Below are positions 1-33,298 of a stretch of DNA of 33,298 nucleotides, piece after piece. Both the position numbers and the translations under genes were made by a program. The number at the start of each line of letters is the position of its first letter. Positions within the stretch are counted from its first letter, which is position 1. Source of the stretch: Pirellulales bacterium (GTDB lineage Bacteria; Planctomycetota; Planctomycetia; Pirellulales; DATAWG01); the NCBI GenBank assembly GCA_035939775.1, contig DASZFO010000004.1, positions 1 to 33,298 on the forward strand, written 5' to 3'. The notes below the pieces were generated by a model. That model did not search any database, had not been told where the DNA came from, and worked only from the letters and a program-made list of their open reading frames with translations.

Positions 1-1525
1 TGCCCTCGGATTCGAGGGAGTCAGACAGCACTGGCGCGATTGCGGGGCTCAAGTTAACCCCCGGGCGATTTCTCATCGGGGGCGGATTTCCCAGTTCATC
101 GACGAGCGCCGGCGCGTTCCCCACACGATCTTCGGCGAAGCTCCCGTCCGATGCCAAATCGCGGCTGAGATAGCGCAGGCCGCAAGTCAGCCGAGCGTCG
201 AATCTCCGATCAGGATGCTCGAACCACACGGCTCGTTCCGGATCGAGTCCCTCGCCGGCTACGAATTCGCGCGGCGGATGGCGCAGCAGGCAGGCGTTCA
301 AGAACGAATCGAAGCCAGGCCAGGCCTGCAGCGCGCGCAAGCTCAGCGGAAACGCGGTGGCAACAATTCGCCCGCGGCCGACTCCGCGCTCGACGACCAG
401 CTCGCCGGTGTGCGGCAAGAATCCCGCCTCCGGAGCCTTCACAAGCTGAATGCCGCTCCAGGCATGAATGGGCGAAAGCGGCCGGCGCCCTTTCCCCTGT
501 TTCGGCGTGAAATAGCTGCTCAACGGCAAGAGCGCCTCGGCCGTGATGGCGCGCGTCGGGCCCTCATTGGCCGGCAGATAGGGGCCGAGGAAGCTGCCGC
601 GCAGCGTGCCGAGCGTGTTCGGGCCGCTCAGGATCAGTTGCCCGCCCCAATGCAGCCAATCGAGCATCGCCCGCTGCTGGTCAGGGGAAAGCAGCGCCGG
701 ATCGACGTCGTCCCAGAGCACGTAGGCGATGCTCGACCAAGCCAGCGGATGGGCCGGCAATGCGACGTGCTTCTCCAGCGGCGGCAGGACAAAGCGATAA
801 TACACTAGCCGCCCGTCGAACTCCGGCCCGCGCAGCGCATCCAGTCCCTCGAGCGATCGATAGCGCAAATGCTCGCGCGCCAGCACGAAGAAATAGAACT
901 GATACGGCGGCATCAAGACCAGCGGCGTCGCCCCCGATTGAATCATCGCGCTGCCGCCGCGACTGCGTAATTCCGTCGAGAGCCAAGGTCTGCTAAAGAC
1001 GAACTGTTGTGGGACACCGTTGACGTCGATGTCGCCGGCGGTTCGAGCCGGCTCGCTCCGCGGCACGAACACCGGCAATTCGGGGAACCGCTCCTGCCCT
1101 TTGGGCAAAACGACCGGGCGGCTGGTAATCAATTGCGTGGGAACTTGAGCGACCCGCGCATCGGCCGATTTCAGCGTCAGTTCCGTGTCCATTTCACCGA
1201 CGAAGTCGAAGTTGTTCGCCTTCATCGCCTGACTGATGCAGAACCAATGCCCCGGCTTCACGCCGAGCGATGGACTATCGGCACGGAACGGCTCGACGTA
1301 GGGCTGAGAGACCTCGAAATCTCGTTTCTTCTCTTCTTCCTTCTTCTTTTTCTCTTCGTCCTCTTTCTTCTTTTTCTCCGACTTCAACTTCGCGTCCTGC
1401 TCCGTATCGGAATCGGCGGTGCAGCCGCTGCAACCGGGAAGCGGCGCGATCACGAGCAGAAACAACAACAGCCAAAATGCCGCTCCGGGATGGCTACATC
1501 GATCGGCGGCGCAGTTCTGGCACAT
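1..1525 (-). CDS. Predicted lipoprotein with a GATase-like region, 3' end outside the window
   Basis: An open frame of 508 codons runs from ATG at 1525 to the window edge without a stop, so the C-terminus is missing. GGAAGAGG lies about 10 nt before the ATG. Residues about 17-35 form a hydrophobic segment ending in the lipobox LPGC, so export and lipid anchoring are expected. A highly charged Lys/Glu tract of about 25 residues follows and probably acts as a spacer from the membrane. The middle holds stretches such as YVLWDDVDPALL, LDWLHWGGQLILSGP and GRGRIVATAFPLS, which resemble the glutamine-amidotransferase-like fold of many planctomycete secreted proteins. I see no certain catalytic triad. 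The function is unknown. The frame is read directly; the fold is inferred. It is divergent from hicA. Confidence 0.8.
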   Translation of the reverse strand, partial: MCQNCAADRCSHPGAAFWLLLFLLVIAPLPGCSGCTADSDTEQDAKLKSEKKKKEDEEKKKKEEEKKRDFEVSQPYVEPFRADSPSLGVKPGHWFCISQAMKANNFDFVGEMDTELTLKSADARVAQVPTQLITSRPVVLPKGQERFPELPVFVPRSEPARTAGDIDVNGVPQQFVFSRPWLSTELRSRGGSAMIQSGATPLVLMPPYQFYFFVLAREHLRYRSLEGLDALRGPEFDGRLVYYRFVLPPLEKHVALPAHPLAWSSIAYVLWDDVDPALLSPDQQRAMLDWLHWGGQLILSGPNTLGTLRGSFLGPYLPANEGPTRAITAEALLPLSSYFTPKQGKGRRPLSPIHAWSGIQLVKAPEAGFLPHTGELVVERGVGRGRIVATAFPLSLRALQAWPGFDSFLNACLLRHPPREFVAGEGLDPERAVWFEHPDRRFDARLTCGLRYLSRDLASDGSFAEDRVGNAPALVDELGNPPPMRNRPGVNLSPAIAPVLSDSLESEG

Positions 1526-1705
1526 CGGGCAAACACCTCTTCCGCCCTTGAGTCTAATGCGGCGGTCAGCGCGGCGAAAGTAGCGGGCCCACCGCCATCG
1601 GCATTTCGCGACTCATGGTCGGGCCGTCAGCGGGCCGCTATCATATACACCAGTACGGAACTGCACCGCGACTCAACGGGTCGCAATCAACACAGTCAGC
1701 AAGCG

Positions 1706-1942
1706 ATGAGCCGGCGTGATAAACTGATCGGGAAGATGCGCGAGTCGCCGCGCAGTATCCGTTTTGCCGAGGTGGAGTCGCTGTTGCGGTACGAGGGGTT
1801 TGTACTATTCAACCGTCGCGGAAGTCATTGCACATATCACCGCCAAGACGGTCGGCTACTGACGGTGGTTCGGCCTCACGGACGACGGAAAAACTGCAAT
1901 CCGGCCGACGTGCGGAGAATCCTGGAGGCATTGGATCTATGA
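1706..1942 (+). CDS. hicA: HicA-type mRNA interferase toxin
   Basis: This 78-residue protein matches the small HicA/YcfA family, which has a double-stranded-RNA-binding-like fold and cleaves mRNA on or off the ribosome. The sequence shows the family pattern LLRYEGF, then RRGSHCTYHR with the conserved catalytic-type histidine (His41), then VVRPHG and a C-terminal helix ADVRRILEAL. I chose the ATG at 1706 because it gives the family length; the frame stays open far upstream, but that part looks non-coding. It overlaps hicB by four bases (ATGA), so the two are translationally coupled. A TATCAT at 1639-1644 could be the -10 box of the pair, but the -35 is poor. The family call is firm; toxicity is inferred. 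Confidence 0.9.
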   Translation: MSRRDKLIGKMRESPRSIRFAEVESLLRYEGFVLFNRRGSHCTYHRQDGRLLTVVRPHGRRKNCNPADVRRILEALDL

Positions 1943-2172
1943 CCACGACACACGAATATCGGGGATACGTGTTCACGATCGACTACCAGCCGCACGACCC
2001 AGCATTTACGGTATCGTTCGCCGATTTTTCCGACATCGTTACGAGCGGCGCGTCATTGGCCGAGGCGTTCGCACACGCCTGCGAGGCCCTGGATTTGCAC
2101 TTGGAAAGCCTGCAAAAGCTCGGGCTTCCGATCCCTTCGGCCAAACACCGGCTCGTAGTCGAGACCGCCTAG
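1939..2172 (+). CDS. hicB: HicB-type antitoxin, short form
   Basis: This 77-residue protein carries the partial RNase-H-like fold of HicB antitoxins: YRGYVFTIDY, a VSFADFSDIVTSG strand-turn, then AEAFAHACEALDLHLESL and GLPIPSAK. It should bind and neutralise the HicA encoded just upstream. It ends right after the fold and has no room for the C-terminal HTH or ribbon-helix-helix domain that many HicB proteins use for autorepression, so this copy may not bind operator DNA by itself. It starts inside the hicA stop codon (ATGA). The stop lies 2 nt from the end of the convergent TPR gene, a tight tail-to-tail arrangement. Confidence 0.88.
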   Translation: MTTTHEYRGYVFTIDYQPHDPAFTVSFADFSDIVTSGASLAEAFAHACEALDLHLESLQKLGLPIPSAKHRLVVETA

Positions 2173-2174
2173 AA

Positions 2175-4361
2175 TCATTGCCCCCGCGCCTCGCCCCGAC
2201 CGGCACGCAGTTGCTTAGCGCGGTCAGCGAGACGTTTTGCCTCATCGGCTTGGGCCGTTTTGTCGAGCGCGCTGGCTAGATCGTCGAGCGTGGCGATGAT
2301 TGCAGGATGATCGGGGGGCAAGGCGCGATCCTCGATCGCCAGCGACTGGCGCAACAATGGCACGGCGGCGAGAGGTTTTCCCTGCCGCACGTGCACCCGT
2401 GCCAGGTCGCGCAGATACTCCGCCATGAGCGGATGGCTCGCCGCTTGATCTCCAATCTGCCTTTGCACAATGGCCATGGCCGCCTCGCAATCGGCCGCGG
2501 CTGCGGGCAAGCTCTGTGGATCATCAGCCAATTCGGCCCGCGCAGCTCGCAGCGCAGCAACTTCAAGCGTCTCGGACGAGTGCTCATCGTGAGACTCGCC
2601 GCCGGCCGGCGCTGCGGGAAGGCCGACGATCTTGGCCGCCGCTTCGAACTGCTGTTGGGCCAGGTCTCTCTTACGCTGGCGCAGAAAGACGATGCCGAGA
2701 ACCCGCAGCCCTTGCGCCCGAGCGACGACTTGCTCCAACCCGGCCTGGTCGAGAATCGTCAGCGCCTCGCCGATCGCGGTCTCTGCTTCCTGATTCTTTC
2801 CGGCGAGCGAGTACGCCTCGGCAAGCCGAATCTTGATCGCGGCCACGTAGGGATGCTGCGGCGGCAACGACCGCGCCGCCGATTCGATCGCCTGCTGGTA
2901 GCGGGCGATCGCCAGATCGTAATGTCCCAGATCGGCGTCGAGCGCCGCGCGCGTGGCCAGCGATACGAGCCGCTCGGGAGCGTTCTCTCGCGGCGACGAC
3001 TCCAGCACGTCGGCGGCTTCGCTTGCCAGAGACTGCGCCTGCGCGAAATTGGCCTCGATCCGCTGGAGTTCGGCCAGCGCGTTCAAACTGAGGCCGATCG
3101 CCGGGGTCCTCGCTTGCTCCGCGGCGGCGCGCCGCACGGAGAGCGCGTCGTCGAGCAATTCACCCGCCTGATCGAATCGCTCCTCGCCCAGCGCGACCAT
3201 CCCGAGGTTGTAGAGTTCCGTCGCCACGTCGAGATCGGCCAGCTCGCGAGGCCGGCCGTTCGCCGTGCTCCATTCGATCCAGAGCTTTTTCGCCAGAACG
3301 AATCCGGCGGATAGCCCTTCGGCGCTGGGCGGAACTTCGACTGTCGCCGGACGCGTCAGGACTCGAAGCACGGCTTGATTGTTCGCGTCGGCGGCGAGCA
3401 ACGGATCAATTGGGCCACGGTTGTCGTCGCGGGCGGCCCGCTGGCGGCTCGATTTGGTCTCGTCCCCGAATCGGGCCGCTTCGGCATAGTTCCCTTGCAT
3501 CACGCGGATCGCCACCAGAAGATTCACTGCCTGCCGATAGCGCGGCGACTCATGGCCACGGGCGGCGGCCTGGTCGCGCAGTTGGCGAGCCCGGTCCGCC
3601 GCCGTCTTGTAATCTCCGGCCAGCGCCGCAGCCAGCGCCCCATGGGCCAGATAATCCTCGCGCCGCGGCTCGCCCTCCAGCAATTCGCCGTAACGCCGGC
3701 TGGCTTCGGTGAATCGGCCGGCATACAGATCGGCCTGAGCGCGGGCAACGCGCACCAATTCGCGAGTGTCGCGGTCCATCGCTTTATCCTCATCCAGCGT
3801 GTTCAGCAGCGCGATTGCATCATCGAACCGCGCTTCGGCGACGGCCTGAAGGGCCCGCGGAAACGGCGGGCTTTCCGGCGAGATCGCTTCGGCGGCGTGA
3901 CGGGCGGCGGGGGACGGCGCCGGCGCGGCGATCGTCGCGAACTGACGGTCGGCAAGCGTCAGCACCGGCTCGTCGAGCCCATGCTCGAGCAGCCGCCAGA
4001 GATCGGGCTCCGCCTCGCCGGCAGGAATCGGCACCCAGGGGCTAAGCCACCAGCCGAGAACGACGATAAACGTCAGCGAGCCGGCTACTTTGCTGGTGCT
4101 GACTCGTCCCACCAGCGGCCAGCGGAGCCGATTGTATTTCTTCCCGTACTCGCGGATTGCGAACACCACCGTCAGCATTGCCAGCAGTGCGTTGACGATC
4201 CCGACCAGCCGCTGGAAGAAAACCGGCAATTCGGCCGGACCAACGAAAAAGACGACTAGCATGAACGCCAGCAAAATCAATCCGGTGAAGCGCGTCCGCG
4301 TCGGCTGACGGGGCGGCCGCGCGGCAGATGGTCCAGGCGTTGCTGATCGTTCGGAGTCCAT
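2175..4361 (-). CDS. Membrane-anchored TPR-repeat protein
   Basis: This 728-residue protein has an N-terminal membrane unit followed by a long TPR region. Three hydrophobic segments are visible in the first 120 residues: around FTGLILLAFMLVVFF, around GIVNALLAMLTVVFAI, and around SLTFIVVLGWWLS. The rest is helical repeats with typical TPR spacing, such as YNLGMVALGEERFDQAGEL and LNALAELQRIEANFAQAQSL; later ones are of the kinesin-light-chain type, with LPPQHPYVA and LPPDHPAII between helices. This suggests a protein-interaction scaffold at the membrane. An upstream TTG at 4403 is in frame, but I prefer the ATG at 4361. No enzymatic domain is seen. The gene is convergent with hicB. Confidence 0.85.
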   Translation of the reverse strand: MDSERSATPGPSAARPPRQPTRTRFTGLILLAFMLVVFFVGPAELPVFFQRLVGIVNALLAMLTVVFAIREYGKKYNRLRWPLVGRVSTSKVAGSLTFIVVLGWWLSPWVPIPAGEAEPDLWRLLEHGLDEPVLTLADRQFATIAAPAPSPAARHAAEAISPESPPFPRALQAVAEARFDDAIALLNTLDEDKAMDRDTRELVRVARAQADLYAGRFTEASRRYGELLEGEPRREDYLAHGALAAALAGDYKTAADRARQLRDQAAARGHESPRYRQAVNLLVAIRVMQGNYAEAARFGDETKSSRQRAARDDNRGPIDPLLAADANNQAVLRVLTRPATVEVPPSAEGLSAGFVLAKKLWIEWSTANGRPRELADLDVATELYNLGMVALGEERFDQAGELLDDALSVRRAAAEQARTPAIGLSLNALAELQRIEANFAQAQSLASEAADVLESSPRENAPERLVSLATRAALDADLGHYDLAIARYQQAIESAARSLPPQHPYVAAIKIRLAEAYSLAGKNQEAETAIGEALTILDQAGLEQVVARAQGLRVLGIVFLRQRKRDLAQQQFEAAAKIVGLPAAPAGGESHDEHSSETLEVAALRAARAELADDPQSLPAAAADCEAAMAIVQRQIGDQAASHPLMAEYLRDLARVHVRQGKPLAAVPLLRQSLAIEDRALPPDHPAIIATLDDLASALDKTAQADEAKRLADRAKQLRAGRGEARGQ

Positions 4362-4499
4362 CGCAGGCGAGGGGCGAGTGATGAGGGGCGAGGGACCGTA
4401 CAAGAGGTCGGCCGCCGATTTATCCGGTTATCGCCCTATGTTACCTTCCGCTCAGGCTTTCCGCATGTGAAGTGAGCGGCCGACTCGTTTTGATCAGTC

Positions 4500-4552
4500 G
4501 TTGGATTTCAGGCTTTAGCCTGTTCCCCACAGCCTGAAGGCTGAACTCCAAC
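4500..4552. repeat. Imperfect inverted repeat, REP-like hairpin
   Basis: The arms GTTGGATTTCAGGCTTTAGC and its mirror ending in CTGAACTCCAAC surround a short TTCCCCA centre. The arms match imperfectly over about 23 nt, and each contains a smaller CAGGCT...AGCCTG-type palindrome. It lies in the spacer between the divergent TPR gene and the first Hint-domain gene. There is no T-tract, so a simple terminator is less likely than a dispersed palindromic element. Confidence 0.6.
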
Positions 4553-4668
4553 AGTTCCGCCTCCGACCCCGGCCCAGGGAATAATTCGCCCCTCCCCCGG
4601 CGAATTGCCTATCGTGGCGGGGATGGCGGTCTCTCCGCGGATCGAAACCATGCACAAGGAGATGTTGC

Positions 4669-6855
4669 ATGAGTAGTGTAAGAGGCGTCCTGGCAGCCGG
4701 CATTCTCACACTCGGCGCAGTGGCGGCTTGGGGAGCGGACGCGACTCCCGCGCCGACGCCCAAAAACTCCGCGCCCCGAGAAGCAACCAACGCGTCTCCG
4801 GCAGATCACTATGTGCGCGAAGCCCTTGCGGCCGAATTGGCCGGCGACGAAGCGAGCCGCGACGAATTGCTTGCTCAAGGGCTTTCAGCGGATCCCGACT
4901 GCCACTCCGCCCGCTGGCAATCCGGCTACGTCTCCATTGACGGCAAGTGGATGACGACCGATGAAACGGCGGCGAAGTTTTCGTCGGACCATGATCTTGC
5001 CGATTATCGCCGACGGCGCGAACAGGCGGCCAGCGCGGGCCTCTTCGCACGTGGCGCTGTGTCGATCGGCACCGGAGGCACGGACGAGGGCAAGAGTTCG
5101 GCGGCACAAGGCGCATCGGTCGAGACCTACCGTTCCGATGCCCTCACCCAGGAGGGGATTGCGGAAAACGCGAAGTTAGCACGCTGGTGCCGCTCGAAGC
5201 GATTGGCTGACGAGGAGCGCGCTCATTGGACTCAAGTGCTTCTGGAGGACCGTTCGAATCGCGAGGCGCAAACGCGATTGAGCATGCGATGGTACATGCG
5301 CAGCTTGCTGACGAATGCCCAGATAGATGCGCTGAAACATCGGCGTTCGTTCGAGGAACGGCAGTTGACGGAATGGAAGGCGATTGTCGTTCGCTGGCAA
5401 AAGGAGCTTAACGCCGGCAGCGGCGTTGAGCGCGCCGAGGCAGCCACGGAGATGCAAGATATTAAGGACCCGGCCGTCATCCCGGCTTTGGAATGGGCGG
5501 TTTATTCCGATTCGCCCAAGTCGCCGGCCAAAGGCAATGCGGCCACACCGTTCCAACGGCAGGCGATCGCCTTGCTCGGACGGCTGCCGGAGCAGCGCGC
5601 TACCTACTCATTGGCCGGGCATGCCGTCCTCGCGCCGCAAGCGGAATTGCGCAGCGCCGCGGCGGACGAACTCAAGAAGCGACCGCTTCACGACTTCGTC
5701 CCGAATCTTTTGTCGGGATTGGCCAATCCAATTCAATTCGATTACGCCATGGCATTCGACCGCGGCACGGGAATGGCGAACTACCGCGCCGTCGTTTCGC
5801 AGGAGGGGCGAGATACCGTTCGGCAAGTCGAATACTCCGACTCTGTGACGGGATTGTTGCCGAGTGTCAATGGCGGCCGGGACGTGTCCGTGAATCAAAC
5901 GAAGTTGGTCGACTTTACCGGGAAACGGCCGACCGTAACTCAAACCTCGACATCCGATGTCGGTTGGCAGTTTTGGCAACCCGGCCCGCGCAATTGGACC
6001 GAAGTCCCCGGCGCAGTCGCGATTTCACGCCAAAGCCAGTTACTCGCGGCTTCCGTGGACAAACAAGACGGCCGCATCGAGCAAATGAATGGCCGAATCA
6101 ATTCCGTTCTTGAGACTGTGACCGGCAAGGCGTCATCCACCGACTCGGACAAGCCGGCCGACGAGTCCGACGCGATCCCTGACTCGGCATTGGCAAAGAG
6201 CGCGACGTCGACCGCTGACTATTGGTGGAATTGGTGGGCGGACTATAACGAGCTGCCGACGCCCTACAAACAGGTTTCCATCACCAAATACTCCAACAGC
6301 TCGAACCGTGCCAATCCCAGCGAGTATTCCTATCACCAATCGGCGAGTTCGGGCACGGTGGTCTACAACGCGCCGCCGCCGCCATATCGCCATTGCCCTT
6401 ATTGCTTTGCGGCCGGCACGCCGGTTCTGACTTTGACAGGCCCGCTCGCAATCGAAAAATTGCAGATCGGAGACCGCGTGCTTGCCCAAGATCCAGACAC
6501 CGGCGAACTGGCTTACAAACCGGTCTTGGCGACGAGCAAGAGCCCGCCGGCCAGGCTGCTGCGGATCACGACGTCTCGCGGCGCGGTTCGATTGACGCTC
6601 GGACATCCGTTTTGGATCGTCGGCAAAGGTTGGCGAATGGCCAAGGAATCGCGCGTCGGCGATCAGATTCATGCTCTCCACGGAGTTGCCGTTGTCACGG
6701 CGATCGAAAGTCAACCGATGGAGCCAGTGTTTAATCTGAACGTCGCCGATTTCGGCACCTATTTCGTGAGCGACGGACAGTTGCTAGTCCACGATTTCAC
6801 GCCGCGGCTGCCGAGCCGCGCCCTGTTGCCGGGGTACGTCGGCGATAGTCTCTGA
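4669..6855 (+). CDS. Secreted HEAT-like protein with C-terminal Hint domain (copy 1)
   Basis: This 728-residue protein starts at an ATG preceded by AAGGAG at good spacing. It has a signal peptide (residues 1 to about 22, ending AWGA), an N-terminal helical part (VREALAAELAGDEASRDELL, then GKWMTTDE), a HEAT-like stretch around residues 260-350, and a Trp-rich YWWNWW motif at about 518-523. The last 150 residues are a Hint domain: Cys579 in CFAAGTPV, LQIGDRVLAQD, the TxxH motif at Thr643-His646 (TLGHPFW), and VADFGTYFV. The terminal intein-type Asn is replaced by Asp709 (LLVHD). Only 19 residues follow, so no cargo or toxin domain is present. Hint domains rearrange peptide bonds at their N-terminal Cys; cleavage or ligation of the upstream part is possible but unproven. 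The next gene is a close paralogue. Confidence 0.85.
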   Translation: MSSVRGVLAAGILTLGAVAAWGADATPAPTPKNSAPREATNASPADHYVREALAAELAGDEASRDELLAQGLSADPDCHSARWQSGYVSIDGKWMTTDETAAKFSSDHDLADYRRRREQAASAGLFARGAVSIGTGGTDEGKSSAAQGASVETYRSDALTQEGIAENAKLARWCRSKRLADEERAHWTQVLLEDRSNREAQTRLSMRWYMRSLLTNAQIDALKHRRSFEERQLTEWKAIVVRWQKELNAGSGVERAEAATEMQDIKDPAVIPALEWAVYSDSPKSPAKGNAATPFQRQAIALLGRLPEQRATYSLAGHAVLAPQAELRSAAADELKKRPLHDFVPNLLSGLANPIQFDYAMAFDRGTGMANYRAVVSQEGRDTVRQVEYSDSVTGLLPSVNGGRDVSVNQTKLVDFTGKRPTVTQTSTSDVGWQFWQPGPRNWTEVPGAVAISRQSQLLAASVDKQDGRIEQMNGRINSVLETVTGKASSTDSDKPADESDAIPDSALAKSATSTADYWWNWWADYNELPTPYKQVSITKYSNSSNRANPSEYSYHQSASSGTVVYNAPPPPYRHCPYCFAAGTPVLTLTGPLAIEKLQIGDRVLAQDPDTGELAYKPVLATSKSPPARLLRITTSRGAVRLTLGHPFWIVGKGWRMAKESRVGDQIHALHGVAVVTAIESQPMEPVFNLNVADFGTYFVSDGQLLVHDFTPRLPSRALLPGYVGDSL

Positions 6856-6944
6856 GCGAGCGGCGAAGTAGACGGCAACGAATGATTGTGAAACGTCGGT
6901 GTGACATGCGAATCCTTGCGTTCACCGCGGGCACAGGGCCGTAG

Positions 6945-9212
6945 ATGACTTATACCAGAAAGTACCGCACGAGAACGAGAATCGGGATTCTGGCAACCGG
7001 CCTTGTCGCACTCGGATGGCTGGCAGCTTCGGGGGCGGAGGCGATCCCACCAAAACAGCCTTCGCTCGATCCGTCGTGCATGTCCCCCGCGGAGCGCTTG
7101 GTGCGGGAAGCGCTTATCGCGGAGTTGGCGGGCGACGACACGCGCCGCGACGCCCTCTTGGCGCACGCGCTCCAAGAAGACCCCGAGTGTCGCGCCGCTC
7201 GCTGGCAAGCGGGCTATTCAGAACTCGAAGGAAAGTGGTTCACGCCGGAAGAAGTCGCCGGGAAATACGCTTCCGATCCCAAATTGTCGGAATACCGACG
7301 CCGACGCGACCATGCCGCCGATGCCGGTCTATTCTCACGCGTACCGATTTCCGATATAGCGGAGAGTAGTGCCGGAGGTCCCACGGCGGGAGGTGGTTGG
7401 TCAGCCAGCGTTGCTGGCACGACAGCACTTTCTTCGGAAGGACTTGCCGCGCTCGTCGAGTTGGCTCGCTGGTGTCGCGCCAAGCGGTTGCCGGACGAAG
7501 CGCGGGCCCACTGGCTGCAAGTGCTCGTGGAGGCTCCGAGAGATGGCGAAGCAGAACGCCGCCTCGGCATGCGCTGGTTTCGCGGAACGCTGGTGACAAA
7601 TGCGCAGATCGAAGAAATCAAGAAACAGCACTCTCTTGAAGAAAATCAACTCGCGCTGTGGAAGCCCATTGTGATCGGTTGGCGAAAGTCGCTCGATGAA
7701 GGCACGGCGGCCGCGAAAGCCCAAGCAACCGCGGAAATGAAAACCGTGAGAGATCCGGGGATCATTCCGGCGTTGGAATGGGCCGATGCGACCGATGCGG
7801 TCAAACCGCCATCGAATCGTGACGCAGCGACTCCGTTCCAGCAGCAAGCGATTGCGCTGCTCGGTCATCTTCCGCCGCAGCGAGCCACGTACTCCCTCGT
7901 TGAACACGCCGTAATGGCTCGCCAATCGGAGGTTCGCAGCGCCGCGACCGACCAATTGAAGGCGCGGTCGTTATACGACTTCGTTCCCATTCTGCTGGCC
8001 GGACTGGCCAACCCGATCGAGTTCGACTATGCGACTTCGTTCGATCACAACTTGGGGCTCTCGGCATCCCGCGCCGTTGTTTCCCAGGAGGGACCAGACG
8101 CGATCCGACAAGTCGAATACTCCGACTCCACGTCGGGCTTGCGGCCAACTTTTGTGGGTGGCCTGCATACGGTGGTCTCCGGGACAGAATGGATCGACGT
8201 GGCACACATTAAAATCACCCCAAAACAACTCGTGCGTTACGTTGTCTCGGGCCAAAACCCAAGTAACCTGGCCGGCGCCGTCACGACCCGCCAGATCAAT
8301 TCGATTTCGCAATCTAGTTCGGGAGCGTTTCTTCCGAGCTCTCCGGGATCCAGCGACCGTGTTGAGGCCGACCGAGCAGTCGTCACGAGCGAGCGATTCG
8401 CCGCCTCCGTCGATGCCCGCAACGCACGGATCGAATTGACCGACCAGCGAATCGATTCGGTCTTGAAAGAAGTTACCAAAGGGATGTCGGCCAAAGTTGA
8501 CGAAAACGCTGACGAGAAGGACGCGATCCCGGATACCGCCGTCACAAAACCGTCGACAACGACGGCCGATTATTGGTGGAATTGGTGGGCGACCTATAAC
8601 GAGGCGTATTCGCCCGAGAAACCGACCTCGATCACCGCCTATTCACGCGGATACAATTGCAGCCACGACGTGAATACGAGCACCTACAACGTCGATATGA
8701 CGCCGCAGATGTACAATTCGGTCACGCGTCAGTTGATACGTGTAGGCCGCACGCACTCCTGCTTTGCCGCCGGAACGCCGGTCACGGCGATCACCGGTCG
8801 CATGCCAATCGAGAAACTTCGCATCGGCGACCGTGTTTTGGCGCAAGACGCTGACAGCGGCGAGTTGGCCTACAAGCCGGTTCTGGGAACCACCGTCCGC
8901 CCGCCGATCGAGATGATGCTCGTCACGACAACGCGAGGTGCCTTGCGGACGACGCGCGGGCATCCGTTTTGGATCGTCGGCAAGGGGTGGCGAATGGCCA
9001 AGGAACTCCAAGTTGGCGACCGAGTGCATTGCCTGGACGGCAGCGCCACCGTGACGGCAATTGCCGCGGAGCCGCCACAGAGCGCTTACAACCTCATCGT
9101 GGCCGATTTCGGAACGTATTTCGTGGGAGATGGCCGGATTCTGGTGCACGACAATACGCCGCGGCTGCCAACCGCGGCCAAAGTGCCTGGATTTGTCGCG
9201 ATGGATCGGTAG
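6945..9212 (+). CDS. Secreted HEAT-like protein with C-terminal Hint domain (copy 2)
   Basis: This 755-residue paralogue lies 89 nt after copy 1 and matches its whole domain order: signal peptide (residues 1 to about 34, ending GAEA), VREALIAELAGDDTRRDALL, LEGKWFTPEE, the HEAT-like region (DPGIIPALEWADA), YWWNWW near 543-548, then the Hint domain. The Hint core has Cys606 (CFAAGTPV), LRIGDRVLAQD, Thr670-His673 (TRGHPFW) and a terminal VHD with Asp736 followed by Asn737. A 19-residue tail (TPRLP...PGFV) resembles that of copy 1. The variable part lies just before the Hint Cys, where the two copies differ most. The tandem duplication and conserved Cys/TxxH suggest both retain autoprocessing chemistry. 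No strong ribosome-binding site is visible before the ATG; co-transcription with copy 1 is likely. Confidence 0.85.
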   Translation: MTYTRKYRTRTRIGILATGLVALGWLAASGAEAIPPKQPSLDPSCMSPAERLVREALIAELAGDDTRRDALLAHALQEDPECRAARWQAGYSELEGKWFTPEEVAGKYASDPKLSEYRRRRDHAADAGLFSRVPISDIAESSAGGPTAGGGWSASVAGTTALSSEGLAALVELARWCRAKRLPDEARAHWLQVLVEAPRDGEAERRLGMRWFRGTLVTNAQIEEIKKQHSLEENQLALWKPIVIGWRKSLDEGTAAAKAQATAEMKTVRDPGIIPALEWADATDAVKPPSNRDAATPFQQQAIALLGHLPPQRATYSLVEHAVMARQSEVRSAATDQLKARSLYDFVPILLAGLANPIEFDYATSFDHNLGLSASRAVVSQEGPDAIRQVEYSDSTSGLRPTFVGGLHTVVSGTEWIDVAHIKITPKQLVRYVVSGQNPSNLAGAVTTRQINSISQSSSGAFLPSSPGSSDRVEADRAVVTSERFAASVDARNARIELTDQRIDSVLKEVTKGMSAKVDENADEKDAIPDTAVTKPSTTTADYWWNWWATYNEAYSPEKPTSITAYSRGYNCSHDVNTSTYNVDMTPQMYNSVTRQLIRVGRTHSCFAAGTPVTAITGRMPIEKLRIGDRVLAQDADSGELAYKPVLGTTVRPPIEMMLVTTTRGALRTTRGHPFWIVGKGWRMAKELQVGDRVHCLDGSATVTAIAAEPPQSAYNLIVADFGTYFVGDGRILVHDNTPRLPTAAKVPGFVAMDR

Positions 9213-9242
9213 AGTCTCGCGGCGTTAATGGAGTTCGATGGT

Positions 9243-9272
9243 TTGCACGACGGCAATACGATGCCCTATCAT
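9243..9272 (+). promoter_or_regulatory. Possible sigma70-type promoter for the CHAT gene
   Basis: TTGCAC at 9243-9248 and TATCAT at 9267-9272 are separated by 18 nt. The -10 matches the consensus at five of six positions and the -35 at three. It lies between the second Hint gene and the CHAT gene, so the CHAT gene may have its own start of transcription. Motif match only. Confidence 0.3.
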
Positions 9273-9330
9273 GGCGGGAGTGACGTTCTGCACCGGACAG
9301 CACGAGATGCTTGTGGATAAGTGGCATGTA

Positions 9331-12300
9331 ATGCGCAGGTTCTTTGTATCGTGCATGGTCGCGTTGCTGGCGGAATCGGCATTGGGAGCGAGTCCGCCGC
9401 AAACAACTCCACCGCAAACAAACCCGCCACAAACAAATCCGCCGCAATCGCCCCCCGCAAAACCTTCTTCGCCCCCGCCGGCGACCTCTAAGCAGACCCC
9501 GGCTGCGCCAGCTCCGGTCGTAAGAACCGCCCCGGTCATACTAAGTCCAGCCGCGCAGGCGGCTCTCGACGCTGCCGCGGCTCAGGGGCTCATCAACAAT
9601 AACGCGGCCATTGGCAATCTTCCGCAGCGGTCCTTCCCGCAGGCGTCGTATTTCCAGCATGTCGCCATGCTCTACGACGGCGACTACAAGAAGGCGATGG
9701 AAGGATTTCGATTCGATTATTCGTTCGGCCTTCAGGCGGCCGGCACCCATTGGGTCGATTCGATCTGCTATCTCACGATGGCCGGAGAGTGTCACTACAA
9801 GATGGGGCAACTCGACGATGCGCTGGATGATTACAATTCGGCACTCAAGCTCTATCTGGCCTTTCCGAACTGGATGACCGGAATCGGATTTCCGACGACG
9901 ATCCAGCCGCAATCGAGTTCCAAGCCTGCTCCATGGGGGACGAGCGATCGCGAGGCGAAGCGGGGCCACTTTCCCGCCACGATGGCATTGGCCTCCGATA
10001 CCGTCCTTGTCGACACCGTGCCGATGCCAAACGGCGGAAACAATATGATTCTTCCCGGAACGCCCGTGCCGGTGAACGTGCCGGAAATCGCCCGCTGCGC
10101 GGCGTTGGCGCTCAAGCGGCGGCATGAATTGATGGGACTGGTTTGTGCCAACGATCCGTTGACCTCCGCCCTCGAAGCCCTGTTCGTCCGCCGTCCCGCG
10201 ACCAACCATCCCTGCGCCCAGGCCTGGATCGACGCGGACCTTGGTATGGCCCATCTGGGCACCGGCCAGACCGCGCAGGCCGTCAGTTGCTTGAAGAATT
10301 CGACGACCATGGCCGACGCGATGGATCATCCGCTCACGCCGATCGTCTTGCTCGAACAGGGCCAACTGGCCTTCGAAGCCGCCAATTTGAAAGACGCTCG
10401 CGATCTGCTCGAAGAGGCCAGCTACTCGGCGTTCGAATATGGCGATCTGGGTGTGATTGAGGAAGCGTTTCGTTCCGGGGAGCGGGTATGGCTCGCGACG
10501 CACCCGAACGGCCATGACGTCTTTCCTCCACTGGCGGCGGCGATCACCTGGTCGAAGTCGCACTGCCGGGAGGTGTGCGCGACGCTGCTCCTGTTGGCCG
10601 CCGAGAACCACGCCTTGTTGAACGACGTCCGTTCGGCAAGTGCGGCGCTGGCGGATGCGCGCAGCGTCATCGGCCGGCGCGAAATGGGCATGCACGACGT
10701 CGGAGCGCGGCTGAACTATCTGTCGGCCATGCTCGATTATCAGCAGGCCAGGTTGACGCCCGGTGATCAGGCGCTGGCCGATGCGCTCGCGTTCCAAAAG
10801 ACTGGCTCGAAATGGCTGTTCCAAATCTCCTTGGTGGATCGCTTCGCCGCGGAGCAATCGGGCTCGCCGCTGAGCCGCAAGCGAACGCTGCCGCTGTATG
10901 AATCGCTGCTCCGCGATCCGACAGGCGCCGATTGGTCGGCCGATCCGCTCGAAGCGCTGTCGGTTCTGGCAATCCCGCATCCCTCGGCATACGAGCGTTG
11001 GTTCGAGATCGCTCGCCAACAAAGTCCTGAACTCGGTCTGGAAGTCGCGGATCGGGCGCGACGGCATCGTTTTCTTTCCACGCTGCCGCTCGGCGGCCGG
11101 TTGATGGCGCTGCGGTGGGTGCTCGAAGCGCCCCTCGAACGACTCGGTCCAGAATCTCGGATGCAGCGTCAGGAGTTGTTCCTCCGCTACCCGCGTTATG
11201 CTGAATTTGCGAAGCAAGCCCATCAGGTGCGCGATGGTTTGGCGGCCAAGCCGCTCGCCGCCGTTGGCGCCGAAGCGCAGCGAGTCCAAGCGGATAAGTT
11301 GGCCGAATTGGGTCGGTTGTCCGCCGAGCAAGAAGCGCTGCTCCACGAGATGGCGCTGCGCCGCGAGAGCGCGAGCATCGACTTTCCACCGATTCGCAAG
11401 ACGAAAGAAGCGCAAGCGGCGTTGACGCCGCGGCAGTTGTTATTCGTGTTCTTTGCCACGCACGATAATACCTATGCTTGGCTGCTATCGAAAAACCGCC
11501 TCGCCGCTTGGAAAATCGAGGCTCCGCCGGCGCTGTTGGAGAAAACGGTTTCGAACCTGCTCCGGGCAATCGGCAATATCGACGCCAATCACGAGCTGAC
11601 GCGAACCGAGTTAGCTGACGATGCCTGGCGCGGATCGTCGCGAGATGCGTTCGAGGCCTTGGTGGCCGGGTCCAAGGTGAACCTCGCGGCGAACATCGAT
11701 GAAATCGCGATCGTCCCCGACGGTGTGCTCTGGTATCTCCCCTTCGAGGCGCTCGAAGTTGCCAAGGGCAATCAGGCGAAGGAGACGGTGCCGCTATTGA
11801 CAAAGAGCCGGATTCGCTATCTTCCGACGATGGGGCTCGCCGTTCCCGACCGCCAAGAGCGGCGGCCGCTCGGCGCGGTCGGCGTGGCGCTCGGCAAGCT
11901 GCACCCGCACGACGACGCGCAAATCGCCGAAACGGAATTCGAGCGGTTGACCAAGTTGACCCCATCCGTTTCGCCGATCCGGCGCTCGTTGCCAGCGCCA
12001 GTGCCGCTCTATGGCTCGCTCTTCGACACGCTGGTGGTGCTCGACGACTTGTCGATGAACGTCAAGGCCGCGGCAGGGAGCGACCGGCTGCCATACGATT
12101 GGACGCCGATCCAGCTCGACCGCGCGCGGGGCGCGGCCCCAATGTCGCAATGGTTCCCATTGCCTTGGAAAAACTCGATCGTGCTGCTGCCCGGCTTCCA
12201 TACGCCGGCCGAGAACGCGTTGCACCAGCCGGGCGCCGGCCCGCTCGGAAGCGACTTGTTTCTCTCGACCTGCGGGCTGATGTCGACCGGCGCGCGGACG

Positions 12301-12582
12301 GTGCTGATCAGTCGCTGGCGCACGGGAGGCCAGAGCAGCTATGATCTGGTCCATCAATTCGCGCAGGAGCTGCCTTACACGAGCGCGGCGGACGCTTGGC
12401 AACGCGCCGTCGAAACGGTTCGCGAAACGCCGCTCGACGCGGATCGCGAGCCGCGCGTCAAACGCCCCGATCGCGATGAGCCGGCAATGGCGCGGCACCC
12501 GCTCTTCTGGTCGGGCTACATGGTGGTCGACACCGGCTGGGCCCCGCCAGCCGGCGCCGACGGGCTCGCGGCCAAGAAATAG
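9331..12582 (+). CDS. Secreted TPR protein with C-terminal CHAT (caspase-like) domain
   Basis: This 1083-residue protein begins at the ATG that gives a clean signal peptide (MRRFFVSCMVALLAESALGA); the frame is open further upstream from 9238. A Pro/Gln/Thr-rich linker follows, with repeats of the type PPQTNPPQ. Residues about 100-600 are helical repeats of TPR type (YDGDYKKAMEGF, CYLTMAGECHYKMGQLDDAL). The C-terminal 350 residues resemble a CHAT domain: EIAIVPDGVLWYLPFEAL, then VLLPGFHTP with His957, LFLSTCGLMSTGA with Cys981, and SRWRTGG. CHAT proteins are clan CD cysteine-peptidase relatives. The His-Cys spacing of 24 residues is shorter than usual and the His is in GFH rather than the common HG setting, so activity is uncertain. 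It follows the two Hint genes in the same direction. Confidence 0.82.
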   Translation: MRRFFVSCMVALLAESALGASPPQTTPPQTNPPQTNPPQSPPAKPSSPPPATSKQTPAAPAPVVRTAPVILSPAAQAALDAAAAQGLINNNAAIGNLPQRSFPQASYFQHVAMLYDGDYKKAMEGFRFDYSFGLQAAGTHWVDSICYLTMAGECHYKMGQLDDALDDYNSALKLYLAFPNWMTGIGFPTTIQPQSSSKPAPWGTSDREAKRGHFPATMALASDTVLVDTVPMPNGGNNMILPGTPVPVNVPEIARCAALALKRRHELMGLVCANDPLTSALEALFVRRPATNHPCAQAWIDADLGMAHLGTGQTAQAVSCLKNSTTMADAMDHPLTPIVLLEQGQLAFEAANLKDARDLLEEASYSAFEYGDLGVIEEAFRSGERVWLATHPNGHDVFPPLAAAITWSKSHCREVCATLLLLAAENHALLNDVRSASAALADARSVIGRREMGMHDVGARLNYLSAMLDYQQARLTPGDQALADALAFQKTGSKWLFQISLVDRFAAEQSGSPLSRKRTLPLYESLLRDPTGADWSADPLEALSVLAIPHPSAYERWFEIARQQSPELGLEVADRARRHRFLSTLPLGGRLMALRWVLEAPLERLGPESRMQRQELFLRYPRYAEFAKQAHQVRDGLAAKPLAAVGAEAQRVQADKLAELGRLSAEQEALLHEMALRRESASIDFPPIRKTKEAQAALTPRQLLFVFFATHDNTYAWLLSKNRLAAWKIEAPPALLEKTVSNLLRAIGNIDANHELTRTELADDAWRGSSRDAFEALVAGSKVNLAANIDEIAIVPDGVLWYLPFEALEVAKGNQAKETVPLLTKSRIRYLPTMGLAVPDRQERRPLGAVGVALGKLHPHDDAQIAETEFERLTKLTPSVSPIRRSLPAPVPLYGSLFDTLVVLDDLSMNVKAAAGSDRLPYDWTPIQLDRARGAAPMSQWFPLPWKNSIVLLPGFHTPAENALHQPGAGPLGSDLFLSTCGLMSTGARTVLISRWRTGGQSSYDLVHQFAQELPYTSAADAWQRAVETVRETPLDADREPRVKRPDRDEPAMARHPLFWSGYMVVDTGWAPPAGADGLAAKK

Positions 12583-12613
12583 CTCCCGGCGATTTCCCGC
12601 TTGCGCGTTCTCC

Positions 12614-12648
12614 CGACCTCCGACCTCCGACCTCTGGCCTCTGGCCTC
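12614..12648. repeat. Five tandem 7-bp units
   Basis: Three copies of CGACCTC are followed by two of TGGCCTC, in register, between the ends of the convergent CHAT and small secreted-protein genes; the last base touches the TAG of the latter. It is a simple microsatellite-like tract, prone to slippage, with no coding role apparent. Confidence 0.75.
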
Positions 12649-12962
12649 TACAGCGACACGCCGATCTTTTGCGCTCGCAATGTCAGCCCCTGTTGAAAAT
12701 ACTGAAACGGATGATCGGGTTTCCTGCGGGCCCAAAGGAAGGTGCTCTCCACGAGCGAGAGGGGCAGCGTGCCGTCATCTACTTTGGCGATGACTTTGGC
12801 GACAAAAGCAAATTCGCTCGGCAGCCGCGCTTTAAGCCCGTTGTCCAGCGTGTCCTTGAGCGTTGGCGTCGTCGAAGTGCCGGTGTCCGCGGCTCGACCG
12901 ATTGCAACTGGAATAATACAGATAACGCCGACGATAAGACCAGAGGCCAGAAGGCGGGCCAT
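12648..12962 (-). CDS. Small secreted protein of unknown function
   Basis: This 104-residue protein has an excellent ribosome-binding site (AAGGAGG, about 8 nt before the ATG at 12962). This decides the start against an upstream ATG at 13028. Residues 1 to about 24 form a signal peptide (MARLLASGLIVGVICIIPVA, then GRA). The mature part, about 80 residues, has LKARLPSEFAFVAKVIAKVD, LVESTFLWARRK and HPFQYFQQGL, with no cysteines and no motif I recognise. It is convergent with the CHAT gene and divergent from the leuA leader. It looks like a real gene because of its RBS and signal peptide; no function is proposed. Confidence 0.7.
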   Translation of the reverse strand: MARLLASGLIVGVICIIPVAIGRAADTGTSTTPTLKDTLDNGLKARLPSEFAFVAKVIAKVDDGTLPLSLVESTFLWARRKPDHPFQYFQQGLTLRAQKIGVSL

Positions 12963-13143
12963 GACGAGCCTCCTTGAAATCTGTGATCGATATGCCCGGC
13001 GAACGCCGAGACGCGATGAGAGGGCCAACTTTTAGCGAATTCCAGCGGTGGCGGCAAGACGGACGCCCGCCGATAGGAAGTGAACTTTTTCGCCGATGCA
13101 TGGTCTTAGGAAACAAGCTAGCTCGCACGTGCGGCCGCCCCGC

Positions 13144-13172
13144 TTGACCATGCGGCGTAGTTTAGCTAGAGT
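13144..13172 (+). promoter_or_regulatory. Predicted promoter of the leuA leader transcript
   Basis: TTGACC (13144-13149) and TAGAGT (13167-13172) are separated by 17 nt. Transcription would start near 13179 and give a leader RNA of about 155-190 nt to the terminator. A second possible -10, TATAGA at 13178-13183, lies just downstream without a good -35. Motif-based only. Confidence 0.45.
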
Positions 13173-13227
13173 TGGCTATAGAAACGTGAACGGATCCATC
13201 CCACCCACTGAATCCAGCGTTTCCACC

Positions 13228-13293
13228 GTGTTTGCGAGCCTCTCGAACCCGTCGTTGTTATTGCGTTTGACCCTAATTGGGTCCAGGTCTTAG
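13228..13293 (+). CDS. leuL: Putative leucine leader peptide of the leuA attenuator
   Basis: A short frame ends at TAG 13291-13293 and, from GTG at 13228, encodes 21 residues: VFASLSNPSLLLRLTLIGSRS in codon order. Six are Leu, and the codons at 13255-13275 read TTG TTA TTG CGT TTG ACC CTA, five Leu codons in seven. TTA and CTA should be rare in this GC-rich genome. The start is unsure: no Shine-Dalgarno is visible, another in-frame GTG is at 13186, and an ATG at 13096 lies upstream of the predicted promoter. A hairpin at 13181-13223 (GAAACG...CGTTTC) precedes the GTG. The position, 90 nt before leuA and followed by competing hairpins, is what supports it as a translated sensor of charged tRNA-Leu. 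Confidence 0.65.
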   Translation: MFASLSNPSLLLRLTLIGSRS

Positions 13294-13345
13294 GGTTCGT
13301 CTGTCGAAAGCCACCTTTCACCAGAATCAAGCGAGCCCCGAGGCC
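13244..13345 (+). promoter_or_regulatory. Ribosome-mediated attenuator with alternative RNA folds
   Basis: Four segments can pair in competition. Segment 1, GACCCTAA (13269-13276) in the last Leu codons, pairs with TTAGGGTT (13290-13297); CGAACCC (13244-13250) can also pair with GGGTTCG (13293-13299). Segment 2, GGTCTTAGGGTTCG (13286-13299), pairs with segment 3, CGAGCCCCGAGGCC (13332-13345), at 13 of 14 positions if G-U pairs are allowed, with one A-C mismatch. Segment 3 is also the left arm of the terminator (segment 4 at 13350-13360). A ribosome stalled on Leu codons would mask segment 1, free segment 2 to pair with 3 and block termination. A ribosome reaching the TAG would cover segment 2 and let the terminator form. 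Confidence 0.7.
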
Positions 13346-13366
13346 AACCGGCCTCGGGGCTTTTTT
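13334..13366 (+). terminator. Rho-independent terminator in the leuA leader
   Basis: An 11-bp perfect GC-rich stem (GCCCCGAGGCC, AACC loop, GGCCTCGGGGC) is followed at once by six T residues. It sits only 18 nt before the leuA ATG and upstream of its AGGAGG ribosome-binding site. No other complete gene precedes it on this strand, so it is best read as the attenuator's terminator. Confidence 0.9.
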
Positions 13367-13383
13367 CGTATTAGGAGGCAATC

Positions 13384-14937
<1,554 letters not shown>

Positions 14938-15096
14938 TGGTGAGTTTCCGACAATCCCGCGATCCACTTCGGCCTTGTCCGCCTCACGAAAGTTGGCAGC
15001 ACCCGGCTTGCCGGTTAGGATAGCCGTTCCCTTATCAACTGTCCAAGATTGATTAGTAGCGATTGATTCGGCAAGCTACGTGTAATGGTCGCGCTC

Positions 15097-15124
15097 GTCA
15101 GGATCGAAAGCCTGACCTACGGCT
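15097..15124. repeat. REP-like half element running into the tRNA-Leu 5' end
   Basis: GTCAGGATCGAAAGCCTGAC folds with a 6-bp stem and is followed by CTACGGCT. The same order, GTCAGGCCGGAAAGCCTGGC then CTACGGCT, occurs at 23739-23766, so this is half of the larger element there. The shared CTACGGCT includes the first four bases of the tRNA gene. Confidence 0.6.
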
Positions 15125-15206
15125 GAGTGGCGGAACTGGCAGACGCACAGGACTTAAAATCCTGTGGTGGGTAACCACCGTGCGGGTTCGATCCCCGCCT
15201 CAGCCA
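15121..15206 (+). tRNA. tRNA-Leu(UAA)
   Basis: The sequence folds as a class II tRNA. The acceptor arms are GGCTGAG and CTCAGCC with discriminator A at 15206. The anticodon stem CAGGA/TCCTG carries the loop CTTAAAA, giving anticodon UAA, which reads UUA and possibly UUG. A variable arm (GGTGGGTAACCACC) and the T arm GCGGGTTCGATCCCCGC follow. CCA is not encoded. It lies 183 nt after leuA, and the leuA leader peptide uses its codons. Confidence 0.95.
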
Positions 15207-15208
15207 AT

Positions 15209-15670
15209 ATGACGGGCATGGACTATAAACTGGTCGCCGCACTGACCGAAGAGACGCGAGCGGCGGTCTTTTCCTTCTTGCGCAGCTACAACCGGGCCCA
15301 GAATCCAGCCTTCTTCGCGGCGCGCGATCTCCCCGAGAACGCGCCGCAGCCGCTCAACGTCGTGGCGTTCGACCCGTCGGGAACGGTCGTTGGCGGACTG
15401 ACGGCTGAGACGCAGTTCGCGTGGCTCAAGGTTTCGATCGTCGCTGTCGCCGAAAACGCGCGGCGGCATGGCGTTGGGCGCGGACTCATGGAACTGGCCG
15501 AGAAAGAGGCGGTGGCGCGGGGTTGCCGGCACGCCTTCCTCGATACGATGGACTATCAGGCTCCCGGCTTCTATCAGAAGCTTGGCTATCAGATCGCCGG
15601 CAAGCTGGAAAACTGGGACTCACACGGCCACGCCCAGTTCCTGTTTACAAAAGGGCTCGGCAAACCATGA
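15209..15670 (+). CDS. GNAT-family N-acetyltransferase
   Basis: This protein of about 153 residues has the GNAT pattern: a substrate-side N-terminal part, FDPSGTVVGGLTAET (beta hairpin), LKVSIVAVAENARRHGVGRGLMELAEKEAVARG (split here as VGRGLM, the acetyl-CoA-binding R/Q-x-x-G-x-G/A loop: RRHGVG), and the C-terminal APGFYQKLGYQIAG. The substrate cannot be predicted. The start may be ATG 15209, 3 nt after the tRNA discriminator base, or ATG 15218. Neither has room for a Shine-Dalgarno outside the tRNA, so it is probably transcribed with the tRNA and translated from a leaderless end made by tRNA 3' processing, or from another promoter. This is inference. Confidence 0.85.
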   Translation: MTGMDYKLVAALTEETRAAVFSFLRSYNRAQNPAFFAARDLPENAPQPLNVVAFDPSGTVVGGLTAETQFAWLKVSIVAVAENARRHGVGRGLMELAEKEAVARGCRHAFLDTMDYQAPGFYQKLGYQIAGKLENWDSHGHAQFLFTKGLGKP

Positions 15671-15677
15671 TCGCAGT

Positions 15678-15804
15678 TTTAGAACGCCTAACAAATCCGG
15701 CTGGGAGAAGGAGACCGTCCCCGTTTTGCTCCGCCGACCATCGCAGCGATGGTGCCCGCGAAAAAGGGGGACAGTCCCCGCCGGATTTGTTAGGCGCTCT
15801 TAGA
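15678..15804. repeat. Composite nested palindrome (copy 1)
   Basis: The outer arms GCCTAACAAATCCGGC (15686-15701) and GCCGGATTTGTTAGGC (15780-15795) are perfect inverted repeats, with weaker pairing outside. Inside lie CCGTCCCCGTTTTGCTCCGC and GGGGGACAGTCCCCG, themselves parts of smaller palindromes. The core recurs at 27991-28092, and the outer arms recur at 30337-30390. There is no ORF or transposase, so it looks like a non-autonomous palindromic element. Confidence 0.8.
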
Positions 15805-15992
15805 AAATCCGTGCCACCGTGTAATCGGTAGTTCGCTGATTTCGGCTAAAGAGTTACCTGGAAGCGACTTCTAGCAATACCATCGCCTTGCGGCGGGGTT
15901 CAATCGCTAGGCCGGCTGTCGAGGGAATGCTCCGTCTACGGCCGGGCGGGAGGATCGCTCGGCGCCCAGTCCCCTAAATGGCGAGGGAAGTC

Positions 15993-16739
15993 ATGTCGCG
16001 TGCAAACTGTTTCGGGTTCGCTTCGTTGTCGCTCGTTTTGCTCGGCACAATGGTTGGCTGTCATGCATCCGCGGCCGAAGATCCGCCGGCCGCCCAGCGC
16101 CCTCAACGGGGAGGCGGCGGCGGCCGCGGCGGCGGCAATCTGTTCGCCAATGAGACGGTCCAGAAGGACCTCGCCTTGACGGCCGGACAGAAGGATTCGA
16201 TTAAGAAAATCTCCGATGATTTCCGAAAGTCGATGAGCGGCTTGACTCAAGCGGACCGTCAAACCAAGATGCCGGAATTGCGCAAGGCGATGGACGACAA
16301 GATCGACTCCGTTCTCAACGCCACGCAGAAGGCCCGGATGAAGGAGATTCGGCTGCAGGTCCAAGGCCCCGCGGCCCTCTCTACCAAAGAAGTGGCCGCC
16401 GCGCTCAAGCTGAGCGACGATCAAGTGAAACAGATCGCGGAATTGACCAAGGGCCTCGAAAATGCGCGGCGAGAAACACTCCAGTTCGGCGGCAGCGGCA
16501 GGAATGCCGACGTTCGAGAGCAACTCACCATTTTGCAGACCGAAGCCACCGAAAAAATCCTCGCCGTGCTGGATTCCGACCAGCAGGCCATTTTCGAGAA
16601 GATGCAGGGCGCGAAGATCGACTTGCCCGCCGGCGGTTTCGGTGGCGGCGGCAATCGTCGCGGCGGCAATCGCGGCGGGAACGCGGGTGGCAACGCGAGT
16701 AGCAACAGCAGTGGCAAGGGCGGCGCCAACGGCAATTGA
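15993..16739 (+). CDS. Secreted LTXXQ/Spy-like protein with Gly-rich ends
   Basis: This 248-residue protein starts at an ATG with GAGGGAAG just upstream. The N-terminus is an export signal: SLVLLGTMVGC could be a lipobox-like site, or cleavage may follow ASA. A Gly/Arg-rich segment comes next, then helices with the repeated L-T/S-x-x-Q pattern of CpxP/Spy-like proteins (LTAGQKDSIKKI, LSDDQVKQIAEL, LDSDQQAIFEKM). The last 40 residues are Gly/Asn/Arg-rich and disordered. In enterobacteria such proteins are periplasmic chaperones or stress sensors; in planctomycetes their role is not settled. The stop is 35 nt before the next ATG, so both genes may form one operon. Confidence 0.75.
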   Translation: MSRANCFGFASLSLVLLGTMVGCHASAAEDPPAAQRPQRGGGGGRGGGNLFANETVQKDLALTAGQKDSIKKISDDFRKSMSGLTQADRQTKMPELRKAMDDKIDSVLNATQKARMKEIRLQVQGPAALSTKEVAAALKLSDDQVKQIAELTKGLENARRETLQFGGSGRNADVREQLTILQTEATEKILAVLDSDQQAIFEKMQGAKIDLPAGGFGGGGNRRGGNRGGNAGGNASSNSSGKGGANGN

Positions 16740-16774
16740 GGGCGATACCGAACCGCTCGCCAGTGCAATCCTTC

Positions 16775-18145
16775 ATGAGAATCGAGAATGAGTTCGTGAC
16801 TAGGCTGATCGAAGCGGGCAAGGCCGTCATTTTGCCCGTCCTTTTTCTCGTGGCGCTCGTGAGCGGCGTTGGCGCGGCCGATGCGCCATCGTCGGGCGAG
16901 GAAGATCAACCTTGGTTGCGCCCCTACTCCGGACCTACGCAAAATGACGTTGACGCGACGACGCTCGACGGCAAGGTTCTCTGCGGCTATCAGGGATGGT
17001 TCAACACGCCGGGCGACGGAACGGATTTCGGGTTCGGGCATTGGGGGCAAGGGCTGGATCGGCCTGATGGCGGACGGTTCGTCGTCGATATGTGGCCCGA
17101 CGTTGCGGACTACGACCTGCACGATCTTTGTGAGGTCCCGGGCCTCAAAATGCCGGATGGTTCGCCCGCCCGGCTTTACAGCGCCTTCCGCAAGGGACCA
17201 GTGCTGCTGCATTGCAAGTGGATGCGGCAGTATGGTATCGATGGCGTCTTCCTCAGTCGATTCGTGGGGGAAACCGCCAACCCGGCGCGCGCCCGGCATC
17301 TGAATACGGTGCTCGCCGACGTGCGCGAAGGATGCCACCGCGAGGGGCGGGTCTGGGCGATGATGCTCGATCTCACGATGCGGCGCGGCGCATCGACGGC
17401 AATCGTGATGAACGACTGGAAGTTCCTCTGCGACAAGGTCCAGGTCCGCGAGGATTCACGTTACCTTCATCATCAAGGGAAGCCGGTCGTGCTGCTGTGG
17501 GGATTGGGGTTCAAGGACCGCCCCTGGACGCCGGAGCAAGGCGAGGAATTGGTCAACTTCTTCAAGAACGATCCGCACTACGGCGGAGTTTATCTGATTG
17601 GCGGGATCGACCCGCAATGGCGGACGCTGGCGGGCGGATCGCGGCCGGACGCAGGTTGGGCGAAGGTGTATCGGATGTTCGACTCGATCAGCCCGTGGAA
17701 CGCTGGACGCTTCCGCGACGACGCGGGCATGGACCGCATGCGCGAGACGGTGTGGGAACGTGATCTGGCCGAGCTGAAAAGCTTGGGGATCGGTTACATG
17801 CCGACGGCCTTTCCCGGTTTTTCCTGGGACAACCTCCGCCGAACGCCGCCGGGAACGACGATGACCGCGCGGCGGAAGGGGGAATTCTATTGGCGGCAAT
17901 TCGTCATCTTCAAGACCTTGGGAATCCGAACGGTCTTTGTCGGAATGTTTGACGAGGTCAACGAAGGGACCGCGATCTACAAGGTGGCCAACCAGATCCC
18001 AGTGGGAAAATACTTCGTGACGCTCGAGGGGCTTCCATCCGACTGGTATTTGAAGCTGACCGGCGCCGCAACTCAGATGATCCGCGGTGAGGCCCCAGTG
18101 TCGCAGAAGATTCCGGACGAGTTGCCGTTTCCAAAGGAGCAATGA
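16775..18145 (+). CDS. Secreted glycoside hydrolase, GH71/GH99-like
   Basis: This protein of about 456 residues has a signal peptide (VILPVLFLVALVSGVGAADA). The mature part resembles the GH71/99-like hydrolases that act on alpha-linked glycans: CGYQGWFNTPGDG, FGHWGQG, VDMWPDVADYD, a barrel strand YGIDGVFLSRFVGE, WAMMLDLTM, GKPVVLLWGLGF, and IRTVFVGMFDEVNEGTAIYK. The DEVNEG segment holds acidic residues at the barrel end where catalysis would be expected, but I cannot assign the acid/base with certainty. Three starts are possible: TTG 16736, ATG 16775 and a GTG near 16796 with a GA-rich region before it. I kept the ATG. The substrate is unknown. Confidence 0.78.
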   Translation: MRIENEFVTRLIEAGKAVILPVLFLVALVSGVGAADAPSSGEEDQPWLRPYSGPTQNDVDATTLDGKVLCGYQGWFNTPGDGTDFGFGHWGQGLDRPDGGRFVVDMWPDVADYDLHDLCEVPGLKMPDGSPARLYSAFRKGPVLLHCKWMRQYGIDGVFLSRFVGETANPARARHLNTVLADVREGCHREGRVWAMMLDLTMRRGASTAIVMNDWKFLCDKVQVREDSRYLHHQGKPVVLLWGLGFKDRPWTPEQGEELVNFFKNDPHYGGVYLIGGIDPQWRTLAGGSRPDAGWAKVYRMFDSISPWNAGRFRDDAGMDRMRETVWERDLAELKSLGIGYMPTAFPGFSWDNLRRTPPGTTMTARRKGEFYWRQFVIFKTLGIRTVFVGMFDEVNEGTAIYKVANQIPVGKYFVTLEGLPSDWYLKLTGAATQMIRGEAPVSQKIPDELPFPKEQ

Positions 18146-18227
18146 GAAGCGCGGCGCGGGTAACGACGGAGGGCGAAGGCTAACATAACATGAGTGGCTC
18201 GCCAAACCGCTTAGTGCCGCCCGTTTT

Positions 18228-20843
18228 TCATCCATTCATTCGTCGCCGACGAATGCCGTTGATGAGTAGGCCGAGCAGTCCGACGGCGGATAGCAGGATG
18301 GTCGAAGGCTCGGGCACCGTTGCGGGGCCGATTCCGGCGTTGGGCGTTGCTTGCGAAAACGCCGTTTCGACGGAATTCGAGTCGCCGCTCGCCGCGCCGT
18401 CGATCAAACTTGCGGACCCGATGCCGTCGGCAAACGGATCATTCGACGCAAGCGATCCAGCCAAGGCCAATCCGCTCGACTGACCCAGGGGATTGCCTGA
18501 GGCGTCGCTCGCGTCGATCGTCACCAAGCCAGGGTTGCCGGCCGTGCCGCCGACGACCAGCGCGCTTTGGACGATGTGGTTGGCGGTGAGATCGCTTCCC
18601 CCATTTACTTGCGTAATGCCCGAACCGTCGATGTTTCCCACTTGCTGATGCGTGCCGGAGACGAGTAGCCCGGCTGCAGCGATGCTGGTGTTGATGATGT
18701 TCACGCGGTTGGCGCCGGAAGATAAGGCTGAGACGGAACCAGCCAGTTCCAACGTCCCGCGGACTGCAACCGTCGCGGTGACTCCCGTGCCGATTGTGGC
18801 CGAGCCCGAGGCGGCCTTGAACCGCAGGGTGCCTCGGGACAGTTCCAACATACTGTTGTTGTTCAGCGTCGGGGCGCCGTCGATTTCCGTGGTTCCGTTC
18901 CCCAGCAGGTTTAAGGTGCCCGTGGTAGTCAGTGCCCCCGTAGAGTTCAACGTGGCGACGGTGGCGACGTTGACCGTTACTGATCCGGTGCCCGATTCAT
19001 CGCTCGTCAAACTACTTACAGTCTGGCTCGCGCCAAGAGTCAAGGCGGAGGTGACGCCCGAACCGTTGATCGTCAAGGGGCCGCTTCCGAGAGCGCCAGA
19101 GGCAGTAGTTGTCAATGCGCCGGAGTTGATCGTCGTGCCGCCGCTAAAGGTATTCAAATCGGACAGGGTGAGCGTACCGGTGCTGGTCTTGGTCAAGCCG
19201 CCCGCCCCTGCAAGGATCAGCGTGCTTGGGAACGTCAGAGCGGCTGAATTGTTTACTGTAAACGAGGTGGCCGTCAGCGTGCCGTTTTGAATCGTGCCCG
19301 CAGCGATGTTGACGGCGCCGACGTTCTGGTTAGTGTTGCCCAGATCAAGAATGCTGCCCGAGCCGTTGATCGTCAGGGAACCGCTGCCGAGCGCGCCGGA
19401 AGTGGTGGTTTTCAACGTGCCGGAGTTGATCGTCGTGCCGCCACTGTAAGTATTGGCGCCCGAAAGAATCCAGACGCCGGTGCCGTTCATGGTGACAGCT
19501 AGTTGCCCTGCGCCGTTATCGGCCAAGACGCCGCTGATCGTGTTCGCGCCGATGTTGGCTCCATTCAAAGTGAGCGTCGTAACGCCACTTGTCGCGCCGG
19601 GTGTTATTCCGCCGCCGAAACTTAACGTGGCGGAGCTGCTCGTTGCGTTGGAGTTAAGCGTTGTGGGCCCCTCTAGCACGAGCGGAGCGTTGACCATTTG
19701 AGCGGTTGACACCGTTGGAGAACTCTGAATCGAGCCGCCGGCGGTCAGCAGCAGGGCCTGGCCGCCGACCGTGCCGATGGTCAACGAATTGACGTTAGCG
19801 GTATCGAGGGTGATGTTCTGGACGTTGCGGCCGGCGTCGATGGTCAAAGGCGAATTTGGCGCACTCTGATTGAAGAGGGCGGTGTCGGTGTTCGCCGTGC
19901 CCGTGGTAGCGCCGGGCGCCGCGTCGGACCAATTGGCGCTGTCGGCCCAGTTCGTGCTGTTCGTTCCGCTCCAGGAGGATGTCACGGTCACAGAAGAGAC
20001 GTAAATGCCTAACACGTTAAAAAACCCCGTGATCAGCGCGGCGTTCACCGTCGCCCCCGAGGCGGCGTTGTATTCGCCAATCGCGTTGCCATCCTTGACA
20101 AACAGATTCCCGCCCGACGCCGCGATGCCCTGTGGGTTATTCAACCCCGTGATCAGTGAAGCGTTCACCGTCGCCCCCGAGGTGGTGTATTCACTAATCG
20201 TGCCGTCTATGCTCACGCCGACAAACAGATTCCCTCCTGACACCGCGATGCCACCCGGGCCATTCAACCCCGTGATCAGCGCGGCGTTCACCGTCGCCCC
20301 TGTGGAGGTGTATTCGCCGATCGTGCCGGCATTTGCGTTTAAAAAGTTCGTGACAAACAGATTCTCTCCAGACACGGCAATACTTAGCGGGTTAATCAGC
20401 CCCGTGATCAGTGAAGCGTTCACCGTCGCCCCCGAGGCCGTGTATTCGCCGATCGTTCCAGAGTTCACGACGTGGTTCACGACAAACAGATTCCCTCCAG
20501 AGACCGCGATGCCAGCCGGGCTATGCAACCCCGTGATCAGCGCGGCGTTCACCGTCTCCCCCGTGGTGGTGTATTCGCCAATCGTGCCACTGGCATTGTT
20601 CACGACAAACAGATTCCCTCCTGACACCGCGATGCCATACGGCTGATTCAAACCCGTGATCAGTGCGGCATTCACCGTTGCCCCCGTGGTGGTGTATTCG
20701 CCAATCGTGCCATTGTTATAGTTCGTGACAAAGATTTGCGCGAGAGCGGTTGCGGGCATGGCCCAGAGCGCCATCGCGCCAAGAAGGAGCGTGTAAAGGG
20801 CGCGCGACCGCGGCCGCGGCTTGAATGTGGTGCTTGTTTTCAT
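18228..20843 (-). CDS. PEP-CTERM surface protein with NHL-like and autotransporter-type repeats
   Basis: This protein of about 871 residues has a signal peptide (SRALYTLLLGAMALWAMPAT, then ALAQ). Residues about 36-290 are near-identical repeats of roughly 40 residues with the pattern GTIGEYT, ATVNAALITGL, GIAVSGGNLFV, like an NHL/beta-propeller. A bridge (SWSGTNSTNWADSANWSD) leads into autotransporter-associated beta-strand repeats (NTYSGGTTINSGTL, NTFSGGTTINSGAL). The end has the PEP-CTERM signal: VPEPSTILL, a hydrophobic helix (SAVGLLGLLING) and IRRRRMNG, recognised by exosortase. It is probably exported and sorted to the envelope. The start is chosen at ATG 20843 for the signal peptide; ATGs at 20867 and 20897 are alternatives. 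Confidence 0.85.
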   Translation of the reverse strand: MKTSTTFKPRPRSRALYTLLLGAMALWAMPATALAQIFVTNYNNGTIGEYTTTGATVNAALITGLNQPYGIAVSGGNLFVVNNASGTIGEYTTTGETVNAALITGLHSPAGIAVSGGNLFVVNHVVNSGTIGEYTASGATVNASLITGLINPLSIAVSGENLFVTNFLNANAGTIGEYTSTGATVNAALITGLNGPGGIAVSGGNLFVGVSIDGTISEYTTSGATVNASLITGLNNPQGIAASGGNLFVKDGNAIGEYNAASGATVNAALITGFFNVLGIYVSSVTVTSSWSGTNSTNWADSANWSDAAPGATTGTANTDTALFNQSAPNSPLTIDAGRNVQNITLDTANVNSLTIGTVGGQALLLTAGGSIQSSPTVSTAQMVNAPLVLEGPTTLNSNATSSSATLSFGGGITPGATSGVTTLTLNGANIGANTISGVLADNGAGQLAVTMNGTGVWILSGANTYSGGTTINSGTLKTTTSGALGSGSLTINGSGSILDLGNTNQNVGAVNIAAGTIQNGTLTATSFTVNNSAALTFPSTLILAGAGGLTKTSTGTLTLSDLNTFSGGTTINSGALTTTASGALGSGPLTINGSGVTSALTLGASQTVSSLTSDESGTGSVTVNVATVATLNSTGALTTTGTLNLLGNGTTEIDGAPTLNNNSMLELSRGTLRFKAASGSATIGTGVTATVAVRGTLELAGSVSALSSGANRVNIINTSIAAAGLLVSGTHQQVGNIDGSGITQVNGGSDLTANHIVQSALVVGGTAGNPGLVTIDASDASGNPLGQSSGLALAGSLASNDPFADGIGSASLIDGAASGDSNSVETAFSQATPNAGIGPATVPEPSTILLSAVGLLGLLINGIRRRRMNG
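20020..20740. repeat. Six tandem coding repeats of about 115-135 bp
   Basis: The phrase CCGTGATCAG followed by GCGTTCACCGTC (or a close variant) recurs near 20027, 20146, 20271, 20401, 20530 and 20656, each with a TGTATTCGCC-like and ACAAACAGATTCCC-like segment after it. The units encode the propeller-like repeats of the PEP-CTERM gene on the other strand. High DNA identity suggests recent expansion or gene conversion. Confidence 0.8.
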
Positions 20844-21062
20844 GGTTGTTGTTGTGGCCTCTTTCATGGCCGGTTTGATCAAATAATGTTGTGGCATGGT
20901 CTCCCGACCGTCGCTATCTACGCATCGTCGGTGACGGAAGCGGAGGTCGTCGGACGGCGTGCTGAAATACGCGGAATCTGGGCCAGCCCAGGGCCGGAAG
21001 GCCCGGCAGGAAATAGCCCCAAACCGTAAGGTTGTGGACAAGATACGACCAAATCGAGTTTC

Positions 21063-21135
21063 GAGGTCCGACGGACCGGCACTGCCGCGCGCATGAAGGG
21101 TTCTCCACGGCATCGTGCCGGTCCTCGGGACCTCC
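21063..21135. repeat. Nested inverted repeat
   Basis: GAGGTCCGACGGACCGGCAC and GTGCCGGTCCTCGGGACCTC are inverted copies flanking about 32 nt. Each arm is also a small hairpin (GGTCC-GAC-GGACC and GGTCC-TCG-GGACC). The build, a palindrome made of palindromes, is like the elements near 15.7 and 23.7 kb. It lies between the two surface-protein genes. Confidence 0.7.
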
Positions 21136-21159
21136 ATGTTTAATTGGCGCGACGAACAT

Positions 21160-21204
21160 CCGCGATCTGACGATCGCGGCTACTGCCTATCGGCCCTCTG
21201 GGCC
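21160..21204. terminator. Two short hairpins after the LEPR-XLL gene
   Basis: CCGCGAT-CTGACG-ATCGCGG (21160-21179) and GGCCC-TCT-GGGCC (21192-21204) lie just past the stop of the minus-strand gene ending at 21212. Neither has a T-tract, so they may protect the 3' end or help termination only weakly. Confidence 0.4.
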
Positions 21205-21211
21205 TATCGCA

Positions 21212-23650
21212 TCAGGACAACAGCTCCTTGCTATTCCGGGCTCGTAGAGCATCGAGCCGTGAACCGTTCAGCAACTCGAAAAGCGCATCCAAGCTGTCGG
21301 TGTCGGCGACAGGTTGCGCGCCGCCGCCGTCTGCTTTGCTCGATGATGGTGCGGTCCAACCACCGAAACCGGCGGCATTTCCCAGAACGGCGTCGCGGGC
21401 GGTCGCCGAGGCCGACGTACTTACGCCCGTCGAGGTCGAAGCAGTGGGAGTGGTCGCGGTGCTGGCGGAGGCAAACGTCGCAACGTTCTGCGACGAGCCG
21501 CCGGATTCCACCACGGTCGTCGTGACGGTGTACGAGCTGTTTTTGGCGTAGGTGTGGGAGCCTTTTACCGTATAAGTTGAGCCCGACAGCGAAATGCTGC
21601 CGGTCGAAGTCGAGTTATCGCCCCAATTTATCGTGGCGACGAAGGCGCTTGTCGGCTCGACTCCACTGGCGTGAATGAAGGTCGCGACCACCTTATTGCT
21701 CACGTTCTTGCCGCTCACGCTGACGGGCGCGGAGATGGTTATCGCGTCCTCCGCTACGGCGGTGGTCACGACCGAGGTGTTGTTGTAGAGGTTGGCATCG
21801 GAAAGGCTGCTCGTGACAGAGACCGAGTTGGTCAGATTGCCGTCTTCGGTGGACTGAGCCGTGACGGTCGCCGTGACCGTCTGGCCGATGGCGAACGTGC
21901 CGAAGGAAAACGTGACCGTGCTCCCCGATTGCGTGAACGTCCCCTGGCTCTTCGTCGCCGAGACATATTTCAGATTGGCACCGAGCGTATCGGTCAGGAC
22001 GACGTTCATTGCAGTGGTCGGCCCGTTGTTCGTCACCGTGAGGCTGTAAGTCGCATTGGCCCCCTCGGTGCTCGTGGTCGGCCCGTTGTTAGTGACGGCC
22101 AGATCGGCGCTTGAGCCGACGACGCCCCCCGTGAACGAAATCGGCGCCGACGCGATGCCGTTGGCGACCACCGTCAGATTGTAGGTGCCGTAGGGCATGA
22201 AGGCGGCCGTTGCGAACTCCGTGCTCACCGGAGTGCTGCCCGTGGCCACACCGGTGCTGCTCCAGTTGAAGGTCTGGGCGAAGTATTCGTGCCCCGATCC
22301 ATCCGTCGCTTGCAGCTCGACGAGCGGATAGTTGCTGTCCATCTCCGCGGCGAAGCCGCAGCTCGCGCCGGCGGACAGGCCATTGAGTTGCGTCCCCGTC
22401 AGAGTGAAAGTGCCATCGCCGTTATTGGCGACGCTGCTGATGGTCGGCTGCCAGGCTGCTTGCGGCGCGCCGGCGGGCGTATACACGTAAAGCTGGTTGG
22501 ATCCGTAAGTAAACAGCGCCTGCCCAGTGGGCAGCACCAACATCCGGGTCACCCAGGACGGCTGTTTGGAAAGATCGACGGCAGAAGGCGTGACATCGGT
22601 AAGAGAGCTATCGTTCGGATCGAATTCAAAGATATGAGTCGGACCGCCGTAGCCCGGCGGCGTCGCGCTCGCTGCAAACAGGACGTGTCCGTTGGGCAGC
22701 ATCGCCGCTGCGGCTTCGTTGCCTCCCAAACCGCCAGGAATGACCGGACCGGCGGTCCAGGTGTTCGTCGAGGGATCGTACAGGGCCGAATTGCTGTCGG
22801 CCCCCACCTGAAAAACTTGACCGTCGGGGAGCAGAACGGCGGGGCCGATCCTGGGTCTGGTACCAGCTTGCAGCGCGACGGGCACGGTCCCGGCGTCGAC
22901 CCAGCTCATCGTCGAGAGATCGAGTCGTTGAGCTTCTGTCGAACCGGGTCCGAAACTGTCGTTCAGATCATAAGACAGGACGCTGCCATCCGGCAGTTTG
23001 GTCCAGGTTTCATACCAGCTCGAGTCGTTATAGAGCTTTGTTGGGCCAGGCGACCAGGCGTTCGCCACCGGATCGTAGATGTAAGTTTGCGGGCCATTCA
23101 TCGACCCCGCCAGGACCGTGCCATTCGGCAGGAGCATCGTTGGGCCACCGAACGTTGGCTCCGGGAAATTCGGGATATTCGTCCAGGTATTAGTGATCGG
23201 GTTATAGATTTCACCGGTGTTGTTCCAAACTCTGTTGGCGCCGCTGGCGTTGTACTCGCCCCCCAGAACGAAGACGCGGCCGTCCTGGAGCACGTTCGTG
23301 GCGTCGAAATCAGTGATGAGACTATCACCCGCTGCCTGCGACCAAGTGCCGTTGACATAGCTGCCGGTAGCGTCCGGAGTCAGTTTGAACCAAGCATTGG
23401 AAGTGTAAAGGTTCGCTGCCGAAGCCAACACGGTGCCGTCGGAAAGCAGCTCCATGGTGCCGACGTTGGAGGTTGGGGTCGGGGCGACATGGGCCAGGGC
23501 CGTCCAAGTGCCGGGGGTTGCGGTGAGCATCATTCGCGGTTCAAGTGCCTCCATCCCGGGGCGCCGAGCGAGGGTGCGTCGTCGATCGGCGCGAGTGCGG
23601 AGAGATTTGGAATCGGAACGCTGGCGTCGCTTGGCCTTGGCCTGGAACAT
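21212..23650 (-). CDS. Large LEPR-XLL surface protein with kelch-like, DUF11 and PKD-like domains
   Basis: This 812-residue protein has AAGGAT before the ATG. The N-terminus is Lys/Arg-rich and carries MEALEPRMMLTA near residue 34, the LEPR-XLL motif typical of planctomycete exported giants. Residues about 50-400 are kelch/galactose-oxidase-like repeats (LQDGRVFVLGGEYNASG, GEIYNPITNTWT, LLPNGTVLAGS). A galactose-oxidase-type C-terminal beta domain follows, then a DUF11 repeat (YSLTVTNNGPTTAMNVVLTD) and a PKD-like domain (FVATINWGDNSTSTGS, GSHTYAKNSSYTVT). A Ser/Thr-rich linker and a short conserved-looking tail (DSLDALFELLNGSRLDAL) close it. I do not see the copper-radical Cys/Tyr set clearly, so oxidase activity is not claimed. 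Confidence 0.83.
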   Translation of the reverse strand: MFQAKAKRRQRSDSKSLRTRADRRRTLARRPGMEALEPRMMLTATPGTWTALAHVAPTPTSNVGTMELLSDGTVLASAANLYTSNAWFKLTPDATGSYVNGTWSQAAGDSLITDFDATNVLQDGRVFVLGGEYNASGANRVWNNTGEIYNPITNTWTNIPNFPEPTFGGPTMLLPNGTVLAGSMNGPQTYIYDPVANAWSPGPTKLYNDSSWYETWTKLPDGSVLSYDLNDSFGPGSTEAQRLDLSTMSWVDAGTVPVALQAGTRPRIGPAVLLPDGQVFQVGADSNSALYDPSTNTWTAGPVIPGGLGGNEAAAAMLPNGHVLFAASATPPGYGGPTHIFEFDPNDSSLTDVTPSAVDLSKQPSWVTRMLVLPTGQALFTYGSNQLYVYTPAGAPQAAWQPTISSVANNGDGTFTLTGTQLNGLSAGASCGFAAEMDSNYPLVELQATDGSGHEYFAQTFNWSSTGVATGSTPVSTEFATAAFMPYGTYNLTVVANGIASAPISFTGGVVGSSADLAVTNNGPTTSTEGANATYSLTVTNNGPTTAMNVVLTDTLGANLKYVSATKSQGTFTQSGSTVTFSFGTFAIGQTVTATVTAQSTEDGNLTNSVSVTSSLSDANLYNNTSVVTTAVAEDAITISAPVSVSGKNVSNKVVATFIHASGVEPTSAFVATINWGDNSTSTGSISLSGSTYTVKGSHTYAKNSSYTVTTTVVESGGSSQNVATFASASTATTPTASTSTGVSTSASATARDAVLGNAAGFGGWTAPSSSKADGGGAQPVADTDSLDALFELLNGSRLDALRARNSKELLS

Positions 23651-23701
23651 GATTGGGATCCTTGTTGGTTGTGGGTCGGCTTGTGGCGATACGATTTCGA
23701 G

Positions 23702-23763
23702 TAGGTCAGGCTTTCGAGCCTGACTCCCGCCGGTGGAAGTCAGGCCGGAAAGCCTGGCCTACG
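23702..23763. repeat. Full REP-like element with UUCG-loop hairpin
   Basis: The left half, GTCAGGCT-TTCG-AGCCTGAC (23705-23724), is a perfect 8-bp stem with a TTCG tetraloop. The right half, GTCAGGCCGGAAAGCCTGGC, is a looser hairpin. The halves are inverted to each other (GTAGGTCAGG... against ...CCTGGCCTAC). The right half is shared with 15097-15124. Confidence 0.75.
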
Positions 23764-23784
23764 GCTACGGCTGTTTCCCTACTC

Positions 23785-23818
23785 AACAGTGCGACAAACG
23801 GCCTGCGAACCCCTCACA
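23785..23818. repeat. 34-bp dispersed repeat (copy 1)
   Basis: This starts AACAGTGCGACAAAC and ends GCGAACCCCTCACA. It matches 28099-28132 with two mismatches. Both copies lie in spacers upstream or between genes, beside palindromic elements. Confidence 0.7.
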
Positions 23819-23884
23819 AAAACTTACGCAAATTGACGCAGATTCACGGTGTTTGCTGGTTTGTGGATTGGTTGATCGTCCGGC

Positions 23885-23913
23885 TAGGATCGTTTTACGC
23901 GACGAGGTACAAT
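23885..23913 (+). promoter_or_regulatory. Possible promoter of the DUF104/PIN pair
   Basis: TACAAT at 23908-23913 is a good -10 match, 17 nt after TAGGAT, a weak -35. The predicted start lies about 25 nt before the antitoxin ATG. Motif match only. Confidence 0.35.
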
Positions 23914-23944
23914 TAAGACATCAATCCTCAAGTGGAGTTGTCCG

Positions 23945-24151
23945 ATGACGCTTACTGCAAACGCCATCTACGAAAACGGCGTGCTGAAACTGGATCAACC
24001 GTTGCCGCTCAAAGAGCATGAAAAGGTCCGGGTCACGGTCGAGCCAAACGTTAGCCTGGCACAACAGACCGCCGGAATGATCGGCTGGACAGGGGATGTC
24101 GAGACCTTTGAGCGGATTCTTAAGGAAGCCGAAGAGACGCAGTATCTATGA
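23945..24151 (+). CDS. DUF104/AF2212-like antitoxin
   Basis: This 68-residue protein begins MTLTANAIYENGVLKLDQ, followed by PLPLKEHEKVRVTVEP, the usual start of DUF104 (AF2212-like) antitoxins, a small beta-rich DNA-binding fold with an AbrB-like look. The C-terminal helix (ETFERILKEAEET) would wrap the toxin. It overlaps the PIN gene by four bases (ATGA), the standard antitoxin-first order. It probably represses its own promoter. Confidence 0.85.
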   Translation: MTLTANAIYENGVLKLDQPLPLKEHEKVRVTVEPNVSLAQQTAGMIGWTGDVETFERILKEAEETQYL

Positions 24152-24645
24152 CCTTCGACGACCTGCCGGCTGGCGCCGTTGTTTTCCTGGACGCGAACCT
24201 GCTGGTCTATCACTTCGCTGCCCATCCGACTTTCGGCACTTCTTGTTCGAGACTGATTGAGCGTATTGATAAGAAAGAGATTGCGGCGTTCACGTCCACT
24301 CATGTCCTGAGCGAAGTTGCTCATCGCCTGATGACCTACGAAGCCTCCAACGTGTTTGGTTGGAAATCCAAGATTGTTGACCGCTTGAAGCGGCATCCGA
24401 CCGAAATCCAGAAGTTGCAGTCTTTTCGCCAGGCGATCGAGAGAATTCCCCAGCTTGGAATTCAGATTCTGACGATCCCAGCCCATCTGGTCGCCGCCGC
24501 TGCCGCGCTGAGCATTCGATACGGACTGTTGAGCAACGATGCGCTCGTGGTTGCAATCATGCAGGCCCAGGGCCTCACAAGCCTAGCCAGCCACGACGCC
24601 GATTTCGACCGCGTGCCCGGGCTGGTGCGATACACCGCCGCCTGA
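24148..24645 (+). CDS. PIN-domain ribonuclease toxin (VapC-like)
   Basis: This 165-residue PIN protein has the acidic residues of the family in order: Asp15 in FLDANLLVYHF, Glu near residue 51 in VLSEVAHRL, Asp near 132 in LLSNDALVVA, and Asp residues in SHDADFDRV. These bind Mg ions and cut RNA, often tRNA or rRNA in VapC toxins. It is translated by coupling with the upstream antitoxin. The length (slightly longer than a typical VapC of about 130-150) comes from the central segment between residues 60 and 110. Confidence 0.88.
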   Translation: MTFDDLPAGAVVFLDANLLVYHFAAHPTFGTSCSRLIERIDKKEIAAFTSTHVLSEVAHRLMTYEASNVFGWKSKIVDRLKRHPTEIQKLQSFRQAIERIPQLGIQILTIPAHLVAAAAALSIRYGLLSNDALVVAIMQAQGLTSLASHDADFDRVPGLVRYTAA

Positions 24646-24754
24646 ATCAGCGCGCTTGCCTGTCCATGTCGCAGGTCGAAGAGATTGAGGCGTCGATAGT
24701 CCGTGATTCGTTGTCATTCGCTTTTGGCTCAACCAGTTGGTGAAAGGGAGGCTA

Positions 24755-24897
24755 TCCACAGATGACACAGACGAACCTAGCGCGGCCTAACGGCCGCAAC
24801 CAAATGCGCGCGTCTCTCGTACAGTCCTCCGGATAGTAGCACAGATTGGGATCCGCACGACGACGGAGAATCTGTGTGCATCTGCGTCATCTGTGGA
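24755..24897. repeat. Inverted repeat between convergent genes
   Basis: TCCACAGATGACACAGA (24755-24771) and TCTGCGTCATCTGTGGA (24881-24897) match as inverted copies at 16 of 17 positions. Inside is a small perfect hairpin GCGGCC-TAAC-GGCCGC (24782-24797). The spacer between the PIN and kinase gene ends (24646-24909) contains nothing else that I can recognise. Confidence 0.65.
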
Positions 24898-24909
24898 CAA
24901 AAAGCGGTT

Positions 24910-27900
24910 TCATTTGCCGGATTTGTTTGTCACGGCGGAGGCTGGCTTCGACTCGGTTGCTGACTCCGGCTTCTTGGTTGGCGGAGTAAGCTCTATGGGC
25001 ACGGTGGGATTCGCTTTCTCGAACTCGGCCAGTTTTGCCTTCCAGGCGGCGACTTTTTCCGGCTGTTTCGTCGCTTCGTACAATTGCACGAGGCGCTGAA
25101 GCGCATCCCCCAGACGCGGTTTGAAAGAGGGGGGGATTCTGGCTGCGCGATCCTGCATCCCTTCGTAGCCGGAGATTAGCAGCGGCTCGGCCTCGGCGTA
25201 TTTCTTCAGCCCCAGCAGCACTTCCCCCAACAAGCTCCGGATCATGAAGTTCCACCAATCGTCTGGGCGCACTCTTTCGCGGATCTCTAAGAACTCTCTG
25301 GTCAGTGGCTCGGCCTCGGCCAGCCGGTTGGCATCCACGTAAGCGCTCACTAGGTTGTTCATCGAGCTAAGGGTGTCGGGGTGTTCTGGTCCGAGTATGG
25401 CTTTCTTGAATTTGAACGCCTCTTCAGTCAGCCGAATAGCCTCGTCGCTCCGCCCCGCGTCTGAATAAGCGATCGCTAGATTGCTCATCACGGTGAGCGT
25501 GTTGGGGTGCTCCGGTCCAAATTTGGCCTTCATGAGTTTGAGCGTTTCCTCACCTAGTCGAATGGCGGCGATTGTGCGTCCAGCTCTTTGATAATCGGCC
25601 GCTAGATCGGCCATACTCGCGAGCGTATCGTGGTGGTCCGGACCCAGCTTAGCTTTCTCGAGTCCAAGCGCTTGTTCATACAGCCGAACGGCGTCGTCGC
25701 TCCGCCCTGCGTCTTGATAAGCGTTCGCTAGATTGCCCATCATCGCGAGCGTGTCGGGGTAGTCCCGGCCCAGTTTGGCCGTCATGATTTTGAGCGATTC
25801 CTCAAGCAACCGCACGGCCTCATCGAACCGTCCAGCCGCTCGATAGGCGTCCGCTAGATTCCCCATCGACGCAAGCGTTTCGCGCCGCTCCGGTCCCATT
25901 TTGGCTTTCCGAAGCTTGAGTTCTTCTTCACGAAGCTGAACGGCCTCGTCGACCCGTCCGGCGTCTTGAAAGGCGTTGGCTTGAATGCCCATCGCGTCGA
26001 GCGTTTGGGGATGCTGCGGACCGAGTTTGGCTTTCCCGAGGCTGAGCGCCTCTGCGATCATCGGGAGCGCCTCGTTCAGGCGACCTGCTCTCAGGTACGC
26101 GTCGGCTAGGGTGCACTTCGTCCAAAGGGTGTCAGGGTGCTCCGGTCCTTGTTTAGCCGTCCGGAGCTTGAGCACTTCCATATAAAGGGGAATGGCCTGG
26201 TCGAACCGTCCGGCGCTTCGGTGATCTTCCGCCAGGCAGACCATCGCTTGGGTCGTGATGGGGTGCTCGTGTCCCAGCTTGCCCTCGCAGACCTTGACGT
26301 TTTCTTCATCCAGCCGAAAGGCTTCGTCGAATCGTCCGTTGGCTCGATAAACGATGGTCAAGTTGTTTATCGCGTTGAGTGTATTGGCGTCGTCGCGGTC
26401 CAGTGCGCCGATTCGCAATTCGAGGGCTTGATCAAGCAATTGATTCGCTTCGTGCTCTAGTGCCAAACCATGATACGAATGTCCGATGAGTTCGAGCAGA
26501 AGTGCTTTAGTACGCGGATCGTCGGCGAACTTCTCTTGGACTTCCTTTGCCGATCGATCGAGGGCCTCGACGATAGTGACGGTACGTCCGTCGCGCTTTA
26601 TATCACCGTTGGTGAAAGCGTTAAAGAAAAGCTGCTGAAAGGCATCTGCCGCTCGCTGCTTGATCGAGGTTTGAGCTTCCGCGTCGTAAGCGCGGATCGC
26701 CTGCCACGTACTAATCACCGTTCCCAGAACGAGAGCGATCATCACGGCTCCCGCTGTCAGCAGCGTCGCCTTGTTCCGCCGAGCGAATTTGCGAAAGCGG
26801 TAGCGGACCGAGGGTGGGCAGGCTTGCACTGGCTCGTCGTGCAGGTAGCGCTCCACGTCGCCGGCCAGGGCGCTGGCCGTCTCGTAGCGGCGGGTGCGGT
26901 CTTTTTCCAGGCACTTCATCACGATCCAATCCAGTTCGCCGCGGAATAGGCGGGTCAATTGTCGCGGGTCGCTCTTGCGCTGCGTGCCAACGGTGCTTGC
27001 CGCTTCGAGAGCGAGAGTCGTTAGCCGCGTGCTGGGCCGGGGCGGTTCTTCCTCGCGGATGATCCGCCGCAGCTCGTCGAAGGCGACGCTCTTCAGCCGC
27101 TGGCTGTCGAACGGCGTCGTGCCAGACAGCAGCTCGTACAAAAGCACGCCCAAGGAATAAATGTCGCTGCGGGTGTCGACATCCTGCGCGCTCAACTCTG
27201 CTTGCTCGGGTGACATGTAAAGCGGCGTGCCGATCAGTTGGGCGAAGCCCGTGAACAGAGTCTTGTCGGTGAGCTTCTGCCCAGTGGCTTTGGCCACGCC
27301 GAAGTCGATCACTTTCGCCAGCGGGCGGCCGTCTAGTTGCGTCACCAGCACGTTGGTGGGCTTGAGGTCGCGATGGATAATGCCCTTCTGATGGGCATGC
27401 TGCACCGCTTGGCAAATCGTGACGAATAACTCCAACCGCTCGCGGATTGAGAGCCTCTTTTCGTCGCAGTATTCGGTCATCGGCACGCCGCGGACCAATT
27501 CCATCACGAAGTAGGGCCGGCCGGTTTCCGTCGCCCCGGCATCGAGCACGCGGGCGATGTTCGGATGGTCCATCAGCGCCAGCGCCTGCCGCTCGGCTTC
27601 GAAACGGGCGACCACCTGCCGGGTGTCCATGCCTGCCTTGATGATCTTCAGGGCCACGCGGCGCTGCACGGGGCGAATCTGCTCGGCCATGAACACGACG
27701 CCCATGCCCCCTTCGCCGATTTGCTCCAGCAGCTTATAGGGACCGATCACCGTACTCGGGCCTTCGCGGAGCGGAAGATCGCTGGTGACGTCGGGGGCGG
27801 ACGCCGGATGCTCGAGAAAGCTCCCCGCATCGGCCTGCGCCGCAAGCATGCGCTCGACGCGGCCGCGCAGCTCGTCATTGCCCGCGCAGGCCTCGTCGAG

Positions 27901-27978
27901 AAGAGCCACGCGCTCCGCGGAGGATTGCTTTCCCAACGCGGCAAAGAAGATCGATTCGAGGGGAGATGAATTGCTCAT
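24910..27978 (-). CDS. Ser/Thr protein kinase with C-terminal TPR array
   Basis: This 1022-residue PknB-type kinase has a regulatory N-terminus, then the kinase domain at about 78-375: P-loop GEGGMG (88-93), Lys111 in VALKII, catalytic HRDLKPTN with Asp204, DFG Asp225, and YMSPEQA. All key residues are present, so it should be active. A single membrane helix (TLLTAGAVMIALVLGTVIST) lies near 405-424. The rest holds about ten TPRs of the kinesin-light-chain type with a 42-residue period (GPEHPDTL, LADAYLRAGR, EALPMIAEAL). The kinase would face the cytoplasm and the TPRs the other side. The ECF sigma factor gene upstream on the same strand suggests a shared signalling pathway, as in many planctomycetes. 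Confidence 0.93.
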   Translation of the reverse strand: MSNSSPLESIFFAALGKQSSAERVALLDEACAGNDELRGRVERMLAAQADAGSFLEHPASAPDVTSDLPLREGPSTVIGPYKLLEQIGEGGMGVVFMAEQIRPVQRRVALKIIKAGMDTRQVVARFEAERQALALMDHPNIARVLDAGATETGRPYFVMELVRGVPMTEYCDEKRLSIRERLELFVTICQAVQHAHQKGIIHRDLKPTNVLVTQLDGRPLAKVIDFGVAKATGQKLTDKTLFTGFAQLIGTPLYMSPEQAELSAQDVDTRSDIYSLGVLLYELLSGTTPFDSQRLKSVAFDELRRIIREEEPPRPSTRLTTLALEAASTVGTQRKSDPRQLTRLFRGELDWIVMKCLEKDRTRRYETASALAGDVERYLHDEPVQACPPSVRYRFRKFARRNKATLLTAGAVMIALVLGTVISTWQAIRAYDAEAQTSIKQRAADAFQQLFFNAFTNGDIKRDGRTVTIVEALDRSAKEVQEKFADDPRTKALLLELIGHSYHGLALEHEANQLLDQALELRIGALDRDDANTLNAINNLTIVYRANGRFDEAFRLDEENVKVCEGKLGHEHPITTQAMVCLAEDHRSAGRFDQAIPLYMEVLKLRTAKQGPEHPDTLWTKCTLADAYLRAGRLNEALPMIAEALSLGKAKLGPQHPQTLDAMGIQANAFQDAGRVDEAVQLREEELKLRKAKMGPERRETLASMGNLADAYRAAGRFDEAVRLLEESLKIMTAKLGRDYPDTLAMMGNLANAYQDAGRSDDAVRLYEQALGLEKAKLGPDHHDTLASMADLAADYQRAGRTIAAIRLGEETLKLMKAKFGPEHPNTLTVMSNLAIAYSDAGRSDEAIRLTEEAFKFKKAILGPEHPDTLSSMNNLVSAYVDANRLAEAEPLTREFLEIRERVRPDDWWNFMIRSLLGEVLLGLKKYAEAEPLLISGYEGMQDRAARIPPSFKPRLGDALQRLVQLYEATKQPEKVAAWKAKLAEFEKANPTVPIELTPPTKKPESATESKPASAVTNKSGK

Positions 27979-27990
27979 GGGAGACTTTCT

Positions 27991-28092
27991 TGAAGCAGTT
28001 TCAAAGCCGCGGGGGAGAAAGGGACAGTCCCCGTTTTGCTCCGCGGACTGCGCAAAAGGGGGTCAGTCCCCGGCGGCTTTGAGACAGCTTCA
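27991..28092. repeat. Composite nested palindrome (copy 2)
   Basis: The outer arms TGAAGCAGTTTCAAAGCCGC (27991-28010) and, inverted, GCGGCTTTGAGACAGCTTCA pair with few mismatches. The inside, GGGACAGTCCCCGTTTTGC and GCAAAAGGGGGTCAGTCCC, is inverted again and matches copy 1 at 15.7 kb. The outer arms differ from the other two copies while the core is shared. It lies directly before the kinase start codon. Confidence 0.8.
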
Positions 28093-28098
28093 CTAATG

Positions 28099-28132
28099 AA
28101 CAGTGCGACAAACAGCCCGCGAACCCCTCACA
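28099..28132. repeat. 34-bp dispersed repeat (copy 2)
   Basis: This matches 23785-23818 with two mismatches (AACAGTGCGACAAAC ... GCGAACCCCTCACA). It is sandwiched between the composite palindrome and an ACGGAT-type inverted repeat. Confidence 0.7.
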
Positions 28133-28171
28133 GAATATCCGGGTTTGTGAGTCTAGCCGTTAGAAGCAGAG

Positions 28172-28265
28172 AACCACGGATTACACGGATTTCACGGATG
28201 AGATCGTGCAGCAAATGGATTCGCCCTTGTTTTGAAAATCCGTGTCATCCGTGAAATCCGTGGTT
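28172..28265. repeat. ACGGAT-type inverted repeat
   Basis: A 28-nt arm (AACCACGGATTACACGGATT then TCACGGAT) is inverted at 28238-28265 with three mismatches. Each arm has short tandem ACGGAT units. Similar phrases are common between genes in planctomycetes and relatives. Here it could form a long hairpin after the sigma factor gene and before the kinase gene. Confidence 0.7.
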
Positions 28266-28294
28266 TGCTACATTTGGGTGAAGTTGCCCAGATT

Positions 28295-28870
28295 CTATGG
28301 ATCGGGGTCCCGTGGTTGGTCCGCGAGTTCGGAAAACAGCCAGGAGCGGGCGAATGTCCAGTGGCGCTCGGCCGTGGCCAGGGAGATTCCGAGGGCTGAG
28401 GCGGCCTCGGGCATGGTCAGCCCGGCGAAGAAGCGGAGTTTCACCAGATCCGCCTTGGCCGGCTCGATGGCCGAAAGTTTTGTCAGAGCTTCATCGAGGG
28501 CGAGCAAGTCGAGCGACGGCGGTTCGGATACCGAGCAGGCCGAATCGAGATCGACGCGCCGCCGCTCGCCGCCGTGCTTGAGCCGCCGCTTATGCCGGGC
28601 CTGTTCGACGAGGATTCGCCGCATCGCCTCCGCGGCCGCGGCAAAGAAGTGCCCGCGGCTGTTCCAGCGCTGATCGCCGTCGCCGCCGACCAGCCGCAGA
28701 TAAGCATCGTGGACGAGCGCGGTCGCCTGGAGCGTCTGTCCGGGTTTTTCTTGCGCCAAGCGCTGGGCGGCCAGTCTGCGCAATTCGTTATAGACGAGCG
28801 GCAAGAGTTGCTCGGCCGCACTTGGATCACCTTTTTCGACGGCGGACAGAATCCGCGTGACGTCGTTCAT
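28295..28870 (-). CDS. ECF-type RNA polymerase sigma factor (Sig-70_X6-like)
   Basis: This 191-residue protein has sigma region 2 in residues 1 to about 95 (AEQLLPLVYNELRRLAAQRL, TALVHDAYLRL, AMRRILVEQARHKRR) and region 4 in 130-180 with a helix-turn-helix (LTMPEAASALGISLATAERH, then WTFARSWL). The wording fits the planctomycete/acidobacterial family often called Sig-70_X6. These factors usually sit beside a Ser/Thr kinase instead of a classical anti-sigma factor; the TPR kinase 316 nt downstream fits this. Phosphorylation control of the factor is inference. The spacer to the kinase holds three repeats, so transcription may not run through freely. Confidence 0.92.
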   Translation of the reverse strand: MNDVTRILSAVEKGDPSAAEQLLPLVYNELRRLAAQRLAQEKPGQTLQATALVHDAYLRLVGGDGDQRWNSRGHFFAAAAEAMRRILVEQARHKRRLKHGGERRRVDLDSACSVSEPPSLDLLALDEALTKLSAIEPAKADLVKLRFFAGLTMPEAASALGISLATAERHWTFARSWLFSELADQPRDPDP

Positions 28871-29377
28871 TTTGGCGTCGCAATGGAGGCCCGCGGAACT
28901 TCTAGTGAGTCGAGCGGCATGCTCGGTCAGGCTCGGAATTGTCGCTATCGATCCGACCGACCGGATGGAATCTCACGGTCGGAACATTCCCCCCACGATA
29001 GGCGTCCTGACAAACGAAGTCAAACGATGGAAGATCTGCCCTGTCGCGCCGGTTTTCGTGAAGCCTTCCCCAGACCTTATCGGGCAGCGTACGGGTCGCG
29101 AGAGTGTTGAAATAGAGGAGATGGATTGCGGATGCTGATAGCGCAAATCCGATCGCGCTCATCGATTGAGCTAATTGCACCGCTAGCGCGCTTGAGTAAG
29201 CAAGCGACACCGACCGCACGACCGCGCCCGGTCGAGAGACGGCACTCATCTTCCCGATAAGTAACACGGCGGCGGGCGGCGGACTTCCGTGGACGCAATT
29301 TCAGAACTGCCGATCGTTGTGCTCGGTCACCGCCGGGTGAAGGCTTCCCGTTGATCCAATTCGCTCAGTCAATCGCT
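28871..29377. other. Spacer without a clear gene
   Basis: This is the region between the divergent sigma-factor gene and the secreted-protein gene. A 121-codon minus frame at 28902-29267 has a weakly hydrophobic start, but its second half reads like random sequence. No tRNA, strong hairpin or clear repeat is seen. Promoters for both neighbours should lie here, though none is convincing. Confidence 0.5.
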
Positions 29378-30277
29378 ATGTTCGCCCGGTCTTTTTCGTG
29401 TCGTTCATTGCCGAGTTGGTATCTCGGTTTACCGCTCTGCCTCGCTCTGTGGTGCAGCTTAACGGACCTCTCGCGAGCCGAACGGCCGCGCGATCGCTCG
29501 GAGAAGAACGCCGTTCGCGGGTTGACTGGCGATTTTGACGGTATTGGCTTCGTGCTCTGGATTTCGCGAGATCAGGCACAACAGCTTCTGCCGAAGAACC
29601 CCGACCTGCGGTTGGACTACCCCGGCGGCGGCCAGCGCTATCCGATCGTGCTTCTGCTCGGCGCGCAACAAGACGTGGGGGTGCAATTCGGGCGCGGATA
29701 TGTCCATCCGCGGTTTCTCAAGCATTACGAGAACGCCTACGTGATCGTGCCCTATTTGCGGCACCCGGCGCTCGCGAGCTACGGCTACACATTTTCACGG
29801 ATTTATGTCTCGGACGAGCGGATCGTCGAGGACGGGACCAAGCTGAATCACTCCCCAAAGGTCCATGCCGAGATCGAAGACCAGTCGGACCGGTTTGTGA
29901 TAAACTTTGAGGGGCAGCGGCGGATTGACCTGGCGATCCGAGAACGGCCGACCACCGGCAATCTTGCCGGCGGTGCCACCGAAGGCAATGTCCGCGAAGC
30001 TTCGTCGCGCAACAGCGGCAATCCGCCCTCGACGCCCGATTTTCTGCGCGAGGTCTTCAAGCAACCGAAAATCGAGTTTTCTCCGAATCCGCACGTCTTC
30101 GATTTCGACTTCATGGCCGAGGCGTCGGCGGTCCGTCCGGTGGAAGTCTCCGGCACGATTATCTTGCAGCCAGCGGCAGGTTCGGCGGCCGGCGCGGCCG
30201 ACATTGCGGCCCTCGCACCGGGCCATCAAGTCGAAGCGATCCACTTTTCCAGTCATTGGACGAAAAAGCCGGAATAG
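29378..30277 (+). CDS. Secreted protein of unknown function
   Basis: This protein of about 299 residues starts at the first ATG (an in-frame TTG lies at 29351). A signal peptide is visible (WYLGLPLCLALWCSLTDLSRA). The mature part has DGIGFVLWISRDQAQQLLP, YPIVLLLGAQQDVGVQFGRG, YVHPRFLKHYENAYVIVPYL, and later HVFDFDFMAEA and VEVSGTIILQP, which suggest beta-rich folds, but no known motif is recognised. There are no cysteines in the mature part, and the middle (residues about 190-225) is low-complexity. It stands alone between a divergent regulator and a repeat element. The frame and export signal support a real gene; no function can be given. Confidence 0.7.
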   Translation: MFARSFSCRSLPSWYLGLPLCLALWCSLTDLSRAERPRDRSEKNAVRGLTGDFDGIGFVLWISRDQAQQLLPKNPDLRLDYPGGGQRYPIVLLLGAQQDVGVQFGRGYVHPRFLKHYENAYVIVPYLRHPALASYGYTFSRIYVSDERIVEDGTKLNHSPKVHAEIEDQSDRFVINFEGQRRIDLAIRERPTTGNLAGGATEGNVREASSRNSGNPPSTPDFLREVFKQPKIEFSPNPHVFDFDFMAEASAVRPVEVSGTIILQPAAGSAAGAADIAALAPGHQVEAIHFSSHWTKKPE

Positions 30278-30330
30278 ATGACGTCCGGGCAGATTTGCGG
30301 CTCTGGGCAAATCATTTCGGCCCGCTTGGT

Positions 30331-30396
30331 AAGAACGCCTAACAAATCCGGCTGGGCGACGGGGAACAGTCCCCGCCGGATTTGTTAGGCCTGTTA
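30331..30396. repeat. Composite nested palindrome (copy 3, short form)
   Basis: The perfect outer arms GCCTAACAAATCCGGC (30337-30352) and GCCGGATTTGTTAGGC (30375-30390) are the same as in copy 1, but the centre is reduced to a GGGGAACAGTCCCC-type piece. Copy 1 minus its inner hairpin gives this form, which suggests internal deletion or modular assembly. Confidence 0.8.
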
Positions 30397-30484
30397 AGCG
30401 GTGAGGGATTTGCCGATTTTTTCGAGAGCCCCAGAAACGATTGTGCCGATGATGGAGTAGGCACAGACTAGGGGGAATCTGCCA

Positions 30485-31318
30485 ATGAGCCAGCCGATCG
30501 TTCAATCGCTTTGGATCGGGGCGCGCCTGTCGGTCATGGAGCAGCTTTCGATCCGATCTTTCCTCAAGCACGGACATCCGTTTCATCTCTACACTTACGG
30601 AGCGGTCCGCGATGTTCCCAAGGGCGCCGTCGTTCGTTCAGGGGATGAAATCTTGCCTGAGCGCGAAATCTTCCGCTACGAAGCAGACGGTTATGGAAAA
30701 GGGAGTGTGGCCGCGTTCGCAAACTTCTTTCGCTACAAGCTGCTGCTCGAACGCGGCGGCTGGTGGACCGACTTGGACAGCGTCTGCATCCGCCCGCTCG
30801 ATTTCGCCGAGGAGCACGTGCTTGGTTACGAGCGCGAGCCGGACGGGCGACGGCAAGTCGCGGTGGGATTGATCAAGGCGCCGATCGGTAGTCCGCTGAT
30901 GGGATATTGCTGGCAGCGCTGTCAGCAAACGGACCGCGCTCGCCTGGTGTGGGGCGAGACCGGGCCGCGACTCATGGCCGAGGCGATCGAGCGCGTGCGC
31001 GTGCCAGTGCGGCTTCTTGAGCCGGCAGCGTTTTATCCGATCGACTATTGGCAGATTTGGCAGTTGATCCGCGAGCGGCAGATGCCCGAGCGATGCTATT
31101 CGATTCACCTCTGGAACTCGATGTGGCGACGGGAGCGATTGGATCCAGATGCGGTGTACGATCTGGAAAGCGTCTATGAGCAGCTCAAGCGGCGGTTTGG
31201 CGTCGCTTCGCCGGTCGGCGCGGATTATGGCCCTGGCTGGCTGAGCATCGGGAAACTGCGGCTGCGGCAGTTCAAGTCCGGTCTGCGGAAAACCCGCCCA
31301 GTGCTCCGGGCCGCGTAA
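30485..31318 (+). CDS. Glycosyltransferase with DXD sugar-binding motif (GT32-like)
   Basis: This 277-residue protein resembles the small DXD glycosyltransferases (Gly_transf_sug type). The N-terminal strand-helix unit WIGARLSVMEQLSIRSFLKH is followed by HPFHLYTYG. The signature AAFANFFRYKLLLERGGWWT leads into DLDSVCIRPLDF, where Asp96-Leu-Asp98 is the DXD that binds the metal and sugar nucleotide. The later GETGPRLMAEAIERV and YSIHLWNSMWRRE match the acceptor-side motifs. There is no signal peptide or membrane segment, so it is cytoplasmic and may decorate an envelope glycan. The sugar and acceptor are unknown. GGGGGAA precedes the ATG. Confidence 0.88.
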   Translation: MSQPIVQSLWIGARLSVMEQLSIRSFLKHGHPFHLYTYGAVRDVPKGAVVRSGDEILPEREIFRYEADGYGKGSVAAFANFFRYKLLLERGGWWTDLDSVCIRPLDFAEEHVLGYEREPDGRRQVAVGLIKAPIGSPLMGYCWQRCQQTDRARLVWGETGPRLMAEAIERVRVPVRLLEPAAFYPIDYWQIWQLIRERQMPERCYSIHLWNSMWRRERLDPDAVYDLESVYEQLKRRFGVASPVGADYGPGWLSIGKLRLRQFKSGLRKTRPVLRAA

Positions 31319-31340
31319 CGATCGGCAGGTGATCGCATCG

Positions 31341-31991
31341 TCAATTCTTGGCCCATAGGCCGCGGCCGGCGCGGCGAGCGTCGTCGGCGGCCAGTCCCAG
31401 GCGGCGCTTCATCGAGGACGACGAACAGGGCGACTTCGGCGCCATTCGCAGCAAGCCGGCCCGCAGCAATTCTTCGTTCAGCATTCGACTACCGTGCTGA
31501 CCATCAACCCAGACGTAGGCCAAATAGCTGCCATCGGCGTCCTGCCGTGTTCGATCGAATTGAAGTCGCGTTTCGCCCTCCGCGATGAGCCGACGAGTGA
31601 AGCTGAGCGCCGCGGCAGATCGCGCTTCAGCGATCGCGTTTGACCCATCGTGCCCGGTTCGACGGTCCAACGGTTCAACTCCGAGCAGGTGAACCTTGAC
31701 ATGATTGGTCAACTCGAGCCGGTCGGCGGCCAAAACTTCGGCAACTTTGTAGTTGCCCTCCGGTAGATCGACAACGGCGTCGTTTCCGCTCAATTCCCAT
31801 TGCGCCGCGACGAACGCTAAGACAGAAAACGCGATCGCAATCGGCCGCCAGTGGAGACGACGGAAGCTCCGCGATCGGGCCGGCGCTAGCGCAAGCGACG
31901 CGATCCGCAGGCCGGCCAACGATCCGATCTCGCAAGACGGCGCCAACTCGCCGTCAAGGATCGTGCGATCGAGTTCGAGCGGAGCGACCAC
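31341..31991 (-). CDS. Membrane-anchored SNase-like protein, probably inactive
   Basis: This protein of about 216 residues has a membrane helix (PIAIAFSVLAFVAAQW) and a C-terminal staphylococcal-nuclease (thermonuclease)-like OB fold: YKVAEVLAADRLEL, VKVHLLGVEPLD, FTRRLIAEGETRLQFD, GSYLAYVWVDG, LNEELLRAGL, and ARRAGRGLW. Aligned to the S. aureus enzyme, the key RLLLVDTPE block becomes HLLGVEPLD (Arg35 to His, Asp40 to Glu, Glu43 to Asp) and YGRGLAY becomes DGSYLAY (Arg87 to Ser). Most catalytic positions are changed, so a binding or structural role is more likely. The start is GTG 31991, which has GGAGG 9 nt upstream; TTG 32012 is the alternative. Confidence 0.8.
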   Translation of the reverse strand: MVAPLELDRTILDGELAPSCEIGSLAGLRIASLALAPARSRSFRRLHWRPIAIAFSVLAFVAAQWELSGNDAVVDLPEGNYKVAEVLAADRLELTNHVKVHLLGVEPLDRRTGHDGSNAIAEARSAAALSFTRRLIAEGETRLQFDRTRQDADGSYLAYVWVDGQHGSRMLNEELLRAGLLRMAPKSPCSSSSMKRRLGLAADDARRAGRGLWAKN

Positions 31992-32064
31992 GTGAGACGC
32001 CCTCCGTAGCAAACGTGGACGGCCGGTTCGGCGCGCCCCAATTCAGTTTCTCTTGAAGTCGAAC

Positions 32065-32373
32065 TCAGTTCTTGCTGAAGTCGAACTGCTTCGCCGCCTC
32101 GCGCCCCAGCGGGTTCTTGACAAACTTCTTGCGGCACTCTGGGCAGAGATCGAACCGGAGCTGCTGATACACATCATCTCCTACCGCGTCGCTGCCAGCC
32201 TCTTCCATTCGCTGGAGGATCTCCTGCATCTCTTGTAAGTGGTCGCGGTCGTCGCCGCCGGCGTCAACCTCCACCGGATCGATCGCGGCATATACCTCGA
32301 TCTTGATGACGTAGCGGAGATCTTCCTCGGCGTCGATCGGTCGCTTGCACAGATCGCATGAGTAATGAATCAT
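32065..32373 (-). CDS. Small zinc-ribbon protein
   Basis: This 102-residue protein starts at ATG 32373, which has GAGGAG just upstream; a longer frame from 32430 is less likely. The first CDLC (SCDLCKRPID) and the late CPEC (LCPECRKKFV) form a typical four-cysteine zinc site. Between them lies an acidic helix (DHLQEMQEILQRMEEAG). Such small proteins recur in planctomycete genomes without a known role; protein or nucleic-acid binding is possible. It lies 73 nt from the SNase-like gene on the same strand, so both may share a transcript. Confidence 0.75.
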   Translation of the reverse strand: MIHYSCDLCKRPIDAEEDLRYVIKIEVYAAIDPVEVDAGGDDRDHLQEMQEILQRMEEAGSDAVGDDVYQQLRFDLCPECRKKFVKNPLGREAAKQFDFSKN

Positions 32374-32855
32374 CGAGTGCTCCTCACCATGGATGTGGCC
32401 GGCGTGCATCCAAGACGCCGCTTTGTACAAATGCCAATTTCATCCTAATGCGAATCCGCGGCGCGGAGCAACCCACGATTCCCGATTTTTTTGCCCCGAT
32501 CAGGTATCTGGCAGATTCTGACCAAGCGGTCGCTTGACAACGGCGCCGCGGCGTGCTTCAGAAAATGGGATGCGCGACCAACGACGAACGATGACGAATC
32601 GGTCAATTGCGTCTGGTTTCGCGGGCGGTCAATGACTATATTAAATGAAAGTTCGGCAGGGTGCGATCGGCCGATGTGCGCGATGGCCAGGCCGGCTTGG
32701 TTGGCGAGCGCACTGTTGCGGGCGCGGATGCTCCCTGCGGTCCCTCCTCGCGGTGCCGGTCGCCCACGGTGATTGGTTTCTACGAAGCGCTGGATTCATC
32801 GAAGGGGCCAGTCCCTAATTCGTCCGACAGGCGAGTAGCGAGAGGGGAGGTTTTC
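32374..32855. other. Spacer without a clear gene
   Basis: This region is divergent between the zinc-ribbon and HNH genes. A 93-codon plus frame at 32491-32772 has no RBS and no recognisable motif. TATATT at 32637-32642 is the only AT-rich box, with no matching -35. Nothing else stands out. Confidence 0.5.
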
Positions 32856-33298
32856 ATGACGCAAGGCGTGCCGGCCGGCGCACTGAGTTCCAGCGTTCTG
32901 GTTTTGAATCGGTTCTACATGGCGGTCCACGTGATCAACGTGCGCCGTGCCGTGGGGCTCTTATTCCGTGAATTGGCCGAGGTGATCCATCTCGAAGAGG
33001 GCCAATACGCCAACTACGATTTCGAGTCGTGGCGGGAGATCAGCGCGCTCAAGGCCGCCTTCAAGGAACCGCACGAGGACTGGATTCAAGGGGTGAACTT
33101 CCAGTTGCAAGTGCCGCGCGTGATTCGGCTGCTGTTCTTCGATCGTGTGCCGCGGCAGACGCTGCGATTCAACCGCCGCAACATCTTCGCCCGCGACGGC
33201 AATCAGTGCCAATACTGCGGCCGCCATTTTCCGACGAGCGAATTGAGCCTGGACCACGTCGTGCCGAGGAGCCGCGGCGGCGACACCTGCTGGGAGAA
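32856..33298 (+). CDS. HNH endonuclease family protein, 3' end outside the window
   Basis: The frame is open from ATG 32856 (GGGGAGG 6 nt upstream) to the window end, giving 147 residues. The N-terminal part (SSSVLVLNRFYMAVHVINVRR, split by function: strand then helix) and PRVIRLLFFDRVPRQTLRFN are typical of small bacterial HNH proteins. The HNH core follows: CQYCG (Cys118, Cys121), LSLDHVVPRSRGG with the Asp133-His134 pair, and CWEN, where the catalytic Asn begins the truncated end. The last Cys pair is not in the window. Such proteins may be genome-maintenance or phage-related nucleases; the context gives no clear hint. Confidence 0.9.
   Translation, partial: MTQGVPAGALSSSVLVLNRFYMAVHVINVRRAVGLLFRELAEVIHLEEGQYANYDFESWREISALKAAFKEPHEDWIQGVNFQLQVPRVIRLLFFDRVPRQTLRFNRRNIFARDGNQCQYCGRHFPTSELSLDHVVPRSRGGDTCWE

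Follow-up and report, generated by a model that had tools for sequence, protein, structure and literature searches.

The stretch of DNA analysed here, hereafter the window (33,298 nucleotides of one contig from a Pirellulales bacterium, GenBank assembly GCA_035939775.1), contains three palindromes, at the places where a preliminary description made from the sequence had located them. As single-stranded DNA, copies 1, 2 and 3 fold far better than shuffled versions (z of -7.1, -6.6 and -7.7, respectively), and for each of the three copies none of 200 shuffles folded as well as the real sequence. Their parts are listed below by window position, with the strand where one was assigned.

15679..15681: left target-site duplication TTA of copy 1 (flanks at a terminal inverted repeat, TIR, length of 20)
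15682..15701, plus strand: left 20-bp TIR of copy 1, arm type A
15702..15709: 8-nt linker of copy 1, TGGGAGAA
15710..15722: core 1 of copy 1, GGAGACCGTCCCC, with 1 mismatch
15723..15766: 44-nt spacer of copy 1, HP+18 type, with the ACCATCGCAGCGATGGT hairpin
15767..15779: core 2 of copy 1, exact, GGGGACAGTCCCC
15780..15799, minus strand: right 20-bp TIR of copy 1, arm type A
15800..15802: right target-site duplication TTA of copy 1
27992..28011, plus strand: left 20-bp TIR of copy 2, arm type C
28020..28032: core 1 of copy 2, AGGGACAGTCCCC
28033..28058: short 26-nt spacer of copy 2
28059..28071: core 2 of copy 2, GGGGTCAGTCCCC
28072..28091, minus strand: right 20-bp TIR of copy 2, arm type C
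30330..30332: left target-site duplication TAA of copy 3
30333..30352, plus strand: left 20-bp TIR of copy 3, arm type A
30362..30374: single remaining core of copy 3 (a deletion derivative), GGGAACAGTCCCC
30375..30394, minus strand: right 20-bp TIR of copy 3, arm type A, outer end changed
30395..30397: right target-site duplication TAA of copy 3

The relationships proposed in the preliminary description are found as repeats within the window. Copies 1 and 3 have their outer arms in common (repeat D16, 91% over 34 nt), and copy 2 has its inner core in common with copy 1, within different arms (repeat D11, 83% over 47 nt); the arm pairs themselves appear as the inverted repeats I4 and I15. Copy 3 had been described as copy 1 without its inner hairpin, which needs to be made more exact: one core is kept, and the stretch that was lost lies between two directly repeated 13-mers. 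A single core, present in copy 3 and in one other copy in the genome (L022:14490), is what would be expected from deletion between two direct cores. Copy 3 is thus a deletion between its two cores, of which we see the product and infer the route.

Abundance and architecture of the family

The 13-bp core GGGGACNGTCCCC has 407 exact matches in the 6.39-Mb, 384-contig assembly, compared with 0 for a reversed-pattern control. Within a sample of 1,849,752 bases, made up of the window and 120 genome stretches picked mostly for known matches, we located 228 of these 407 exact cores and 167 loci, the latter including a few single-core chance matches (e.g. L099:5285, L119:17537 and L132:13120). Extrapolation from these two counts suggests a genome total of about 300 loci. 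The copies are mostly intergenic. A longer core pattern, GGGGACNGTCCCCNTTTTG, occurs 177 times in the same genome, 5 times in the sole other genome of the same taxonomic family and once each in two others, and is absent from the remaining 35 of the 39 genomes searched (4 of 39 positive, the genome under study included). It follows that, within this set of 39, the amplification is specific to one lineage.

A standard copy consists of a 20-nt arm, a core, a TTTTG...CAAAA spacer, a second core, a 7-10-nt linker and another 20-nt arm. Most of the 146 classified copies carry the inverted cores that define a REPIN, in the form GGGGACNGTCCCC-NTTTTG ... CAAAAN-GGGGACNGTCCCC. Identity between left and right arms is sharply lost after position 20, which fixes the TIR length at that value. 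At a TIR length of exactly 20, identical 3-nt flanks are present in 42 of 98 well-armed copies, far above the shuffled mean of 13.9 and also above the maximum of 30 reached in 20,000 shuffles, and no comparable excess is seen at any other TIR or duplication length. The duplicated triplets of these 42 copies are TAA (15), TTA (15), TTC (3), TGA, TCA, ATA and CAA (2 each) and GAA (1). This excess, which answers the question of target-site duplications raised in the preliminary description, is the characteristic mark of a transposon with a 3-bp target duplication of the TNA type. The other 56 well-armed copies have no identical 3-nt flanks, among them window copy 2, which lacks a clean duplication and has the flanking triplets CTT and ACT. 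Each copy is thus a composite, with 20-bp TIRs outside and, in the centre, a REPIN formed by two REP-like cores that face in opposite directions.

By linker and inner arm, the 146 classifiable copies divide into A (29), B1 (42), B2 (57) and D or C (18), with B2 delimited by its linker and not by its length; the other 21 of the 167 loci have no clear core pair plus linker and were left out of this division. The same core is found with four main arm types in this one genome. Left and right arms were assigned to different types by script in only 2 of 109 two-armed copies, both with borderline scores, and by eye we noted hybrid arms at L132:10157, L037:1022 and L047:7601. Since the two arms of a copy are nearly always of the same type, exchange must have taken place between copies or lineages and not freely within a copy. 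Arms also change together, with matched non-consensus changes exceeding the shuffled mean in type A (10 versus 4.0), B (15 versus 3.6), C (10 versus 3.0) and D (18 versus 2.3); the maxima over 2000 shuffles were 10, 11, 10 and 15, respectively, so that the values for A and C were reached by shuffling. In the first 408 kb of this genome, which we surveyed for arm hairpins, arms hardly ever occur without a core, and the idea that empty arm hairpins served as pre-existing targets is unsupported here.

Loop types vary independently of these arms, being a short hairpin, a hairpin 18 nt longer or another intergenic repeat. The 18-nt longer loop hairpin is present in A, B1, B2 and D, and a CTCTCCC...GTGAGGG repeat occupies the loop of 7 B2 copies. 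In the same sample, the motif of this repeat occurs 29 times outside the elements and 9 times inside them. The family is thus modular, mobile and REP-like as had been proposed, with many further copies in the genome and one core in several types of arm. The proposed nesting of palindromes holds in a modified form, as a REPIN inside IS5-type MITE ends and as an intergenic repeat inside some REPIN loops.

Sources of the arms and of the core

The arms were traced by searching 196 genomes of the order for the C-type end and 294 genomes of the phylum for the B-type end. The C-type end GAAGCNGTTTCAAAAC is present in 24 of the 196, the genome under study included. Elements of about 900 bp bounded by this end, or by a copy with at most 3 mismatches, lie at L154, L162 and L177 and encode a transposase that matches PF01609 (E of 3e-15 to 1e-14); the best NCBIfam model for all three is IS5_3, with the cut-off exceeded by L162 only. 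The B-type end is present in 8 of the 294 genomes, again including the one under study, and at L290 perfect 16-bp B ends flanked by TAA on both sides bound an 893-bp element. Its first reading frame matches DUF4096 (PF13340) with an E of 4.5e-25, and its second, judged by eye, appears to carry a DDE domain. These four elements identify the B and C arms as ends of IS5-family elements, a family in which a short 3-bp target duplication is the rule. By analogy with B and C, the A and D arms are probably IS5-family ends as well. B-ended elements without a GGGGACNGTCCCC-type core do occur in other genomes of the phylum (L292, L300 and L304), and B-type ends surround other interiors in G232 and G411.

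We found no intact autonomous partner in the genome under study by means of PF01609 or PF13340. The former has 4 partial matches there, none with matching TIRs, and those at L089 and L090 are fragments, with a copy of the element lying near L089; the latter has no match. The best transposase relative in this genome is truncated, with 53% identity over about 106 residues. Sequence missing from the 384-contig assembly could hide a partner, and for a relic family a partner in the same genome is unnecessary. B-type copies that carry the core are seen only in this genome, and thus the capture event itself is unseen.

The core may belong with a different kind of transposase. The preliminary description had proposed that a RAYT-type (IS200-like) enzyme acts on the family, and four Y1_Tnp genes are indeed present in the genome. 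One of them, at L017, is bounded by AAAAGGGGACATTCTACTTTT repeats that have AAAAGGGGAC in common with the core, and many of 80 RAYT relatives have repeats like these. The exact core is absent from the examined flanks of all four loci, and it stands on both sides of the gene in just 1 of the 80 relatives (L281). The nearest named relatives of the RAYT protein of this genome are mostly planctomycete records. Read by eye, the GTAG tag is not part of the listed core sequences, and hence we place the core with the TIRYT-type repeats and not with the GTAG REPs. According to PMC3733652, TIRYT genes are associated with repeats that have GGGGWSAS in common, and the core motif GGGGACAG fits this consensus as given there. 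A RAYT link is thus plausible for the core, which is the part of the earlier proposal that may hold.

Could such an enzyme have moved the entire element, as a single REP or REPIN family whose arms are mere flanks with no IS5 component? The Y1_Tnp genes, the motif common to the core and the L017 repeats, the relative flanked by the core and the known occurrence of REPs within genes (PMC3733652) all fit such an origin. HUH single-strand transposition is not expected to give TIRs with a 3-bp duplication. Both are present here, complete DDE elements are bounded by the same ends, and the exact core is missing from the examined flanks of the four local genes. We therefore reject a RAYT as mover of the arms, retain it as a possibility for the core and judge it very unlikely as an account of the whole element.

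Comparison with a second genome separates arms from core further. G021, which belongs to another family, has 77 exact matches to the C-type end, and many of these ends surround a different inverted pair, GGGTGCCACTGCTNGC, whose core occurs 284 times in that genome. C-like arms are present in most of the 20 regions fetched from G021, though their quality varies and some are degraded; they are lacking at four of the REP sites or regions (L193:201, L204, L205 and L206). G019 carries a composite of the G021 type at L153, of which one side is seen. One arm type is therefore found with two unrelated REPINs, just as one REPIN is found with several arm types in the genome under study, and the arms are not always matched to one core.

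Composite elements and their possible history

Given these observations, we favour the reading, at a probability of roughly 0.75, that the elements are MITEs that have IS5-family ends and enclose a REPIN. An IS5-family DDE transposase, whose action we infer and of which no intact representative was found in the assembly, would have recognized the 20-bp TIRs and placed the element as a whole at TNA-type sites, giving the 3-bp duplication. The core would be a repeat of the RAYT/TIRYT kind, resembling those used by HUH tyrosine transposases that act on GGGGAC-type repeats. The TIR type changed several times as a matched pair with the core kept, as the pattern of the arms shows, giving rise to types A, B, C and D and to an intermediate, and the loop modules whose products we observe would have been exchanged between the short hairpin, the 18-nt longer hairpin and the other intergenic repeat. 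Deletion between two direct cores would account for copies with a single core, window copy 3 among them. The subfamily found in-frame in genes is B2, most of whose insertions have a length divisible by three. The best reading of the distribution is an amplification in one planctomycete lineage by a transposase, presumed from its products, that is now absent from the assembly.

The paired change of TIR type may reflect either the capture of new ends or divergence. An account based entirely on divergence, in which both arms of a single lineage changed together in place and were held alike by hairpin-templated correction, with neither capture nor nesting, draws on the facts that all arms are 20 nt long and alignable, that left and right arms covary and that intermediates exist, such as the GAGCGTCTCACAAAACCGCC side of L046:6086. 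The innermost AACCGCC is common to B, C and D arms, and part of the arm diversity is therefore explicable in this way. As an explanation of the whole we consider it unlikely, because the same arms surround unrelated cores, or none, in other genomes and because the loops contain an intergenic repeat that exists independently of the elements. It is most improbable that these are hairpins with a function at the RNA or DNA level, as terminators or as regulatory or supercoiling sites, held by selection with compensatory covariation, which their strong folding, covarying arms and mostly intergenic positions might suggest, given that Rfam has no match at the elements, that target duplications are present, that the family is nearly absent from relatives as judged by GGGGACNGTCCCCNTTTTG and that in-frame copies in enzymes argue for mobile DNA; the hairpins may have acquired a use later.

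Copies within genes and comparison with known systems

A codon-usage test, which is conservative and in which MetH and a histidine kinase were scored from one side, places 13 loci within genes with an open frame; the set of 146 classified copies includes 11 of these. The 11 comprise 9 B2 copies, one A and one B1, and the last two have spacers of 24 and 51 nt, both multiples of three. The in-gene share is 9 of 57 for B2 versus 2 of 89 for the others (Fisher p 0.004). When arms and the 3-bp duplication are included, the length of the insertion is divisible by three in 49 of the 57 B2 copies, compared with 7 of the 89 that belong to other subfamilies; related copies enter this comparison, so that the Fisher p-values for length do not represent independent events. 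In every subfamily about four of the six frames are open (means of 3.4 to 4.1), as counted in the 109 two-armed copies. It is therefore length rather than openness that separates the subfamilies.

Alignments with homologues whose structures are solved continue on either side of the insert in BioA (27 residues versus 2), RecG (41 versus 4), MetH (21 versus 1) and dihydrolipoyl dehydrogenase, Lpd (29 versus 1), and a single Pfam match spans the insert in each of KdpA, ZnuA and an HD-domain gene. One peptide predicted for the KdpA insertion is GLSPFVESSEQKGTVPL. To judge from these alignments, the insertions in RecG, MetH, BioA and dihydrolipoyl dehydrogenase are in-frame and the genes appear not to be broken. 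Among the 11 copies in genes, 4 have two recognizable arms, compared with 101 of the 129 remaining copies, with those at contig or stretch edges excluded (p 0.005); both arms are unrecognizable in 4 of the 11, and one in 3 more. The MetH copy has kept its core and linker and lacks arms. We do not take arm-free copies in genes as proof that the REPIN moved alone, because they are few and arm loss after insertion also fits.

A broader hypothesis, which we regard as possible and put forward tentatively as somewhat improbable, is that IS5-type MITEs and REPINs, mobile DNAs that differ in their chemistry, fused repeatedly into a hitch-hiking unit (GGGGACNGTCCCC here, GGGTGCCACTGCT in G021 and G019), and that a branch with lengths in multiples of three entered genes and there tended to lose its TIRs. 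If true, an extra peptide remains in RecG, MetH and other enzymes, and the length of the frame, not its openness, acted as the filter.

MITEs, REPINs, REPs in genes and protein-coding palindromes are each known kinds of element. In the literature searched, which covered planctomycete palindromic elements and REP/IS5/MITE composites and parts of which were available as sections or abstracts, we found neither the core 13-mer nor a description of this combination, and the contrast in length modulo three among siblings was likewise not found there. The elements resemble IS5-family MITEs (the comparable subgroup being, we presume, the IS427/IS1031-like one) in their 20-bp TIRs of GAGCC... form, their 3-bp TNA-type duplication, their lack of coding capacity and the complete elements with the same B- or C-type ends in other planctomycetes. 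They differ in that the interior is a REPIN instead of an internally deleted IS, that several TIR types surround one interior and that no intact partner IS was found in the genome.

With REPINs and RAYTs, a system reportedly described by Bertels and Rainey, the elements share two inverted cores, high copy number and the presence of RAYTs with GGGGAC repeats. Unlike REPINs and TIRYT repeats, most copies here lie inside IS5-type TIRs with a duplication, and the core shows no evident GTAG tag of the kind typical of classical REPs. Such an arrangement suggests a route by which REPs could spread without a transposase of their own, as passengers between the MITE ends of a DDE transposon. The double inverted repeats of P. 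putida and P. fluorescens, in which degenerate GTAG-1 units are combined with unrelated stem-loops (PMC3733652), are similar as composites of a REP and another inverted repeat that number in the hundreds, whereas their outer repeats are not tied, in the passage that describes them, to IS5-family ends or a TNA duplication.

The closest parallel to the in-gene copies is provided by the Rickettsia palindromic elements, short mobile palindromes found in-frame in enzyme genes (PMC10969869 and PMC3733652), a likeness drawn from their description. As far as those accounts extend, the planctomycete elements differ in their architecture of a TIR-bounded MITE, in that most copies are intergenic and in that nearly only the subfamily with lengths in multiples of three is found in genes. 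This last difference allows the entry of mobile DNA into coding sequences to be studied as a natural experiment, as sibling subfamilies of a single genome that are about equally free of stops differ in length modulo three and the in-gene copies come nearly all from one of them. The question posed by the Rickettsia elements can now be tested in a planctomycete.

A second, GTAG-tagged REP family

A RAYT gene (REP-associated HUH tyrosine transposase) in stretch L019 of the same genome is bordered by inverted repeats, GTAGGTCAGGCC...GGCCTGACCTAC. Three places in the window carry hairpins of the same type, and together with the L019 repeats these hairpins constitute a second REP family, which is GTAG-tagged.

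15097-15120, GTAGGTCAGGC...GCCTGAC hairpin
23701-23724, GTAGGTCAGGC...GCCTGAC hairpin
region of 23739, GTAGGTCAGGC...GCCTGAC hairpin

A further RAYT of this genome (L018, on contig C100) is flanked by GGGGATAGGTCC and GGACTTATCCCC-like sequence; its terminal repeat is related, yet different.

Arms, modules and minimal hairpins

Palindrome copy 2 is directly followed by the second copy (28089-28135) of a 47-nt repeat, within which GAACCCCTCACA looks like a lone D-type arm.

23775-23821 and 28089-28135, the two repeat copies (87% identity)
24755-24897 and 28172-28265, other intergenic hairpins: inverted repeats made up of ACGGATTTCACGGAT-like and CAGATGACACAGA-like text

A short additional module, GCGGATGTTCCACCC, occurs in a handful of element copies (L114:12078, the L122:2499 region, L128:10423, L132:16888 and L036:10425, as stretch:position), mostly between core and arm. 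In stretches from other genomes (L291, L295 and L303), paired B-type ends about 50 bp apart form very short TIR-TIR hairpins.

In-gene repeats and an RNA match

20091-20720, five in-gene copies of about 123 bp, repeat protein
25370-26308, seven in-gene copies at exact 126-bp spacing, repeat protein
21160-21205, match to the Rfam family Acido-Lenti-1 RNA, scoring 40.5 bits against a gathering threshold of 37
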